Shown: positions 1 to 64,000 of the stretch, one piece after another
Layout of the letters: every line of letters begins with the position of its first letter
Position numbering within the stretch: position 1 is the first letter of the stretch
From: Desulfuromonadales bacterium
GTDB taxonomy: Bacteria > Desulfobacterota > Desulfuromonadia > Geobacterales > Pseudopelobacteraceae
NCBI GenBank assembly: GCA_013349405.1
Contig: DUZS01000001.1
Location: 1-64,000, forward strand
Direction: 5' to 3'
Length of the DNA: 64,000 nt
Made by a program: the position numbers and the translations under genes
Notes under the pieces: generated by a model
Told to the model about the DNA's origin: nothing
What the model saw: the letters and a program-made list of their open reading frames with translations, nothing else
The model's database searches: none

Positions 1-31
1 ACATGAGCTTGCACCCCCATAAAGAGCAGTA

Positions 32-772
32 TTAACCGGTATTCTGGGGGGAGGCAAGAGTTAGATGGGTAATGCATTGAAAATAAAGCTTAAAAGCAAA
101 ATAAACGTCTAAAAGTTTGACACAACGGAGAATCCCGCCGGGGGTTAAACCATGGAACAGGGCCATTTGCGAGTTATTATCAATCATGATCCTGGCGGTG
201 GCGCTCGCCATGCCGGCGCCGGAGCAGGTCATCTCGACCGCCTCAGGAATCGGCAGGAGCAGGAGACCGGATGTTTGGGGATCCGGCAGCTGAACTAACA
301 CTGCGGTGCCGTCAGAAGATTGAACGATCATGCCGGAAAAATCCCCGAGAGGCATAGTGAGCGGAATTGCTGTCGGTTTCGCCAAGGTTACATTTAAGCC
401 GCTCTGATCGCCGGTAACAGTTAGAGGAGTACCATACTGGACATACGCGTCGTTGGCATGACGAAGGCCCGAATCCTTGCCGCCGTAGCGGACGTCAAGA
501 AACGCATCCAGCGTGTAGGTGCCATTCGGGACGCCGCTGATGGTAAACGTTGCCGTGCCGCCGCTTGCGGCAATGGTTTTGCTGACCCCCAGGTTTTTGT
601 TACTGTACGAGTCGGTTAACGCAACATAGACCCGACCGGCCTTGTTCGTCGGGTTGGTCACTGTGCCGCTGAGCGTCGCTGCCGCCGCAACTCCCGACAG
701 ACACATCATCAGGCCAATGATTACCAACAGCTGCATAAACCAACTACTCTGCCCAAATCTCTTGCTGTTCAT
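32..772 (-). CDS. secreted carboxypeptidase-regulatory-like domain protein, possibly truncated
   Basis: A 246-residue exported protein. The start at 772 was chosen because a clear AAGGAG lies upstream and a Sec signal peptide follows (hydrophobic run ending near the AAAA/TLSG boundary, about residue 35). Residues about 36-130 resemble a beta-sandwich repeat of the carboxypeptidase-regulatory/Ig-like kind (SGTVTNPTNKAGRVYVAL, then a GTATFTISGVPNGTYTLDAF strand pattern). The last 40 residues, after the GLTPGG motif, are unlike the rest: rich in aromatic, Cys and Leu residues and encoded by AT-rich DNA. This suggests the reading frame has run out of the original gene after a frameshift or deletion. 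The function is unknown; cell-surface or periplasmic structural protein is a guess. Confidence 0.55.
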   Translation of the reverse strand: MNSKRFGQSSWFMQLLVIIGLMMCLSGVAAAATLSGTVTNPTNKAGRVYVALTDSYSNKNLGVSKTIAASGGTATFTISGVPNGTYTLDAFLDVRYGGKDSGLRHANDAYVQYGTPLTVTGDQSGLNVTLAKPTAIPLTMPLGDFSGMIVQSSDGTAVLVQLPDPQTSGLLLLPIPEAVEMTCSGAGMASATARIMIDNNSQMALFHGLTPGGILRCVKLLDVYFAFKLYFQCITHLTLASPQNTG

Positions 773-1411
773 GTGGCGCTCCTTGTTGTCCCATGCGTTT
801 TGAAAAAACGAAAGCTGATAACTACGGATATTCTGTTTTATATGTAGGTGTGATGATATTTTGGAATGTTGCACAATAAAGTGGATGCATGAACTATCTA
901 CCGGGCAAAACGTCATACATTGAGAATGAAGAAAAACTGTTTTAAAATAAACGTTGCAGCGATTGTAGCAGGCGAATAAATAAATGCAAATAATTTATTC
1001 GAGATGTACACAGTATTCTGTGTTGATTTTGTGAGAGAGCCGAGTACGTCAGTTATTTCAATCACTGAACCAGATACCACGCGATAGCAAGCAGCTGTGA
1101 AAAAATCTTCCGTGTCACGGTATCCGGTGCTATAACGGAAAGAGACGGGCTGTCTCAGGAGTTTGATATGCTTCGGCACGATGACACCTTTGTTGTGTGG
1201 GGATTGGGTCGCCTGCGGTTCCTCAACATACCGGTTGCTTGCTTTCGTCGCCTCACTCCTCGCCGCCTTGATATCACCCTTGATTTATAATCGGTATAAG
1301 GAGTATGTCGTGGGTGTTACATCGGCAGTCGTGCAAAACATCGATTCAAGAACATAACTGTTACGCAAATGTGGCCTTACTTTTTACTTTATGTGAACTT
1401 TAAGCGCCGTT
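773..1411. other. intergenic stretch, nothing recognised
   Basis: About 640 bases without a convincing gene. Open frames of 64-88 codons on both strands lack a ribosome-binding site and protein-like composition. A short hairpin (ACACAG/CTGTGT) lies near 1008. The AT-rich part near 830-1020 probably carries the promoter of the secreted protein on the minus strand. Confidence 0.5.
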
Positions 1412-3169
1412 TTGAAAGAGGAAATACTTATCAAAGATCTCGCCCGACTCTATCCGTATATCATGAAACTCCGCTGGCGCTATGCCTGCGGTGCGCTGTT
1501 TCTCCTCCTCACCAACGCTTTTGCGCTGTTAATCCCCTGGTTCATGAAGCTGGCGGTGGAGGCGCTGCAGCATCCGCTGGAGGCTCGTTATGCGCCCTCA
1601 ACATGCGCCCTGATCATTGCGTTTCTGGCAATCCTGCACTGTGTCACCCGTATTTTTTCGCGAACATTCATCCTCAATGCCGCCAGAATTATTGAATTCC
1701 GTATTCGTAACGACCTTTTCCTGCGCCTGACTCGGCTCGACCTCAGCTATTTTTCCAGCAGTCGCAGCGGCGATATCATCTCGCGCTTTTCCAATGACCT
1801 GACTAACGTCCGCATGTTGACCGGATTTGGCGTTATGAGTGCGATAAACACCGTGTTGATTTACGCCGCTGCCGTAACAATGATGCTCAGGATTCACCCC
1901 TGGCTCACCTTCTGGGCAATTCTCCCCTTCCCGATCATGATTCTGATCATTAAAAAAGTCAGCCATCGGCTCTTTCACCGCTCTCTTCAGGCTCAGGAGG
2001 AGTTGGCGCATCTTTCAAGCCAGGCCGAAGAGACCGTTTCAGCAGTACGACTGATAAAATCCTACTGCCGGGAAGAGTATTTTCAGGGTGAATTCGGGAA
2101 AAGTGCCGGGCGCTACCTCAAACACAACCTGCGCCTGGCCCGACTGCGCGGCCTTATTATTCCAATCATGGCCGCCGCAACCGGGTCTGGCACCCTTGTC
2201 GTGTTGTTCATGGGTGGCAGGCTGGTAATTGCAAACAGCATCACATTAGGAGATTTTGTCGCTTTCAGCGGGTACCTGGCGATGCTTGTCTGGCCGACGG
2301 CGGTCATGGGCTGGATTCTGACCCTGGCGCAGCGGGGGGCAGCCTCCATGTCCCGCCTCGCGGGAATACTTGGAGCCGAATCGACCGTTATTGATTCGCC
2401 TGATGCAGAGCCGATCGACTCCTTTCATTCTGATGTCGAGGTACGTAATCTCCGTTTCAGCTATGGAGAAACGGAAATTATCAAGGGGATCTCACTTCAT
2501 TTTCAGGCGGGTGCAACGGTGGGCATTACCGGCGACGTCGGGAGCGGCAAGACCACACTGCTGCGCCTGATTGCGCGACTCCTTCCTATCCCGGACGGAA
2601 TGCTGTTTATTGACGGGCGGGACATTACCAGTATAACAATTGCGAGCCTCCGCCGGATGATCGGCTATGTGCCGCAGGAAACCTTCCTGTTTTCGCGAAG
2701 CGTTGCCGAAAATATCGGTTACGGCGTTGCGGGAGAGCATGCTGCTGACGCCGTGACCAGAGCGGCAGGTCAGGCCGGGTTTCTTGAGGATGTAGAAGGG
2801 TTCCCCGCCGGATTTGAGACGCAGGTGGGTGAAAAAGGGGTGACCCTTTCCGGAGGCCAGAAACAACGGCTCGCCATTGCCCGCGCTGTCGTCGGTAATC
2901 CACCGGTTCTGTTGCTGGATGATCCCCTTTCAGCGGTTGATGCCGGACGTGAAGAAGAAATTCTTAATGAGCTCGGCAAGTTTTATGCCGGACGGACCGT
3001 GCTGATTGTCTCGCAGAGAGTTTCCGCCTTCCGCGACTGCGACCGGATTATTGTTCTGAAAGAGGGGGGTATTGCCGAAGAGGGGAGTCCTGCCGAACTG
3101 CTTCGCCGGGACGGACTGTATGCCGAGTTATGTCACCGGCAGATGAATTCACCTGAGACTCGATTGTAA
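1412..3169 (+). CDS. ABC exporter, fused transmembrane and ATPase half-transporter
   Basis: A 585-residue ABC half-transporter of the MdlA/LmrA/MsbA type, which exports lipids or hydrophobic compounds as a dimer in the inner membrane. Residues about 20-310 form the six-helix membrane domain. The ATPase domain follows, with Walker A GDVGSGKTT (about 374), Q-loop YVPQE, signature LSGGQKQR (about 479) and Walker B VLLLDDP (about 500). The start is a TTG at 1412 without a good ribosome-binding site; an ATG at 1463 is an in-frame alternative. It ends 16 bases before uvrB, so the two are probably co-transcribed. The substrate cannot be read from the sequence. Confidence 0.9.
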   Translation: MKEEILIKDLARLYPYIMKLRWRYACGALFLLLTNAFALLIPWFMKLAVEALQHPLEARYAPSTCALIIAFLAILHCVTRIFSRTFILNAARIIEFRIRNDLFLRLTRLDLSYFSSSRSGDIISRFSNDLTNVRMLTGFGVMSAINTVLIYAAAVTMMLRIHPWLTFWAILPFPIMILIIKKVSHRLFHRSLQAQEELAHLSSQAEETVSAVRLIKSYCREEYFQGEFGKSAGRYLKHNLRLARLRGLIIPIMAAATGSGTLVVLFMGGRLVIANSITLGDFVAFSGYLAMLVWPTAVMGWILTLAQRGAASMSRLAGILGAESTVIDSPDAEPIDSFHSDVEVRNLRFSYGETEIIKGISLHFQAGATVGITGDVGSGKTTLLRLIARLLPIPDGMLFIDGRDITSITIASLRRMIGYVPQETFLFSRSVAENIGYGVAGEHAADAVTRAAGQAGFLEDVEGFPAGFETQVGEKGVTLSGGQKQRLAIARAVVGNPPVLLLDDPLSAVDAGREEEILNELGKFYAGRTVLIVSQRVSAFRDCDRIIVLKEGGIAEEGSPAELLRRDGLYAELCHRQMNSPETRL

Positions 3170-3185
3170 TAATCTGTGAGCCGGT

Positions 3186-5282
3186 ATGTCCATTTATAAG
3201 ATAACCACTGATTATACCCCGCGCGGCGATCAGCCATTGGCAATCAGGGAGCTGGTCGAGGGGATCGAGCGTGGCGACCGCCACCAGACGCTGCTCGGGG
3301 TCACCGGATCGGGCAAAACGTTCACCGTTGCCAACGTCATCGCCGAGACTTCGCGCCCGGCGCTGGTGCTGGCTCCCAACAAGACGCTGGCGGCCCAGCT
3401 CTACGGGGAGTTCAAGGAGCTTTTCCCTGATAACGCGGTGGAATATTTTGTCTCATACTACGATTACTACCAGCCGGAAGCCTACATCCCGACCAGCGAT
3501 ACCTTTATTGAAAAAGATTCCGCTATCAATGACGAAATAGACAAGATGCGCCATTCGGCGACGCGCAGCCTGCTGACGCGGCGTGATGTCATTATTGTCG
3601 CTTCGGTTTCCTGCATTTACGGTATCGGTTCGCCTGATGCCTATCAGTCGATGCACATCTTCTTTCATCAGGGGGATGATTACGGACGCGACGAACTGCT
3701 CAAAAAACTGATCGAAATTCAGTATGAGCGCAATGACATGGATTTCCATCGCGGCACATTCCGGGTTCGGGGCGATGTCATTGAAATTTTCCCGGCATAT
3801 GACAACGATCGTGCGCTCAGGATTGAATTTTTTGGCGATGAAGTCGAAGCTATCAATGAAATCGATCCGCTCCGTGGCACCGTGCTGCAGAAACTGTCAA
3901 AATGTTCCATCTATCCCGCCTCCCATTACGTCTCGACCCGTGAAACGCTGGAGCGCGCGGTTGAGCAGATCCGTGTCGATCTGGCGGAGCGGATCAACTA
4001 TTTCCGTGCGCAGAACATGCTGTTGGAAGAACAGCGCATTGAGCAGCGAACCTTTTACGATATTGAGATGATGGAAGAGATGGGCTTCTGCCACGGCATC
4101 GAAAACTACTCGCGCTATTTCGACGGCCGCCAACCGGGGGAGGCACCGTATACGCTGATCGATTACTTCCCGGATGACTTTATCCTCTTTGTCGATGAGT
4201 CACATATCACCATTCCTCAGACCGGCGCCATGTACCGCGGTGACCGTTCCCGCAAGGATACACTGGTCAACTACGGCTTCCGCCTCCCTGCGGCGCTTGA
4301 CAACCGCCCGCTCAATTTCCAGGAATTTCAGGCGCGTATCCGCCAGGCGGTCTACGTTTCGGCGACCCCGGCCGATTACGAACTTGAAGCAAGCGGCGGT
4401 GTGTTTGTCGAACAGGTTATCCGCCCGACCGGGCTGGTTGATCCGGTGATAGAGGTACGACCGGTGACGGCGGGAAGGCAAATCCCCCTCCCCAACCCTC
4501 CCCCGCTGGGGGAGGGAGCTTACGTCCTCTCCCCAGGAGGGGGAGAGTTAGAGAGGGGGACCTCCGTTGGCCAGGTAGACGACCTCCTCCATGAAGTTCG
4601 CGAGACAGTTGCCCGTGGCGAACGGGTGCTGGTGACAACGTTAACAAAGAGGATGGCCGAAGAGTTGACCAACTATTACCGGGAGCTGGGGGTGCGGATA
4701 AAATACCTCCATTCGGATATCGTGACCATCGAACGGATGCAGATTATCCGCGACCTCCGCATGGGTGAATTCGACGTACTGGTCGGGATTAACCTGCTGC
4801 GGGAGGGGCTTGATCTGCCGGAAGTTTCGCTCGTTGCCATTCTTGACGCCGACAAGGAGGGCTTTCTCCGCTCCCAGCGATCACTGATCCAGACCTGCGG
4901 TCGCGCCGCCCGCAATATCAATGGCTGGGTGCTGATGTACGGCGACAGCATCACCCGTTCCATGCAGGCCTGTATCGACGAAACCGGACGACGCCGGGTC
5001 AAGCAGCTCGCCTACAATGAAGAGCACGGCATCACTCCGGAGACGGTGAAAAAAGGGCTGCGCAGTATTCTCGAGTCGATCGAGGAGAAGGATTATGTCA
5101 CACAACCGGCAGGAGTGGCGGAGGCGGGAGAGGAGTACCTGTCGCCGAAAGAGATCCCGAAACTGGTGAAAAAACTCCGCAAGGAGATGCTGGCGGCAGC
5201 CAAGGATCTGAATTTCGAAAAGGCGGCGGTCTTGCGTGACCGGGTGAAGAAGCTTGAGGCGATGGAGTTGGCGTTGCGATGA
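3186..5282 (+). CDS. uvrB: excinuclease ABC subunit B with an in-frame repeat insertion
   Basis: UvrB, the damage-verifying helicase-like subunit of nucleotide excision repair. Walker A GVTGSGKT (about 38-46), the [10 protein letters not shown] beta-hairpin region (about 91-100), helicase motifs and the C-terminal UVR coiled coil (about 655-690) are all present. At 698 residues it is some 30 longer than usual. The extra is a block of about 33 residues (about 428-460) between the conserved EVRPV and GQVDDLL segments, rich in Pro and Gly. It is encoded by a GC-rich palindromic element (see repeat at 4467-4565). The frame stays open, so the protein is probably made and tolerates the insert in a surface loop. 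Confidence 0.97.
4467..4565. repeat. GC-rich palindromic element inserted in uvrB
   Basis: About 99 bases (33 codons) with two nested hairpins: a CCCTCCCCC/GGGGGAGGG arm pair near 4496-4518 and a CTCTCCCC/GGGGAGAG-type pair near 4528-4550. They separate two uvrB blocks that are normally contiguous. The arms resemble the intergenic element at 33640-33724, so this looks like one copy of a dispersed palindrome that landed in frame in a coding region. Confidence 0.8.
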
Positions 5283-5347
5283 GGGAAGGAACTACAGAAC
5301 GGTTGGGGGAGATATCATGACGGCGCGATGCTCCGAATAACAATACC

Positions 5348-5376
5348 TTGACCTGGTCAGCAAGCTGGTCTAGTAT
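5348..5376 (+). promoter_or_regulatory. sigma-70 promoter of the toxin-antitoxin operon, with operator-like repeats
   Basis: TTGACC (5348-5353) and TAGTAT (5371-5376) are separated by exactly 17 bases. Two CTGGTC repeats, 12 bases apart (5353-5358 and 5365-5370), lie over the -35 and spacer and could be the antitoxin operator. The -10 ends only 9 bases before the antitoxin ATG at 5386 and no ribosome-binding site fits between, so the transcript may be leaderless or nearly so. Confidence 0.65.
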
Positions 5377-5385
5377 TCAACTACT

Positions 5386-5631
5386 ATGATAACTATAAAC
5401 GTCCAGGAAGCAAAGACTCATCTATCCCATTATCTCGATGAGGTAGCTAAGGGAGAGAGCTTTATCCTCTGCAAAAGGAACAAACCTGTTGCGGAAATAC
5501 GCCCAATTATGAGTAAGGTGGCGAAAAAGCGACCGATTGGCCTTGCCAAAGGAACATTCGCGCTACCGGCCTCATTTTTTGATGAACTCCCTGAAGAAAC
5601 CATTGTGTTGTTTTCCGGCATGGCACTATGA
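5386..5631 (+). CDS. type II antitoxin, Phd/YefM family
   Basis: An 81-residue antitoxin. The N-terminal Phd/YefM fold is clear: MITINVQEAKTHLSHYLDEV, then a GESFILCKRNKPVAEI strand-turn-strand, which is the DNA-binding and dimerisation part. The C-terminal third (from about residue 50) is the toxin-neutralising tail. Its TGA overlaps the ATG of the PIN toxin by four bases, the usual coupling in vapBC-type modules. It probably represses its own promoter through the CTGGTC repeats at 5353-5370. The module sits alone between uvrB and a glycosylase gene, consistent with a mobile or stabilisation cassette. Confidence 0.9.
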   Translation: MITINVQEAKTHLSHYLDEVAKGESFILCKRNKPVAEIRPIMSKVAKKRPIGLAKGTFALPASFFDELPEETIVLFSGMAL

Positions 5632-6014
5632 ATATACTGCTGGATACCTGTTCGTTTCTGTGGCTTGTTTCCGATAGCCCCGAACTATCTCAAAACGCCC
5701 GGCATCTGTTTGAAGATCCTGCTAATGATGTCTATTTAAGCGTTGCTTCTGCGTGGGAGATCATCGTAAAGCACAACTTGGGCAAATTGCCACTTCCTGA
5801 ACTGCCTCACGTCTTCATCAAAAACAATCGCATCCGCCACAGAATGGAAACATTGCCACTTGATGAAGCCACAGTTCTTCAACTATCACGCCTGCCGGAA
5901 TATCACAAAGACCCGTTTGACCGTATCATCATCTGTCAAGCTATTGCCGGCGGCATGACCATACTCACCCCCGATACGCATATCAGTCGCTATCCTGTAC
6001 AGGTTGAATGGTAA
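5628..6014 (+). CDS. type II toxin, PIN-domain ribonuclease (VapC-like)
   Basis: A 128-residue PIN-domain protein spanning the whole fold. The acidic metal-binding positions are visible: Asp6 (LLDTC), Glu44 (SAWEI), Asp95/Asp98 (KDPFDRI) and Asp116 (TPDTHI). Proteins of this family cleave RNA, often initiator tRNA or rRNA, when the antitoxin is lost; the target here is unknown. The HKDPFDR motif is typical of the PIN subgroup paired with Phd-type antitoxins. Translation is coupled to the antitoxin by the ATGA overlap. All catalytic acids are kept, so it is probably active. Confidence 0.9.
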   Translation: MNILLDTCSFLWLVSDSPELSQNARHLFEDPANDVYLSVASAWEIIVKHNLGKLPLPELPHVFIKNNRIRHRMETLPLDEATVLQLSRLPEYHKDPFDRIIICQAIAGGMTILTPDTHISRYPVQVEW

Positions 6015-6050
6015 TTTTTCCATAGCGACACACAACGAGTCAGCACACCT

Positions 6051-6956
6051 ATGACAACAGACCCTGAACAATTCACAGAAATCTACCACCGCTGCAACTC
6101 TCTCGCCCCGGCCGTTCTCCAGCAATTCCAGAACATCATATATGCCTACCACCGCGCCAATCCCCGTCCGATGCCGTGGCGTGAGACTGATGACCCGTAC
6201 CGGATTCTTGTCTCGGAAATAATGTTGCAGCAGACTCAGGTGGAGCGGGTCAAGTTCAAATATGCAGAATTTCTGGAGGTTTTTCAATCTGTACATGACT
6301 TGGCCGCTGCACCGCTCTCTGATGTTCTGCACTCCTGGCAGGGACTGGGCTATAATCGCCGGGCAATTTTTCTGAAGCGCTGCGCGGAAGAGATCGTCTC
6401 CTGCTACGGTGGTCAGTTTCCGCGTTCAATTGCAGAGCTGCAATCGCTGCCGGGCATCGGCCCCTATACGGCGCGGGCGGTGGCGGCATTTGCGTTTGGT
6501 ATTGCCGAACCGCTTATCGAAACCAACATCCGCACTGTCTTCATTCATTTTTTCTTCCATGGTCAAGAAAAAGTCAGTGATGGAGAGATCATGCCGCTGG
6601 TAGCGACAACGCTTGACCAAGGGAATCCCCGTGAATGGTACTATGCCCTTATGGATTACGGGGGCATGCTCAAACAGACCCGGCCCAACCCCGGTCGCCG
6701 CAGTCGCCACCATACGCAGCAGAGTCGTTTCGAGGGATCCAATCGGCAGCTGCGCAGCCGCATTTTGCGGGAAGTGCTGGGGCACGCAGGGGTCACACTG
6801 AAACAGCTTCAGGCGATGCTGCCGGTATTGCCGGAAGCGGTGGCTCAGAATCTTGCTGCATTACAACGGGAAGGCTTTCTGGTGAAGCGGCAACGTGGCT
6901 ATCGGATAGCGGACGATGCCAGCCACCTGTTCAGTCGACAGGTTCAGCCCGATTGA
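6051..6956 (+). CDS. MutY-like adenine DNA glycosylase without Fe-S cluster
   Basis: A 301-residue HhH-GPD DNA glycosylase. The MutY catalytic segment SEIMLQQTQV (Glu56) and the helix-hairpin-helix LPGIGPYTA (about 133-141) are present, so excision of adenine from A:8-oxoG pairs is likely. Three features depart from classical MutY. The position of the catalytic Asp (VDGN) is IETN, with Glu157. The four Fe-S cysteines after the HhH-GPD domain are absent, replaced by an Arg/His-rich stretch (about 212-228). The NUDIX-like C-terminal domain is replaced by a short region (about 235-295) that may be a winged helix. The start has only a weak ribosome-binding site. Confidence 0.75.
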   Translation: MTTDPEQFTEIYHRCNSLAPAVLQQFQNIIYAYHRANPRPMPWRETDDPYRILVSEIMLQQTQVERVKFKYAEFLEVFQSVHDLAAAPLSDVLHSWQGLGYNRRAIFLKRCAEEIVSCYGGQFPRSIAELQSLPGIGPYTARAVAAFAFGIAEPLIETNIRTVFIHFFFHGQEKVSDGEIMPLVATTLDQGNPREWYYALMDYGGMLKQTRPNPGRRSRHHTQQSRFEGSNRQLRSRILREVLGHAGVTLKQLQAMLPVLPEAVAQNLAALQREGFLVKRQRGYRIADDASHLFSRQVQPD

Positions 6957-7040
6957 GCATAAAACTGTGGCGTATGCAATGAAGGGTGTTTTGGACTGGA
7001 TAGCCAATAAACATACAAAAAAAATCAGGAGGGAAAGAGC

Positions 7041-7958
7041 ATGACCAGATTAGCCAAAGTAACTTCATTCATCTCCAAAACAATTACAACAGCTGTGCTC
7101 GGCAGCCTTTTTTTATCACCAGCCGGTGAGGTGCAGGCGGAATCAGCGACCACAAAATCCGAGGATCAGACAATATCCACTGCTGCTCTGGCGGGGAATC
7201 CTCGAGAAGGCACGCGAGCGGGATGGAAGTTTTCGGTCGGCGCTGGTGCTCTCTACGCTCCCGCCTTCGCAGGATCTAAAGATTACCAGCTTATGGTATT
7301 TCCTGATGTGAAAATAGCGTTTAAAGACCTTTTTTTTGCATCGGTGAAGGATGGAGTCGGCTATAATGTCATTCGTTCTGACGGCTGGCGCATCGGTCCA
7401 GTAGTGAAGTACAAATTTGAGCGCAAAGAGGACGGTAGCAATCCTTTCCGGGTGGGGGGCGGCAATACGACTGCGTTAAAGGGGCTCGGCACTGTTGATG
7501 CGACTTTTGAATGGGGTGGTTTTGCAGAATACGGTTTCGAGCCATTCGCCTGTAAAGTGGAACTTCGCCAGGGCATGGATGGTCATAAAGGGATGATTGG
7601 TGAGGCCGGCATTAACTATGCCGGGGCAATCGAGCGTTTCGGGCCTCCGATGTTCTTTGCCGTTGGCCCACGTGCAACTATTGCCGATTCTGAATACATC
7701 AATGCCTATTTCGGTATCAGCCAGACTCAATCGGTGCGTTCCGGACTGGCACGCTACAATGCGGGGGGTGGGGTTGTTTCTTATGGCTTCGGTGGCTTTA
7801 TGTCGATACCTCTTGCCAAACCGTTTGCTGTCGCTCTGTTTGGTGGATATGACCGCTTGGGAAATAAAGTCGCCGACTCACCGCTTATCGGGCAACGCGG
7901 CAGCGAGAACCAATTCGCAATCGGCTTGAGCGTTAACTACAAATTTGACATGCCATAG
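7041..7958 (+). CDS. MipA/OmpV family outer-membrane protein
   Basis: A 305-residue outer-membrane beta-barrel protein. It has an AGGAGG site 8 bases upstream, an N-terminal signal peptide (about 1-33, cut before ESATT), the family-typical GWKFSVGAGALYAPAFAGSKDY block early in the mature protein, alternating amphipathic strands, and a C-terminal strand ending in YKFDMP. MipA was first described as a scaffold for murein hydrolases in E. coli, but most homologues are uncharacterised barrels. It stands alone, with inverted repeats downstream that look like terminators. Confidence 0.85.
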   Translation: MTRLAKVTSFISKTITTAVLGSLFLSPAGEVQAESATTKSEDQTISTAALAGNPREGTRAGWKFSVGAGALYAPAFAGSKDYQLMVFPDVKIAFKDLFFASVKDGVGYNVIRSDGWRIGPVVKYKFERKEDGSNPFRVGGGNTTALKGLGTVDATFEWGGFAEYGFEPFACKVELRQGMDGHKGMIGEAGINYAGAIERFGPPMFFAVGPRATIADSEYINAYFGISQTQSVRSGLARYNAGGGVVSYGFGGFMSIPLAKPFAVALFGGYDRLGNKVADSPLIGQRGSENQFAIGLSVNYKFDMP

Positions 7959-7974
7959 GGCACTTGTTCAAAAA

Positions 7975-8008
7975 GAGAAAGCCACATCCGAAGATATGGC
8001 TATTTCTC
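7975..8008 (+). terminator. inverted repeat after the MipA-family gene
   Basis: Imperfect stem formed by GAGAAAGCCACAT and ATATGGCTATTTCTC beginning 17 bases after the stop codon. There is no clear U-run, so termination is only probable. Confidence 0.45.
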
Positions 8009-8079
8009 TCACTACCAAACATCATGTATCTTTTGCCGAACGCGTGCGCAGATAATGGAGTAAAATTTGGCTATACATA

Positions 8080-8118
8080 ACTACGGTGAGCAGGCAATAC
8101 AGCCAGACTCACCGTAGT
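8080..8118. terminator. perfect 11-bp inverted repeat between convergent genes
   Basis: ACTACGGTGAG (8080-8090) and CTCACCGTAGT (8108-8118) pair perfectly around a 17-base loop. It lies between the ends of the MipA-family gene and the convergent beta-helix gene, where a bidirectional terminator is expected. Confidence 0.5.
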
Positions 8119-8194
8119 CATTCTTAATACACAAGAAACAAGAATAGCTGCATAAACCTGAATTTAACAGCAGCCAAAACATTCATCCTGATTT

Positions 8195-9592
8195 TCAGCG
8201 CACTCCGTTGGCAAGCGGCTCAAAGTTTCCGTCAAAACAGTTCACCAGCTTCATGGACTGACTGTTGGGGATTATTGTGCCGATGCGTGAATTGCCGATG
8301 TTCAGGGTTGCTGCGGGAGCGGAGCCCTGGTTGTTCGACACAACGGCGATGTCGGAATTCATGATGCTCACAATGTTGTTGGTGCTGCCGGTACCGTAGA
8401 CGAGGTCTTTGGCTACGTCGATTTTGCTGTTCATGATGGAGATTTTTGAAGAGGTGGTGCCGTTGAACAGGACTCCGTACCCATAGGTTCCGTCAACCGT
8501 GATGTTGTTCAAAACAAATTTCGGATCCGGGGTATTGCTGTTGCCATACCAGACGTAAAAGGCCGGTGAATCCACATTGCCGTCAGTGAAGGTGATATTG
8601 CTGAAGGTGTATGTTTTCGAAGTGATCGGATAGGTAATTACGATATAGCCACGTTTGATTCTGATGTTGTTGAATCGAAGGGTGTCATTTTCTGCATTGC
8701 CCCAGAAGCCGATTGCCTGGCCGCCGGGTCCTGTTTCAATGTTGACGTCGTCAATAACAAAGTTCTGGATTGTCTGCCATCCGCCGTGAAAGGCTATCGA
8801 ATTAGTAACCACATCAGCACCGATCACGCCGGCGTTCTTAGCATGGTGGGTCAGGATGATGCCGTTGAAGGTCAGATTCTTCAGATACATTCCGGAAGGC
8901 ATCAGCAGGTAGGTGCCGAAGTCGTAGAATGCGTTGGATGTCGGAACAATGATCGTGCCGGTGCGGCTGGCGCCGATAATGTCAACATTGAAAGTCTGCT
9001 GGCTGTCTCCGAACAGTGAAAGATCCTCCTCGTAACGCCCCGGCATGACCAGAATTGCCTGGCGCTCACCGGCATAGCTTGCTGAATTCTGGCCGATGGC
9101 GTTGATGGCGGCCCTGACAGTATTGAAGGTGGTAACATTGTTTGCGGCGCCTTTGTGAACCGTGATGACATTGGCGTATGTTGCCAGCTTTTCCGCCCCG
9201 ATAATGCCGCTGATTTTTGAAGTGTCGATTGCGCCTGCTGCGATGGCGTTAGCACCAACGGAACCTACGGCCAGTTTTGTTGCGGTAACTGCGGCGTCGG
9301 CGAGTTCTGTCGTACCGATGACATGAGTGTGGTTGCCGGCTGCCACGGACGTAGCACTGGTACCGATGGGGAGCTTGGCGGCCGAGATGGTGCCGGAAAT
9401 CTTGGCGTCGGTGACGGCGCCGTCAGCGATTTTGACAGTGGTAACCGCCTGATTGGCGATATCCGCAGTCTTGACCTCGCCGTCCTTGATTTTAGCCGAC
9501 GTAATCTCGTTATTTGCCACAGCGGCAAATGAACATACCGGCACCAGCATCAACATGGCTGCTGCGAGTGCTACAACAATCTTTTTTTGCAT
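8195..9592 (-). CDS. secreted right-handed beta-helix protein with collagen-like/tail-fibre-like N-terminal repeats
   Basis: 465 residues. The start at 9592 was chosen for its AGGAGG site and the signal peptide that follows (cut after CSFAA). Residues about 25-150 hold loosely repeated units of the form (A/K)IxDGxVxTAxI and ITAAKLP-like motifs, seen in phage tail fibres and in exported proteins of Geobacter-type bacteria. Residues about 165-420 have the short Asn/Ile/Val-rich strand periodicity of a pectate-lyase-like parallel beta-helix (pattern N-I-x-I-x-x-G). No catalytic residues were recognised. It is probably a cell-surface or extracellular adhesin or structural protein, standing alone. 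Confidence 0.65.
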   Translation of the reverse strand: MQKKIVVALAAAMLMLVPVCSFAAVANNEITSAKIKDGEVKTADIANQAVTTVKIADGAVTDAKISGTISAAKLPIGTSATSVAAGNHTHVIGTTELADAAVTATKLAVGSVGANAIAAGAIDTSKISGIIGAEKLATYANVITVHKGAANNVTTFNTVRAAINAIGQNSASYAGERQAILVMPGRYEEDLSLFGDSQQTFNVDIIGASRTGTIIVPTSNAFYDFGTYLLMPSGMYLKNLTFNGIILTHHAKNAGVIGADVVTNSIAFHGGWQTIQNFVIDDVNIETGPGGQAIGFWGNAENDTLRFNNIRIKRGYIVITYPITSKTYTFSNITFTDGNVDSPAFYVWYGNSNTPDPKFVLNNITVDGTYGYGVLFNGTTSSKISIMNSKIDVAKDLVYGTGSTNNIVSIMNSDIAVVSNNQGSAPAATLNIGNSRIGTIIPNSQSMKLVNCFDGNFEPLANGVR

Positions 9593-10342
9593 TACTCTGT
9601 TCCTCCTGCTTGAAATATATCGTGCCGAGCACGAAAAAAATATACGTATAAAAGGACCATCCATCACAGAAATCAACGCTGACGTCTATACCAGTGCCGC
9701 ACAGCAAGTCAACATAAAATTAACTAGTTAAACTGTATTCATTGTCGAGAGGATGCTTGAGAGGATGCTGCAGCGACCGGCTAACTTGGCTTCGTCTGCT
9801 CTCTTTGGTGCATGCCATGTACAGCACGCAGAGACATTCCCGGCTTGTTGCAGCACGTCCGGCTTAACGAGGGAAGGCTGGGAAAAACCTGTTCTCTTCG
9901 AGAGAACTCTGATCTTGATTGCAAAAAGGTGGCCCGGCGAGCTTCGCCATGGTTTCAGGATGCACTGCTGCGGGATAACCATCAGCCGGTTTGCTTTGAG
10001 GTTCAGCCGGTACCACCAGCGCCGGCAAACCTAATAACATAACCGGCAAAAATAGTGCGCGCTTCATCTCAACTCCCTCACCATTTATTCGAGTTCAGGC
10101 CCGATTCCCATGCAATTGAAACAACACGCCGTCGAGCACGGGGAAACAGATAATTCTTGTCTTTTTAATCATATTTATTATTCTTACAAAATGTTACTTT
10201 ACGGTAGTACCGGAAAACATTCGGGCTCTTTGTCGGCAAGCAGACCGGAGTGTTTCTGTTCAGCAGACGTTGACCCCTGGCGACTGCCACACATATCCTG
10301 TTAAGGGCTGATACAGATAAAAACAAACCATCGGAGGCACAC
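9593..10342. other. long intergenic stretch with one weak small ORF
   Basis: About 750 bases. The right part holds the leader of the msrB operon. A tandem 12-base direct repeat (CGAGAGGATGCT/TGAGAGGATGCT, 9746-9769) lies near the left end. A small signal-peptide-like ORF on the minus strand (9864-10067) is listed separately. No RNA gene or mobile element was recognised. Confidence 0.5.
9864..10067 (-). CDS. small putative exported peptide or remnant of a secreted protein
   Basis: 67 residues. A GGGAG ribosome-binding site precedes the ATG at 10067. The first 20 residues are signal-like (MKRALFLPVMLLGLPALVVPA), with a possible cleavage site before EPQSK. The rest (KPADGYPAAVHPETMAKLAG and on) resembles no family I know and stops at the AT-neutral region near 9864. 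It could be a genuine small exported protein or the 5' end of a degraded gene. Compositional support is modest. Confidence 0.35.
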   Translation of the reverse strand: MKRALFLPVMLLGLPALVVPAEPQSKPADGYPAAVHPETMAKLAGPPFCNQDQSSLEENRFFPAFPR

Positions 10343-10894
10343 ATGAAAAATATTGCACGTCTGTTATGCCTGTTTCTGATCTCTACCGTAATAGCCTGTA
10401 CCGGTGGAACTTCCAAAAAACCGGATGCAGCCTCATCCGGTTCTACAAAAAGCGGCACGGTAAAGCTCTATTCTGCCGCCACGAAAGGATTCATCATGAG
10501 CGATAAGGTCGTCAAAACCCCAGAAGAATGGCGTAAACAACTGACTCCGGAACAGTACCACGTTACCCGTGAACAAGGAACAGAACGGGCTTTCACCGGT
10601 GCCACCTGGAACAATCACGAAAACGGCACATACCAATGTGTCTGCTGCGGCAATGACCTGTACCATGCGGAACATAAGTACGAATCCGGTACCGGATGGC
10701 CGAGTTTCTGGCAGCCGATCGCCCCGGAAAACATCTCGACCCGTGCAGATAACAGCCTGTTCTCAAGGCGGACGGAAGTTGTCTGCAGCCGCTGTGACGC
10801 CCACCTGGGCCATGTATTTGAAGACGGGCCGAAGCCGACCGGGCTGCGCTACTGCATGAATTCTGCTGCCATGAAATTTGTAAAGTCGCCATGA
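10343..10894 (+). CDS. msrB: peptide-methionine (R)-S-oxide reductase, lipoprotein form
   Basis: MsrB reduces methionine-R-sulfoxide in proteins. The 183-residue sequence has an N-terminal lipoprotein signal with Cys19 in the lipobox (STVIAC), then a spacer and a complete MsrB domain (about 58-180). The structural zinc cysteines are C99/C102 and C148/C151, and the catalytic Cys171 lies in the RYCMNS motif. Export as a lipoprotein points to repair of envelope proteins. A GGAGG site precedes the ATG. Its stop overlaps the next gene by four bases, so it forms an operon with the FAD oxidoreductase and the TVP38 protein. Confidence 0.93.
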   Translation: MKNIARLLCLFLISTVIACTGGTSKKPDAASSGSTKSGTVKLYSAATKGFIMSDKVVKTPEEWRKQLTPEQYHVTREQGTERAFTGATWNNHENGTYQCVCCGNDLYHAEHKYESGTGWPSFWQPIAPENISTRADNSLFSRRTEVVCSRCDAHLGHVFEDGPKPTGLRYCMNSAAMKFVKSP

Positions 10895-12414
10895 CTTCTC
10901 CGGTCATGATACTGCCCGATACACCGGAGAACCGTGAGCTGACAGAAAATGTTCACCCGCCGAACTGGGTCAATCCCGAGCCTGCGCCATGTTACAACCT
11001 TGTGGTCATCGGTGGTGGCACAGCCGGTTTGATATCGGCTGCCGGTGCTGCCGGATTGGGGGGGAAGGTTGCCTTGATCGAACGGCATCTGATGGGTGGA
11101 GACTGTCTGAATGTCGGCTGCGTCCCCTCAAAGGGGGTTATCAGTGCATCCCGCGCCGTCCACCATGCCCGTAACTCTGCTGAATTTGGAGTAGTGGACG
11201 GCAAAAATCTGGGGTTTGACTTTGGTACCGCTATGGAGCGGATGCGCCGATTGCGCGCTGATATCAGTCATCACGACTCTGCCCGGCGTTTCCGAGACGA
11301 ACTGGGGATTGACGTATTTATTGGCCAGGGGAGCTTCAGCGGTCCCGACACAGTCGAGGTGGCGGGAAAGACGCTCCGCTTCAAAAAAGCCGCAATCTGT
11401 ACCGGTGCCCGCGCCGCCGCCCCTCCGATACCGGGGTTGGAAGAAGCCGGGTACCTTACCAACGAAACCTTATTTTCCCTTACCGAACTGCCACCCCGCA
11501 TGGCGGTTATCGGAGCCGGTCCCATCGGTTGCGAAATGGCACAATCATTTGCCCGCTTCGGCAGCCGCGTAACCTTGATCGAACTGGGCCCCCATATTCT
11601 TGGTCGTGAAGATGGCGATGCCGCTGAGATTCTCCACCATACGTTTATTCGTGAAGGTATCGACCTGCAGCTTGGGGTGAAGATCGTCGGAGTCGAAACA
11701 AGCGTCAGTGACAAAATTCTTCATCTTGAATGTGATGGCAAACGGATAGATGTGACTGCTGACGCCATATTGGTGGGAGTCGGACGCGCACCAAATCTTG
11801 ATGGTCTTGGTCTGGAGAAAGCGGGCGTCAAGTTCGACCGTTCTGGAGTCATAGTCAATGACAACCTGCAAACCTCGAATCCGAATGTCTATGCCGCCGG
11901 CGATATCTGCTTCCCGTTCAAGTTTACCCACACCGCCGACGCTCTGGCGCGCATTCTGATCGCCAATGCCCTCTTCATGGGGAGACAGAAGGTTTCTGCC
12001 CTTACTATTCCCTGGTGCACCTATACCGATCCTGAGATTGCTCACGTGGGGATGTACGAAGGTGATGCCAAAGACAAAGGGATTGAATTGACCACACTCA
12101 CCGTCCCGTTGTCGGAGATCGACCGGGCTGTTCTTGACGGTGAAACTGAGGGCTTTGCCCGGGTGCATCTGCGCAAGGGAACAGACAAAATTCTTGGTGC
12201 AACCATAGTCGCCCGTCATGCCGGGGAGATGATCAACGAGTTTTCACTGGCCATCACCAATGGTCTTGGAATATCTGCTATCGGCAAGACTATTCACCCG
12301 TATCCGACCCAGGCTGAGGTCATCAAGCGGCTGGCAGACGCCTATAACCGGACACGCCTTACGCCTTTTATCAAGAATCTGCTTTCCAGCTGGTTGAAGT
12401 GGCAGAGGGGATGA
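10891..12414 (+). CDS. FAD-dependent pyridine nucleotide-disulfide oxidoreductase (mercuric-reductase-like)
   Basis: 507 residues of the class I disulfide oxidoreductase family. After a 35-residue N-terminal extension come the FAD-binding GGGTAG (about 41-46), the redox-active pair Cys72/Cys77 in GGDCLNVGCVPSK, the NAD(P) site GAGPIGCE, and the dimerisation domain with HPYPTQAE. Homologues with this extension are often annotated as mercuric reductase, but they lack the N-terminal HMA domain and the C-terminal vicinal Cys pair of MerA; none is seen here. It is translationally coupled to msrB by ATGA and followed within 5 bases by a TVP38 gene, a combination often found fused in other bacteria. 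The substrate is unknown. Confidence 0.85.
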   Translation: MTSPVMILPDTPENRELTENVHPPNWVNPEPAPCYNLVVIGGGTAGLISAAGAAGLGGKVALIERHLMGGDCLNVGCVPSKGVISASRAVHHARNSAEFGVVDGKNLGFDFGTAMERMRRLRADISHHDSARRFRDELGIDVFIGQGSFSGPDTVEVAGKTLRFKKAAICTGARAAAPPIPGLEEAGYLTNETLFSLTELPPRMAVIGAGPIGCEMAQSFARFGSRVTLIELGPHILGREDGDAAEILHHTFIREGIDLQLGVKIVGVETSVSDKILHLECDGKRIDVTADAILVGVGRAPNLDGLGLEKAGVKFDRSGVIVNDNLQTSNPNVYAAGDICFPFKFTHTADALARILIANALFMGRQKVSALTIPWCTYTDPEIAHVGMYEGDAKDKGIELTTLTVPLSEIDRAVLDGETEGFARVHLRKGTDKILGATIVARHAGEMINEFSLAITNGLGISAIGKTIHPYPTQAEVIKRLADAYNRTRLTPFIKNLLSSWLKWQRG

Positions 12415-12418
12415 TTCT

Positions 12419-13108
12419 ATGAATATCAAAAAAATCGCACTGGCTCTGGTTGGTATCGCTGTCATCATACTATTCTTCTATTTTGACCTGCAGCGCTTTC
12501 TGACGCTGTCTGCTCTCAAGGCGAACCGCCAGACGCTGCTGGATTATTATGCCGCCCACACATTATTCATGGTGGCCGGCTTCATGGCGATCTACATTGT
12601 CCAGACCGCACTGTCGCTTCCCGGTGCCGCCATTCTGTCACTGGCAGCGGGTGCCATCTTTGGCTCCATAATGGGTACGGTCTACGCCAATATAGCCGCA
12701 ACGATCGGTGCTACCCTTGCTTTTCTCGTGACCCGCTATCTGCTGCGTGATGTTGTTCTGAACAAATTTGGCAGTAAACTGGAGGGTATGAACCGTGAGC
12801 TTGAAATGCGCGGCTTCAGCTATCTGCTCTTTCTACGGCTGGTACCGCTTTTCCCGTTCTTTTTGATCAACCTGGCCGCCGGACTGACCCGCCTTCCATT
12901 GCGGACTTTCTTCTTCGGCACGATGCTTGGTATCATTCCGGGGGGCTTTGTCTACGTCAATGCCGGTGCCAGTCTGGCAACTATCGATTCGCTCTCCGGC
13001 ATCGCCTCACCACGGGTGCTCGGCTCATTTGCCCTGCTCGGGCTGTTTGCACTGGTGCCGGTGTTGTACAACAAATTCAGGAACAAGAAAGTCGCAACAA
13101 CCGTATGA
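12419..13108 (+). CDS. TVP38/TMEM64 (VTT/DedA-like) family membrane protein
   Basis: 229 residues with about six hydrophobic segments and a conserved SNARE-associated/VTT core: FxxxYIVQTALSLPGAAILSLAAGAIFG, then FLVTRYLLRD and FLRLVPLFPFFLINLAAGLTRLP. VTT proteins are linked to lipid scrambling or export in the inner membrane; the role with the upstream oxidoreductase is not known. The ATG follows the previous stop by four bases, so it is the third gene of the msrB operon. Confidence 0.88.
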   Translation: MNIKKIALALVGIAVIILFFYFDLQRFLTLSALKANRQTLLDYYAAHTLFMVAGFMAIYIVQTALSLPGAAILSLAAGAIFGSIMGTVYANIAATIGATLAFLVTRYLLRDVVLNKFGSKLEGMNRELEMRGFSYLLFLRLVPLFPFFLINLAAGLTRLPLRTFFFGTMLGIIPGGFVYVNAGASLATIDSLSGIASPRVLGSFALLGLFALVPVLYNKFRNKKVATTV

Positions 13109-13400
13109 CCATCCGTCAGTAACAAGCCCCATTTGAAACCACAATCAACCGCCGTGACCTTCTTCAAAGCAAACGCGGTATTTTTGCAGAAAGCAACGGA
13201 CAAAAGGACATTACGACCATTCCCAATCCCAACAGATTACCCTTGAAGATGTTCAATTCATCAAGAATCACTGACCATTTGGCATTAACAACAAACCGCC
13301 CCAATACAATGTCAAAAGCAAGCATGAACATTGATAGTGATACCCCAAGCAACACAATTGCCAATCAAAGCGGAACTATCATCAATCTGGAGGTTTCATC
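13109..13400. other. intergenic stretch, nothing firm
   Basis: 292 bases. A 66-codon minus-strand frame (13164-13364) has two hydrophobic segments and could be a small membrane protein. It starts with TTG directly after an in-frame stop and has no ribosome-binding site, so it is not called as a gene. Confidence 0.4.
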
Positions 13401-13916
13401 ATGAGCAAGGCATTACTGGTTATAGACGTGCAGAACGATTATTTCCCCGGCGGCAACTTCCCACTATGGAATACGGAGGCGGTGCTTGAAAATACGCTGC
13501 GGGCAATTGAATCGGCAAAAGCACAGGCGGTGCCGGTCATTATTGTCAAACACATTGCCGACAGCAGTCGGGGGCCTGCTCCGTTTTTCAATGAAGGGAC
13601 AAGCGGTGTCGAGGTACATCCTGCCATTACAGTCGCAGCACCTGATGCGCCGGTTGTCATCAAATCATTTGCGGACAGTTTTTTTCATACCACTCTGGAA
13701 GAGGTGCTGGGGAATCTGGGGGTGACGGAACTGCTGGTGTGCGGTATGATGACCCAGAATTGCGTGACTCATACCGCCATTTCAAAGGCAGCGGAGAAGT
13801 ATTCCGTGTCGATTATGACTGATTGCTGCACCACAGTGAGCGAAATTCTGCATCTGATAGCGTTGCATGGGATTTCAACTCGAGTAGCTTTGGCCGCATC
13901 AACCGACGCACTTTAA
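13401..13916 (+). CDS. isochorismatase/nicotinamidase-like cysteine hydrolase
   Basis: 171 residues of the isochorismatase-like fold. The catalytic triad is visible: Asp9 (VIDVQNDYF), Lys88 (VIKS) and Cys121 (TQNCVTHTA), the last followed by the usual cis-peptide region. The family includes nicotinamidases, isochorismatases and N-carbamoylsarcosine hydrolases; the sequence does not decide between them. It has a GGAGG site before the ATG and stands alone. Confidence 0.88.
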   Translation: MSKALLVIDVQNDYFPGGNFPLWNTEAVLENTLRAIESAKAQAVPVIIVKHIADSSRGPAPFFNEGTSGVEVHPAITVAAPDAPVVIKSFADSFFHTTLEEVLGNLGVTELLVCGMMTQNCVTHTAISKAAEKYSVSIMTDCCTTVSEILHLIALHGISTRVALAASTDAL

Positions 13917-14021
13917 AAATTTACGGCCGCCACTTGTGGAGCAAGTACAATTTTTAATTTTATCAAGGCCCGTTCTTCAATCTGGCGCACCCGTTCACGT
14001 GATATCTGAAAATGATCTGCT
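13917..14021 (-). pseudogene. C-terminal remnant of a sigma factor (region 4.2)
   Basis: Reading the minus strand into the stop at 13917 gives ADHFQISRERVRQIEERA and then LIKLKIVLAPQVAAVNF. This is the helix-turn-helix of sigma-70-family region 4.2, as in RpoH or another heat-shock/primary-type sigma factor. Nothing upstream of it in this frame resembles a sigma factor; after about 30 recognisable residues the match ends at about 14021, where an Hsp20 remnant begins on the other strand. It is therefore a gene fragment. Confidence 0.75.
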
Positions 14022-14237
14022 ATACATGGAGAAAAGAAAATCGTACGAGAACAGAAAGGAGGTGATGGGTGCCTTATTTCAGAATGCAGGTACGGCGGTT
14101 TTTCCCGCACTGTCCAGTTGCCGTACGAGATAGATGAAAAAACGATTGCAGCGGACCTCAAACACGGGGTTCTTTCGATCCGGCTCCCCAAGCAGGACAT
14201 AGGCCGGCCGGCCCGCAATCGGGTGCCAATTTCCTGA
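14022..14237 (+). pseudogene. C-terminal remnant of a small heat-shock protein (Hsp20)
   Basis: A frame with no start codon reads IHGEKKIVREQKGG, then CRYGGFSRTVQLPYEIDEK, then TIAADLKHGVLSIRLPK up to the TGA at 14235-14237. These are the later strands of the alpha-crystallin domain, including the FSR..LP and (L)xxGVLxIxLPK motifs. The N-terminal half is missing; the sequence abuts a sigma-factor fragment at about 14021. About 71 codons survive without an internal stop, so the deletion may be recent. Confidence 0.82.
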
Positions 14238-14254
14238 ACCGGTCGTGCTGTATC

Positions 14255-14277
14255 GAGGGCCGCTCCATGCGGCCCTC
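14255..14277 (+). terminator. hairpin after the Hsp20 remnant
   Basis: GAGGGCCGC (14255-14263) and GCGGCCCTC (14269-14277) form a perfect 9-bp stem with a 5-base loop, 17 bases after the Hsp20 stop. It is followed by a weakly T-rich stretch. Confidence 0.6.
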
Positions 14278-14340
14278 ACTATTTCGGGTTGGTAACACTT
14301 CAGATTGCCCTGGTCATGGATTTACTGGAGACCTGGAACG

Positions 14341-14499
14341 ATGAATATAATCGTGACGAAGTGCGGCGTACAGGGTATGGTCGAGAAATATCCCCGGTTC
14401 TTTGAATATGGCGATGCGGAGAGTAGGCAGAAAGGGCTGGAACGATTGAGACGGCACTATCCGAAAGAAGATTCCGGCGTGAAAAATGAGGGAGGCTGA
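14341..14499 (+). CDS. small hypothetical ORF directly before the selenothioredoxin gene
   Basis: 52 codons beginning MNIIVTKCGVQGMVEK and ending one base before the thioredoxin ATG. It is charged and soluble-looking, with no recognised family. Another frame over the same DNA reads LQIALVMDLLETWNDEYN, which has the look of a chaperone-modulator (CbpM-like) tail, so this stretch may instead be part of the decayed heat-shock gene group to its left. Confidence 0.25.
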   Translation: MNIIVTKCGVQGMVEKYPRFFEYGDAESRQKGLERLRRHYPKEDSGVKNEGG

Positions 14500-14500
14500 T

Positions 14501-14944
14501 ATGAATACGGTAAGCTACATCGTGAAATGTCCATCATGCGGCACCGGCAACCGCATCCCGGCGGATAAAGAGGGGCTCAAGGGACATTGCGGCAGTTGCA
14601 AAGCAACCCTGCCGCCAATGTACTGTCACCCCCAGCAGATGACCGACCGGACCTTCGACTCATTCATCAGTTCCTATCCTGGTCCGGTGCTGGCAGAGTT
14701 CTGGGCCCCTACCTGACCGCATTGCCATACCTTCGCACCGGTGGTGCGAACTATTGCGGAAAGACTGGGCGGCCAGGCGGTAGTAATACAAATCAATACC
14801 CAGGACAATCCGAACCTGGCAGCCCGCTTCGGTATCCGCGGTATCCCGGCAATAGTACATATGAAGCAGGGACGCGTTATCGATCAACTTCCGGGAGCTC
14901 AAACGCTTGATGCCGTTATGTCCTGGTTCCGTCGGCAGGCATGA
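14501..14944 (+). CDS. selenocysteine-containing thioredoxin (TrxC-like, U-x-x-C)
   Basis: 147 residues if the TGA at 14714-14716 is read as selenocysteine. The N-terminus carries a zinc ribbon like thioredoxin 2 (Cys10/Cys13 and Cys30/Cys33). The thioredoxin fold follows: VLAEFWAPT-U-PHCHTFAP with Sec72 and Cys75 exactly at the two CxxC positions, then the normal downstream half, including GIRGIPAIVHMKQGR with the cis-Pro, to the TGA at 14942-14944. The frame is unbroken on both sides of the TGA. A SECIS-like hairpin starts just after it. GAGGGAGG lies 5 bases before the ATG at 14501. A plain reading would call two fragments; the exact position of the TGA argues against that. Confidence 0.85.
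14717..14759 (+). other. SECIS-like stem-loop for UGA recoding
   Basis: Directly after the TGA, an outer helix CCGCA/TGCGG (14717-14721 with 14755-14759) encloses a perfect apical hairpin TTCGCACC/GGTGCGAA (14732-14739 with 14743-14750) with a GGT apical loop at 14740-14742, about 24 bases from the TGA. Bacterial SECIS elements lie within the coding region just downstream of UGA and carry a G and U in a small apical loop, as here. Confidence 0.8.
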
Positions 14945-15292
14945 TTCAGTCAGCATGACCCACGGTAAACAGCGGCGGTAAGATTTCCAGGGACAGTTTA
15001 CCTGTTTCCTGTCAAACCAATTTTTCCAACTCTGCGCATAAAGGCTGCAAATCCTCCAATACCGTATCCCAAACCCTATCCAGGTCATTGCCGTCTGGCC
15101 GGATTTTGCCAGGCAGGCCGGAGTAAGCCCGGTCGAGAGCAACAGGATTCGTGAACACCATTGCCTGCTGTAGGGGGGCTGAGCTTTTCTGATTTGCGTT
15201 TGCCGTTTTGTTTTATATTGACAAACCTGATCCTGATTAGCAATATAGCCCGCTCGCAGGTTAGAAAACAGTTGTTGGCGAGGTTCCGATCC
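14945..15292. other. intergenic stretch with one possible small ORF
   Basis: About 350 bases between the selenothioredoxin and iorA. It holds a 49-codon minus-strand frame (listed separately) and the iorA leader with a TTGACA-like element near 15220. Nothing else was recognised. Confidence 0.45.
15012..15161 (-). CDS. small hypothetical protein, 49 residues
   Basis: An ATG at 15161 opens a 49-codon frame with protein-like composition (NPVALDRAYSGLPGKIR, then DLDRVWDTVLEDLQPLC and an amphipathic Glu/Leu-rich end). The ribosome-binding site is weak (AGCAGG). It could be a short protein or the 3' end of a lost gene. No family is recognised. Confidence 0.4.
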   Translation of the reverse strand: MVFTNPVALDRAYSGLPGKIRPDGNDLDRVWDTVLEDLQPLCAELEKLV

Positions 15293-17104
15293 GTGGCCGC
15301 TTCAAGCAAAATGTTAATGCAAGGCAATGAAGCCATGGCGCGTGGACTGATCGAAGGCGGCTGCGTGGTGGCCGCTTCCTATCCGGGTACGCCGGCTTCA
15401 GAATTGCTGACTGCGGTGGATGCGTGGCGCACAGCAGAAGATCTTGACATGCATGTGGAATGGGCGGTCAACGAGAAGGTTGCTTTTGAAATCGCCTACG
15501 CAGCCTGCCAGAGCGGATTGCGCGCAGCTACGATTATGAAGCAGGTTGGATTGAACGTGGCTTTGGACCCGATGATGAGCGCCGCTTATCTGGGCGTGAT
15601 CGGCGGGTTTGTCATCATCAGCGCCGACGACCCCGGACCGCATTCTTCCCAGACCGAGCAGGATTCCCGCCTGACGGCGATGCTGGCAAAAATACCGGTC
15701 CTTGATCCGTCGAACCCGGAGGAGGCCAGGATGCTTGCCGGGTTGGCCTTCGAGATTTCGGAAGAATTCCAGGTACCGGTTATGCTGCGCCCGACAACGC
15801 GGGTCTGTCATGCCTGTCAGGATGTGGCACTGCTGCCGGTGGCCCGTCTTGGGCGCAGGGCGGAGTTCCGTAAAGACCCGCGGCGCTGGGCGGCAACTCC
15901 CGGTTTCCGCTATGAATTGCATGTCCAGCTGATTGACAAACTGGCCCGCCTGGCCGCCCACCCGCCGACGGCACCGCGCAGGCTCAACCCCCATGTCGTG
16001 AGTCGTACTGCTGTCATTGCATCCGGTGTCGCCGCCGCCCATGCCCGGGAAGCCCTTGCGGGGCTTGATCTCTGGAATGCGCCTGCCTTTTTTCAGGTTA
16101 TACAGCCCTATCCCCTGCATAAAGCCTTTATTGAGGAAATAAATTCAGTCTACTCTGATGTTCTGGTACTTGAAGAGACGAGCGGAGTCATCGAAATGCA
16201 GCTGGGCAACCGTAATCTGGTGCGCGGCAAGATCTCCGGCTTTGTGCCGGAGGCGGGAGAGCTGTTGCCGGAGACCATAGGACGTCTGCTGTCCGAATTT
16301 GCCGGTCAGCAGCCGGCAGAGATCCCGGCAGCCGAGCCGGGGTCACGACGGCGTCCGACGCTCTGCCCGGGATGTCCGCACCGCGCCAGTTTCTACGCAG
16401 TGAAAAAGGCTGCCCCGGCAGGGATCTATACCAGTGACATCGGCTGCTATACCCTGGGTATCAATCTCGGTGCCGTCGATACGGTCCTCTGCATGGGGGC
16501 GTCAATCGGCCAGGCCTGTGGATTTTACCACGCTCACCGTATAACCGGAGTCGAGCGCGATATCATTGCCACTATCGGCGACTCCACTTTTTTTCATGCC
16601 GGGGTTCCGCCGCTGATCGACGCCGTGACGCAGGGTGCCCGGTTTGTCCTGTTGATCCTTGACAACACGACGACAGCCATGACCGGCAACCAGCCCACAC
16701 CGGCCCAGGGGACAGCCGCCGGTAAACCGGTCAGGATCGAGGATCTGGTGCTGGGGTGCGGTGCAGGATTCTGCCGAACGGCTGATCCGCTGGAGATGCC
16801 GTCGTTTACGGCCCTGCTCAAGGAGGCTCTGGTCTGGTCCCGCGCCAATGGCGTTGCTGTCGTGATCGCTAAAAGCCCATGCCTGGTGGACCGCAGTGTT
16901 AAACATCTCCGCAGGGCGCAGGTTATGGTTGAAACGGCGAAATGTACCGGGTGTCAGGCCTGCACAAAACAATTTGAATGTCCTGCGTTGATCTATGATC
17001 ATGGCACCGGGAAGGTGCATGTCGACGTCATGACCTGCACCGGCTGTGCAGTCTGTCTGGACGTCTGTCCGGTCAGAGCCATCACGAGCGGGGGAGGGGC
17101 TTGA
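15293..17104 (+). CDS. iorA: indolepyruvate:ferredoxin oxidoreductase, alpha subunit
   Basis: 603 residues from the GTG at 15293, which has GAGG upstream and begins just before the family-typical LMQGNEAMARG. IorA binds thiamine diphosphate and two 4Fe-4S clusters and, with IorB, oxidatively decarboxylates arylpyruvates to aryl-acetyl-CoA, reducing ferredoxin. Visible are the N-terminal pyruvate-oxidoreductase domain with YPGTPASE, the thiamine-diphosphate site (GDSTFFHAG to NTTTAMTGNQPTP) and two C-terminal cysteine clusters, CTGCQACTKQFECP and CTGCAVCLDVCP. It overlaps iorB by one base (TGATG). Likely role: fermentation or breakdown of aromatic amino acids. Confidence 0.94.
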   Translation: MAASSKMLMQGNEAMARGLIEGGCVVAASYPGTPASELLTAVDAWRTAEDLDMHVEWAVNEKVAFEIAYAACQSGLRAATIMKQVGLNVALDPMMSAAYLGVIGGFVIISADDPGPHSSQTEQDSRLTAMLAKIPVLDPSNPEEARMLAGLAFEISEEFQVPVMLRPTTRVCHACQDVALLPVARLGRRAEFRKDPRRWAATPGFRYELHVQLIDKLARLAAHPPTAPRRLNPHVVSRTAVIASGVAAAHAREALAGLDLWNAPAFFQVIQPYPLHKAFIEEINSVYSDVLVLEETSGVIEMQLGNRNLVRGKISGFVPEAGELLPETIGRLLSEFAGQQPAEIPAAEPGSRRRPTLCPGCPHRASFYAVKKAAPAGIYTSDIGCYTLGINLGAVDTVLCMGASIGQACGFYHAHRITGVERDIIATIGDSTFFHAGVPPLIDAVTQGARFVLLILDNTTTAMTGNQPTPAQGTAAGKPVRIEDLVLGCGAGFCRTADPLEMPSFTALLKEALVWSRANGVAVVIAKSPCLVDRSVKHLRRAQVMVETAKCTGCQACTKQFECPALIYDHGTGKVHVDVMTCTGCAVCLDVCPVRAITSGGGA

Positions 17105-17628
17105 TGACTTCCCAGCAACTGATAATATCTGGTGTCGGTGGTCAGGGCATCCTCTTTGTTACCCGGATTCTCGCAGAGGCCGCTATCGTCCGCGGCCTGC
17201 CGGTTCTGACCTCGGAGACCCACGGAATGGCCCAGCGTGGCGGAATTGTTATCTCGCATTTCAAGGTTGGTGATTTTTCCAGCCCCCTGGTCTGTCCCGG
17301 ACGGGCTGACGGCCTGATTTCCCTCAAGCATGAAACCGTTGCCCTGCACCGCCATTTTCTGAAACCGGATGGCTGGACAGTTGCCAATGGCCCCCCTGGT
17401 TCGCTGAGCGGAATTTCGGCTTTGATGGATGCGGACCAGCTGGCTCTTGGGCTCGGCAACCCCCAGTCCGTCAACCTTATCATGCTGGGACGGGTTCTTG
17501 CCATCCCGGGGCTGCTGTTCTGTACTGCCGATGAGGTTGAGGAGGCCATCCGGATCAAGCTTTCCGCCAAACCGGCAGCCCTTGAAGGAGCCTTCGCGGC
17601 ATTCAGGACCGGATTGCAGCATCACTGA
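17104..17628 (+). CDS. iorB: indolepyruvate:ferredoxin oxidoreductase, beta subunit
   Basis: 174 residues of the pyruvate-ferredoxin/2-oxoacid oxidoreductase gamma-type domain. The nucleotide-like loop SGVGGQGILFVTRIL is near the N-terminus, followed by the TSETHGMAQRGG motif typical of IorB. It pairs with IorA; the stop of iorA and the ATG of iorB share one base, giving stoichiometric translation. An in-frame TTG at 17101 is a less likely start. A ligase gene follows 22 bases downstream, so the three genes form one operon. Confidence 0.93.
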   Translation: MTSQQLIISGVGGQGILFVTRILAEAAIVRGLPVLTSETHGMAQRGGIVISHFKVGDFSSPLVCPGRADGLISLKHETVALHRHFLKPDGWTVANGPPGSLSGISALMDADQLALGLGNPQSVNLIMLGRVLAIPGLLFCTADEVEEAIRIKLSAKPAALEGAFAAFRTGLQHH

Positions 17629-17650
17629 TTTCATGGCCTGGAGGCCCCCG

Positions 17651-18952
17651 ATGTTGAAACGCTTTGCTCCCGCAACCGATTCTGGCGGGCTTGCAGCCCT
17701 TCAGTTGAAGGGTCTCTTGTGGACTGTACGCCATGCTTTTGACCATTCTGATTTTTATCGTGAGCGCTTGACCTCAGCCGGGGTTTCGCCCGATTCAATC
17801 TGTTCACTTTCTGATATCCAGAGACTCCCCTTCACCGATGCCGCTGACCTGCGCGACGGTTATCCTTTTCCGCTGCGCTCGGCCCCGTTCAGGGACCTGG
17901 TGCGAATTCACTCCTCTTCCGGGACCACCGGCAAGCGGAAAATTCTCTGCTATACCCAGAAGGATATCGATGACTGGGCCGACATGTTCGGTCGCTGCTA
18001 TGAACTGGCCGGTGTGACCCGCGACGACCGGGTACAGATCTGCGTCGGTTACGGACTCTGGACAGCGGGGGCCGGATTCCAGTCCGGCTGTGAACGTTTC
18101 GGCGCCCTGGCGGTGCCGGTCGGGCCGGGAAATCTCGAGATGCAGGCCGGAATCATGGTCGACCTCCAGAGTACGGTTATCTGCTGTACGGCTTCCATGG
18201 GGCTGCTGCTGGCCGAGGAAGTCCAGCGCCGGGGACTCAGAGACCAACTGGCCGTGCGCAAGGTGATCCTGGGGGCCGAGCGTTCCAGCGGGGCCATGCT
18301 GACCAAAATACGGGACTGTCTTGGTGCGGAGTCCGTTCACGATATAACCGGGCTCACCGAGCTGTACGGTCCCGGAACCGGTCTTTCCTGCGGCCATCCG
18401 GCGGCAAACGGCGCGATCCATTACTGGGCCGACTACTTTCTGCTCGAGATCATCGATCCCGAGACGCTCCAGCCGGCTGTTCCGGGAGATGTCGGCGAGA
18501 TGGTTGTCACCTCCCTGCGCAAGGTCGGCTCTCCGCTGATCCGTTACCGAACCCGTGACCTGACCCGTCTGGTACCGGGGGAATGCCCCTGCGGATGTTC
18601 CCTGCCCCGTCATGACAGGATTCTCGGGCGTTCGGACGATGTGGTCATTTTCCGGGGAGTAAATGTCTATCCGGGGCAGTTCGACGAGATTCTCTCTACA
18701 ATCGATGGGGTGGGAAGTGAATTTCAGGTGGTAGTGGATCATGGTGACGACGGTCGGGATCACATGGTCATCAGGGTCGAGCGTTCTGAAGATGCGCTCA
18801 GTGCCGCCGACCTCTCTGTTGCGAAAGCAATTATCTCGGCGATCAAGCACATTTTGATGTTCACCTGTGAAGTTAACGTGCTTCCCTATGGTGAACTACC
18901 TCGATCTGAGCGCAAAACACGGCGCATGTTCGATAACCGGACGTTTGAATAA
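17651..18952 (+). CDS. phenylacetate-CoA ligase family enzyme (AMP-forming)
   Basis: 433 residues, normal for PaaK-type ligases. The adenylate-forming signature HSSSGTTGKRKI is at about 87-96, and the LTELYGPGTGLSCG and RYRTRDLTRL motifs follow. The C-terminal domain has the NVYPGQFDEIL pattern of arylacetate-CoA ligases. The start at 17651 is preceded by TGGAGG. Placed after iorAB, it would activate arylacetates, either formed from arylpyruvates or taken up, to their CoA esters. Many anaerobes pair these genes, and the ligase may also run with the oxidoreductase to interconvert acids. Confidence 0.9.
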   Translation: MLKRFAPATDSGGLAALQLKGLLWTVRHAFDHSDFYRERLTSAGVSPDSICSLSDIQRLPFTDAADLRDGYPFPLRSAPFRDLVRIHSSSGTTGKRKILCYTQKDIDDWADMFGRCYELAGVTRDDRVQICVGYGLWTAGAGFQSGCERFGALAVPVGPGNLEMQAGIMVDLQSTVICCTASMGLLLAEEVQRRGLRDQLAVRKVILGAERSSGAMLTKIRDCLGAESVHDITGLTELYGPGTGLSCGHPAANGAIHYWADYFLLEIIDPETLQPAVPGDVGEMVVTSLRKVGSPLIRYRTRDLTRLVPGECPCGCSLPRHDRILGRSDDVVIFRGVNVYPGQFDEILSTIDGVGSEFQVVVDHGDDGRDHMVIRVERSEDALSAADLSVAKAIISAIKHILMFTCEVNVLPYGELPRSERKTRRMFDNRTFE

Positions 18953-19040
18953 ATGTATCCCCCCGAGAGCGCCTCCAGGCTGATAATTGCTAAACTTTTC
19001 CGGTAATTTTAAATAATCTTCGCAAAACGAGGGAATCGGC

Positions 19041-20291
19041 ATGAAGGACGGTTTATCGATTCCACATATCGGTATCGCCATCCAGGAGCAGCTGGCACGG
19101 ATGGATAGTGCCTCCGGAGAGGAGTACCTTGCTGGAGTCGCACAGATTATTGCGCCGTTGCAACAGTGCCTCGGTGCATCCCGTGATGAAATGTCGGTGC
19201 TGGTTGCAGATGCCGGCAGGGCCGAGAATACCGACGCATTGCGCCGCACTAATGACAATGCGGTGCGTGTCGCCAGCGAACTTTTTGCTGCAACACGCTC
19301 CGTTCCGATGGTTCAGGAGATCTGTACTACCGTCAGGGATGCCATTGCAGAGCGCGCACTGGAGTTGTCCCGCAGAAAACTTTATTTTTCCGGCACCTAC
19401 TGCGACCTTCCATTGGCTCTTCTGGCCGTCGGAAGCGACGGCAGAAGGGAGCAGACACTGGTTACAGACCAGGATTACCTCTTTCTGCACGATCTGGGCA
19501 GCCCCGATTCGGAATTGTCTGAAGAGGAGATGGCCGATTACTTCGGTATGCTTGGCTCTCTCTTTGCCTCAAAAATGGCGGAGGCCGGTATCAGCAGATG
19601 CAGCGGAGGGATCATGCCGGTCAATAGCGACTGGCGTGGCTCGCTGCCGCAATGGCAGCAACGCTTGACTACCATGTTTTTATTTGAAAGAAGCGATTGG
19701 GAGAAAAATATTGTTAACCTGATCGCCCTCATGGATACCCGTTTTGTCTGCGGTGACAAGGGTCTCGGCTATTATTTCGGGAAAATGGTCCGTGCCCGGG
19801 CGAGGAACAATCCACAGGCCATGAAACAAATGGGCAGGATTGTCAGCGCCATGAAATTGTCAAAGGGCTTTCTCGGTCGCTTTGTTATTGAGGCGGAAGG
19901 CCTCCACAAGGGCTCATTCAATATCAAGCTGCTTGCGTGGATGCCGCTGGTCATGTCCATACGCCTGCTGGCGGTCAGCGTCGGGATCGAGGAAACATCT
20001 ACATTAGGGAGAATCAAGCGTTTATGGAATGATGGACATGTCACCGACAAGATGGCGACCGAACTTGCAGCGGCCTATCATATAATAACCGGGCATCGAA
20101 TTTCCCAGCAGATAAAGAGGCTGAAAAGAATCATCGATGATGACAGCTACATCAATCCATATGAACTTTCGGGAAACGAGCGGGAAGAGTTGAAAGCCGC
20201 AATCGGCTCGATTGACGAACTGCAGAGTATGCTGCGGGGCAGGTTTTCAATGCTGACGTCAGTAGACCACTTCCTGCCTGCCAGTCAGTAG
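19041..20291 (+). CDS. DUF294-type putative nucleotidyltransferase
   Basis: 416 residues. The centre (about 125-250) is a GlnD-like nucleotidyltransferase domain with GSDGRREQTLVTDQD; the Asp residues are the likely metal ligands. The C-terminal half (about 265-405) matches the DUF294_C helical domain with IKLLAWMPLVMSIRLLAVSVGI. Many relatives carry N-terminal CBS or cyclic-nucleotide domains; here the N-terminus (1-120) is a helical region without them. The target protein or nucleotide is unknown. It stands alone, convergent with the TRAP operon. Confidence 0.82.
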   Translation: MKDGLSIPHIGIAIQEQLARMDSASGEEYLAGVAQIIAPLQQCLGASRDEMSVLVADAGRAENTDALRRTNDNAVRVASELFAATRSVPMVQEICTTVRDAIAERALELSRRKLYFSGTYCDLPLALLAVGSDGRREQTLVTDQDYLFLHDLGSPDSELSEEEMADYFGMLGSLFASKMAEAGISRCSGGIMPVNSDWRGSLPQWQQRLTTMFLFERSDWEKNIVNLIALMDTRFVCGDKGLGYYFGKMVRARARNNPQAMKQMGRIVSAMKLSKGFLGRFVIEAEGLHKGSFNIKLLAWMPLVMSIRLLAVSVGIEETSTLGRIKRLWNDGHVTDKMATELAAAYHIITGHRISQQIKRLKRIIDDDSYINPYELSGNEREELKAAIGSIDELQSMLRGRFSMLTSVDHFLPASQ

Positions 20292-20300
20292 AAACAGTGC

Positions 20301-20324
20301 GGGCGACGGTATCAGCCGTCGCCC
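20301..20324. terminator. terminator hairpin between convergent genes
   Basis: GGGCGACGG (20301-20309) and CCGTCGCCC (20316-20324) pair perfectly around a 6-base loop between the DUF294 gene and the convergent dctP gene. Confidence 0.7.
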
Positions 20325-20342
20325 GGAGAGAAAACAGTACGA

Positions 20343-21383
20343 TTAATCGTTATACTTTTTTATCAGTGCCTTGGCATCATCATACAGCGCCTTACCGTTG
20401 CTGCCTTTTGCAGTGACTTCCTTGATCCACTCATCATCAACCTTGTCGGTTGCCTTTACCCATTTGGCATACTCGGCTTCGCTCAACGTATTGATGGTGT
20501 TTTTCCGATCAACGGCCATCTTGCGGGACACCATCGCGCCGTCATCCCATATTTTGCCAACCCACTTGGCCACATCACGGCCGCTGTTGTTATCGATGAC
20601 CTTCTTCAGATCATCCGGCAGGCTGTCGTATTTTTTCTGATTCATGGCAAAGACAAAAATTGCGTTGGAATGCTTTTTGTGACCGGGGCCGACTTCCGTA
20701 TGGGTCTTGCAGATTTCAGTCAGTTTCATGGCATTGGTTATTTCCCACGGCAAGCTGCCGCCATCGACAACCCCCTTGGAAATTGACTCCGGCACCTGCG
20801 GCATCGGCATCTGGACCGGTGTTGCGCCAAGCGCTATGAGAGTCTTTGCGCCGATCCGGGTTGGTGATCTCATTTTAAGCCCTTTCAGGTCTTCGAGGGT
20901 TTTGACATTTTTGCTCCCGAAATGCATCTGTGATCCGTCATGTACATGAGTGAAGATCAGCTTGGTACCTTTGAATTCATCAAGAGAGTTTTTCTGCACA
21001 TAATCCCACATCGCCTGACTGCCCTTTTCCGCGGTATTAACCATGAAGGGGAGCTCGAACACCTCGGATTTGAGGAAGCGCCCCGCCTGGTAGGTGGGGA
21101 CCGTCCAGATGATGTCTGCTATACCATCCTTGGCTTGATCAAAAAGCTGTGCCGGCGTGCCGCCCAACTGCATGCTGGGATAGATCTGGCATTTGAGCCT
21201 TCCGTTTGATTCCTTGCCGATTTTTTCACACCATGGCATCAGGTTTTTCTGCTGAAAAATTGAGCCGGGCGGTAAAAAGTGGGCGACCTTTAAAGTAATT
21301 ACTTCCGGTGCTGCGCTGGCACTACCGGTTCCAAACAGAATCAGTGCCGCTGCAGACATAAGACCAAACCTGACTTTCTTCAT
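20343..21383 (-). CDS. dctP: TRAP transporter substrate-binding protein
   Basis: 346 residues. The start at 21383 has GGAGGAG 7 bases upstream and opens a signal peptide cut near SASAAPEV. The DctP fold is clear, with KVAHFLPPGSIFQQK, then GLKMRSPTRIGAKTLIALGATPVQMPMPQVPE, whose Arg is the usual carboxylate-binding residue. TRAP systems import organic acids using the sodium gradient; the exact substrate is not determinable. It is the last gene of a dctQ-dctM-dctP operon. Confidence 0.93.
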   Translation of the reverse strand: MKKVRFGLMSAAALILFGTGSASAAPEVITLKVAHFLPPGSIFQQKNLMPWCEKIGKESNGRLKCQIYPSMQLGGTPAQLFDQAKDGIADIIWTVPTYQAGRFLKSEVFELPFMVNTAEKGSQAMWDYVQKNSLDEFKGTKLIFTHVHDGSQMHFGSKNVKTLEDLKGLKMRSPTRIGAKTLIALGATPVQMPMPQVPESISKGVVDGGSLPWEITNAMKLTEICKTHTEVGPGHKKHSNAIFVFAMNQKKYDSLPDDLKKVIDNNSGRDVAKWVGKIWDDGAMVSRKMAVDRKNTINTLSEAEYAKWVKATDKVDDEWIKEVTAKGSNGKALYDDAKALIKKYND

Positions 21384-21500
21384 GGTGCTCCTCCTCGTGC
21401 GGGTTGTTTGCATCAAAACTGCGCGTCAATTTACTACGGCACGGACAAACTTACAACCAATTTATGAAACAGTGTATGATTTTTCTGCTGCCACTGGTAA

Positions 21501-22832
21501 TCACTGATGAAACGTGTGAACGAGATAGAGCGAAACAATCGGGAAGAACATCAAGATAACGATGCGCACCAGGTCAGAGAGTAGAAACGGGATGACCCCT
21601 TTGAAGGTTTCGGTCAGCGGCACATCTTTGGCCAGCCGGTTGATAATGAAGACATTCATCCCCACCGGGGGATGCACCAGGCCTATCTCAACCACCATCA
21701 GCGCCAGGATGCCGAACCAGACAGACTTGTCCACCGGTGCCATGCCCCAGTAATCGAGGCCCATGACGATCGGATAGAAGATCGGAATGGTGAGCAGGAT
21801 CATGGAGAGTGAATCCATAACGCAGCCGAGGAAAATATAGATAACCAGAATCATGCTCATAACCAGCAGCGGCGACAAGCCGCTCTGCTGCACCCAGAGA
21901 GCCAGTTCCGAGGGCATCTGCGATACGGCAAGTCCGGTATTGAGCATGTCGGCGCCGGTCAGCACCAGAAAAATCATGCCGGTTGACTGGGCGGTGCCGA
22001 TGGCACTTTCAATCAGCCCTTTGAGGCGCATGCCGCCGGTGACTACGGCCAGAATGCCGCAGGATGCAGCGCCGATGGCGGCCGCCTCGGTCGGGTTGGT
22101 CCAGCCGCCGTAGATGCCGACGATAACCACGATGAAGACCAGGATAACCGGTATCACCATGACCAGGCTGCGCAGGCGCTCACCCCAGGCAATTACCGGA
22201 CCGGCGGGACCGGCTTTTGGATCGCGCGTGACGATGATCTTGATGACGCCCATATAGGTGAACATGGCAAACAGACCGGGAATAACGGCAGCCATAAACA
22301 GCTTGCCGATCGACTCCTGGGTCAGGATCGCATAGATAACCAGCGGTACCGAGGGAGGAATCATGATGCCGAGGGTGCCGCCGGCGGCCAGGCAGCCGGT
22401 GGCCAGTGAACCGGAATAATTGAAACGCTTCAGCTCCGGCAGAGCAACCTGTCCCATGGTCGCGGCAGTGGCAAGCGAGGAACCGCAGATAGCACCGAAG
22501 CCGGCACAGGCGCCAACAGCCGCCATGGCAACACCACCCTTTTTATGACCGATGAAATTGTTGACGCAGGAAAAGAGCGCTTTACTCAGGCCGCCATGGG
22601 TAGCAAACTGCCCCATCAGCAGAAAGAGCGGGATGACGACGAGGTCGTAGTTGGAGAGGCGCGAATAGGCCAGGTTTTTCAGGGTGCCGAGCAGCGCGTT
22701 GGTGTCTCCGCCGGAAAGAAACACATAGCCACCGGCGCCGACGGTGAACATGGCAATTCCGATTGGAACGCGGATCACCAGCATGGTCATCATGATACCG
22801 AACATCAAAAAGCCGACTTGTATACCGGTCAT
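21501..22832 (-). CDS. dctM: TRAP transporter large permease
   Basis: 443 residues with about twelve hydrophobic segments. The DctM family motifs are visible (IGIAMFTVGAGGYVFLSGG, then GSSLATAATMGQVALPELKRFNY and GIMIPPSVPLVIYAILTQESIGKLF). It forms the transport channel with DctQ. Its start overlaps the end of dctQ by four bases, and dctP follows about 120 bases downstream on the same strand. Confidence 0.94.
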   Translation of the reverse strand: MTGIQVGFLMFGIMMTMLVIRVPIGIAMFTVGAGGYVFLSGGDTNALLGTLKNLAYSRLSNYDLVVIPLFLLMGQFATHGGLSKALFSCVNNFIGHKKGGVAMAAVGACAGFGAICGSSLATAATMGQVALPELKRFNYSGSLATGCLAAGGTLGIMIPPSVPLVIYAILTQESIGKLFMAAVIPGLFAMFTYMGVIKIIVTRDPKAGPAGPVIAWGERLRSLVMVIPVILVFIVVIVGIYGGWTNPTEAAAIGAASCGILAVVTGGMRLKGLIESAIGTAQSTGMIFLVLTGADMLNTGLAVSQMPSELALWVQQSGLSPLLVMSMILVIYIFLGCVMDSLSMILLTIPIFYPIVMGLDYWGMAPVDKSVWFGILALMVVEIGLVHPPVGMNVFIINRLAKDVPLTETFKGVIPFLLSDLVRIVILMFFPIVSLYLVHTFHQ

Positions 22833-23389
22833 CGCATCACCCCCGCCACAGCCTGACGGAGCTTATGTCCGCACATGAAGAATCCGGCAATCGCCAGCAA
22901 AACAAAACTGGGCACTATCAGCGCCTGAAAAACCCAGACCGGCCAGGCCAGAATAGGCGAGGTTTCGCCGACCTCTTTCAGTGACATGGCGCCGGCCCAG
23001 GTCCGCCAGGCGACTATTGTCCCGAAAAGCCCGACCATCAATGAGCCGAGGGTATCAAGGAAATTGATGATGATCGGATTCATGTTGTGGGTAAAGAAGT
23101 CGACCTTGATGTCCCCCTGAATCATGTGACAGTAGGGGAAAAATGATGCACTCGCCACTGCGGCGAGCATCTGCAGCATCTCCACATCCCCCGGCACGAC
23201 AAAACTGAACAGCTTGCGGCCGACAACAGACACCAGCGACATGGCAACCAGTCCCACAAAAATGAGACCACCGCTAAGGGCCAGAGCCCGCGACAGTTTC
23301 AGCAGGAGATTTCCCGCCGGACCAAAAGCGTCGGACACGGTAAAGGGGTCGTAGGTCAGGACCTCTTCACGTTCAATAAAATCTGCCAT
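22829..23389 (-). CDS. dctQ: TRAP transporter small permease
   Basis: 186 residues with four hydrophobic segments (about 37-57, 70-90, 108-130 and 148-172), the size and layout of DctQ. The VPGDVEMLQMLAAVASASFFPYCHMIQGDIKVDFF segment region is typical (split here as VPGDVEMLQMLAA and PYCHMIQGDIKVDF). It is the first gene of the TRAP operon and is coupled to dctM by a four-base overlap. The roughly 220-base gap upstream must carry the promoter. Confidence 0.9.
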   Translation of the reverse strand: MADFIEREEVLTYDPFTVSDAFGPAGNLLLKLSRALALSGGLIFVGLVAMSLVSVVGRKLFSFVVPGDVEMLQMLAAVASASFFPYCHMIQGDIKVDFFTHNMNPIIINFLDTLGSLMVGLFGTIVAWRTWAGAMSLKEVGETSPILAWPVWVFQALIVPSFVLLAIAGFFMCGHKLRQAVAGVMR

Positions 23390-23608
23390 TCGTTGTCTCC
23401 TTTTTCATACAGAATAACGATCCATTCACAGTGCCAAAAAGATGTTTCTGTGGCGTAGAAAAACTAATACAAAATATTGTTCTAGAAATCAAGTAAATAA
23501 GTACCAGAATAAGTATATAAATTCATTTTTTCCAAATAAGGCCTGGTTTCGGTACTTAAGTGTCCTTATACCGTTTTAGAGAGATGTTTTATTAAAGTAG
23601 GAGATTAG

Positions 23609-24847
23609 TCAAGAATCGACCAGCAAACCAAGCTTTCCCGCCAGCCAGCGGGTTGTCGTTGCCTGAATGATGATGGTCAACAGGATGGTTATGAAGGTCA
23701 CGGAGGCGATAATTTCAGCGCCTGGCACCTTCATGCCGAGCAGGATTCCGGCCAGGGCACCGGGAATGACGCCGGTCTCTCTCGTCCAGCACATAAACAG
23801 AAGCTCGTTCAAACTCCAGCAGGCGCGGCGATCCGGAAGGGCGCAGCAGAAAACCGTAACTGGCCGGGCAATCAGCATGAATACCGCCACCAGAGCGCAC
23901 CCACCCCACAGGTATTTTCCCATCAAGGCAAAATTGACCTGACTCCCGAGCAGGATAAAAATGAACATCCGCATAATGAGAGCGGTGGTAAGGATGAAAT
24001 CTTCCAGTTTTTCTTCTTCGCGATGTTCCATGGCGAAGCCGAAAATATCCTTGTTGCCGAGCATGATGCCGAAGACAAACACCGCCATGAACCCGCTGGA
24101 ATGGAAATTTTCTGCGGTCATGTAGGCACCCAGAACCGCCATCAAAGTGACCAGTGGAGCGTATTCCTGCAAAAAATCATATTTTTCATGGGCGATCAGG
24201 GCCGCTGCCAGATACCCGAGAATTCCGCCTATGACAACTCCCACGGCTGCATTACTGATGAGGCCGAACGTGGCATCTCCGAGTGAAAATCCTTTGCCTG
24301 TGCCGAGAGCGACCCCCATGACAGTGAACGTGACAATGGCGCCCATGGCATCATTGAAGGCAGATTCGCTCATAACGGTCTGGGCAACCCTGTCTTTGAT
24401 ACGTACCTGTTTGAATACCGGAACCAGCGTAGCCGGATCGGTTGAGGCGACCGTGCTGCCCAGCAGAAGTGCGGTGATCAACGGAATGCCGAGAAGATAC
24501 GTTGCAGCAAAGCCGGTGATGGCGGTTGTTATCAATACGCCGATAGTGGAAATGATCAGGATCGTAATCCAGACCTCTTTGAGCACTTTCAGGCGCAGGC
24601 TTGCTCCACCGTCAAAAAGAATGTAGGAGGAACCGAAAATCAGGATGAGTTGATTGATTGTGGAGTCTGCCTTGACATCAAAGACACCGGCCACCTCTGG
24701 CCCCAGTACCATGCCGACAAGAAGGAAGACGACCACATCAGGCAACTTGAGTTTCTGTGCCAGAATGCCGCTGAGCGAACCGGTCAATAAGATGATGCCG
24801 ATGATAAACAGAATATGCTTTGCAGAAATGATAGCCGCTGATTCCAT
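23609..24847 (-). CDS. Na+/H+ or K+/H+ antiporter, CPA1 (NhaP-like) family
   Basis: 412 residues with about twelve hydrophobic segments. The ion-binding region is visible as TVASTDPATLVPVFKQV followed by SESAFNDAMGAIVTF, with the ND-type pair of electroneutral exchangers. It lacks the large cytosolic C-terminal domain of some NhaP proteins. It exchanges monovalent cations for protons across the inner membrane; the cation cannot be assigned. It is a single-gene unit; AT-rich DNA separates it from dctQ. Confidence 0.88.
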   Translation of the reverse strand: MESAAIISAKHILFIIGIILLTGSLSGILAQKLKLPDVVVFLLVGMVLGPEVAGVFDVKADSTINQLILIFGSSYILFDGGASLRLKVLKEVWITILIISTIGVLITTAITGFAATYLLGIPLITALLLGSTVASTDPATLVPVFKQVRIKDRVAQTVMSESAFNDAMGAIVTFTVMGVALGTGKGFSLGDATFGLISNAAVGVVIGGILGYLAAALIAHEKYDFLQEYAPLVTLMAVLGAYMTAENFHSSGFMAVFVFGIMLGNKDIFGFAMEHREEEKLEDFILTTALIMRMFIFILLGSQVNFALMGKYLWGGCALVAVFMLIARPVTVFCCALPDRRACWSLNELLFMCWTRETGVIPGALAGILLGMKVPGAEIIASVTFITILLTIIIQATTTRWLAGKLGLLVDS

Positions 24848-24917
24848 AACTCTCCGTTCGCTGCATTATCAAAAAAGAGCCTGCCACCTATTGGTAAGCC
24901 CTTGTGATGTAAAGCAT

Positions 24918-24949
24918 CCGATTACTTGTGTCAATAGCCGAGTAATCGG
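24918..24949 (-). terminator. inverted repeat between the DUF120-HAD gene and the antiporter
   Basis: CCGATTACT (24918-24926) and AGTAATCGG (24941-24949) pair perfectly around a 14-base loop, about 70 bases after the DUF120-HAD stop codon. Confidence 0.5.
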
Positions 24950-25020
24950 GGGGCGCTGCAAGGAGTAAATCGCTGTATGCTGTATTAAAATTGTAGCCAT
25001 CTATCGTGACAGCAACAGGA

Positions 25021-26085
25021 TCAGGTGGCTACAGCCACTACATCGGACAATCTGGCATGCGATGAAATCAAGCGATCCGGCTCATACGCCGAGAGCAGTG
25101 CGCTGTCGGCGGCTCCCGTGAGCACGCTTACCACACGCACACCGGCTGCATGACCTGCCTGAATGTCGATCGGGGCATCGCCAACGTAGAGTGCCCTGCC
25201 GGGTTCGACTTTGAGCCGGCTCAGCCCTGTGCAGATACCCTCCGGATCCGGCTTGCCCCTGGTAACATCGCCACCGAGAATAACGGTGTCGAAGTAATCG
25301 AGAATGCCTTCAGCACGAAGCAGTTCCAGCACTTCAGGCCGTGCTCCGCTTACGATGCCGAGCCGTATGCCGCGCCGCTGCAATGTTTCCAGCGTCTGCG
25401 CGACCCCTTTGAACAGTGTGCCGAATTCGATCAGCACCCGTGGCCAGTGAGCAGCGGCTCGGGTAAACAGCTCTTTCAAGATGTCATCGGCATCTCGCTG
25501 ATCCTGCGGAATCAAGCCCCTCCAAAAATTACTCCCGGTAGCCAGTGAGTAGCGAATGTGCTCCTCCGTCACCACGAATCCAAACGGTTCGGCCGCAAGC
25601 CGTGCCACTTCAAAGTAGGCACCCAACGAATCGACCAGTGTGCCATCGATATCGAACAGTATCGCTGCGGCCTCCAGCGGTTGACACAAATCCACCCTGA
25701 CCCGGGCATTGTCAGTGAGCGAAAGGTGCGTGCGTATCGGCAGTGACGCAACAAGTTCCATTTTGTCGATTGGATACCCTTCGGATTCCGGCAGCAGGAC
25801 CGCCGCCGGGATGCGTCCCTCAACCCGTACCGGATAACAGCGGGCACGACAGAAATCGGGATCTTCCGGCTCAATAACGTCACCGGTCGTGCTGCACCAG
25901 CTCTGCCAGCGTGACAGGTTGACATCGTCATTCAGATTCAGGTTGAGGGTGCCGGGGTGAGGATCAATTCCGACACGGTCGATGAGCTGGCGCCGGACCC
26001 AATCAATCTGAGTAAGTTTTTTTGCCAGTCCCAGACCATGTACAAGGTGCCCATCTATGGTCATCTTTCCAACCCATCTACCCAT
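25021..26085 (-). CDS. fusion of DUF120 (CTP-type riboflavin kinase) and HAD phosphatase domains
   Basis: 354 residues with two domains. Residues about 8-135 match DUF120, the archaeal CTP-dependent riboflavin kinase: GHLVHGLGLA, HPGTLNLN (about 43-50) and IRTHLSLTDNARVRVDL. Residues about 140-350 are a HAD phosphatase with DIDGTL (nucleophile Asp145, Asp147), Ser246, Lys278 in GKPDP, and GDAPID near 302-307. Making FMN from riboflavin and hydrolysing a phosphate in one protein is an unusual pairing; FMN phosphatase or another sugar-phosphate activity is possible. It overlaps the upstream FMN-binding split-barrel gene by 25 bases. A start at residue 8 (26064) is also plausible. Confidence 0.8.
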   Translation of the reverse strand: MGRWVGKMTIDGHLVHGLGLAKKLTQIDWVRRQLIDRVGIDPHPGTLNLNLNDDVNLSRWQSWCSTTGDVIEPEDPDFCRARCYPVRVEGRIPAAVLLPESEGYPIDKMELVASLPIRTHLSLTDNARVRVDLCQPLEAAAILFDIDGTLVDSLGAYFEVARLAAEPFGFVVTEEHIRYSLATGSNFWRGLIPQDQRDADDILKELFTRAAAHWPRVLIEFGTLFKGVAQTLETLQRRGIRLGIVSGARPEVLELLRAEGILDYFDTVILGGDVTRGKPDPEGICTGLSRLKVEPGRALYVGDAPIDIQAGHAAGVRVVSVLTGAADSALLSAYEPDRLISSHARLSDVVAVAT

Positions 26086-26495
26086 ACATACGGCTCCGGC
26101 ACACCGGGAGAGCAGAGTTCGATGCGGTACGGCGTGACCACGACAACTCCGTAATTCGGGTCATCCGGACCCTTGAAATAGTGTGCGAGGGATTCCTTCC
26201 AGAAACCGTTGCGTTCGGCTGTGTCGGTACAAAATTCAGCGCGTCCCTGAATCTGCAGGTACGGCTTCATATCTGCCGGAGCTGCGGCACCGCAGGTGAG
26301 GTGGACCTCCGGGTTATTCCTGATCTGGGTGACCTTGCGGGAGTGCCCGAAGGTGGCAAAGCGGATGATCACATCACCTTTGCCCTCACAAAATACGTAC
26401 CGGACCCATGGCTTCCCGTCAGCGGTAATGGTCGCAAAACTGGCGAGTTGGGATGGCTGCAGCATCTCGATAATGCGTTGTTTGACGTCGGACAT
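26061..26495 (-). CDS. pyridoxamine 5'-phosphate oxidase-like (FMN-binding split barrel) protein
   Basis: 144 residues forming the FMN-binding split barrel: SQLASFATITADGKPWVRYVFCEG, then RNNPEVHLTCG and the C-terminal VVVVTPYRIEL strand. Such small proteins bind FMN or F420 and reduce or sense small molecules; true PNP oxidase residues are not evident. It sits two bases from a similar gene upstream and overlaps the DUF120-HAD gene downstream, in an operon started by the XylR-type regulator. Confidence 0.82.
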   Translation of the reverse strand: MSDVKQRIIEMLQPSQLASFATITADGKPWVRYVFCEGKGDVIIRFATFGHSRKVTQIRNNPEVHLTCGAAAPADMKPYLQIQGRAEFCTDTAERNGFWKESLAHYFKGPDDPNYGVVVVTPYRIELCSPGVPEPYVWVDGLER

Positions 26496-26496
26496 T

Positions 26497-26976
26497 TCAT
26501 CTCCCGTTATCTGAAAGTGGTATTGCTATCTCATCGCGGTTGCCCAGGCCGAGCGAATTGTCGATGAAATACATGCGTTGCGGAACGATTTTGTACCAGC
26601 GCACCTTGGCAAGCGCCTTGACGATGGCAGCGGGGGCCTGGGCGACCATGCCGATGACAGGAAACTTCCGGCCATATAACGTGCGGGCTCTCTGTTCCTC
26701 GTCTCCGGAAATTTCGCTGGCGACACCTTCGATCTGAATCCCTTTGATATCCAGCCAGTCGGAGTAATCCTCCTGGATTGTTACGGCTACCTGCGGATTT
26801 TGCGCCAGGTTGAGGGAGTGGCGGCTTGATGGCGATGACAGAAAATAGAGGATATGGCCTTCACTGGCATAGAAAACTGCTGCAGCCCACGGAGACCTGC
26901 CGTCACTGGTAGCCAGGGTCGCAACGTTGTGCATCTGCAGGTAGTGGCGCGCCTTACTGAATGGCTTCATTTTCAT
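26497..26976 (-). CDS. pyridoxamine 5'-phosphate oxidase-like (FMN-binding split barrel) protein
   Basis: 159 residues of the same split-barrel family as its neighbour: HNVATLATSDGRSPWAAAVFYASEG, then SLNLAQNPQVAVTIQ and IKGIQIEGVASEI. Its start lies 23 bases inside the end of the XylR-type regulator gene, so the two are translationally coupled. The length and the C-terminal extension (about 110-159) differ from the neighbour, so the pair is not a recent duplication. Confidence 0.82.
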   Translation of the reverse strand: MKMKPFSKARHYLQMHNVATLATSDGRSPWAAAVFYASEGHILYFLSSPSSRHSLNLAQNPQVAVTIQEDYSDWLDIKGIQIEGVASEISGDEEQRARTLYGRKFPVIGMVAQAPAAIVKALAKVRWYKIVPQRMYFIDNSLGLGNRDEIAIPLSDNGR

Positions 26977-28681
26977 GGAGGCGCCCGAGACGATATGACA
27001 GCTGCCGCCGGGTCAGTCCGAGCAGTCTGGCCGCCGCGGAAAGGTTGCCTCGTGCCTTATCCACGGCGGTTTCCACCAGCATCCCCTCAACCTGATCCAG
27101 CGTCATGACACCGTTAAAGACCGCCTCGCACAAATCCCGACCGGTCTCCGCACAATTGGCCCCGATGCCGCCGTTGATGCCGACACTCCCGTTGATATCC
27201 AGGCTGAATTCCAGGGAAATGTCATCGTTATACGACGAAAACATCTGGTTGACTTCGACCCTGGTGCCATTCGGAGCGAGAATAACGCCACGTTCGATGA
27301 CATTCTGGAGTTCACGGATATTACCCGGCCATGAGTAGGAGAGCAGAGTCCGTTTCGATTTATCGGTAAATCCGCGCAGCTTTTTACCGTGGATGGCGGA
27401 AGATTTCTCCAGGAAGTTTTTGGCGAGCAGCGAAATATCCAGTTTACGTTCCCTGAGTGGCGGGATGGCAATCTGGAAGGCGTTGAGCCGGTAATAAAGA
27501 TCTGAACGAAACCTGTTCTCCCTGACCAGTAGTTTAAGATCGGTGTTGGTTGCCGCCACCAGTCGCACGTTGACCTTGCGGGTTTTCTGGTCGCCAAGCC
27601 GCTCGATTTCACCCTCCTGCAGCACGCGCAGCAGCTTCGCCTGCGCAGAAAGAGGGAGGTCACCGATTTCATCGAGAAACAGTGTGCCGCCGTTGGCCCG
27701 CTCGAAGCGCCCGGGGCGCGAGGTAAGGGCGCCGGTATATGCACCTTTTTCGACGCCGAACAGTTCGGCCTCGACCAGATCATGGGGGATGGCGGCGCAA
27801 TTGATGGCGATGAACGATGCCTTGCAGCGGGAGCCCATTTCGTGCAGGGAACGGGCGAAAACCTCCTTGCCGACGCCGGTTTCACCGAGCAGCAGCACGG
27901 TAATCTGGCTCTTGGCCGCCTGCAGGAGCAATTCATAGGCTGCCATAAAAGCCGGGGAGGTACCGACAATGTCAGCCGGCTGCTTTTCCTTTTCATTAAT
28001 AACCGAGCGCAGCTGCACAACCTGTGTCTGCAGATCGATCAGCTGCTCGGCAATAGACTCTCCGCTTAAAAACTGGGTATAGTCTGTGGCATCATCCCAC
28101 TCTTCGACAGGCTTGCCGATGATGCGGCAGTTGTTTGCCCCCATGCCGATGCACTCGACCTCCTTATACAATATGCGGCGGCCCATGAACGCTGAAGTAT
28201 AGCCGCAGGCATAGCCGATCTGGCTCCAGCACATCGGCTCTGAACTGATGCCGTAGCGGTGCCGGTGCCATTGTCCCTCCCAGGAATTTTCCCAGAGAAA
28301 CTCGCCGTAAAAAGAACCGGCGCTGCGGTCGAATTCGATTTTGATAGGAGAAACTTTTACCACCCCCTCCAGTGTGTGGAGTTGCGGGCCGGTCATGAAA
28401 ATATCAATATCACTGCCGGTTTTTGTGCGCGTGCAGGCAAGCTCGAAATCGCGCATACCGGCTGCGTAGCCCATTCTCGTGAGCAGACCGCGCGCCCGGT
28501 CCATGCCGAGGGTCTCAATCAACTCCCAGCGCAGAGAGGCCTGAGCTTCAGAATGGACGAGCAGCATACGGTGTTCGTGAAGCCATATCTGTCCGGTATC
28601 GGCGCAGAAATGCAGCCGTGCACGGAGATCGCTGCCGGTAATGTCGCCGGTGGAAGTTTCTATTTTTTGTGTTTTTGTCAT
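26954..28681 (-). CDS. sigma-54-dependent aromatic-responsive activator (XylR/DmpR family)
   Basis: 575 residues with the XylR/DmpR order: an N-terminal aromatic-sensing domain (about 18-120), a V4R segment with Cys151, Cys159, Cys177 and Cys185 (ECIGMGANNC), a linker, the AAA+ domain (about 238-465) with Walker A GETGVGKE (266-273) and the sigma-54-contacting GAYTGA (313-318), and a Fis-type HTH at the C-terminus (LSAAARLLGLTRRQLSYRL). Members bind phenol- or toluene-like effectors directly and activate divergent catabolic operons. The divergent gap here contains a -24/-12 promoter for the phenylphosphate-synthase-like operon, its probable target. Confidence 0.94.
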   Translation of the reverse strand: MTKTQKIETSTGDITGSDLRARLHFCADTGQIWLHEHRMLLVHSEAQASLRWELIETLGMDRARGLLTRMGYAAGMRDFELACTRTKTGSDIDIFMTGPQLHTLEGVVKVSPIKIEFDRSAGSFYGEFLWENSWEGQWHRHRYGISSEPMCWSQIGYACGYTSAFMGRRILYKEVECIGMGANNCRIIGKPVEEWDDATDYTQFLSGESIAEQLIDLQTQVVQLRSVINEKEKQPADIVGTSPAFMAAYELLLQAAKSQITVLLLGETGVGKEVFARSLHEMGSRCKASFIAINCAAIPHDLVEAELFGVEKGAYTGALTSRPGRFERANGGTLFLDEIGDLPLSAQAKLLRVLQEGEIERLGDQKTRKVNVRLVAATNTDLKLLVRENRFRSDLYYRLNAFQIAIPPLRERKLDISLLAKNFLEKSSAIHGKKLRGFTDKSKRTLLSYSWPGNIRELQNVIERGVILAPNGTRVEVNQMFSSYNDDISLEFSLDINGSVGINGGIGANCAETGRDLCEAVFNGVMTLDQVEGMLVETAVDKARGNLSAAARLLGLTRRQLSYRLGRLHENEAIQ

Positions 28682-28775
28682 TATCGCCCTGGGTAGTGGA
28701 ATTAAACCGTGGTTATACTACAGATGCCGGTATCTCTATGCAAGCAAGAAAAGCGATGTGTCTGAAGTGGGCATT

Positions 28776-28832
28776 TTGACAATTTTGTCAGAAACAGCAA
28801 CAGGTGATGCAGAAAATTTACAAAATGGTCAA
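28776..28832 (+). promoter_or_regulatory. two putative XylR/DmpR-type upstream activator sites
   Basis: A perfect palindrome TGACAATTTTGTCA (28777-28790) and a partly matching site TTTACAAAATGGTCAA (28817-28832) lie with centres about 41 bases apart, close to four helical turns. Compared with the XylR-class consensus TTGATCAATTGATCAA they share about 10 and 11 of 16 positions. They are about 170-225 bases upstream of the predicted start of transcription, the normal range for such sites. Confidence 0.5.
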
Positions 28833-28977
28833 CTGCCGCTTTGCAGCGCTCACGGGTGCAGCTCTTCTTCCGGTGAGAGGCCATAGCTTCGCTACCGGCA
28901 GAGACACGTTGTACTCCGATAGTTTAGCAGAATTGCAGGCATTTCGTCCCGGCCATTAATTTTAATACAACGATGTT

Positions 28978-28992
28978 TGGCATGAACAGTGC
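28978..28992 (+). promoter_or_regulatory. sigma-54 (-24/-12) promoter
   Basis: TGGCATGAACAGTGC fits the sigma-54 consensus TGGCACG-N4-TTGC with correct GG-to-GC spacing and two mismatches. It lies 57 bases before the ppsA-like start and downstream of the divergent sigma-54 activator gene. Confidence 0.72.
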
Positions 28993-29048
28993 TTTTAATT
29001 AAGAGGTCAGGGGACAGAGTCACAACTAACTTGTAGGGAGGAGCCGCA

Positions 29049-30878
29049 ATGAAATTTCCAAATCCGCACGATTTCAAGACAATTCCGGGGACAGAAGGGT
29101 GGGAAAGAATGTATCCGTACCAGTACCAGTTCGTCACCGACGATCCGGAGCGTAAGGAGTATGAGGAAAAAGCCTTCTGGTTTTATGATGGCCTTCATTA
29201 CCCTGAAGCGATCTATCCGTTTGACACGATTTGGGATGAGGCCTGGTACCTCGGGCTGTCTCAATACAACAACCGGATATTTCAGGTTCCGCCGGTGCGA
29301 GGTGTCGATCATCGTGTCATAAACGGCTACATCTATATCTCGCCGGTACCGGTGCTGGACGGGGCAGAGATCGGCAGCCGTGTCCCGAATTTCATGGAGC
29401 GCGCCGGCTTTTACTACAAAAACTGGAATGAGCTTGAGGCAAAATGGGAAGTCAAGATGAAAGCGCTTATCAAGCAGATCGAGGATCTGCCGATTTCACG
29501 TCTGCCTGATCTCGAAGATATCAGCGTCGTAACCGAGGGGCTTGGTGAATCCAAGGGATACCATCTCATCAAAACATATGATGATCTTATCAACATGGGC
29601 ATCCAGTGCTGGCAGTATCATTTCGAATTTCTCAACCTCGGCTATGCCGCGTATGTATTCTTCCTCGATTTTGTCCAGAAGCTGTTTCCAAGTGCGCCAC
29701 TGCAGCGCGTGACGCAGATGGTTGCAGGTATAGACGTTATCATGTACCGCTCCGACGATGAGTTGAAAAAACTGGCGAAGAAGGCCATAGAGCTGGGTGT
29801 CGATGGTGCTTTTACCTTCAACAAGGAGTGGGACGGCATCCAGGCAGAGCTGAAGACGACAGCCAAGGGACAGGAATGGCTTGCTGCTCTCGAAGTAGCC
29901 CGTTACCCCTGGTTCCATGTATCCACCGGCACCGGCTGGTCACATGCCGACAAAAGCTGGAATGACGATCTGAATATACCGATGTCCGGAATTGCGACCT
30001 ATATTGATCACCTGAAAAAGGGGTTGGAGATCGAACGTCCGATGGAGAAGGTTCGTGCCGAGCGCGATCGTATCATTGAAGAGTATCGCAGCCTGATCAA
30101 CACGGAAGAGGAGCGCAAAACCTTTGATGACCTGCTTAACACTGCCAAGACAGTCTTCCCCTATGTTGAAAATCACCTGTTCTACGTCGAGCATTGGTTT
30201 CATACGGTATTCTGGAAAAAGATGCGTGAAGTCTCGGCGATCATGGTAGAGCACAAGATGATCAATGACGTCGAGGATATCTGGTATCTGCGCCGCGATG
30301 AGATCAAGCAGGCGCTGTGGGATATGGTTACCGCCTGGGCCACCGGGGTCAAGCCGCGCGGTATTAAGGTCTGGCCGAAGGAGATTGACTGGCGCAAGGG
30401 GGTCATGCAGAAATTCCAGGAATGGAGTCCGCCGCCTGCCATCGGTACCGCGCCGGATGTAATCCAGGAGCCGTTCACCATCGTGCTGTGGGGCGTGACG
30501 AACTCCTCCATTTCAGACTGGGCAGAGGTCACGGACAATGCCGATCCGGACAGCATTACCACTCTGAAAGGCTTTGCCGGCAGTCCCGGTATCGTTGAGG
30601 GTAAGGCACGGGTCTGCCGCACCGCAGATGATATCCGTCTGTTACAGGATGGTGAGATATTGGTTGCACCGACCACTTCCCCCTCCTGGGCGCCGGCCTT
30701 TGCCAAGATTAAAGCGGCAATTACCGATGTTGGCGGTGTCATGAGCCACGCGGCGATTGTCTGCCGGGAGTATGGTCTGCCGGCGGTGGTAGGTACCGGA
30801 CATGGTACGAAGATCATCAAGACCGGTATGATGCTCCACGTCGATGGTTCTTCCGGCGTTATTACCATCCAGCGCTGA
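29049..30878 (+). CDS. ppsA: phenylphosphate synthase-like subunit A (PEP-utilising swivel domain)
   Basis: 609 residues, close to PpsA of anaerobic phenol degraders. The C-terminal part (about 505-605) is the PEP-synthase-like phosphohistidine domain with GGVMSHAAIVCREYGLPAV; His567 is the likely phosphorylated residue. The first 480 residues form the aromatic-substrate region seen in PpsA but not in PEP synthase. With PpsB and PpsC, the enzyme transfers the beta-phosphate of ATP to phenol, giving phenylphosphate plus AMP and phosphate. A GGGAGGAG site precedes the ATG, and a sigma-54 promoter lies upstream. Other phenol-like or enol substrates cannot be excluded. Confidence 0.85.
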   Translation: MKFPNPHDFKTIPGTEGWERMYPYQYQFVTDDPERKEYEEKAFWFYDGLHYPEAIYPFDTIWDEAWYLGLSQYNNRIFQVPPVRGVDHRVINGYIYISPVPVLDGAEIGSRVPNFMERAGFYYKNWNELEAKWEVKMKALIKQIEDLPISRLPDLEDISVVTEGLGESKGYHLIKTYDDLINMGIQCWQYHFEFLNLGYAAYVFFLDFVQKLFPSAPLQRVTQMVAGIDVIMYRSDDELKKLAKKAIELGVDGAFTFNKEWDGIQAELKTTAKGQEWLAALEVARYPWFHVSTGTGWSHADKSWNDDLNIPMSGIATYIDHLKKGLEIERPMEKVRAERDRIIEEYRSLINTEEERKTFDDLLNTAKTVFPYVENHLFYVEHWFHTVFWKKMREVSAIMVEHKMINDVEDIWYLRRDEIKQALWDMVTAWATGVKPRGIKVWPKEIDWRKGVMQKFQEWSPPPAIGTAPDVIQEPFTIVLWGVTNSSISDWAEVTDNADPDSITTLKGFAGSPGIVEGKARVCRTADDIRLLQDGEILVAPTTSPSWAPAFAKIKAAITDVGGVMSHAAIVCREYGLPAVVGTGHGTKIIKTGMMLHVDGSSGVITIQR

Positions 30879-30915
30879 TTTCAGTGATACTAGTAGCAAT
30901 GAGGAGAAGGTGGCC

Positions 30916-32064
30916 ATGAATACTGTTACAAATACTATTGAAAGGGTCAGTAATCCCCGAACTGGGCGTATGTCTGCACTTTCACCGGTTACAGGGCTGC
31001 CGATGGTCTGCTGGCTGGAGGAGTGCCGCAAGGAATCAGTGGATCTGGTCGGAGGAAAATGTTCTTCACTCGGAGAGCTGATCAATGCCGGAGTGCGCGT
31101 ACCTCCCGGCTTCGCCCTGACCACGGAGGGGTATCGGCGCTTTATGGCCGATGCCGGCATAGACAGGGAAGTGCAATCCATGCTGGTCGGTCTCGATATT
31201 CAGGATATGGAGGCCCTGGAGAATACCAGCAGTGCCATTCGTGAACTGATTGAAGCGCAGCCGTTTTCCACGGAGATAGAGGATCTGGTCGCCGAGAGCT
31301 ACCGGAAACTTTCCGTCAGAAGTTGTGTGCCTGCGGTTCAGGTGGCGGTACGCTCCAGCGCAACTGCTGAGGATCTTCCCGGCGCAAGTTTTGCCGGACA
31401 GCAGGACACCTATCTCTGGGTTCGCGGCACCGACGAGGTGCTGTATAACATGCGCCGCTGCATCTCCAGCCTCTATACCGGGCGAGCCATCGCCTACCGG
31501 ATCAATCAGGGCTTTGGAGAAGAGTTGATAGCAATCAGCGTCGGGGTACAGAAAATGGCCAATTCTTTTACCGCCGGCGTCATGTTCACACTCCATCCGA
31601 CCAATGGCGATCGTTCGGTGATTGTGATCGACTCCAATTACGGCTTTGGTGAATCAGTTGTTTCGGGAGAGGTGACACCGGACAACTTCGTTGTCAACAA
31701 GATTACGCTGGATATCATCGAACGCACCATCTCTCAGAAGGATATCTATTATACCGTAGATACGAAGACCCAGGAGTCGCGGAAAATAGAGGTGCCGTTC
31801 GAGCGCCAGAAGGTGCAGTCACTGGTAGACGACGAAATCACCGAACTGGCCTGGATGGGCAAGCAGATTGAAAAGCATTATGGTCGCCCCATGGATATCG
31901 AGTGGGCGGTGGACAAGGACCTCCCCTTCGGCGGTAACATCTTTATTCTGCAGGCCCGCCCGGAAACGGTCTGGAGCCAGAAGCAGCAGGCGGTGGCAAA
32001 AGCGGGGGTTTCCGCAATGGATTACATCCTGTCCAGCATGCTTGAAGGGAAACGATTGAAGTAG
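30916..32064 (+). CDS. ppsB: phenylphosphate synthase-like subunit B (ATP-binding domain of PEP synthase type)
   Basis: 382 residues from the ATG at 30916 (GAGGAGAAGG upstream). It matches the ATP-grasp/pyruvate-phosphate-dikinase N-terminal domain: LVGGKCSSLGELINAGVRVPPGF near the start, AVRSSATAEDLPGASFAGQQDTYL, and the C-terminal DIEWAVD...ILQARPETVW. In phenylphosphate synthase this subunit binds ATP and passes phosphate to the histidine of subunit A. The split into two genes, rather than one PEP synthase, is the hallmark of the pps type. It lies 37 bases after ppsA. Confidence 0.87.
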   Translation: MNTVTNTIERVSNPRTGRMSALSPVTGLPMVCWLEECRKESVDLVGGKCSSLGELINAGVRVPPGFALTTEGYRRFMADAGIDREVQSMLVGLDIQDMEALENTSSAIRELIEAQPFSTEIEDLVAESYRKLSVRSCVPAVQVAVRSSATAEDLPGASFAGQQDTYLWVRGTDEVLYNMRRCISSLYTGRAIAYRINQGFGEELIAISVGVQKMANSFTAGVMFTLHPTNGDRSVIVIDSNYGFGESVVSGEVTPDNFVVNKITLDIIERTISQKDIYYTVDTKTQESRKIEVPFERQKVQSLVDDEITELAWMGKQIEKHYGRPMDIEWAVDKDLPFGGNIFILQARPETVWSQKQQAVAKAGVSAMDYILSSMLEGKRLK

Positions 32065-32124
32065 TGGCGGTACATAAATCGAAGCTATCACGCTTCACAA
32101 ATTAAAACGCAAAGGAGAGTAACA

Positions 32125-33630
32125 ATGAGTAAACCAGAAATTTCCCCAATCAATGACATCCGCAGCTACATCGCAGCACTGGATGCCCACGGTATATTAC
32201 ATCGCGTCACAACCGAGGTGGACTCCAAGTTTGAGCTCGCCCACGTTTCCAAGGTGAACGAAGAGCAGAAGGGGCCGGCGCTGCTCTATGAGAATGTCAA
32301 AGGGCATACTATTCCGGTATTCACCAGCGCTTTCACGACACCACAGCGGATCGCCATCTGCCTGGAGCAGGACCCGTCCCTTACCATGTGTCAGCTGTCG
32401 CGGAAATGGATGGAGCTGACCACCAAGAAGATGATCAAACCGGTATTTGTCGACAATCCGGCGGTCATGGAAAACATCATTCCGGAGGCTGATGTAGACC
32501 TGGATAATTTCCCCGCCCCCTGGTTTTATCCGGATGATGGTGGGCGTTTCTTCGGCACCTCCGGCTACCTGGTGACCCAGGACCCGGATACCGGCTGGAC
32601 CAACCTCGGCACCTATCGCTCACAGGTTCTCGGCAAAAAAATCCTTGGCTCACAGATAATCAGCGGCAAGCATGGCGATTTTCATATGAAGAAGTATCAG
32701 GAGCGGGGTGAGAAGATGCCGGTCGCCTACGTTGTAGGGGGGGATCCGATACTGTTTTTGGCAAGTTCCACTCTGGTCAGTGCCCAGACCGACGAATATG
32801 ACGTGGGGGGCGCGCTGCGCGGTCGCCCGATTGAAGTATTCAAGTCGGACCTTACCGGTTTGACACTGCCGGCTAACGCCGAGATCATCGTTGAGGGATG
32901 GATGGACCCGAACGAGCTGATGGAAGAAGGACCCTTTGGCGAATACACCGGCTACTACTCCGGCAACAAGATGAAGGATTTTCCGAAACCGGTGATCCGT
33001 GTGAGCCGCATCATCCACCGCACCAAGCCGGTCTTCTGGGCAACCACGGTCGGCAAGCCGATCAACGATACCCATATGGTTCAGTCGATCAACCGGACGG
33101 CGACCCTCTGGCATGATCTGGAAACAGCGAAGGTGCCGGGCATTCAGAGCGTTTACTTCCCGGCTGCGGCCACCGGTCGTTTCTGGGTCATTGTCTCTGT
33201 CAAGCAGATGTATCCGGGCCACTCGAACCATGTCGCCGATGCCGTGATGGGGAGCACCACCGGGCATTACGGCGTCAAAGGTATCATCATCGTTGACCAT
33301 GATATCGAGGCAGATGATATGGATCGTGTCTGGTGGGCGCTGGCCACCCGCTATGACCCGAAGCGCTCGACCCAGATCATCAATCGCGGTCGCTCAACCC
33401 CGCTTGACCCCGGCCTGCCGATCGAAGCTCGCGATATCGTCAGCCGTATTATCATGGATGCCACGACACCGTACGAGTGGAAAAACAAGCCGAACGAGAT
33501 ATTCATGGACCGTGAGGTGCTGCAGAAGGTTTCCGACCGCTGGAACGAGTACGGTTTTTCCGGAGCAAGTCCCGTGGCTGATATGATTACGCGACTGACC
33601 AAGCCGGTAGTCGGGAAAAAGGGCAAGTAG
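32125..33630 (+). CDS. UbiD-family prFMN-dependent (de)carboxylase, phenylphosphate-carboxylase-like
   Basis: 501 residues of the UbiD family, which use prenylated FMN for reversible decarboxylation. Family motifs include LGTYRSQVLGKK, GPFGEYTGYYSGNK (with the catalytic-region Glu), and the C-terminal SRIIMDATTPYEW. In phenol degraders, PpcA/PpcB carboxylate phenylphosphate to 4-hydroxybenzoate, together with small subunits PpcC and PpcD, none of which is found here. A single UbiD subunit may be enough, or the substrate differs from phenol. A UbiX gene that can make the cofactor lies three genes downstream. Confidence 0.88.
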   Translation: MSKPEISPINDIRSYIAALDAHGILHRVTTEVDSKFELAHVSKVNEEQKGPALLYENVKGHTIPVFTSAFTTPQRIAICLEQDPSLTMCQLSRKWMELTTKKMIKPVFVDNPAVMENIIPEADVDLDNFPAPWFYPDDGGRFFGTSGYLVTQDPDTGWTNLGTYRSQVLGKKILGSQIISGKHGDFHMKKYQERGEKMPVAYVVGGDPILFLASSTLVSAQTDEYDVGGALRGRPIEVFKSDLTGLTLPANAEIIVEGWMDPNELMEEGPFGEYTGYYSGNKMKDFPKPVIRVSRIIHRTKPVFWATTVGKPINDTHMVQSINRTATLWHDLETAKVPGIQSVYFPAAATGRFWVIVSVKQMYPGHSNHVADAVMGSTTGHYGVKGIIIVDHDIEADDMDRVWWALATRYDPKRSTQIINRGRSTPLDPGLPIEARDIVSRIIMDATTPYEWKNKPNEIFMDREVLQKVSDRWNEYGFSGASPVADMITRLTKPVVGKKGK

Positions 33631-33639
33631 TTCGTTAAT

Positions 33640-33724
33640 CCCCTCTCCCCAGCGGGGGGAGGTTGGGAGGGGGGATGTTTCTCGCGGACACCCCCCTCCC
33701 TACCCTCCCCCTCCTGGGGAGGGG
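33640..33724. repeat. GC-rich palindromic repeat between ubiD- and UPF0261-type genes
   Basis: CCCCTCTCCCC...GGGGGGAGG on the left and CCCCCCTCCC...TGGGGAGGGG on the right form nested hairpins that together make one large imperfect palindrome. The arms resemble the element inside uvrB. Confidence 0.75.
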
Positions 33725-33752
33725 ACTTGTTGCTTGAAAGGGAGTACCGAAC

Positions 33753-35006
33753 ATGACCACGAAAAAAGGCATCGTCATCATCTGCAACCTTGACACCAGG
33801 GGCGAGGATATCATCTTTGTCAAACATCTGATTGAGTCGCGCGGACACAATGCCTGGTTCCTTGATTTCAGCATGGAGGAACCACCACCCTTTGCCGGTG
33901 ATATCACCTGCCAGCAGGTCGCAGAGCGGGGCGGCATGACGATAGAGGCGGTGCGCGAATGTTACCGCTCTGATCGCGACAGGGCGATGGAAAATCAGAT
34001 TAAGGGTGCGACGCTGATCGTTGCCGACATGGTGAAAGAGGGAAAAATTCAGGGGGTCTTCGGGGTCGGCGGCGGCACATCATCGCTGGTCGGTACCAGC
34101 GTCATGAAGAGCCTGCCCTTCGGCATGCCCAAACTCATGGCCTCCCCCATGGCGGCGCATCCGGTCTATGTCGGCAAGTACGTTGGCACCTGTGACATCA
34201 CCATGCACCACACGGTGCTTGATATCGTGAAGATGAATCCGCTCCTGAAGGCGCAGATCATCAACGCCGTCGGCGCCATCTGCGGCATGGTCGAGATGAC
34301 GCAGGGGACCGACTTTGTCTTTGAAAAGCCGTGCGTTGCCATATCGTCGTTCGGTTTCGGCGAGATGGCGGTTCAGGCGGCGCTCGGCATGCTGGAAGAG
34401 GCCGGGTTTACCCCGATTGTCTGCCACGCTCAGGGCAAGGGTGACAAGGCGATGGAGGAGATGATCCGGAGCGGCGCTTTCCATGGGGTTCTGGATATCT
34501 GTACCGGCGGCATCATGGAAAACCTGTTCAACGGCAACCGCGATCCCGGTCCGGATCGCCTCGAAGCGGCGGTTGCCACCGGGATACCGATGGTGCTCGC
34601 TCCCTGTGGCCTCGATATTCTTTCCTACGGCGGCCGGGCTGACATGCTGGAGAAAACCAAAGACCGGCCGCAGTATGTGCAGGACTCCCTGCGCGTTCAG
34701 GTCCGGACAACCGCCGATGAGTTGCGCCAGGCTGCTGATGTTATCGCCGAGCGGCTCAACCGGGCCACGGGGGAGTGGACGTTCCTGATCCCGCTCAAGG
34801 GGTGGTCGTCGCAAGATATTGAGGGGCGTATAATCTACGACCCTGTTGCCGATGCCGCCTTCGTCACGCGGTTAAAGGAAAAATTGGCCGAGCCCGATCG
34901 GGTCAAAGAGGTTGACCTGCACCTGTACACCGCTGAATTTGCCCGTGTTGCTGTTGATGAATTTGTCCGCCTGCATGGTAAGGAGAGCCGCACATGCCAA
35001 TGTTAG
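33753..35006 (+). CDS. UPF0261/Tm-1-like ATP-binding family protein
   Basis: 417 residues of the UPF0261 family, relatives of the N-terminal domain of the tomato Tm-1 protein. Two Rossmann-like halves are visible: GIVIICNLDTRGEDIIFVK, GVFGVGGGTSSLVG, DITMHHTVLDIV, then GFGEMAVQAALGMLEEAGF and FHGVLDICTGGI. The biochemical role of bacterial members is unknown; some occur with gallate- or TIM-barrel-type genes. Here it lies inside the phenylphosphate-type operon and overlaps the CBS gene by 13 bases, so it probably takes part in the same pathway. It is not a known member of the phenol pathway. Confidence 0.83.
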   Translation: MTTKKGIVIICNLDTRGEDIIFVKHLIESRGHNAWFLDFSMEEPPPFAGDITCQQVAERGGMTIEAVRECYRSDRDRAMENQIKGATLIVADMVKEGKIQGVFGVGGGTSSLVGTSVMKSLPFGMPKLMASPMAAHPVYVGKYVGTCDITMHHTVLDIVKMNPLLKAQIINAVGAICGMVEMTQGTDFVFEKPCVAISSFGFGEMAVQAALGMLEEAGFTPIVCHAQGKGDKAMEEMIRSGAFHGVLDICTGGIMENLFNGNRDPGPDRLEAAVATGIPMVLAPCGLDILSYGGRADMLEKTKDRPQYVQDSLRVQVRTTADELRQAADVIAERLNRATGEWTFLIPLKGWSSQDIEGRIIYDPVADAAFVTRLKEKLAEPDRVKEVDLHLYTAEFARVAVDEFVRLHGKESRTCQC

Positions 35007-35428
35007 TTCGTGACTGGATGAAAAAAACTCCGACAAAAATACCGAGCGATACACTTGTCACGGAAGCAAAACGTCTTCTGATCGACAATAACCTGAACGC
35101 GGTACTTGTCGTCGATAATGAGCGTTTGCGGGGTCTGATAACGCGGCACAACATCATGCGCATGAGTCACTATGTCATGCGCACTCAAAATGCCGATGAA
35201 GTCAGTTTCTTTGTTGACCGCCTCAAAGTGAGGGATATAATGGTGCGCAAGCCGGCAACCGTTCAGGCTGATGACACCATACGGCAATGCCTGAAGTATG
35301 GAAACGAACTGATGGTGGCCCAATTCCCGGTATTGGAAGGTGAGCAGGTCGTCGGCATCATCTCGGCCAAAGAGATTTTTCAGCTGGCAGCCCACTTTGC
35401 CGGTGCGCTGGATGAAGCGGCTGCGTAA
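34994..35428 (+). CDS. ppsC: two-CBS-domain protein, phenylphosphate synthase gamma (PpsC)-like
   Basis: 144 residues consisting of a CBS pair: VRDWMKKTPTKIPSDTLVTEAKRLL...DNNLNAVLVVD and VRDIMVRKPATVQADDTIRQCLKY...QFPVLEGEQVVGIIS. In phenylphosphate synthase, PpsC is a CBS protein that stimulates the A and B subunits several-fold, so its presence here supports the pps assignment. Its start overlaps the UPF0261 gene, giving translational coupling. CBS pairs usually bind adenine nucleotides, which would suit control by ATP/AMP. Generic CBS proteins are common, so the subunit assignment rests on context. Confidence 0.72.
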   Translation: MPMLVRDWMKKTPTKIPSDTLVTEAKRLLIDNNLNAVLVVDNERLRGLITRHNIMRMSHYVMRTQNADEVSFFVDRLKVRDIMVRKPATVQADDTIRQCLKYGNELMVAQFPVLEGEQVVGIISAKEIFQLAAHFAGALDEAAA

Positions 35429-35435
35429 ACGGCAA

Positions 35436-35507
35436 CCCCTCCAAACCTCCCCTTGTCAAGGGAGGCTTAAAGACTTCCCCCCTGACAGGGGGGACTAAGG
35501 GAGGTTA
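35436..35507. repeat. palindromic repeat before ubiX
   Basis: Pairs such as AACCCCTCC...GGGAGG and CCCCCCTGACAGGGGGG (tight hairpin) plus a terminal CTAAGGGAGGTTAG form nested hairpins in the ppsC-ubiX gap. It belongs to the same general class as the elements in uvrB and at 33640-33724 but has a different core. Confidence 0.65.
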
Positions 35508-35551
35508 GATTCAGGTGTTTCACGGATATAATTATAGAGAGGTGTAACTCC

Positions 35552-36151
35552 ATGACTCTTCCATTGGTAGTGGCAATAACCGGCGCATCGGGCGTCATCT
35601 ACGGGGTGGAAATGCTGCGCGTGCTGAAGGAACTCGGCCAGGAGACCCATCTCATCGTCAGTGACGCCGCCCGCAAAAATTTTGCCATTGAAACCGAATA
35701 CAGCTATGACGAGGTCGTGGCAATGGCAAGCGTCGTGTACGACAACAGCGATATCGGAGCTGCCGTTGCCAGCGGCTCGTTCCGCACCCGTGGCATGATT
35801 GTCGCTCCCTGCACGGTGAAAACGCTCTCGGCCATCGCCAATTCATTTACCTATAACCTGATCGTGCGTGCCGCTGATGTCAGCCTCAAGGAGCGCCGGA
35901 CACTGGTGCTGATGGTGCGTGAAACGCCGCTCCACAAGGGACACCTCGATCTTATGTCGCGCGCCGCCGATTATGGTGCCGTGATTCTGCCGCCGATGCC
36001 GGCGTTCTACCACAAGCCGGAGTCGCTCATGGATATTATCCATCAGAGTATCGGCAAGGCACTTGATCAGGTCGGCATCGAACACAATCTTTTTAAACGC
36101 TGGAGCGGTCACAACTCTGACAAGCTGGGTAATTCCACTCACGCAGCATAA
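35552..36151 (+). CDS. ubiX: UbiX family flavin prenyltransferase
   Basis: 199 residues with the UbiX flavodoxin-like fold: VVAITGASGVIYGVEML at the start, SGSFRTRGMIVAPCTVKTLSAIANSF, and LMVRETPLHKGHLDLM. It joins dimethylallyl phosphate to FMN to make prFMN, the UbiD cofactor. Its place in the operon with a UbiD-type gene fits this role. An AGAGG ribosome-binding site precedes the ATG. The DUF120-HAD flavin gene on the other side of the regulator could contribute FMN. Confidence 0.92.
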   Translation: MTLPLVVAITGASGVIYGVEMLRVLKELGQETHLIVSDAARKNFAIETEYSYDEVVAMASVVYDNSDIGAAVASGSFRTRGMIVAPCTVKTLSAIANSFTYNLIVRAADVSLKERRTLVLMVRETPLHKGHLDLMSRAADYGAVILPPMPAFYHKPESLMDIIHQSIGKALDQVGIEHNLFKRWSGHNSDKLGNSTHAA

Positions 36152-36175
36152 CCTAACGAGGAAAAGGAGATTAAA

Positions 36176-37138
36176 ATGAACATTGTTATCTGTACCCGTT
36201 TTATTCACACCATCTGTATTTCCGCACTCTTGTCCCTGTTGATCGCCTCCACCGGCTTGGCAGGTGGATTGCCTGGTAGTGGAGGACACTACCCCAACGG
36301 GGCTGAGGATTTTATGGTCGGCGCCCTGCCCCCTCCCGGGACATACCTGGTGAACTACATGTTGCTGGTCCAGAAGGATTCTTTGAAAAATAACTCCGGA
36401 AGTACTGCTGCAGACATTAACTTCAGTGTATTTGCCGAGGTGCCGCGCTTGATCTATGTCAGCCCCTACTCGCTGTTCGGAGCAAGTCTGGCGGCCCAGG
36501 TATTCATACCCTACTACAGTGCTGATTTAACTGCTCCTGCTCTTGGCAATCTCAATGTTAATGATAAAGGAATGGGCGATATCATCTTCAGTCCACTGGT
36601 TTTGGGCTGGCACTTCAGCCCGGAGCTCCACGCTGTTGCCGCGCTGGATATATGGGCCCCGACCGGTAACTATGACAAGACCAACCTTGCCACACAGGTT
36701 CTTTCCAAAAACCACTGGACCTTTGAGCCGGTACTGGCCGTATCCTATTTAAAAGACGGTTTCGATGCCTCCATCAAGTTGATGTACGACTTCAATACTG
36801 AAAACGATGATTATCTAATGCCTGGTCCTCCAGGAAGCCCAACCGTAAAACTTAGTCCCGGTCAGGAGTTTCATATGGACTGGGCTTTGGGATACAGCGC
36901 TAAGAATGGCCTGACTGGAGGCCTGGTGGGCTACAACTACTGGCAAACTACCGATAATGAAGTCAACGGCAGCAATGCTTCAGACGGCAAAAGCCAGGTT
37001 GGTGGCATCGGTGTCGGCCTCAAATACTGGCCAAAGCAGGGTCCATTCAGCGTAACTCTCAAGCAGTACTGGGAGTATAACGCCAAAAACATGCCTACCG
37101 GACCGCAGTCCGTGTTCAAGATCATCTACGCTTTTTAG
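36176..37138 (+). CDS. outer-membrane channel, Phenol_MetA-degradation/SphA-like family
   Basis: 320 residues: signal peptide (about 1-30), then GGHYPNGAEDFMVGALPPPGTYLVNYMLL, typical of the Phenol_MetA_deg barrel family, and amphipathic strands ending in a terminal aromatic residue (FKIIYAF). The family occurs with genes for phenol, alkylbenzene and other hydrophobic substrates and is thought to form an outer-membrane path. It supports uptake of an aromatic compound for this operon. A GGAGAT site precedes the ATG. An intrinsic terminator follows about 35 bases downstream. Confidence 0.85.
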   Translation: MNIVICTRFIHTICISALLSLLIASTGLAGGLPGSGGHYPNGAEDFMVGALPPPGTYLVNYMLLVQKDSLKNNSGSTAADINFSVFAEVPRLIYVSPYSLFGASLAAQVFIPYYSADLTAPALGNLNVNDKGMGDIIFSPLVLGWHFSPELHAVAALDIWAPTGNYDKTNLATQVLSKNHWTFEPVLAVSYLKDGFDASIKLMYDFNTENDDYLMPGPPGSPTVKLSPGQEFHMDWALGYSAKNGLTGGLVGYNYWQTTDNEVNGSNASDGKSQVGGIGVGLKYWPKQGPFSVTLKQYWEYNAKNMPTGPQSVFKIIYAF

Positions 37139-37172
37139 CAGGTTACAATTTTAAAAAAATATCATGCAGCGT

Positions 37173-37197
37173 GGGGGGAGAAATCCCCCCATTTTTT
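37173..37197 (+). terminator. intrinsic terminator between the channel gene and butyrate kinase
   Basis: GGGGGGA (37173-37179) and TCCCCCC (37184-37190) form a strong stem with a GAAA loop followed by ATTTTTT. It can end the operon here or attenuate expression of the butyrate kinase group. Confidence 0.8.
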
Positions 37198-37244
37198 ATC
37201 CAATGAACATATCCGGCGTAGAGAACCTGATCGTGGAGGAAGCA

Positions 37245-38333
37245 ATGAGCGACAATAAAACGATACTGATCATCAATCCCGGTTCAACCTCAACGAAAAT
37301 CGGTATATTTTCGGCTGGGAAGATGATCGTTAACGAATCGGTAAAGCATGACGACGCAGAGTTGAGAAAATTTCCCACCATCTGGGATCAGTACGATTTC
37401 AGAAGGGATGCGCTGCTGGATTTTCTGAAAAACAACAACATCTCAATGACAGAGATCGATGCCATCGCCTGTCGCGGCGGCAATGTCAAGCCGCTCCCCG
37501 GTGGCATCTACCGACTCTGTCCGAAGATGATTGCCGACATGAAAAGCGGCATTTATGGCGGGCATCCCATAAATGTCGGAGGATTGGTTGCATTCGATCT
37601 GGGTAACGAGTACAACATTCCGGTGTTGACAGCCGACCCCCCCATGACGGATGAGCTTTGTACATCGGCCCGCTTTTCGGGAATTCCGCAGATCGCCCGG
37701 CAGAGCAGTTTCCATGCCCTGAACCAGAAGGCAACCGCCCGGAAGATAGCTGCCGGACTCGGCAGGAAGTATGACGAGGTTAATCTGATTGTCGTTCATC
37801 TGGGGGGCGGTATCTCGGTTGGCGCCCACAGGAAGGGACAGATTATCGACGTCAACAACGCCCTTGACGGAGACGGCCCCTTTTCACCGGAACGGGCCGG
37901 CTCACTGCCGGCCGGTGATCTGGTCAAGCTCTGTTTCAGTGGCGATTACAGCAAGGCCGAAGTGCTGAAGCTGTTGACCGGCAACGGCGGGCTGTTTGCC
38001 TATCTCGGCACAACAAATGTTATTGAAATAGAGCGCCGGATTGATGCCGGTGACGAGCGAGCGGCAGAGGTGTTTGAAGCCATGATCTACCAGGTTGCCA
38101 AGGAGATAGGGGCGAGTGCGGCAGTGCTTGAAGGGGAGGTAGATGCCATAGCCCTGACCGGTAGTCTGGTCTATTCGGAACGGTTGCTGGCGAGTCTGAA
38201 ACGGAAAATCTCCTTCATAGCGTCGATACACTTGAACCCCGGTGAGAATGAAATGGAGGCGCTTGCAGATGCGGCCATGCGCTATTTCAACCATGAAGAA
38301 GAGTTGTCAATCTACAGAGCCGGAGAAGAATAA
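37245..38333 (+). CDS. buk: butyrate kinase family acyl-phosphate kinase
   Basis: 362 residues from the ATG at 37245 (GGAGGAAGC upstream), full length for butyrate kinase of the acetokinase superfamily: ILIINPGSTSTKIGIF, VVHLGGGISVGAHRKGQIIDVNNALDGDGPFSPERAGSLP split motifs, and GEVDAIALTGSLVYSERL. It converts butyryl or branched-chain acyl phosphate and ADP to acid and ATP, or the reverse. No phosphate butyryltransferase gene is nearby. Its place downstream of the aromatic operon after a terminator makes a link to the pathway uncertain; longer-chain or aromatic acids are possible substrates. Confidence 0.88.
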   Translation: MSDNKTILIINPGSTSTKIGIFSAGKMIVNESVKHDDAELRKFPTIWDQYDFRRDALLDFLKNNNISMTEIDAIACRGGNVKPLPGGIYRLCPKMIADMKSGIYGGHPINVGGLVAFDLGNEYNIPVLTADPPMTDELCTSARFSGIPQIARQSSFHALNQKATARKIAAGLGRKYDEVNLIVVHLGGGISVGAHRKGQIIDVNNALDGDGPFSPERAGSLPAGDLVKLCFSGDYSKAEVLKLLTGNGGLFAYLGTTNVIEIERRIDAGDERAAEVFEAMIYQVAKEIGASAAVLEGEVDAIALTGSLVYSERLLASLKRKISFIASIHLNPGENEMEALADAAMRYFNHEEELSIYRAGEE

Positions 38334-38355
38334 CATAAGAGAGGGATGATAAACT

Positions 38356-40329
38356 ATGGTATGGCAGCCGGATCAATTCCCGTGCATAAAAAAATTAACC
38401 CCTGATTACGAAAAAGCGATTACGCAACAGCCGCTCCTCAATATCGACTCACTCCTGATCCCATCCCCCTACATCCTCGACAAGAGCAGTGACATCGACT
38501 ACGAACACAGCCTTGTCTGGTATGAAAAGGGGGAGTTGCTCGGCTATCTTCTTGTGTACGCAACTCCCGATCAGAAAAAATTCCATATTTACCGGCAGGT
38601 GATCAGTCCGTTTTGCAGAGGGAAAGGCATCGGTACGGCCTTCATTTGCCATCTTGCGCATATGGTGGCCCCTGACGCCCATATCTATCTCTATGTGTGG
38701 GATAAGCTGGTAAGTTCCATCGATTTTTTCAGGAGCAGGGGCTTCAGCGTTGAAGATCATGTCGTCTACCGGAAGATGAAGTTTCATCTCATGTCGATAA
38801 CAGCCCGGGATCTCAGGGAAAGGGTGCTGTCAGCGAAACGCCCGGATGTTTCAATAGTCGAGGAGTTGTCAAAGGTGCGCCACGACGTAAAAAAATCGCT
38901 CAAGGTCCTCTTTGACATGACCGCCATGATGTCGGTGGACAATTTCAGCAAGATTGCCGAGGACATCAACCGGGAGACGACCGCTCTTCTTAACACACTG
39001 AACCGGTATGAGGATACGACGCACCTTTCTCACAAGGTATCCCTCAAGGACCTCATAACCGAACGGGTCATTCCCTTTATAGAAGCGGTGGACAGTTCCT
39101 GTGAAGTGCGGCTGATCATCAGATCCAAAACTGCGCCGGTAAACGGCAGCTACATAAAATTCAGTCGGGCTCTGATAAATATTGTCTCCAACGCTCTCGA
39201 TGCCATAAAGTCGGCGGAGAGGCCTGGTTTGATAGAGCTCGCACTTGAACAGCACGGCGATACGGTTACCCTCTCCATAACAGACAACGGCACCGGAATA
39301 GCCGCGGAAAAACTGAATAAAGGTCCGGATCAGGTGCCGCTTTTTGTCGGCAAGTCCACCAAAGGGGACATGTCCGGTGAAGGGATAGGGACGAGACAGA
39401 TATACTCCACGTTTGGCGCGGATCACATCTCCGTGGCAAGCACGGCAGGGGAATTCACCCGGTGGACCATCTCCCTGAAGATCAGCAGTACACGGGACAC
39501 GGCGTTGCTGGCCGACCTCAGCTCCCGATATGTCAGGTTCATCAAATCGACGCAGAAGATTGAACTCACCAAAAACAGCAGTAGAACCGAGATTTCCATC
39601 TTCATCTGGCAGCTCAGGCTTATGGAGCTGTTCAGCTACGATCTCATTTATCATTTCAGCAGGTACAATAACGTCCGCGACATCTTTCAGAATGTGCTTC
39701 TGTATCGTTTCGGCGGTAAATCTTTTGATTTCCTCAAGGAGGAAATACGCAAGTGCCGCATTGACAACGTCTCTATCGGGTCGTGGCTGCTTGGTATTAC
39801 CAAACGCATCAGCCGGAATGAAACTTATATAAGACAGAATGTGTCGTTTCAGGATTACAAGGATGTGCTGTTCCAAAGTTACGGTCAGAGCACCGGGCGC
39901 ACCATGATATTCACCCTTGACCCCGAAAGCGGTGATTTTTTTACGACGGACCGCAAGTTTGCCGAGCATCTTGACTTTGTGCCGTACCTTGCACGCGATA
40001 AAGATGACCTGCTGCGCGGAGAATTGATCGGAGACGTCAGGAATGTGAACAGCCCCATATATCTTGGTGTCTGGACGGTGAAGAATGCCGACGATTTACA
40101 CCAGAAAATGAAGCTGATCCAGCGGGGCGCTCTGCAACTGCTGCAGATGGGCCTTGACAAGGAAAAGCGCATCGCCTTCTACAATACAACGTATAATTCC
40201 GGTGACAGCGAAATAGATACCTTGAAGACGGTAACGCTTGGGGAGATGGCCTCTCTTGAAGAGGCGGAGTTCGACAGGTTCATCAGACCGGCGGATAATG
40301 AGATGAGCGGTGTCATGCTCACCACGTGA
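38356..40329 (+). CDS. fusion of GNAT acetyltransferase and histidine-kinase-like ATPase domains
   Basis: 657 residues. The first part (about 40-145) is a GNAT-like domain with CRGKGIGTAFICHLA, the acetyl-CoA pyrophosphate loop. Next is a helical pair with VRHDVKKSLKVLFDM (His-containing, dimerisation-like, about 175-190). It is followed by a GHKL ATPase domain with ALINIVSNALDAI (N-box, about 270), SITDNGTGIAAEKL (G1, about 309) and SGEGIGTRQIYSTFGA (G2, about 341). The C-terminal 280 residues match nothing I know. There is no sensor or membrane segment. It lies 22 bases after buk. A kinase controlled by acyl-CoA state is one guess. Confidence 0.65.
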   Translation: MVWQPDQFPCIKKLTPDYEKAITQQPLLNIDSLLIPSPYILDKSSDIDYEHSLVWYEKGELLGYLLVYATPDQKKFHIYRQVISPFCRGKGIGTAFICHLAHMVAPDAHIYLYVWDKLVSSIDFFRSRGFSVEDHVVYRKMKFHLMSITARDLRERVLSAKRPDVSIVEELSKVRHDVKKSLKVLFDMTAMMSVDNFSKIAEDINRETTALLNTLNRYEDTTHLSHKVSLKDLITERVIPFIEAVDSSCEVRLIIRSKTAPVNGSYIKFSRALINIVSNALDAIKSAERPGLIELALEQHGDTVTLSITDNGTGIAAEKLNKGPDQVPLFVGKSTKGDMSGEGIGTRQIYSTFGADHISVASTAGEFTRWTISLKISSTRDTALLADLSSRYVRFIKSTQKIELTKNSSRTEISIFIWQLRLMELFSYDLIYHFSRYNNVRDIFQNVLLYRFGGKSFDFLKEEIRKCRIDNVSIGSWLLGITKRISRNETYIRQNVSFQDYKDVLFQSYGQSTGRTMIFTLDPESGDFFTTDRKFAEHLDFVPYLARDKDDLLRGELIGDVRNVNSPIYLGVWTVKNADDLHQKMKLIQRGALQLLQMGLDKEKRIAFYNTTYNSGDSEIDTLKTVTLGEMASLEEAEFDRFIRPADNEMSGVMLTT

Positions 40330-40412
40330 TTTTCTGCTGACTTTTTTAAGCGACACTATTATCTTTCATGCACGGTAATTATCAGCTGAGACGAAACGAA
40401 AGGAGCGAGCGT

Positions 40413-40736
40413 ATGAAAGACCTTCATAAAATATTTTCGGAATTCAAGGGAGATTTCCCTGCGGTGTATGCCGGTTATGAGTCTTTAGGAGCTGAGATAC
40501 ATGCGGCGGGCGGCCCTCTGCCCGAAAAAACCCGCTGGTTATTGAAGATAGCGGTTTCCGGGGCAAGTCGTCATATGTCAGCGCTTGAAACTCATATCAC
40601 CAGGGGGAGAGAAGCCGGACTGAGCGAAGATGAAATCAGGCACGCCCTGCTTCTGCTGTTGCAAACCACGGGGTTTCCAACGTTTATGGAAGCCTATGCC
40701 GTTTTCAAGAGAATGAGCGGGGCCGCAGGAAATTGA
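40413..40736 (+). CDS. carboxymuconolactone decarboxylase (AhpD-like) family protein lacking redox cysteines
   Basis: 107 residues from the ATG at 40413 (AAAGGAG upstream). The CMD/AhpD core is recognisable (TRWLLKIAVSGASRHMSALETHITRGREAGLSEDEIRHALLLL), but the CxxC pair of AhpD is replaced, with ASRHMSALETH at that place and no cysteine in the protein. It is therefore unlikely to be a peroxidase partner; some CMD proteins are true decarboxylases. Its last bases overlap the TTG start of yqeC. Confidence 0.75.
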   Translation: MKDLHKIFSEFKGDFPAVYAGYESLGAEIHAAGGPLPEKTRWLLKIAVSGASRHMSALETHITRGREAGLSEDEIRHALLLLLQTTGFPTFMEAYAVFKRMSGAAGN

Positions 40737-41533
40737 GCGACTGCTGCTATTCGCTCGAACAGATACTGTGCGGTGAGCCACACGGGATAGTCAGTTTTGT
40801 CGGCGCGGGCGGCAAAACCAGCCTGCTGTTCCATCTGGCACACCAGCTTGCCTGCTCCGGTAAACGGGTGCTGACAACCACGACCACCAAAATCTTCGTC
40901 CCCACTCCTGACCAATCGCACACTGTTATCATTGATGCCGACCCGGAAGCGGTCATAGCGCGGACGTCAGCCCTGCTCTCCGAAGCCGGGCATATTACCG
41001 CCGCCGCTGCCCGCATGGCTGAAAGCGGCAAGCTTCAGGGGTTTGCTCCCGAAGCCATCAGCGTCTTGCAAAAATCGGGGCTGTTCGACTGGATTCTGGT
41101 TGAAGCCGACGGCGCTGCCCGCCGCTCCCTCAAAGCACCTGCGGATCACGAACCGGTTATTCCAGCTGAAACAAGCGTGCTGGTTGCCGTGGCGGGACTT
41201 GATCTGATCGGGGAGCCGCTATCTGAGCAGCTTGTGTTCCGCTCGACGCGTGCGGGTGACATAATGGGACTGAACATCGGAGAAACGATCACAGAGCCGT
41301 CGCTGGCACGCCTCTTCGCACATCCTCTCGGTTCATTCAAAGGGGCCCCACCACAGTCCCGACGCTTCATTTTTCTCAATAAGGCAGACTCTTCCAAAAG
41401 GCGCTATTGTGGTGAGAAGGTGGCTCAACTCCTGAGCCGAATGGCATCACCACCGGTCGAAGCAGTGATAGTCGGCCAGGCGCTTGGCGTGCTGCGTATC
41501 CATGCGCTGCATCATGTAATGGTGCAGACGTGA
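40733..41533 (+). CDS. yqeC: selenium-dependent molybdenum hydroxylase accessory protein YqeC
   Basis: 266 residues. The P-loop GAGGKTSLL is at about 24-32, and the family-typical VLTTTTTKIFVP, ILVEADGAARRSLKAP and TEPSLARLFAHPLGSFKGAP blocks follow. YqeC occurs with labile-selenium molybdenum hydroxylases of the xanthine dehydrogenase family and is thought to help insert the cofactor. The start is TTG at 40733, within the previous stop. It is followed by a MocA-like gene that overlaps by 4 bases. No hydroxylase is in the window. Confidence 0.87.
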   Translation: MSDCCYSLEQILCGEPHGIVSFVGAGGKTSLLFHLAHQLACSGKRVLTTTTTKIFVPTPDQSHTVIIDADPEAVIARTSALLSEAGHITAAAARMAESGKLQGFAPEAISVLQKSGLFDWILVEADGAARRSLKAPADHEPVIPAETSVLVAVAGLDLIGEPLSEQLVFRSTRAGDIMGLNIGETITEPSLARLFAHPLGSFKGAPPQSRRFIFLNKADSSKRRYCGEKVAQLLSRMASPPVEAVIVGQALGVLRIHALHHVMVQT

Positions 41534-42147
41534 ACCGCGTTCCCCGGATCACCGGTATTGTCCTGGCCGCCGGCACCGGGAGCCGCATGGGACGGACAAA
41601 GCAGCTTCTCCCCTTCCGGGGGCAGGCGCTTCTCGAATGTGTTGTTGGCAATGCCCGTGCCTCAAGCCTTGATCGAATCATTGTTGTACTCGGCTTTCAG
41701 GCTGACGCAGTGGCGCAACTTTTTGCCGCGAATGACGTAACCGTAGTGGTGAATCCCGCGTACGAAAGCGGCCAGAGTACTTCTCTCAAAGCCGGCCTGC
41801 ACGCAGTCACCCAGGAAGCTGATGCCGTGCTTTTCTTGCTCGGAGATCAGCCGCTTGTCACCCCTGAGACAATTAACCGTATCATCAGTCACTATGAAAG
41901 GTTTCCGCACTGTCCCGTTGTGGTGCCCGTCTTTGAAGGGAGGCGGGGCAATCCGGCCCTCTTCAGTCGGGAAACCTTTGCCCGGATCGAAGCCCTGAGT
42001 GGCGATTGCGGTGCACGCTCTCTGTTTGCTGAATATGCCGGGAATATTCTCGAAGTTACCGTTAATGATCGGTCAATTCACATGGATATTGATACGGAAG
42101 AAGATTATCACAGACTACTGGAGCATGAAGATCATGCCGGGACCTGA
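41530..42147 (+). CDS. mocA: molybdenum cofactor cytidylyltransferase (MocA-like)
   Basis: 205 residues of the NTP-transferase-like fold: ITGIVLAAGTGSRMGRTKQLLPF at the N-terminus, IIVVLGFQADAV, VVVNPAYESGQSTSLKAGL, LLGDQPLVTPETI and GRRGNPALFSRE. MocA adds CMP to the molybdopterin cofactor, giving the MCD form used by xanthine dehydrogenase-family enzymes, including 4-hydroxybenzoyl-CoA reductase. Its GTG start at 41530 overlaps yqeC by four bases. MobA-type GMP transferase is less likely given the YqeC partner. Confidence 0.85.
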   Translation: MNRVPRITGIVLAAGTGSRMGRTKQLLPFRGQALLECVVGNARASSLDRIIVVLGFQADAVAQLFAANDVTVVVNPAYESGQSTSLKAGLHAVTQEADAVLFLLGDQPLVTPETINRIISHYERFPHCPVVVPVFEGRRGNPALFSRETFARIEALSGDCGARSLFAEYAGNILEVTVNDRSIHMDIDTEEDYHRLLEHEDHAGT

Positions 42148-42200
42148 TCGGCGTCAAGTCCCGCTTGAGCATCGGGAGCGGATGCGGTGAGATGGTCGTT

Positions 42201-43145
42201 TTATCTCGGTTCCAGAGCCTTTACCAGACCACGGATCATGCTGTTGTACGGAGTTGGTACGCCTGCCTGCTGACCGTACTCAACCACCTTGCCGTTGATG
42301 TAGTCGATCTCCGTCCGCCGCCCCGCCTCGATATCCTGAAGCATTGACGGTTTATGGTTCCCGGCTCCCTTGATATAGTTGATACAATACGGGTAGAAAT
42401 CGTAGCCGAGGGCAACCTCGTTGGCCCGTGCTACGGCAACCCCCTCTTTGATGAGGGCATCAACCAGATTAAAGAGGATCGGGTCGAGAATGAGCTCCAC
42501 CATTGTCCGCCCGGTTACGGCGCAGAGCGGGTTCATACTGGCATTCATGAGGGTCTTGCGCCACACCATGTTGATGATCTGATCGGTGTGATGCGTATTG
42601 AGCCCGCATTCGGTCAAGACACGGCAGATGCCGATGGCGGCGTCCCGTGATTGCGGGTCAAGCTCTTGCAGGTAATGGGGACGGTGGTGAAAGGCGATCC
42701 TGAAGTGCCCCGGACCGATCGGAACACAGCCAAGATTAACCACCGCGCGCATCACCGATTTCGCTCCGAGGTGTTGTGCCAGGATAAGTTCCGTATCGAT
42801 GCCGTTCTGCCAGCTGACAACGTAACGCCCGTCAGCGACAAAACTCTCCAGTGTCGATGCAATCAACGGCAGCGCCGTCGCTTTCACCGTAAGAATGATA
42901 ACATCCGGCGGGTCGTCGAGAAGGTCGTCAACATGGAGTGTTGTCCGGGCCACCCGGGCCTGCAGGGTGTCGGTCCCCTCGATAATGATGCCGGGGTCGA
43001 GCGCCGGTTCAAGCAGCGCCGGAATAACATCGCAGAGGGTGACATCATAGCCTCCCTTCGAGAGAAACGCAGCAACGATGCCGCCTACCGGGCCGGCTCC
43101 GATCACGGCAAACTTTTTTGGTTTGTACCCGCTTTCTTCATTCAT
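42201..43145 (-). CDS. ketopantoate reductase (PanE/ApbA)-like protein, copy 1
   Basis: 314 residues. The NADP-binding FAVIGAGPVGGIVAAFLSKGGYDVTLCD is at about 13-38, and the C-terminal domain holds VWRKTLMNASMNPLCAVTG with the Lys and Asn-Ser-type active-site residues. This is the PanE/ApbA fold, which reduces 2-oxo acids to 2-hydroxy acids. A second copy lies about 550 bases away on the same strand, each after a tandem-ACT gene, so ketopantoate is not necessarily the substrate. It is the last gene of the group. Confidence 0.85.
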   Translation of the reverse strand: MNEESGYKPKKFAVIGAGPVGGIVAAFLSKGGYDVTLCDVIPALLEPALDPGIIIEGTDTLQARVARTTLHVDDLLDDPPDVIILTVKATALPLIASTLESFVADGRYVVSWQNGIDTELILAQHLGAKSVMRAVVNLGCVPIGPGHFRIAFHHRPHYLQELDPQSRDAAIGICRVLTECGLNTHHTDQIINMVWRKTLMNASMNPLCAVTGRTMVELILDPILFNLVDALIKEGVAVARANEVALGYDFYPYCINYIKGAGNHKPSMLQDIEAGRRTEIDYINGKVVEYGQQAGVPTPYNSMIRGLVKALEPR

Positions 43146-43168
43146 CTGAGCCCCCCTCGCACGCCGGA

Positions 43169-43618
43169 CTATCTGACTGTGTCAACAATTCCGAAATCCC
43201 TGGCATCAAGCAGTTTGATGTTGTTTTCAAGCAGTATTTCAATGGCCCGGTCGTTGTCGCTGAAGCGGAATACCATTACCGCCTTGACGGACGAGCCTCC
43301 GGTCCCTGCCAGGGCATACATGTATTCGATGTTTACCTGCGATTCCTTGAACAGGTACAGTACCCTGGCCAGACTGCCGGGGACATCGTCAATCTCGACC
43401 GCAACGACATCGTCAACGCGGGCAGGAAGCTGTTTCTCCATGATTACCCGCCGCGCCAGCGCCACATCCGACACCAGAATGCGCAGCACCCCGAATTCAA
43501 AGGTATCACAGATGGAGAGCGACCTCAGGTTTATACCGGCAGCTCCGAGAGCATGCGTCGCCTCATAGAGGCGACCGGGAGAATTTTCAAGAAAAACGGA
43601 GAGTTGTTTCAGTTTCAT
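43169..43618 (-). CDS. tandem ACT-domain protein, copy 1
   Basis: 149 residues made of two ACT domains: MKLKQLSVFLENSPGRLYEATHALGAAGINLRSLSI and VVAVEIDDVPGSLARVLYLFKESQVNIEYMYAL segments. ACT domains bind amino acids or related small acids. The second domain begins near residue 70. Homologues are often found next to phenylacetate-CoA ligase or arylpyruvate oxidoreductase genes, though here the partner is a ketopantoate reductase-like gene 23 bases downstream. The ribosome-binding site is weak. Confidence 0.83.
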   Translation of the reverse strand: MKLKQLSVFLENSPGRLYEATHALGAAGINLRSLSICDTFEFGVLRILVSDVALARRVIMEKQLPARVDDVVAVEIDDVPGSLARVLYLFKESQVNIEYMYALAGTGGSSVKAVMVFRFSDNDRAIEILLENNIKLLDARDFGIVDTVR

Positions 43619-43630
43619 GGCAAACTCCAG

Positions 43631-43688
43631 ATCCCCTCCCCTTCAAGTACCCACTGGGCATGAAGGGAGGGCTAGGGTGGGGATGGGG
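43631..43688. repeat. GC-rich palindromic repeat between the two ACT/reductase pairs
   Basis: CCCCTCCCCTTCA...TGAAGGGAGGG, followed by CTAGGGTGGGGATGGGG, form an imperfect palindrome in the junction between the two duplicated gene pairs. Confidence 0.6.
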
Positions 43689-44627
43689 TCAGGTTTCCAG
43701 TGCCTTCACCAGGCTGCGCAGTGTTGTGTTGAACGGTGTCGGCATACCGACCCGGACACCATACTCGATAATTTTGCCGTTGATGAAGTCTATTTCGGTG
43801 CGACGGCCGGCTTCAATATCCTGAAGCATGGAGGGTTTGTGATGCCCCGCATTACGGATGTAGTTGATGGTGTCGGGATAGAAGTCGGGACCGAGAATGA
43901 ATTCGTTGGCGCGGGCCACTGAAACCCCCTCTTTGAGAAGCGAATCGACCAGGTTGAACAGGATCGGGTCGTTGATGACGTCAAACATGGTCTTGCCGGT
44001 CACGGCGCAGATCGGATTCATGCTGGAGTTGTTGACCGCCTTGCTCCAGACCATGTTGCGAATCTGATCAGTGTGGTGAGTATCGAGTCCGCACGCGGTA
44101 AGAGCAGCGCAGATGCCGACAGCAGCCTCCCGGGAGTCGGGATGGAGTTCCTGGAGATAGTGCGGGCGCTGGTGGAAGGCCATATGAGTGTGGCCCGGTT
44201 TCAGCAGGGTGCAGCCGTAGTTGACGACTGCCCGCATGACCGACCGGGCACCGAGCGTAGTGGCAAGAACCCGCTCGGTATCGATGCCGTTCTGCCAGCT
44301 GACGACATAGCGCCCCTCACCGGTAAAGCCTTCGAGAGCGGAGGCGATCAACGGCAGTGCCGTCGCTTTTACCGTAACGATAATAACATCGGGTGGATCA
44401 TTGGCGAGATCATCGACCCGGGTCGTTATCCGGGATACTCCGGCTTGAAAATTATCACTGCCCTCCAGAACAATGCCAGGCTCCAGAGCCGGTTCGAGGA
44501 GGGACGGGACAACATCGCAAAGGGTAACGTCATACCCCCCCCTGGCAAGGAAAGCTGCCACGACACAACCGACCGGTCCGGCGCCGACAACGGCAAACTT
44601 CCTCGGCTTAAAGCTGTTTTTCTTCAT
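43689..44627 (-). CDS. ketopantoate reductase (PanE/ApbA)-like protein, copy 2
   Basis: 312 residues, closely similar to the copy at 42201-43145 along its whole length: FAVVGAGPVGCVVAAFLARGGYDVTLCDVVPSLLEPALEPG at the N-terminus and VWSKAVNNSSMNPICAVTG in the C-terminal domain. The main active-site positions agree. It follows the ACT copy 2 gene by 12 bases and is followed by the palindromic repeat and ACT copy 1. The pair is clearly a tandem duplication; the divergence suggests different substrates or long separation. Confidence 0.86.
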   Translation of the reverse strand: MKKNSFKPRKFAVVGAGPVGCVVAAFLARGGYDVTLCDVVPSLLEPALEPGIVLEGSDNFQAGVSRITTRVDDLANDPPDVIIVTVKATALPLIASALEGFTGEGRYVVSWQNGIDTERVLATTLGARSVMRAVVNYGCTLLKPGHTHMAFHQRPHYLQELHPDSREAAVGICAALTACGLDTHHTDQIRNMVWSKAVNNSSMNPICAVTGKTMFDVINDPILFNLVDSLLKEGVSVARANEFILGPDFYPDTINYIRNAGHHKPSMLQDIEAGRRTEIDFINGKIIEYGVRVGMPTPFNTTLRSLVKALET

Positions 44628-44639
44628 GGATGACCCTCT

Positions 44640-45086
44640 CTACGGCTGGGTTTCCAGAATGCCGAATGCTGCGGCATCAAGAAGCTGTACGCCGTTTTTC
44701 TGCATGATCTCGATCGCCAGGTCATTGTCGTTGAAGCGAAACACCATTACGGCTTTTCCCTGTGTGGCTCCGGCCACGGCGTACATATATTCTACATTCA
44801 CCTTTGTTCCGAGAAACAGCCTGAGGATACGGGAAAGACTCCCGGGGCTGTCTTCAATTTCGGCGGCAATGACGTCGTCAACCCGGGCGGGGAAAAATTT
44901 GTCCATGATGACGCCTCGAGCCTTGGCCAGATCCGAAACAAGGATTCTCAGCACACCGAAATCGTGGGAAGTGTCAGAAATGCAGTGTGCCCTCAGATTG
45001 ATACCGGCAGCTCCAAGAGCCTCGGTAACTTCACAGAGGCGCCCCGGTGCATTTTCGAGAAAGATGGACAGCTGTTTGAGCTTCAT
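44640..45086 (-). CDS. tandem ACT-domain protein, copy 2
   Basis: 148 residues from the ATG at 45086 (CGGAGG upstream). It is similar to copy 1 throughout: MKLKQLSIFLENAPGRLCEVTEALGAAGINLRAHCI, then VIAAEIEDSPGSLSRILRLFLGTKVNVEYMYAV. It is the first gene of the duplicated group and carries the only good ribosome-binding site of the two ACT genes. The likely role is sensing of an amino or aryl acid. Confidence 0.84.
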   Translation of the reverse strand: MKLKQLSIFLENAPGRLCEVTEALGAAGINLRAHCISDTSHDFGVLRILVSDLAKARGVIMDKFFPARVDDVIAAEIEDSPGSLSRILRLFLGTKVNVEYMYAVAGATQGKAVMVFRFNDNDLAIEIMQKNGVQLLDAAAFGILETQP

Positions 45087-45240
45087 ACGAACCTCCGTGA
45101 ATACAAATAACAAAAACTATTGGCGCAAACAAGTACCGCAATACCGATTAAAATGTCAAGGGGAAAAGACAGGTCCCGGGGTGGTGGGCATCTCACGCTC
45201 TATAAATTGCTGTTATTGAAAATAAATGAGAATATTCATT

Positions 45241-46092
45241 TCAGGCAGCCAATCTGAGCGCCTCTGATGACAGAATTATTCGATCATCCTCTAGAATAAC
45301 GGCATGAGCGTTATGATCGATAATTTCGAACAGTTTCAAGTACTTCTCCACTTCCGCTGATGTAGTCGTTTTTCGGCCGTAGAACTTGCCTGACTGCGGA
45401 AAAACATCTGTTACCACCAGATCATCATAAATACCGAAGTCAAAGGAGCTGTTAATATCGCGACCGGTGATGCCGCTGGTCAGAGGAAGTTCGCTGCGGA
45501 ATGCAACCCGGACGTCTATGCCGTCCCGGTACTGGGCCAGCAGGATCTTTTGAACATCTGGATCGTCCATTTCATCGTGACTGATGACAAAAACCCGGGT
45601 GATGGTCACTCCCCGTTCCAAAGCCCGCACGTTGGACTGATAGAAGTTCATCAAAGCCCCGCGGGTAAGCCAACCCGGGGAAAGAGGATCCACTGCTTTC
45701 AGGCTGTGCAGCGAAGCATCAGTACATTTACCGCCTTCCAGATAGTATTCGGTTTCATCGAGAGGAATATAACCCTGCTGGAGCAGGAGAATGATTCTCT
45801 TGATACCGCTCAAAATCTCCTGGGCCTTGACCTGGCATTCAGGATCGTTTATCTGGGCAACGGCAAAGGTTATTTCATGTGCCTGGTTATACTGACTGGT
45901 CAGCTGGGTGCGGGTGGTCTCCATCTCTTCACGGAGCAGATAGGTTGCCAGGGAGAGGAGCAGCCCGATGCCGAAGATACTATAGGCCGCTTCCGGATTT
46001 TTGAGCACCAAATGAAAGAAGATGGCCAGCCCTGAGCCGGTGAGAAACTCTATGAATACTGCCATGTGCCTGATCTTTTTGCTTAATTTCAC
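45241..46092 (-). CDS. membrane protein with two N-terminal helices and a C-terminal PLD-like/DUF domain, riboswitch-controlled
   Basis: 283 residues. The GTG start at 46092 has GGAGGT 6 bases upstream. Two hydrophobic segments (about 10-32 and 38-50) anchor it in the membrane. A coiled-coil-like region follows (about 53-70), then a soluble domain (about 85-280) with ALMNFYQSNVRALERGVTITRVFVIS, a pattern seen in phospholipase D-like sensor folds, but without an HKD motif, so it is unlikely to be a lipase. It is preceded by a GEMM riboswitch and terminator, so its expression follows a cyclic dinucleotide. No function is known. Confidence 0.6.
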   Translation of the reverse strand: MKLSKKIRHMAVFIEFLTGSGLAIFFHLVLKNPEAAYSIFGIGLLLSLATYLLREEMETTRTQLTSQYNQAHEITFAVAQINDPECQVKAQEILSGIKRIILLLQQGYIPLDETEYYLEGGKCTDASLHSLKAVDPLSPGWLTRGALMNFYQSNVRALERGVTITRVFVISHDEMDDPDVQKILLAQYRDGIDVRVAFRSELPLTSGITGRDINSSFDFGIYDDLVVTDVFPQSGKFYGRKTTTSAEVEKYLKLFEIIDHNAHAVILEDDRIILSSEALRLAA

Positions 46093-46132
46093 TACATACC
46101 TCCGAGTGTGCGCTACGGCTTTTTTAGAGAAG

Positions 46133-46188
46133 CAATAAAAAAGCCGGATCGCGGGCTATCGAGTAATTGATAGTTCGGCGACCCGGCT
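46133..46188 (-). terminator. intrinsic terminator overlapping the GEMM aptamer
   Basis: On the minus strand GCCGGGTCGC and GCGATCCGGC form a ten-base stem with one G-U pair, with an inner CTATC/GATAG helix, followed by TTTTTTATT. The 5' strand of this stem is also the 3' part of the aptamer, so ligand binding and termination exclude each other. Confidence 0.8.
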
Positions 46189-46254
46189 GTCTCATTGAGA
46201 TCCTTGGCTTTCCGTCGCATCCTCGCGGATGGTTTAGTAGTATCGCTATCACAA
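46160..46254 (-). promoter_or_regulatory. GEMM-I (c-di-GMP / cGAMP class) riboswitch
   Basis: The minus strand reads GATAGCGATA, then AAACCATCCGCGAGGATGCGACGG split as a P2 hairpin (CATCC-GCGA-GGATG with a GNRA-type loop), GGAAAGCC, GGATCTC...GAGAC, and AGCCGGGTCGCCGAACTATC. The P1 arms GATAG-CGA and TCG-CCGAA-CTATC pair. The GNRA tetraloop, the AAAGCC and the AGCCGG...CGCC receptor and P3 strands match GEMM-I. Whether it binds c-di-GMP or 3',3'-cGAMP cannot be read by eye. It is about 70 bases upstream of the membrane-protein gene. Confidence 0.82.
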
Positions 46255-46364
46255 GAAGGTTACTTGCGTGACGGGACCATACTCTTTCGCACCATGTCTG
46301 TCAAGGTAAAGATGGCATAATGAGTTGTAAATAGCTTAAATGATTACATTTTATTAACTGCGAA

Positions 46365-47897
46365 TCACACGAGTGAAGATCGGGAAAAATGAGCTTCCAG
46401 CTCTGCTGCCAGGGCATCAAGAGTGTGCTCAGCCGGTTCGATGTCAACCTTCAGACCCAGTTCGCGGCAGCTTTTTGATGTGATCGGACCGATTGAGGCA
46501 ACGACAACTCCTTTCAGCATGTCCAGCATCAGCTCTTCTCCCAGCATGGCTGCCAGGTTCAGTACTGTTGATGACGATGTGAAGGTAATACAATCTACGG
46601 AGCGTTTTTCCAGAGCAAAAAGTGTTTCGGGAGGAAGCCGCTCCGGAAAAACGTTGCGATACGCGACCGGGCTGTCCACATGCGCTCCGAGCCGTTGCAA
46701 TTCGCGTGGGATAATATCACGAGCTTTATCAGCGCGCGGGTACAGTACCCGGCTATTGTGCAGATCAAGCCGGGAAAACTCTTCAACAACCCCTTCAGCT
46801 TTGTAGTCAGTTGGTACCAGATCCGGCTTTATACCAAAAAGGCGAATTTCATCAGCCGTTTTCGGCCCGACTGCACAGATCCTGCACGCCGCCAGGGCTC
46901 TTGCGTCCAGCCCAAGCGTTGCCAAGCGCTGGAAGAAGTAGCGCACCGCATTGCCAGATGTCAGCACCAGCCAGTCATACCCGGACAGGTCGCGGAGGGC
47001 AAGGTCAAGCAGCTGCCAGCTTTCCGGTTCCACCAGGCGGATGGTCGGACATTCAAGCACCGTGGCTCCGCGAGCAGACAGCATGACAGAAAACTCACCG
47101 GCCTGATCAGCTGCCCTGGTGACGATAATCTTTTTCCCGCAGAGAGGACGCGTGTCAAACCACTGCAGCGTATCGCGCAACGCTACAACTTCTCCAACAA
47201 TGGTAACCGCAGGGGGCTTGAAGCCGCACTCTTCTGCCCGGTCGGCGATATCGGCCAAAGTGCCGACCAGAATCTGCTGGCAGGGGGTTGTTGCCCAACG
47301 GATAAGGGCTACCGGAGTTTGCAGGGATCTGCCATGATCCACCATCCGCTGCATGTTGCGGCGCAATGTGGTAACCCCCATATAAAACACGACCGTCCCT
47401 CCACCTAACGAGAGGCGGTCCCAGTCGATGTTCGATTCATCCTTGTCTTTCCCCTCCTGGCCGGTGACAAACGCGACTGAGGCCGTGATATCCCGATGAG
47501 TAAGCGGGATACCCGCGTAAGCTGAAGCTCCGACGGCAGCTGTGACACCGGGAACAACCTCAAAAGGGATACCGGCAGTGCGCAGCGCCTCGCACTCTTC
47601 ACCGCCACGGCCAAAGACGAAAGGATCGCCCCCCTTGAGGCGAACAACAATTTTGCCCTCTTTTCCTTTTTCAACGAGAACAGCGTTTATCTCGTCCTGA
47701 CACTGGTTGTGGCGTCCGCCTATCTTGCCGGCATAAATACGCTCGGCGCTCTCAGGAGCGTGGTTCAGCAGCTGTTCATTCGCCAGATAGTCATAAACGA
47801 CGACGTCAGCGCTTTTTAAACACTCAACGCCGCGCAGCGTAATCAGTGACGGGTCACCCGGACCGGCGCCAACAAGATAAACAATGCCGTTACTCAC
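46365..47897 (-). CDS. cobA-hemD: uroporphyrinogen-III methyltransferase/synthase fusion
   Basis: 510 residues. Residues 1-245 are the SUMT (CobA-type) domain with [17 protein letters not shown] and [18 protein letters not shown]. Residues about 250-505 are uroporphyrinogen-III synthase (HemD) with [14 protein letters not shown] and [14 protein letters not shown]. One protein thus closes the ring to uroporphyrinogen III and methylates it to precorrin-2, linking haem and sirohaem/B12 branches. The fusion is known in Geobacter-type bacteria and clostridia. It overlaps hemC by eight bases, at the end of the haem operon. Confidence 0.95.
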
Positions 47898-48828
47898 CTA
47901 TCGACCTCTGATAGACTTCTTCCAGTATTGCCTTACCGCCTTCGGCAAGTAACTGATCCGCAAGGCGTATCCCTAATTGCTCACTGTCAGTCACCGCTCC
48001 GCTGATTTCACCGCGAACGGAGCGCTGACCATCGACGGCTGCGATAAATCCGACCAGGCGCAACTGGCCGCCACTGACCGTCCCGTGGGCCGCAATCGGC
48101 ACCTGGCAGCCACCCTCGCACCGTTTGAGCAGGGCACGTTCGGCGCGGACAGCATGGCTGGTGTCGGCATGATTAAAAAAAGCGATTGTTTCGGTTATGA
48201 CCGGATCGGCAAGACGACATTCGATGCCCAAAGCACCCTGACCGATGGCCGGAATGGAGAGGTCTACATCGAGATATTCCCCGACACAGTCGGTGAAGCC
48301 GAGGCGTTTCAGCCCTGCGGCAGCCAGAATGACCGCATCCAGGTTATCTTCAGTAAGTTTTCTGATGCGGGTTTCTACATTGCCGCGAATGATACACATC
48401 TGCAGATCCGGGCGTACCTTGAGGAGCTGGGCCTGACGGCGCAGGGCGCTGGTGCCGATACGGGCCCCCTGCGGCAGGTCGGCAAACTTCATGTTGCGTG
48501 ATATGACAGCATCACGCGGGTCTTCGCGTTCGGTAATGCAGTACAGACCCAGCCCTTCCGGAAAGTCGGTCGGCACGTCTTTCATGCTATGCACAGCGAT
48601 GTCGATCTCATCGCGCAGCATCGCCTCTTCGATCTCCTTAACGAACAGCCCCTTTCCCCCGACCTGTGCCAGAGGAACATCGAGGATTTTGTCTCCAATT
48701 GTCTTGATCTTGGTCAGTGTGACTTCCATGCCGGGATAGCGTTTTTCCAGCTCGGACTTTACCCAGTTGGCCTGCCAGAGGGCCAGTTGGCTGGCGCGGG
48801 TGCCTATTCTCAGTTTCTTCGGGGGCAT
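47890..48828 (-). CDS. hemC: hydroxymethylbilane synthase
   Basis: 312 residues from the ATG at 48828, which has GGAGAA upstream (an ATG 12 bases further out is less likely). The family motifs are complete: RIGTRASQLALWQA, the VHSMKDVPTDFPEGL segment with the active Asp, and CEGGCQVPIAAHG, whose cysteine holds the dipyrromethane cofactor. It joins four porphobilinogen units to hydroxymethylbilane. It lies between hemA and cobA-hemD. Confidence 0.96.
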   Translation of the reverse strand: MPPKKLRIGTRASQLALWQANWVKSELEKRYPGMEVTLTKIKTIGDKILDVPLAQVGGKGLFVKEIEEAMLRDEIDIAVHSMKDVPTDFPEGLGLYCITEREDPRDAVISRNMKFADLPQGARIGTSALRRQAQLLKVRPDLQMCIIRGNVETRIRKLTEDNLDAVILAAAGLKRLGFTDCVGEYLDVDLSIPAIGQGALGIECRLADPVITETIAFFNHADTSHAVRAERALLKRCEGGCQVPIAAHGTVSGGQLRLVGFIAAVDGQRSVRGEISGAVTDSEQLGIRLADQLLAEGGKAILEEVYQRSIGE

Positions 48829-48873
48829 ACAGTTCTCCATTTCTTATAGTGAGTAGACAGCTTTCCAGAATCG

Positions 48874-50175
48874 TTACTCTTCCAGTTCCAGCTCTTCATC
48901 GTCTCTTCGCAGTGCTTCCAGCCCGAACAGTTGACGCAGTGCATCGACATACAGATCAACCCGGCCTCCTTGACCGGCCTGCTTAAGAACAGACGTAGGG
49001 GCATGAAGGAGCTTGTTCATCATAGCAAGAGTGAGCGCTTCCAGACGCTTTTCAGCATCGGGTGGCAAGTCTTTCCACCCGGAGATGGTCTTTTCAAGTT
49101 CAGACCGGCGAATATCGTCAAAGCGGTTCCGCAGCGCCACAATGGTGGGCGTAACCTCCAGTGTTGACAGCCATTTGTGAAACTGACCGATCTCCTGGTC
49201 GATAATCTCTTCGGCTTTTTCAGCTTCCAGACTGCGCTGGGCAAGATTAGCCTGAACGATTTCCTGAAGGTGGTCGACGGTAAACAGGTAGGCATTCTCA
49301 ACGTCGTCAACCTTGGGGTCGATATCGCGAGGCACGGCAATATCAATGAAAAAAATCGGCTTGAAGCGGCGGCGCTTGACGACCTCTTCGGCGTCCTTCG
49401 GCCCGATGATGCAGTGCGGCGCGCCGGTGGAAGAGAGCACAATATCAGCACGGTGGAGATGCTCCAGAAATGACTCGAAAGGGACCGCCTCACCGCCGAA
49501 CTCATCCGCCAGGCGTTCAGCGCGATCAAAGGTACGGTTGGTGACCATTACCCTTTTTGCGCCACTGTTAATAAAGTGCTTGGCAGCAAGTTCACACATT
49601 TCACCGGCGCCGATCAGCATGACGGTCTTGTCCGACAGGTCCCCGAGAATTTTTTTGGCAAGCTCCACCGCGGCAAAGGCAACGGAGACGGCAGAAGAGG
49701 CAATTTTTGTTTCTGTGCGCACCCGTTTGGCAACGGAAAACGCTTTATGCAGAAAACGATTGAGAATTATCCCGGAAGATCTGAATTCAGCGGCATATCC
49801 GTACGATGTCTTGATCTGCCCCAGTATCTGCGGCTCGCCGACAACCATTGAATCAAGGCTGGATGCAACCCGGAACACATGGCGGATAGCATCTTCAGCA
49901 TGATAACTGTAGAGGTGCGGCTCAAGCTCTTCAAATTGCAGATGATGATATTCGGCCATAAACCGTTTGATGCGTGCAATGCCTCCGGCAATGTCCCGGG
50001 TTGTGGCATAGATTTCGACCCGGTTACAGGTAGAGACGATCACCCCTTCGATGATGCCGTCAAGCGAGACCAATTCAGCGAGAGGCTTTTCAATCTGGTT
50101 GGGTGAGAACGCTACTTTTTCGCGAATCTTGACGGTAGCAGTTTTATGAGAGAGGCCGACTACGATAATATTCAT
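48874..50175 (-). CDS. hemA: glutamyl-tRNA reductase
   Basis: 433 residues. The start at 50175 gives [15 protein letters not shown]; an in-frame TTG directly upstream is the alternative. The catalytic Cys50 lies in STCNRVEIY. Next come the NADPH domain with [17 protein letters not shown] and the C-terminal dimerisation helices. The enzyme makes glutamate-1-semialdehyde, the first committed step of tetrapyrrole synthesis by the C5 route. The operon places it after the ccsA-like gene. Confidence 0.96.
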
Positions 50176-50241
50176 CAATGATTCCGTTTCAATTGGTTAA
50201 AAAATAACTAATGCATACTGTCGGCGCAGGGCAATGAGTCT

Positions 50242-51042
50242 CTACCAGGTTATGCTGTGCTTCATGCCAAAAAAGGTGAACAACACGACGATGAATCCGA
50301 TAATTGCGAGGATAGCGGCCCGCTTGCCGCGCCACCCGATGGTTATCCGGCCATGGAGGAGCGCCGCATAGATAATCCAGATTATCAGAGACCAGGTCTG
50401 CTTGCGATCCCATATCCAATAGCTTCCCAATGCCTGGTCTGACCAGATGGAGCCGGAGATGATGGCGACGGTCAAAAGCGGCCAGCCCACCGTCAGGCAG
50501 CGATAACTGATATCATCCATTGTTTCGAGTGACGGAAGTTTCTGGAAGAGTGCGCCAAAATGTTTCGTTTTGAGGAAATAGCGCTGGATCAGGTACATGA
50601 CGGCAACACCGGCGGCAATGGTGAAGCAGGCATAGCTGGCAAATGCCAGGAGGGCATGGAGCCAGAACCAGTTGCTCTGCAGAATCGGCGGAAGCTGGCG
50701 TGACTGCTCATGCAGCGTACTTGAGGCTGTCAGCAGCAGGAGTGCCACGGGAATAATAAAAGAGCCGAGTGTTGTGACTTTGTATCTGCGCTCAAAAAAA
50801 ATGAAGCCGCCGACTACGGCAAGGCTGAAAAAAGAGAGTGATTCCTGCATATTGGTAAGCGGCAGATACTTCATGTTGACGGCCAGATGGATTGTGGAAA
50901 GGAGGTGTGCGGTGAAGCCGACCGCCAGAATGCGTCCGGCCCAGCGCGTCAGCGCCGGCGAAGTGCGTACCAGGCAGGCGAGATATGCAGCGGTGGCACA
51001 GCAATACAACGCCACGGTCAGAATAAAAAACATGTGTGTCAT
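50242..51042 (-). CDS. ccsA: cytochrome c assembly protein (CcsA/HemX family)
   Basis: 266 residues with about eight hydrophobic segments. The WxWD-type haem-binding motif is visible as GSYWIWDRKQTWSLIIWIIYAALLH, and conserved His residues lie in the helices. It belongs to the CcsA/HemX group used in system II cytochrome c maturation or, for HemX, in control of HemA levels. Placement directly before hemA fits HemX, and both labels are possible. Its ATG overlaps the previous gene by four bases. Confidence 0.87.
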   Translation of the reverse strand: MTHMFFILTVALYCCATAAYLACLVRTSPALTRWAGRILAVGFTAHLLSTIHLAVNMKYLPLTNMQESLSFFSLAVVGGFIFFERRYKVTTLGSFIIPVALLLLTASSTLHEQSRQLPPILQSNWFWLHALLAFASYACFTIAAGVAVMYLIQRYFLKTKHFGALFQKLPSLETMDDISYRCLTVGWPLLTVAIISGSIWSDQALGSYWIWDRKQTWSLIIWIIYAALLHGRITIGWRGKRAAILAIIGFIVVLFTFFGMKHSITW

Positions 51043-51635
51043 GGCAGCGGTTCCTTGCGTTCGGTAAACTCAGCGATAAGACGTTTGGCAAGCGAGCGTA
51101 AAAACGTGGCATTGTAGGTGCTGGAGCTTCCGTTCGTCAACAGTTTTTCTCGTGCTGCGGCGAGCTGTTCAAGGATTACACCGTATTCACTGCCGATATG
51201 CCCAGCGATCTGATCACGCACATCAACGGCAAAGGTTGGACAGCGACCACCGGTAGAAACCGCAATTTTTAGATCGCCACGCTGTAAAACCACCGGGAAC
51301 GTGCAATCTCCCGCTGACGGATTATCGGCTACTGTCACCATGATTCCCCTTTTTTCGGCTTCGCCCCGCACCTTTTCATTTGTCGTACTATCATCGGTAG
51401 CCGCGACCGCCAGAAAAGCGTTATCAAGATCAGTTGCCATGTAGGAGCCTTCTCGAATTTCCACGGCTTCTGAATTTTTCAGCTCACTAATTTCAGGGCA
51501 GATCTCCCTGGCAACGACCCTGGCATGAGCACCAGCCATCAGGACTGTTTTGAGCTTTCGCGCCGCAACAGCGCCGCCGCCAACAATAACAACCAGTTTG
51601 CCCTGCATCCGTATGTTAAGCGCCAGTGTCAACAT
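51039..51635 (-). CDS. precorrin-2 dehydrogenase / sirohydrochlorin ferrochelatase-type protein
   Basis: 198 residues from the ATG at 51635 (GGAGG 8 bases upstream). It has the NAD-binding VVIVGGGAVAARKLKTVLMAGA and the AVAATDDSTTNEKV and GDCTFPVVLQRGDLKIAVSTGG motifs of CysG-N/Met8 proteins. It dehydrogenates precorrin-2 to sirohydrochlorin and may insert iron for sirohaem. As first gene of the operon it pairs with the SUMT domain of the CobA-HemD fusion. Confidence 0.92.
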   Translation of the reverse strand: MLTLALNIRMQGKLVVIVGGGAVAARKLKTVLMAGAHARVVAREICPEISELKNSEAVEIREGSYMATDLDNAFLAVAATDDSTTNEKVRGEAEKRGIMVTVADNPSAGDCTFPVVLQRGDLKIAVSTGGRCPTFAVDVRDQIAGHIGSEYGVILEQLAAAREKLLTNGSSSTYNATFLRSLAKRLIAEFTERKEPLP

Positions 51636-51779
51636 TCTTTGTGCCTCCAAGAGCTGCCATCATACTCTCCTCGCACTCTCTTTTCAATGATATGAGGCGC
51701 CCCGAGTTTGCGCTTGATTTTTTCACTGTCTGGTATATCATCCCCAAACTATATTTTGCACTCAAAGGAGAATTTCCAG

Positions 51780-52109
51780 ATGGCCAGTGAAAACGTAATC
51801 GCATTTAACGATGCAAATTTTGACCGTGAGGTACTGCAGTCCAGCACCCCGGTGCTCGTTGATTTTTGGGCTACATGGTGTGCCCCGTGTAAGGCGATCG
51901 CCCCGCTTATTGATTCCATTGCTGATGAATATGTCGGAAAGGTCAAAGTGGGCAAGGTCAATGTTGATGATAATCAGGTCACTCCGTCGAAATACGGTGT
52001 ACGCGGAATCCCTACCATTATTTTGTTCAAGGATGGTGCTGTACTCGAACAGGTCGTCGGAGCGGTTCCGAAATCGCAAATTGATGCGCTTATCGCAAAA
52101 GCCCTGTAG
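51780..52109 (+). CDS. trxA: thioredoxin
   Basis: 109 residues from the ATG at 51780 (AAAGGAG upstream). The classical active site [16 protein letters not shown] has Cys34 and Cys37 and the cis-Pro is in [11 protein letters not shown]. It is a normal cytoplasmic thioredoxin, distinct from the selenocysteine form at 14501. It is divergent from the haem operon and followed 3 bases later by a TlpA-like gene, so the two are co-transcribed. Confidence 0.97.
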
Positions 52110-52112
52110 GGC

Positions 52113-52631
52113 ATGAAGCTGATAGTTCCCTTCATCAGATCAGTGCTGGTCATAGTAGCCGCATCATCCCTGCTTGCATCTGCGCGAGTTGATGCGGCTC
52201 CCCGAATCGGTCAGCCCTCCCCGAATTTCAAGGTAACCGCTACGTCAGGACAGACGATATCTCAGGAAAATTTTCGGGGTCATGTATTGATACTTGACTT
52301 TTTTGCCACCTGGTGTCAGCCCTGCCGCCAGTCAATTCCGCACTTGGTGGAGATGAACCGCAAATATGGCAAGCAGGGCCTGTTCGTTCTCGGCTTGAGT
52401 GTTGACGAGGGTGGGGAGCGGCAGGTTAAAGCATTTACAGAGGAGCTGCGCGTCAATTACCCGCTGGCATTGGCGGGAGATTCAACTACGATTGATTTTG
52501 GCATACGCTCCGTACCGGTCATGTACGTGATTGATAAAAAAGGGAATATTGTCGAGGTATATCGAGGTTATTCCAATGAAATGGCCCGCTCGCTGGAGTC
52601 TTCGATCAAGCGTCTGCTGGCAGAGAAGTGA
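52113..52631 (+). CDS. TlpA/ResA-family periplasmic thiol-disulfide oxidoreductase
   Basis: 172 residues: a signal or anchor segment (about 8-29), then a TlpA/ResA-like thioredoxin fold with LDFFATWCQPCRQSIPHL (Cys68, Cys71) and the RSVPVMYVIDKKG cis-Pro segment. Such proteins reduce apocytochrome c cysteines or other envelope thiols, fitting with the neighbouring CcsA-type gene and the cytochrome-rich lifestyle. It overlaps the convergent truA gene by about 25 bases. Confidence 0.9.
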   Translation: MKLIVPFIRSVLVIVAASSLLASARVDAAPRIGQPSPNFKVTATSGQTISQENFRGHVLILDFFATWCQPCRQSIPHLVEMNRKYGKQGLFVLGLSVDEGGERQVKAFTEELRVNYPLALAGDSTTIDFGIRSVPVMYVIDKKGNIVEVYRGYSNEMARSLESSIKRLLAEK

Positions 52632-53373
52632 ACTTTTCGGGATATACGACCTGTATCAGGCATAATCCGCACGCTGGCGCGGTACATCCAGCCTCTTTCC
52701 TCTCCCCTCCCAGTAACAGTCGATCAATAATCATCGGGGTAAAGCGACCCTTGCCGATGTCAACAAGCGTGCCGACCATCACGCGCACCATATTTTTCAG
52801 AAATCCGCTTCCAGTAACGTCAACAGTAATTCGGGAATCCTGCCGGATAATCTGAACGGAGTCTATTCTCCTGATGGTGGTCTTCGCGACACAATTCGAG
52901 GCGCGGAATGCGGCAAAATCGTGGCTGCCGACAAAACGGCCTGCAGCATCTTCCATTGCGGCAAGATCAAGTGGTTCCCGCACCTGCCAACTGTACAGTC
53001 TGTCAAGCGGCGCTCGGACGGAGGAATTGATTATGGTATAGCGGTACTGTTTGGCGTGAGCCATAGTAATCGGCTTGAACCCGTCAGGTACAATGCGGGC
53101 GCTCTGGATGGCGATGTCAGGGGGGAGGAAGCGGTTCGCACCTTCTATGAAGGCTTGCAACGGAAGGTTGCGGCTCGTCATGAAGGAGGCCGCCATGGCC
53201 TGTGCATGAACTCCCGCATCAGTTCGTCCTGAAGAACGAATCTGCACGCGTTCCTTCAGCAGTTTTTCAAATGCGGCCTCGACAACCTCCTGTACCGCCA
53301 TCCCGTTCGGCTGAACCTGCCAGCCGCAATAGCTGGTGCCGTCATAAGAAATAGTCACTAATACGGTCGGCAC
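52606..53373 (-). CDS. truA: tRNA pseudouridine(38-40) synthase
   Basis: 255 residues from the GTG at 53373, one base after the hslO stop (a TTG at 53400 is possible). TruA motifs are present: VTISYDGTSYCGWQVQPNG, SSGRTDAGVHAQAMAASF with the catalytic Asp, and FLKNMVRVMVGTLVDIGKG. It makes pseudouridine at tRNA positions 38-40. It is co-transcribed with hslO upstream and convergent with the TlpA-like gene. Confidence 0.94.
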   Translation of the reverse strand: MPTVLVTISYDGTSYCGWQVQPNGMAVQEVVEAAFEKLLKERVQIRSSGRTDAGVHAQAMAASFMTSRNLPLQAFIEGANRFLPPDIAIQSARIVPDGFKPITMAHAKQYRYTIINSSVRAPLDRLYSWQVREPLDLAAMEDAAGRFVGSHDFAAFRASNCVAKTTIRRIDSVQIIRQDSRITVDVTGSGFLKNMVRVMVGTLVDIGKGRFTPMIIDRLLLGGERKEAGCTAPACGLCLIQVVYPEKFTSLPADA

Positions 53374-53374
53374 T

Positions 53375-54265
53375 CTACTGGCCTGGCGATTCTGAAGCAA
53401 GCGCGATCAAACTGTCCAGCTCATTAACACCCAGATGATAGGTTTTCCGGCAAAATTCGCACGTCACTTCAGCCCCTTCTTTCTTCAAGCGCATATCCTG
53501 TAATTCATCGCGTCCCAGAGTAAGCAGCGCCCGCTCGATCTTTTCCACTCCGCAGCCGCAGCGGAAGAAGATGCTGTGCGATTCTAGAATGGTGTAGGGA
53601 ATATCACCGAAAAGTCCCTGAACAACCCGTTCAGCTCCCCCGGCTTCAAGCAGTTCGGACAGTGCCGGCAGTCCTGCTATCCGGGACATGATCGTATCGA
53701 TCTCACCGCCGTCGGCTTTGGGCAGCGCCTGTATCAAAAAACCGCCACAGGTTGCAATATGGCCGTCTTCAGCAAGTGTAGCACCTAAGCCAACCGCAGA
53801 AGGGGTCTGCTCCGAATCAGTCAGATAATACGCCAGATCCTCGCCGATTTCACTGCTGACCAGTTGGACTACACCCTGATACGGCTGTCCGCCCATGCCG
53901 ATATCCTTGGAAACGGTCAGGAAGCCTGCTCTGCCGATCAATCCGGCGACATTCCATCTGCCGTTCACCGGTTCAAGATCGGCTGCAGGATTGCCAAGAC
54001 AACCGCGGACCGCCCCATCACTGTCTGCTTCCAGTATCATTTTTTTGAGCGGGCCATTTCCTTCAAATTTAAGCGCCGTCCGCTGGCCATCCTTGAGAAG
54101 AGCGCCCATAAGGGCTCCCGCTGCCAATCCGCGCGAAAGTGCAATTCGTGCTGTTGCTGATGCCTGCTGAAGTTCACATATTTCACGTGCCAGTTCACCG
54201 GCACTGCACCCGAGAACCCTGATGCCGCCCGACAGGCATAATGCCCGAACAATCTGATCACCCAT
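53375..54265 (-). CDS. hslO: redox-regulated chaperone Hsp33
   Basis: 296 residues. The core has LAAGALMGALLKDGQRTALKFEGNGPLKK and GYL-type substrate-binding region, and the C-terminal redox switch carries CGCGVEK and CEFCRKTY, the four zinc-binding cysteines. Hsp33 is activated by oxidative unfolding when these cysteines form disulfides. It is the first gene of an operon with truA. Confidence 0.94.
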   Translation of the reverse strand: MGDQIVRALCLSGGIRVLGCSAGELAREICELQQASATARIALSRGLAAGALMGALLKDGQRTALKFEGNGPLKKMILEADSDGAVRGCLGNPAADLEPVNGRWNVAGLIGRAGFLTVSKDIGMGGQPYQGVVQLVSSEIGEDLAYYLTDSEQTPSAVGLGATLAEDGHIATCGGFLIQALPKADGGEIDTIMSRIAGLPALSELLEAGGAERVVQGLFGDIPYTILESHSIFFRCGCGVEKIERALLTLGRDELQDMRLKKEGAEVTCEFCRKTYHLGVNELDSLIALASESPGQ

Positions 54266-54332
54266 ATTGTTTGTGACCTCTGGAGAAGGATTTTAAACTC
54301 AGGTTCGTATAATACTACCGGAGCGCGCACAA

Positions 54333-54362
54333 AAAAAGCCGCATCTTTCGACGCGGCTTTTT
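54333..54362. terminator. bidirectional intrinsic terminator
   Basis: AAAAAGCCGC (54333-54342) and GCGGCTTTTT (54353-54362) form a perfect ten-base stem with a T-run on either strand. It ends the Ala/Lys-rich protein gene on the minus strand. Confidence 0.82.
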
Positions 54363-54383
54363 AGTGTATTCGCTAAAAGCGAA

Positions 54384-54632
54384 TTACTTTGCTTTAGGAG
54401 CTTCAGCAGGAGCAGCGGCTTTTTCAGCAGGTGCATCAGCTGCTTTTTTTGCTTTCTTTGCTTTCTTTTTCTTAGCAGGCTTAGCAGCGGCATCAGCAGG
54501 CTTTGCATCAGCAGCAGGAGCAGCGGCAGCAGCAGGAGCAGCAGCAGGCTTAGCAGCATCAGTAGCGAAAGCAACAGCGGAGAAGGAGAGAGCTACGAGG
54601 GCGGCTACGATTGTGGACAGAACTTTTTTCAT
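54384..54632 (-). CDS. small exported Ala/Lys/Pro-rich protein
   Basis: 82 residues from the ATG at 54632 (GGAGG upstream). A signal peptide (MKKVLSTIVAALVALSFSAVAFA) is followed by a low-complexity stretch of Ala, Pro and Lys with a KKKKAKKAKK block. It is likely a small basic periplasmic or secreted protein of unknown use. A strong terminator follows, so it is a single-gene unit, probably well expressed. The repetitive DNA makes homology judgements weak. Confidence 0.75.
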   Translation of the reverse strand: MKKVLSTIVAALVALSFSAVAFATDAAKPAAAPAAAAAPAADAKPADAAAKPAKKKKAKKAKKAADAPAEKAAAPAEAPKAK

Positions 54633-54833
54633 TGGTAATACCTCCAAAGGGAATGTGTTTGATTTTTATTATTGCAGACGCCGTGCCAATAAAATTATAT
54701 TTAATAAGTATCTTATTTTACAGTGTTTTTATTTTTAGCGGGGTTTTAGCCCACGCTATGCCTACCTCATACACTACACGTTCCACCTTATATGAGGTAA
54801 AAAGCCCATCCTGGGTACGCATCAGCCTGTCGT

Positions 54834-55844
54834 TCAAGATGCCCGGTAATATTCACGGTACCAGTCGACAAAGCGGGCAATGCCATCTTCAATGCTTGTG
54901 TCAGGACGGAAGCCGACTGCATCTGCTAAATCCGCGACATCGGCATAGGTCACAAGCACTTCTCCCGGCTGCATCGGAAGAAAATTTTTCCGCGCTTTTT
55001 TTCCAAGGCACTCTTCCAGCACTTCAATAAAACGCCCAAGCTGGACAGGTTTATTGTTGCCTATGTTATAGACGCGATACGGGGCCGAGCTCGTTGCCGG
55101 ATCAGGTTTTTCAGGGTTCCAGGAGCGGGCAGGGGCCGGAATGTGCTCCATGACCCGCACAACTCCTTCGACAATGTCATCAATAAAGGTAAAATCGCGC
55201 TGCATCATGCCATGATTATACACATCGATAGTCCGCCCTGCCAAAATCGCTTTGGTAAAAGAGAAATATGCCATGTCGGGTCGCCCCCAGGGACCGTAAA
55301 CGGTGAAGAAGCGTAAACCGGTAGTCGGAATGGCATACAGATGTGCGTAGGTATGGGCCATCAGCTCGTTGGATTTTTTGGTGGCCGCGTAGAGCGATAC
55401 CGGATGGTCAACGGAATGATGTTCAGAAAAGGGCACTGTAGCGTTGGCGCCGTACACTGAGCTTGACGAGGCATAGACAAGATGTTTGACCTTCGTGTGG
55501 CGACACCCTTCAAGAATATTCAGAAAACCGCTCAGATTGCTCTCGACATAGGCATGAGGGTTCTGCAGCGAGTAGCGTACGCCCGCCTGGGCGCCGAGAT
55601 TGATGACATAGTCGAACTGCCCTGTCTCAAAAAGGCTTTCGACAGATGAACGCTCCTCCAGACCGCCACGGACAAAGACAAAGCCGTCCAGAGCGGTAAG
55701 AATTTTCAGGCGATCTTCCTTCAGGGAAACATCGTAGTAGTCATTCAGATTATCAAAACCGGTAACCTGGTGGCCGAGCCGCAGCAGACGCTGCACGACG
55801 TGAAAGCCGATAAATCCGACCGCGCCGGTAACAAGGATCTTCAT
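54834..55844 (-). CDS. NAD-dependent nucleotide-sugar epimerase (UDP-glucuronate 4-epimerase-like)
   Basis: 336 residues from the ATG at 55844 (AAAGGA upstream). It is an extended [22 protein letters not shown] with the glycine loop, [11 protein letters not shown], and the catalytic YAATKKSNE (Tyr-x3-Lys), then [17 protein letters not shown]. The pattern matches UDP-glucuronate or UDP-galacturonate 4-epimerases used for surface polysaccharides. It stands alone, with no glycosyltransferases nearby. Confidence 0.9.
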
Positions 55845-55891
55845 AAGGGGTTCCTTTCCAGAGTCATGAATTGAATCTACAAAAAACAGTT

Positions 55892-56103
55892 GTCCACGAA
55901 ATACACTAAAAACACGAACAAAATCATGAGGATAAAAAAGCATTAAGCCTCTCGAAAAGGCCTTGATTTTAAAGCGTTAAGGCAGAAGATCTTGGTTCTA
56001 AATCGTGAAGTAATCGTGAGGCTAAAAAAAGTTCCTGATCAGTTCTTGGTATTACCAGTATTATCAATAGTTTAGATTCTAATTTTTTCGTGCCTTTCGT
56101 GGA
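55892..56103. repeat. AT-rich element flanked by inverted repeats
   Basis: The left end GTCCACGAAATACAC with ACGAAC (55892-55919) is matched in inverted form by TTCGTGCCTTTCGTGGAT (56087-56104). The 170 bases between are AT-rich with no open frame. The ends resemble CCACGAAA-type repeats scattered in many bacterial genomes, so this could be a miniature mobile or regulatory element. Confidence 0.5.
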
Positions 56104-56122
56104 TCAAAAAGCCGTTTTTAGG

Positions 56123-57067
56123 TTAACCTGTTTTTCTTCGGAAGATATACACCGCCGCATCCAGCTCCGGCGGCAGCACGAGTCGGCTCAGCCGGGCATC
56201 TTCTGCTATCTCAAAGGTAGATTGCGCATTGTAGTCATCCCAGTTCCCGGCAGCAAAACGGTGCCGACTGCTGATCACAATATATGTCTGCACACTTTTC
56301 GTCCTGAACACCTGCTGTTCAAAACCATTGCCGGCAGGAGGCCAGGAACAGATCACTACTTCAGGAGCGAACTCGTGGAGCGCCACCGGAGCAGTCCGCT
56401 TCAGCACAAAGTCGGGATAATTCACCGCATGCGTCCAACTATGGTCGTCAGTAGCGGTGACAGCAACGCCACTGTCTGCCAGAAACCGAGTCAGTGTGCC
56501 ATCACCTGCAGCTATCTCCAGGCAGGTACGCGACCCGATCAGTGACACAAGCTCCGTAAGCAGAGCCCCTGAATAAAAGCAGTATATCCCCTTCGGCTGC
56601 ACCAGTGGCATGAGAAGCCGTTTCTGCCAGAGCAGCGGCCAGACGATACGGAACCAGAATAAAGACACTGGTTTCCGCTCCAGACCATCCGCAAAAAGGA
56701 GTTTCTGGGCAAGGTAGCCATTGATACGGTTAAAGCGGACCTTCCCCTTTGTCACACCGGTCGCTTCGGCAATCAGATGCTGCTTAATGGTCAGGTGGGC
56801 CATGCGGGTACGCGCAATCTGCTCTACCAACGCAGCAGCTATCTTTGCATCACCGCGACTGTTGCCAAGCTTCCTCTCCAGGAGCCGTTCTGCCTGCAGC
56901 ATCCGTTTCAGATACGTCGGCAGCCCGGCGGGAGAGCCGGCGGCAACTATTTCGGCAAGTTCCTGTCGTACGGCATCCCGCATCCCGGGGAACCTTTCAT
57001 CAAGTTCATCGAGAGACGGCTGCGACTGCAGCCATTTCAGCAGATGTTCAGGTCGCTCACTGCTCAT
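56123..57067 (-). CDS. SAM-dependent methyltransferase-like protein of unknown target
   Basis: 314 residues. The N-terminal half (1-170) is helical with no known family. The C-terminal half has LEIAAGDGTLTRFLADSG (about 209-226), the SAM-binding loop of Rossmann methyltransferases, followed by an acidic second strand (AVTATDDHSW), but the usual catalytic motif is not recognisable. Its ATG shares one base with the stop of the RND pump gene, so it is translated in the same operon. A role in modifying the pump, its substrate or the envelope is only a guess. Confidence 0.6.
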   Translation of the reverse strand: MSSERPEHLLKWLQSQPSLDELDERFPGMRDAVRQELAEIVAAGSPAGLPTYLKRMLQAERLLERKLGNSRGDAKIAAALVEQIARTRMAHLTIKQHLIAEATGVTKGKVRFNRINGYLAQKLLFADGLERKPVSLFWFRIVWPLLWQKRLLMPLVQPKGIYCFYSGALLTELVSLIGSRTCLEIAAGDGTLTRFLADSGVAVTATDDHSWTHAVNYPDFVLKRTAPVALHEFAPEVVICSWPPAGNGFEQQVFRTKSVQTYIVISSRHRFAAGNWDDYNAQSTFEIAEDARLSRLVLPPELDAAVYIFRRKTG

Positions 57068-60000
57068 CAGGCTGCTGATTTTTGCGCCTTCTTCGCGAAC
57101 ATCCGTGACACCAGCACGAAGAAGAATGGAATAAAGATCAGGTCAATAAAGGTTGCCGAGAGCAATCCGCCGGTAACGGCGGTGCCGATGGCGTTCTGGG
57201 CGGCAGCGCCGGCTCCCTTGGTAAGTGCCAGCGGCAGGGTACCGAAAAAGAACGCCAGAGAGGTCATAATAACCGGGCGGAGTCGAATCCTTACTGCCGA
57301 TAGAGTCGCTTCTACCAGTTCATGTCCATCCTTCATCTGCTCCTTGATAAACTGGATTATCAGGATGGCATTCTTGGTGGAAAGCCCCACCGTGGTGAGC
57401 AGGCCGATCTGGAGATAGACGTCGTTGGGCAGCACCCGCAGTTTGACCGCGATTACGGCTCCGACGAGTCCGAGCGGCAGCATCAGCAGATTGACGAAGG
57501 GGATGGTCCAGCTCTCGTACAGGGCCGCCACGGAGAGAAACACCACCAGCAGTGAAATTGCATAAAGCGCCGGTGCCTGGGCTCCGGCATTCTTTTCCTC
57601 ATAGGAGAGGCCGGTCCATTCATAGCCGATTCCCGCCGGCAGCTGGGCAGCCATCTCTTCCATTTCCTTCATCGCCTCGCCGGTACTTATCCCCGGCGCT
57701 GCCTGCCCCAGCATCTCGACAGATGAAATGCCGTTGTAACGCTCCAGGCGGGGTGAGCCGTACTGCCAGCGAGGGGTGGCAAAAGCTGAAAACGGCACCA
57801 TGTCACCATTTTTGTTGCTTACATACCAGCGGTAAATATCCTCCGGCAGCATCCGGTAGCGGGAATCAGACTGGAGATACACCTTCTTGACCCGGCCATT
57901 CTGAATGAAATCATTAACGTACGAACTTCCCCACGCAGTTGAAAGGACGCTGTTGATTTCCGTCAGCGAGACCCCCTGGGCACCGGCACGGACATCGTCG
58001 ATATCAAGTTTGAACTGGGGCGAATCATCCTGGCCGTTCGGCCGTACCGCAATCAGTTTCGGGTTTTTCCGGGCCATGCCGAGCAGCTGGTTGCGCGCCT
58101 CCATCAGCTTTTCATGCCCCAGGCCGCCGCGATCCTGCAGCTGCATGTCAAAACCGTTCGCGACTCCCAGCTCAAGGACCGCCGGCGGAGCAAAGGCGAA
58201 TGCCAGACCGTCACGGAAGCTGGAAAATGCCTTCATCGCACGACCGGCAATGGCAGACGCTTTCCGTTCCGGGGCATTACGCAGCTTCCAGTCCTTCAGT
58301 TTGACCCAGGCCAGTCCCATGTTCTGGCCGCGGCCGGCAAAACTGAACCCGGCCACGGTGATGATTCCTTGCACCGTTTGTGCTTCTTTTCCCAGAAAAT
58401 GCTGTTCCATCTGACGTATCACCTGGATAGTCCGCTCCTGGGTAGCTCCGGCCGGCAGCTGTACCTGACAGATGATGAAACCCTGATCCTCATCCGGCAG
58501 GAACGAAGTCGGGAGCTTAAGGAAGAAGAAGACCATGGCAGCGACAATAGCGCTGTATATCACCAGGTAGCGCAGCGGTTTGCCGAAGGAGCGACCGACG
58601 ATTCCTTCGTAGTTGTGGCGGCAAAATTCAAATACCCGGTTGAAGTAGCGGAAAAACCAGGCAAACCAGCCGGTTTCTCCGGCATGATGTCCTTTTTCGA
58701 CCGGCTTGAGAATGGTGGCGCAGAGTGCCGGAGTCAGAATCATGGCCACCATCACCGAGATAATCATGGCAGAAATAATGGTAATGGAAAACTGGCGGTA
58801 GATTACGCCGGTGGAACCGCCAAAAAAGGCCATGGGAAGGAACACTGCCGTCAGAACAGTCGCAATACCCCACAGGGCACTGGTGATCTGCCCCATTGAC
58901 TTGATGGTAGCGTCATGAGGCGACAAACCCTCCTCGGTCATGATCCGTTCCACGTTTTCAACCACCACGATAGCGTCATCGACCAGCAGGCCGATGACAA
59001 TTACCAGGGCGAACATGGTCAGGGTGTTAATCGAGAAACCGCAGGCCGACAGCACGCCCATGGTTCCCAGCAGAACAACCGGCACGGCAATGGTCGGGAT
59101 CAGGGTTGCCCGGATGTTCTGCAGAAAGAGGAACATGATGATAAAGACCAGGAAGACCGCAATAACGAGGGTATGGACTACCTCCTCGATGGAGATCTTG
59201 ACAAACGGGGTGGAGTCGTACGGGTAGATCACCTTCATGCCGGGGGGGAAGAATTTTGCCAATTCAGCCATCTTGGCCTTGACCCGGTTACCGGTTTCAA
59301 CGGCATTGGCACCGGCGGCCAGCCTGACCGCCATCCCGCCGAGCGGCTTACCGTTATAATACGACTGAATTTCGTAGTTCTCGGTACCGATCCGGCTTTC
59401 CGCCACATCTTTAAGCCGCACTGTTGAGCCGTTACTGTTGGTGCGCAGCACGATGGCGTCAAACTGTTCCGTTGTCTGGAGCAGGCTGCGGGCCGTGATA
59501 GTGGCGTTCAGCTGCTGTCCGGTACCGGCGGGAAGGCCACCCAGCTGGCCGGCTGAGACCTGGGCATTCTGGGCCTGCATTGCGGCAATCACATCGTTCG
59601 TTGTGAGGTGATAGCTGTTCAGCTTGGCCGGATTCACCCAGATGCGCATGGCATTCTGGGTGCCGAACAGCATAAGTTCGCCCACCCCTTCGACACGGCT
59701 GACGATATCCTGGAGGTTGGAGACCATATAGTCGGTCAGAGTGTTGCGGTCCATCGAGCCATCTTCCGAGACAAGGCCGACAATCAGGAGGAAGTTCCTG
59801 GTCGATTTTACCACCGAAATCCCCTGGCGCTGCACGATCTGCGGCAAGAGCGGCACGGCGAGCTGCAGTTTGTTCTGTACCTGTACCTGCGCGATATTCG
59901 GGTCAGTCCCGGCCTTAAAGGTCATGGTGATGGTCACCGAGCCGGAAGAGTCACTGGTAGACGACATGTAAATGAGATTATCAATACCGTTCAGTTTCTG

Positions 60001-60198
60001 CTCGATCACCTGTGTAACCGTGTCCTGGACGGTCTGGGCCGAGGCGCCCGGATAGGTGGCGTTGATGGCAATCTGCGGCGGCGCTATGGGCGGATACTGA
60101 GAAACCGGCAGGCTCTTGATCGACAGCAGTCCGACCAGCATGACCATGATGGCGATCACCCAGGCAAAAATCGGGCGATGTATGAAAAATTTAGGCAT
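57067..60198 (-). CDS. RND multidrug efflux transporter, AcrB/MexB family
   Basis: 1043 residues from the ATG at 60198 (AAAGGAG upstream). The HAE1-type RND pump is clear: [24 protein letters not shown], the paired periplasmic porter domains, and the TM4 proton-relay segment [23 protein letters not shown] with two Asp residues. It takes up drugs from the periplasm and outer leaflet and exports them. The adaptor gene lies upstream. An outer-membrane TolC-type gene is not in the window. Confidence 0.96.
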
Positions 60199-60210
60199 GA
60201 AAGGCTCCTT

Positions 60211-60305
60211 TATCAAAAGTCCCCCTTGATAAAGGGGGATTCAGGGGGATTTTAGCTGGGTGCTGAAATGCAAATCCCCCCCGTCCCCCCTTTATCAAGG
60301 GGGGA
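60211..60305. repeat. palindromic repeat between adaptor and RND genes
   Basis: TATCAAAAGTCCCCCTTGATAAAGGGGG and CCCCCTTTATCAAGGGGGG lie at the two ends with AATCCCCC/GGGGGATT pairs inside, forming nested hairpins in the adaptor-RND gap. It belongs to the same loose class of GC-rich palindromes as the elements at 33640, 35436 and 43631. Confidence 0.65.
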
Positions 60306-60318
60306 GCATGTGGCCAGA

Positions 60319-61509
60319 TTATTTTTTAGCTGGTACCGGTGCTGCGCCGGCAGGTGGCGCCGCCGGCGGACTACCGAACGGCACCGCTTTTACCGGAGTT
60401 CCCGGTCGCGCCTTCTGCAATCCTTCCAGAATAACCCGATCTCCCGCTTTCAGCCCGCTGCTGACCAGCCAACTGTCGCCGACCGTACGAACAACCTTGA
60501 TGGTACGCGGCTCCACCTTCTCTTCGGCGCCAACGATCATAACCAGGGCCTCACCCGAAGGAGTACGGGTTACGCCTCGCTGCGGGATAAGAATGGCAGT
60601 GTCATCTACCGCCTCTACCAGAGTGGCGCGTACAAACATCCCGGGAAGCAGCCCCTGTTTGGGATTGGGAAATACCGCCCGCATGGTCACAGAACCGGTA
60701 CTCTGATCCACGGTGACCTCTGAAAATTTAAGCGTCCCTGACAGCGGGTATGAGGAACCGTCCTCCAGCAACAGTTTAACCGGCGCTGAACCGCTCTTTT
60801 TCACCACGCCTCTGGCAAGGTTCTGCTTCAATCGGAGCATTTCTGCATTTGACTGCGTTACATCAACATACATCGGATCAAGCTGCTGGATCGTTGCCAG
60901 CGCTGTCGCCTGATTTGCCGTCACCAGTGCCCCGTTTGTCACCGATGATCGACCGATCCGCCCTGAAATCGGCGCTTTGATGCCGGTATAGGCCAGATTG
61001 ATCCGGGCGGTTTCAACGGCAGATTTTGCGACTGCCAGTTCTGCTTCAGCCTGCCGTAAAGCGGCAGAGGCGGTATCATAATCCTGCTGGCTGACCACCT
61101 TGGCCTTTACCAGATCCCGATAGCGCTCCTCGGTGAGTCGCAGCGACACAAGAGAAGCCTCTACCCGTGCCTGGGAAGCTTTTGTACTGCTAAATGCGGC
61201 CTCAAATGGGGAGGAGTCGATCTGGTAGAGTATCTGCCCCGCCTTCACATCACTCCCCTCGGTGAACAGCCGTTTCAGGATAATGCCGCTCACCTGTGGG
61301 CGCACTTCAGCGATCTGCTGGGGAACCGTGCGCCCGGAAAGCTCGGTCGTCAGGGAGACCTTCTCCTGCTTGACCACGATAATGCCTACTTCCGGAGGGC
61401 CGCTTGGTGGGACTGCGGCAGGTTTTGGTTTGCTGCAGCCGGTGAGCGACAGGCTGGCGATAAGAGCCGTTGCGGTGAGAAGAGTAACTCTGCTGAATTT
61501 CTGATGCAT
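60319..61509 (-). CDS. RND efflux periplasmic adaptor (AcrA/MexA family)
   Basis: 396 residues from the ATG at 61509 (CGAGG upstream). A lipoprotein signal ends in SLTGC. Next are the barrel-sandwich and lipoyl segments (VRPQVSGIILKRLFTEGSDVKAGQILYQID and GIKAPISGRIGRSSVTNGALV) and an alpha-helical hairpin (about 95-160). It links the pump to the outer-membrane channel. First gene of the operon with the pump; no repressor gene is adjacent. Confidence 0.94.
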   Translation of the reverse strand: MHQKFSRVTLLTATALIASLSLTGCSKPKPAAVPPSGPPEVGIIVVKQEKVSLTTELSGRTVPQQIAEVRPQVSGIILKRLFTEGSDVKAGQILYQIDSSPFEAAFSSTKASQARVEASLVSLRLTEERYRDLVKAKVVSQQDYDTASAALRQAEAELAVAKSAVETARINLAYTGIKAPISGRIGRSSVTNGALVTANQATALATIQQLDPMYVDVTQSNAEMLRLKQNLARGVVKKSGSAPVKLLLEDGSSYPLSGTLKFSEVTVDQSTGSVTMRAVFPNPKQGLLPGMFVRATLVEAVDDTAILIPQRGVTRTPSGEALVMIVGAEEKVEPRTIKVVRTVGDSWLVSSGLKAGDRVILEGLQKARPGTPVKAVPFGSPPAAPPAGAAPVPAKK

Positions 61510-61632
61510 GTAATACCTCGACACGTGAGAGTGATAATAACTGGTTACTATGTACCTTGGGATACGTACCGAATGACTTATTCTGTCGTGCTGCAATGCT
61601 ATGCTCCACTCATACTTTCACAGGGGGTGGTT

Positions 61633-61827
61633 ATGGAAGCAATAATGATAGCAGGAATTGCGGTTGTGGCAGCAGGCGGCTGGTATTCGGCGGCTGATCT
61701 CCTCGCAGACAGGGGAATCCGGATCAGGAAACAAAAAGGTGCTGACATGAAGAGCCGGGAGCTGTCACGCTCCTGCCGTATCCCGACGCAGCGACAGATC
61801 AAGCAGATGGCGGGGGTGAACGTTTGA
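61633..61827 (+). CDS. possible small membrane protein
   Basis: 64 residues from an ATG preceded by AGGGGGT. The first 20 residues form a hydrophobic segment (MEAIMIAGIAVVAAGGWYSA), the rest is basic. It overlaps the 3' end of ttcA on the opposite strand by about 60 bases, which weakens the case. No family was recognised. Confidence 0.35.
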   Translation: MEAIMIAGIAVVAAGGWYSAADLLADRGIRIRKQKGADMKSRELSRSCRIPTQRQIKQMAGVNV

Positions 61828-62568
61828 CAGGGCTTTCAGCATGCTGTTCTTGATGTGCGGGATATCAGCCTGTAAATCCGTGAGCAGTCGTTTCATCCGT
61901 TTTCGCTGCATATCCGCAGTTCCGCAGACCGGACAGCAGCAGCAGACGACCGGAAGTTCTGCCTGGCGGGAAAAAGCGATAATATCATCTTCCGCGAGAT
62001 AGACCAGAGGCCTGATCACCGTAATAATGCCATTGTCAGCGAGCATGGATGCAGCCATTGACTTGAGCGAGCCGACAAAAAACTGGTTCAGCAGCAGTGT
62101 CTCAATAAAATCATCCTGATGATGGCCAAGCGCCAGCTTATTGCACCCGAGCGTTTGAGCAGCTTCGTAGAGTTCCCCCCGTTTCAGGCGGGAACAGATG
62201 GAACAGTATGAGGAGCCGGGCCGCCGTTTTTCCTGAATGATAGCATAATGCTCGCTCGGCACCATTTTATAGGTAAAATTATGCGTCCGGAAAAAAGCTT
62301 CGATGACATCGGTGCGATAACCGGGGTACCCGGAATCGATATTGACGGCAACCAGTTCAAACTGTACCGGCGCTCTTCTGCGCAGTTCTTCCAGCACAAG
62401 AAGCAGTGTGTATGAATCTTTGCCGCCGGAGACAGCAACCGCAATACGGTCACCTTTTTCGATCAGTCCGAAGTCGCCGATGGCTTTGCCGACCCCGTGG
62501 CGCAACTTTTTGAACAGCTGACTATCCGTAAACCCGGCTGATGCCTTTTTTGTGTCCTCCGGTTTCAT
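61765..62568 (-). CDS. ttcA: tRNA 2-thiocytidine synthetase TtcA
   Basis: 267 residues. The PP-loop SGGKDSYTLLLVL is near residue 50, and the cysteine motifs CSICSRLKRG and CCCPVCG hold the Fe-S cluster and catalytic cysteines. It makes 2-thiocytidine at tRNA position 32. It lies 3 bases after metX, so it is in the same transcript and its level may follow the SAM riboswitch. Confidence 0.9.
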   Translation of the reverse strand: MKPEDTKKASAGFTDSQLFKKLRHGVGKAIGDFGLIEKGDRIAVAVSGGKDSYTLLLVLEELRRRAPVQFELVAVNIDSGYPGYRTDVIEAFFRTHNFTYKMVPSEHYAIIQEKRRPGSSYCSICSRLKRGELYEAAQTLGCNKLALGHHQDDFIETLLLNQFFVGSLKSMAASMLADNGIITVIRPLVYLAEDDIIAFSRQAELPVVCCCCPVCGTADMQRKRMKRLLTDLQADIPHIKNSMLKALSNVHPRHLLDLSLRRDTAGA

Positions 62569-62571
62569 CGT

Positions 62572-63669
62572 TCAAGCCCGCTCAAGAAAATCAGACACAA
62601 ACGGGGCAAAGGTCTCATGTTCCAGCAGAAAGGCGTCATGCCCGTATGCCGAAGTAATCAGGTGGTACTCAACTTTTTTCCCGAGCTCTGTGAGACAGGT
62701 GACCATCTCTTCCGTCTGATACGCCGGATAGAGCCAGTCAGAGCTGAAGGCATAGAATTGAATCGGCACGCGAACCTGACTGAAGGCCTCTGCCATTGAT
62801 TCATATCCCCAGGCGACATCATAGAGATCGAGCGACTTGGCCAGATATAAAAAAGAATTGGCGTCAAAGCGATCGACAAAGTTGTAGCCGTTGTAATTGA
62901 GATAACGTTCCACCTCGAACTGGCCGAAAAAGTCGAACTGGCCGTCCCGGGCCGAAAAGCGCCGCCCGAATTTGGCGTTCATCGATTCGTCGGAAAGAAA
63001 GGTGATATGGCCGATACCTCGAGCCAGAGCCAGGCCATCTTTGGGATTCTGTTTGTATTCGCCCTTGCGCCAGGTGGGGTCGTTAAAGATCGCCCAGCGG
63101 GCAACGGCATTGAGGGAAATCGCCTGCGGCGAAGGACGCGGGGTTGTGGCGAGCACAATCGCGGAGGCGATGCTGTCAGGATACTGCGTGGCCCACTCAA
63201 GCGCCTGCATGCCGCCCATGCTCCCCCCCATGACCGTTAACAGGCGAGTAATGCCGAGCGCATCAAGCAACAGCTTCTGGGCACGAACCATGTCGCGAAT
63301 GGTGACGACAGGAAAGGTGAGATTATAGCGTTTGCCGGTTTTCGGGTTGATTGAGGCGGGGCCGGTAGAGCCGAAGCAGGAGCCGATGACATTCGAGCAG
63401 ATGACAAAATAGCGATTGGTATCGAGCAGGCGACCAGGGCCGACGATGGCATCCCACCAGCCGGTTTTTGTTTCAGACGCGTTCCGTTTGCCGGCAAGAT
63501 GGGCATCGCCGGTCCAGGCATGCTCAACCAGAATAGCGTTGGTTCTCTCCACGTTAAGAGTGCCGTAGGTCTCATACGCCAGTGTGATCGGCGCAAGAAT
63601 ACGGCCGCTGTCAAGACGCAGCCCCGCTTCAAAGGATATCGATTGTTCCCTGATGTACTCTTCAGACAT
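62572..63669 (-). CDS. metX: homoserine O-acyltransferase
   Basis: 365 residues of the alpha/beta-hydrolase MetX family. The nucleophile Ser150 lies in [14 protein letters not shown]; the partner Asp is in the DWLYP region and His in SAYGHDAFL. It activates homoserine for methionine synthesis; acetyl versus succinyl donor cannot be told here. The start is ATG at 63669 with an AAGGG immediately after a hairpin. It is led by a SAM-I riboswitch. No metW gene follows, unlike in many relatives. Confidence 0.95.
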
Positions 63670-63671
63670 AA

Positions 63672-63701
63672 AAAAGCCCTTCGCATCAATATGAGAAGGG
63701 G
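63672..63701 (-). terminator. intrinsic terminator of the metX leader, overlapping its ribosome-binding region
   Basis: On the minus strand CCCTTC and GAAGGG form a stem followed by CTTTTTT directly before the ATG at 63669. The GAAGGG arm is also the only ribosome-binding site candidate, so the hairpin could block both transcription and translation. Confidence 0.75.
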
Positions 63702-63721
63702 CCGGTTAGTTCACAGCACAC

Positions 63722-63819
63722 CTCTCATCTTTGCCTTGCGGCAGGATTTAGCACCTGACGTCAAAAGACCGGTTGCTGTGGTTTCGCAGGGCCTTTTCCC
63801 TCCACCACTCTCGATAAGC
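63722..63819 (-). promoter_or_regulatory. SAM-I (S-box) riboswitch
   Basis: The minus strand reads CTTATC, GAGAGTGGTGGAGGGA, GGCCC, GAAACCACAGCAACC, AGGTGCTAAATCC and AAGATGAGAG. These are the consensus blocks of the SAM-I aptamer, including the GGTGGAGGGA/GCAACC core and GGTGC-AATCC-type P3/P4 elements. P1 pairs CTTATC with GATGAG. Located upstream of metX, it should turn off expression when SAM is plentiful. Confidence 0.93.
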
Positions 63820-63834
63820 AGGTTTTGTTGCCAG

Positions 63835-63864
63835 ACGATACGAAATATCGTCATATTTTGTCAA
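63835..63864 (-). promoter_or_regulatory. sigma-70 promoter of metX
   Basis: TTGACA (63864-63859 on the minus strand) and TATCGT (63840-63835), spaced by 18 bases, lie about 17 bases upstream of the SAM-I aptamer. Confidence 0.6.
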
Positions 63865-63894
63865 TATAATTGAGTGCGCCACCATAGGGAGAGA

Positions 63895-63923
63895 TTGACA
63901 TCCCCATCACCCGGATGTAATAC
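63895..63923 (+). promoter_or_regulatory. sigma-70 promoter of the rightmost gene
   Basis: TTGACA (63895-63900), 17 bases, TAATAC (63918-63923): close to consensus. It points toward the partial gene at 63957. Confidence 0.75.
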
Positions 63924-63956
63924 TTTCACAAATCTCATACCTTTCGGGAGTCACCC

Positions 63957-64000
63957 ATGACAATTGAAGAGCAGATCCGGCAGTTTCTTGCATCACCCGC
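63957..64000 (+). CDS. 5' end of an unidentified gene, cut by the window edge
   Basis: ATG at 63957 with CGGGAG 7 bases upstream and a strong promoter before that. Only MTIEEQIRQFLASP is visible, too short to identify. The good expression signals make it a real gene. Confidence 0.6.
   Translation, partial: MTIEEQIRQFLASP

What the first reader, a model, noticed from the sequence alone, without database searches (positions are those of the whole stretch)
14501..14944. Thioredoxin whose CxxC is encoded as TGA-x-x-Cys, with a SECIS-like hairpin: a selenothioredoxin
Seen: an in-frame TGA (14714-14716) replaces exactly the first active-site cysteine (WAPT-U-PHC), both flanks are unbroken thioredoxin sequence, and a perfect hairpin with a GGT apical loop at about 24 bases follows. 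Known: bacterial selenocysteine insertion needs such a hairpin just after UGA. Inference: the reading as two pseudogene fragments is wrong; it is a zinc-ribbon TrxC-like selenoprotein. Selenium use elsewhere in the window (YqeC) fits.
Basis: partly seen in the sequence, partly recalled or inferred. Interest (0 to 1): 0.85.

Follow-up and report, generated by a model that had tools for sequence, protein, structure and literature searches.

The report
Selenothioredoxin gene in a Geobacter relative
A thioredoxin gene that looks broken by a stop codon is really a selenocysteine-containing thioredoxin of a kind already known from Geobacter, though the genes that cells need to read that codon were not found in this particular genome assembly.

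Summary
In detail: TGA 14714-14716 replaces the first active-site cysteine of an otherwise open zinc-ribbon thioredoxin frame, and a hairpin (8 bp, GGU loop, 23 nt after the UGA) meets the published bSECIS rules. It is no random pseudogene: of 40 orthologue rows in 58 genomes, 29 hold a TGA; in the 36 copies held, the TGA sits at this codon in 25, all able to form the hairpin, which 10 of 11 Cys copies lack; dN/dS is 0.09-0.21.

Yet its formate dehydrogenase also has an in-frame TGA and is fully constrained after it, and even EF-Tu was found only as a fragment. So the sel genes are missing from the assembly (likelier) or very recently lost.

New context: in several relatives the gene ends an Hsp20-DnaJ-HtrA stress island that seems to move between species; here fragments remain. 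Geobacter selenothioredoxins were listed in 2006 (PMC1794560): a new member of a known kind.

The parts
14501..14944 (+). Selenothioredoxin coding sequence, 147 residues when UGA is read as Sec (UPHC active site)
   Evidence: best of five AlphaFold2 models mean pLDDT 90.9 (others 90.9, 88.1, 82.8, 67.7), residue 72 just before helix 73-88
14491..14495 (+). Ribosome-binding-site-like GGAGG
   Evidence: sequence
14528..14599 (+). Zinc ribbon CPSC...CGSC codons (residues 10-33)
   Evidence: PF21352, 31.1 bits against cut-off 27.1
14714..14716 (+). In-frame UGA at the first CxxC position (residue 72)
   Evidence: one TGA inside 29 of 40 orthologue rows, at this codon in all 25 TGA copies whose sequence was held
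14732..14750 (+). bSECIS-like hairpin: 8-bp stem, GGU loop at 14740-14742
   Evidence: rules read in PMC13188914 section 5
14383..14490 (+). Remnant of the C-terminal end of the ~200-aa protein that precedes the gene in intact islands (86% identical over 36 aa to L052)
14022..14234 (+). Hsp20 remnant (residues 93-163 of 163 of the second island Hsp20 of L060, 82% identical)
13919..14023 (-). C-terminal fragment of a sigma-factor-like protein found near the island in L051 (80% identical over 35 aa; sigma name by my reading)

Best explanation
The locus is a genuine selenothioredoxin gene. The UGA at 14714-14716 encodes selenocysteine as the attacking residue of a UxxC active site in a zinc-ribbon thioredoxin; a bSECIS hairpin just downstream recruits SelB with Sec-tRNA; a reductase would then keep the selenenylsulfide reduced and the protein would reduce disulfides, probably during heat or protein-folding stress, since several relatives' copies end an Hsp20-Hsp20-DnaJ-MerR-(PsiE)-HtrA island. 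Shown: UGA position, conserved UGA and hairpin, purifying selection, predicted fold, island context in relatives. Inferred: Sec insertion, redox role, stress role. The sel genes are absent from this assembly; I think it more likely (about 2 to 1) that they lie in sequence missing from the assembly than that they were lost very recently.
For: One TGA inside 29 of 40 orthologue rows, among them 13 of the 14 rows at 70% identity or more; at codon 72 in all 25 TGA copies held. Energy of the 24-nt hairpin stretch -9.6 to -14.9 kcal/mol in 25 TGA copies and 0 to -9.4 in 11 Cys copies, no overlap. Stem paired in 120 of 120 cells of 15 distinct rows (17 of the TGA copies given), changes only to G-U. 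Hairpin codons more uniform at silent positions than 127 of 128 other 7-codon windows. Window copy against 17 relatives (15 distinct): dN/dS 0.09-0.21. 23 of 25 TGA genomes have selB and tRNA-Sec over cut-off. FdhA of this genome has UGA, no other stop, and dN/dS 0.038-0.068 downstream of it, as among relatives. YqeC present. The assembly demonstrably lacks genes that must exist: EF-Tu is only a start fragment at a contig end, though tuf is usually duplicated and so a special case.
Against: No selA, selB, selC or selD above cut-off in the assembly. The place beside fdhA where G003 and G028 keep selB-selA-selC is closed up without them in mid-contig, and the place beside a mutase gene where G003, G030, G019 and G033 keep selD-yedF-mnmH lacks them in mid-contig. 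All 7 amino-acid changes unique to the window copy lie after the UGA (0 before, 7 after; other 15 copies pooled 48 and 37; Fisher p = 0.004, chosen after seeing the data), and against the nearest copy L051 dN/dS is 0.25 after and 0.06 before the UGA: both could mean relaxed constraint after loss of decoding. Over 45 nt the fold energies of TGA and Cys copies overlap (-12.4 to -22.6 and -2.5 to -23.7), and in 5 of 25 TGA copies the best 45-nt fold is not the hairpin. No two-sided covariation in the stem.
Confidence: 0.85

Rival explanations
1. The organism has just lost the Sec trait; the gene and FdhA are orphan UGA genes that now give truncated products and are at the very start of decay.
For: Four sel genes not found, and the two places where relatives keep them are empty in large contigs; lack of Sec genes is frequent here: 9 of 58 genomes, this one included, have neither selB nor tRNA-Sec over cut-off; 0/7 skew of unique changes and dN/dS 0.25 after the UGA against L051; upstream island genes already decayed.
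Against: FdhA shows no relaxation over the 858 codons after its UGA despite dS near 1 to the nearest copies, so loss would have to fall in a small last part of the branch. Two other Sec-less relatives, G010 and G017, have a TGC FdhA instead. The sel cluster moves: near relative G031 also lacks it beside fdhA but has it elsewhere.
Confidence: 0.3
2. An ordinary pseudogene: a TGC-to-TGA point mutation in a TrxC gene.
For: Assembly has no sel genes above cut-off; flanking island genes are remnants.
Against: A TGA in 28 other orthologue rows, at the same codon and with the hairpin in the 24 others held; low dN/dS.
Confidence: 0.03
3. UGA is read through by a near-cognate tRNA to give a low-activity product, independent of Sec.
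For: UGA followed by C is a leaky context in E. coli (recalled, no call).
Against: Would put a non-nucleophile at the catalytic position; does not explain the hairpin that follows the TGA state.
Confidence: 0.03

Closest known systems
Selenothioredoxins of Geobacter metallireducens, G. sulfurreducens and G. uraniireducens (Zhang et al. 2006, PMC1794560, table passage seen)
   Same: Thioredoxin selenoprotein in Geobacter, listed with SelD and FdhA among the selenoproteins
   Different: I did not compare sequences with those exact records; in the window genome no sel gene was found, whereas those genomes are listed as having selenoproteins including SelD
Thioredoxin (Trx) selenoprotein family, PF00085, UxxC (PMC13188914 and PMC9312934, table passages seen)
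   Same: PF00085 match, UxxC with Sec first, bSECIS downstream
   Different: This copy has an N-terminal zinc ribbon; whether the listed example has one was not checked
Thioredoxin 2 / TrxC (NF008229, PF21352; PDB 7d6l)
   Same: Zinc ribbon plus thioredoxin domain; best PDB hit is Thioredoxin 2, 84.9 bits
   Different: Below the TrxC cut-off (102.9 of 125 bits); UPHC in place of a CxxC with Cys first
[quoted passage not shown]
   Same: Small Hsp20, thioredoxin, PsiE-like and DegP/HtrA genes together, transmitted laterally
   Different: The Geobacter island adds DnaJ and a MerR-type regulator; ClpK, YfdX, HdeD and KefB were not seen among the seven L060 ORFs scanned with Pfam, and no wider search for them was made; its thioredoxin is UGA-coded; no common descent was tested

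Membership tests
Bacterial selenoprotein gene, Trx family | In-frame UGA at the position of a conserved redox Cys, homology on both sides | tested here: met
Bacterial selenoprotein gene, Trx family | bSECIS: 3-9 nt loop, 4-16 bp stem, G in first two loop positions, 16-37 nt spacing, MFE at or below -7.5 | tested here: met
   3-nt GGU loop, 8 bp, 23 nt, -11.5 kcal/mol for the 24-nt stretch; bSECISearch itself not run
Bacterial selenoprotein gene, Trx family | TGA conserved in other organisms, Cys in homologues | tested here: met
   29 with one TGA and 11 without a stop, of 40 orthologue rows; codon 72 checked in 36 held copies: 25 TGA, 11 TGC/TGT
Bacterial selenoprotein gene, Trx family | Sec machinery (selA, selB, selC, selD) in the same genome, needed for the protein to be made | tested here: inconclusive
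   None above cut-off in the 96.06% complete assembly; selB and selC over cut-off in 23 of 25 TGA genomes
Bacterial selenoprotein gene, Trx family | Selenium in the protein | not testable with these tools
   needs 75Se labelling or mass spectrometry
TrxC (NF008229) | Curated score cut-off 125 bits | tested here: not met
   102.9 bits
TrxC-like, zinc-ribbon thioredoxin | Four-Cys ribbon PF21352 | tested here: met
   31.1 bits against 27.1
tLST / locus of heat resistance | sHsp20, Trx, PsiE-like and DegP genes together | tested here: met
   in L060 by Pfam, in L058 and L062 by similarity; in the window only fragments remain
tLST / locus of heat resistance | ClpK, YfdX, HdeD, KefB modules and common descent | not tested
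   only seven ORFs of L060 were scanned; no sequence comparison with tLST was made

The most novel reading that the evidence does not exclude
The window species is a snapshot of Sec-trait loss: selA, selB, selC and selD are truly gone, while at least two UGA genes (selenothioredoxin, FdhA) are still whole, one of them a passenger of a stress island that moves between species and so can carry a selenocysteine codon into hosts that cannot read it.
Probability: 0.3. Interest if true: 0.6.

Novelty: new member of a known kind. Interest (0 to 1): 0.36.

Why it matters
An annotation that takes UGA as a stop would split this gene and lose the catalytic half. The family gives a natural experiment: the hairpin stays with TGA and mostly goes with Cys. 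If the sel genes are really gone, the genome shows what happens in the first moments after a lineage loses the 21st amino acid; if not, it shows how metagenome assemblies can hide the Sec machinery. That a selenoprotein gene rides on a moving stress island suggests that its spread is limited to hosts with Sec decoding, which could be tested.

Tried and rejected
Pseudogene reading: rejected on conserved TGA, hairpin and low dN/dS. tRNA genes in the window or in the fdhA stretch L088: none by ARAGORN, no tRNA-Sec by Rfam in L088. The seven own selB-model matches are all below cut-off; I looked at three: a 554-aa GTPase next to a CysD-like ORF, read by me as CysN, a TypA-like 601-aa ORF, and a 35-residue EF-Tu-like start at a contig end; the other four were not identified. 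Best own selD match, 84.4 bits: read by me as ThiL. Contig ends: up to 5 kb from the ends of the 60 contigs of G000 (116 loci, 556,524 bases) were searched with ORFs of 11 relatives' sel and selD loci; no sel gene among the rows at over 50% identity, some flanking genes. Covariation: none two-sided. Plasmids: 5 of 72,556 records hold a relative at E 1e-20 or better, all under 60% identity; three are annotated trxC. Literature: searches; of the papers only section 5 of PMC13188914 was read whole, otherwise passages or listings. No title or abstract start listed describes a selenothioredoxin in a stress island, which is no proof of absence. The Mann-Whitney p (8.9e-7) treats related copies as independent (36 rows, 33 distinct) and is too small. 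L060 has two further stops (codons 41 and 83); it was kept in the hairpin, dN/dS and unique-change counts and left out of alignments A2 and A3. The script printed some residues wrongly because of a string replacement; hairpins and codons are unaffected. One search failed on a stop codon and was rerun. only polled the structure job.

Full report
WHAT IS THERE. The frame 14501-14944 is open except for TGA 14714-14716, which takes the place of the first Cys of the thioredoxin CxxC. Read with TGA as Sec it is a 147-residue zinc-ribbon thioredoxin: PF00085 78.7 bits over residues 45-143, PF21352 31.1 bits, TrxC model 102.9 bits, below its cut-off of 125, best solved relative Thioredoxin 2, 7d6l. 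AlphaFold2 with 22 sequences gives a best model of mean pLDDT 90.9 (the five range from 67.7 to 90.9) and places residue 72 just before the helix 73-88; a product that ends at the UGA would lack the second half of the domain.

THE HAIRPIN. Fifteen bases after the UGA comes an 8-bp stem with a GGU loop (14732-14750). It meets the published bSECIS rules as I read them in PMC13188914 section 5. By itself it is not improbable: 11% of synonymous recodings with the family's codons give as long a stem. I compared 36 orthologue copies whose sequence I held (30 loci and 6 of the 18; 11 of the others match contigs in length and one is a distant thioredoxin; 10 orthologue rows had no locus, one of which I take to be L051). 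The 25 TGA copies fold at -9.6 to -14.9 kcal/mol in the 24-nt stretch and the 11 Cys copies at 0 to -9.4; the one Cys copy at -9.4 (G045, L031/L065) keeps a fossil of the hairpin. Over 45 nt the energies overlap, and in 5 of 25 TGA copies (L025, L058, L029, L062, L047) the best 45-nt fold is another one, so the claim rests on the local hairpin. All 8 pairs stand in 15 distinct rows, changes being only to G-U; there is no two-sided covariation. Silent sites in the hairpin codons are more uniform than in 127 of 128 other windows of that size.

RELATIVES. In 58 genomes of the order (own included), 40 rows at 49-99% identity are orthologues by my reading of the table (170 bits or more; the other rows, 77 bits or less, I take for a different thioredoxin); 29 have one TGA, 11 none. 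They lie in 36 genomes, 25 of them with a TGA copy. A tree of 36 proteins puts one Cys clade of 10 and one lone Cys copy (G045) among Sec copies, two changes of state at the fewest. Window copy dN/dS against 17 relatives (15 distinct) is 0.09-0.21 over the whole gene, 0.06-0.24 before and 0.09-0.25 after the UGA.

SEL GENES. In the window's assembly (3.43 Mb, 60 contigs, 96.06% complete) selA has no match, selB seven matches below cut-off, best 114.4 of 242.25 bits, tRNA-Sec none over cut-off, best 41.2 bits against 47, selD best 84.4 bits against 125, an ORF that I read as ThiL. In the 58 genomes selA is over cut-off in 48, selB in 49, tRNA-Sec in 49, selD in 55. The nine without selB and tRNA-Sec over cut-off are G000, G004, G006, G010, G014, G017, G019, G023, G033; of these two have a TGA copy (G000, and G033 on a 3.5-kb contig of a 92% complete genome), two a copy without TGA, five no orthologue row. 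So 23 of 25 TGA genomes have selB and tRNA-Sec.

GAP OR LOSS. Beside fdhA, G003 and G028 have ferredoxin gene - selB - selA - tRNA-Sec (with other genes between) - fdhA, while G000 has the ferredoxin gene directly next to the molybdenum-cofactor riboswitch and fdhA in the middle of a 198-kb contig (ferredoxin by my reading). But G031, one of the two nearest relatives by a TypA-like protein (98%), also lacks sel there and has it elsewhere. The selD-yedF-mnmH block lies near a mutase gene in G003, G030, G019 and G033 (yedF, mnmH and mutase by my reading); in G000 the mutase gene lies at about 224 kb of the 255-kb window contig without that block. Against loss: G000's FdhA has the UGA, 92% identity to G007's FdhA, no other stop, and dN/dS after the UGA of 0.038-0.068 against 11 relatives, as among those relatives, whereas Sec-less G010 and G017 have TGC there. 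YqeC, a selenium-trait marker, is in the window. G035 shows that an assembly at 99% can lack selD over cut-off while it has selA, selB and selC. EF-Tu-like matches of about 190 bits, found in most relatives, are absent from G000, which has only the start of such a gene at a contig end: genes that must exist are missing here, although duplicated tuf genes are a known assembly problem (recalled). I put missing sequence at about two to one over recent loss. The 0-to-7 skew of window-unique changes is the best sign of relaxation, but it is post hoc, and two other copies (L029 9:1, L062 1:6) are also skewed.

THE ISLAND. In L052, L060 and L062 the gene ends a run Hsp20 - Hsp20 - DnaJ - MerR_2 - trypsin/PDZ protease - ~200-aa protein - selenothioredoxin, with PsiE before the protease in L060 and L062; L058 has the same run with PsiE, with the protease in two pieces and no MerR ORF listed; Pfam names come from L060. 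In the window only the end of the second Hsp20 (14022-14234), the end of the ~200-aa protein (14383-14490) and a sigma-factor-like fragment remain. In L054, L056 and L057 the gene sits near OsmC and Cons_hypoth698 proteins instead, and L055, L061 and L063 show no clear island. A 3,438-bp stretch is 100% identical between G042, of another family, and G016; 10,438 bp are identical between L049 and L050, whose contigs match G003 and G031 in length, while these genomes' TypA region is 84% identical. This points to recent transfer; for pairs of metagenome bins misbinning cannot be excluded. The set resembles the tLST of beta- and gamma-proteobacteria, whose genes include sHsp20, trx, a PsiE-like orf14 and degP (PMC8290217, passages seen); descent was not tested.

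KNOWN OR NEW. Zhang et al. 2006 list thioredoxin among the selenoproteins of three Geobacter species (PMC1794560, passages seen), so the selenothioredoxin is known. What I did not find in the searches made is a selenothioredoxin tied to a stress island.

Noticed in passing
window 29049-37138: Possible anaerobic phenol-degradation cluster (my reading): PEP-utiliser and PPDK_N proteins, UbiD, UPF0261, flavoprotein, Phenol_MetA_deg.
   Followed up: no
window 40733-42147: YqeC (TIGR03172, 197.5 bits) followed by a MocA-type cytidylyltransferase: a selenium-trait marker in an assembly without selD over cut-off.
   Followed up: partly
window 46174-46248 and 63722-63820, - strand: c-di-GMP-I and SAM riboswitches over gathering score.
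   Followed up: no
window 10343-13108: MsrB, FAD oxidoreductase and a VTT-domain membrane protein in a row upstream of the locus.
   Followed up: no
L060, codons 41 and 83 of the orthologue: Two further stops in the orthologue of a bin whose contig title gives coverage 2.3: decay or sequencing error.
   Followed up: no
G035 (L158): A near relative has selA, selB, tRNA-Sec and a UGA FdhA but no selD over cut-off.
   Followed up: no
L132, L133 (G010, G017): Relatives without selB and tRNA-Sec carry FdhA with TGC in place of TGA.
   Followed up: partly
L031/L065 (G045): A Cys copy inside the Sec clade keeps the hairpin, a fossil SECIS.
   Followed up: partly
L007 1480-1606 (end of G000 contig C40): Start of an EF-Tu-like gene cut off by the contig end; no full EF-Tu match in this assembly.
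   Followed up: partly
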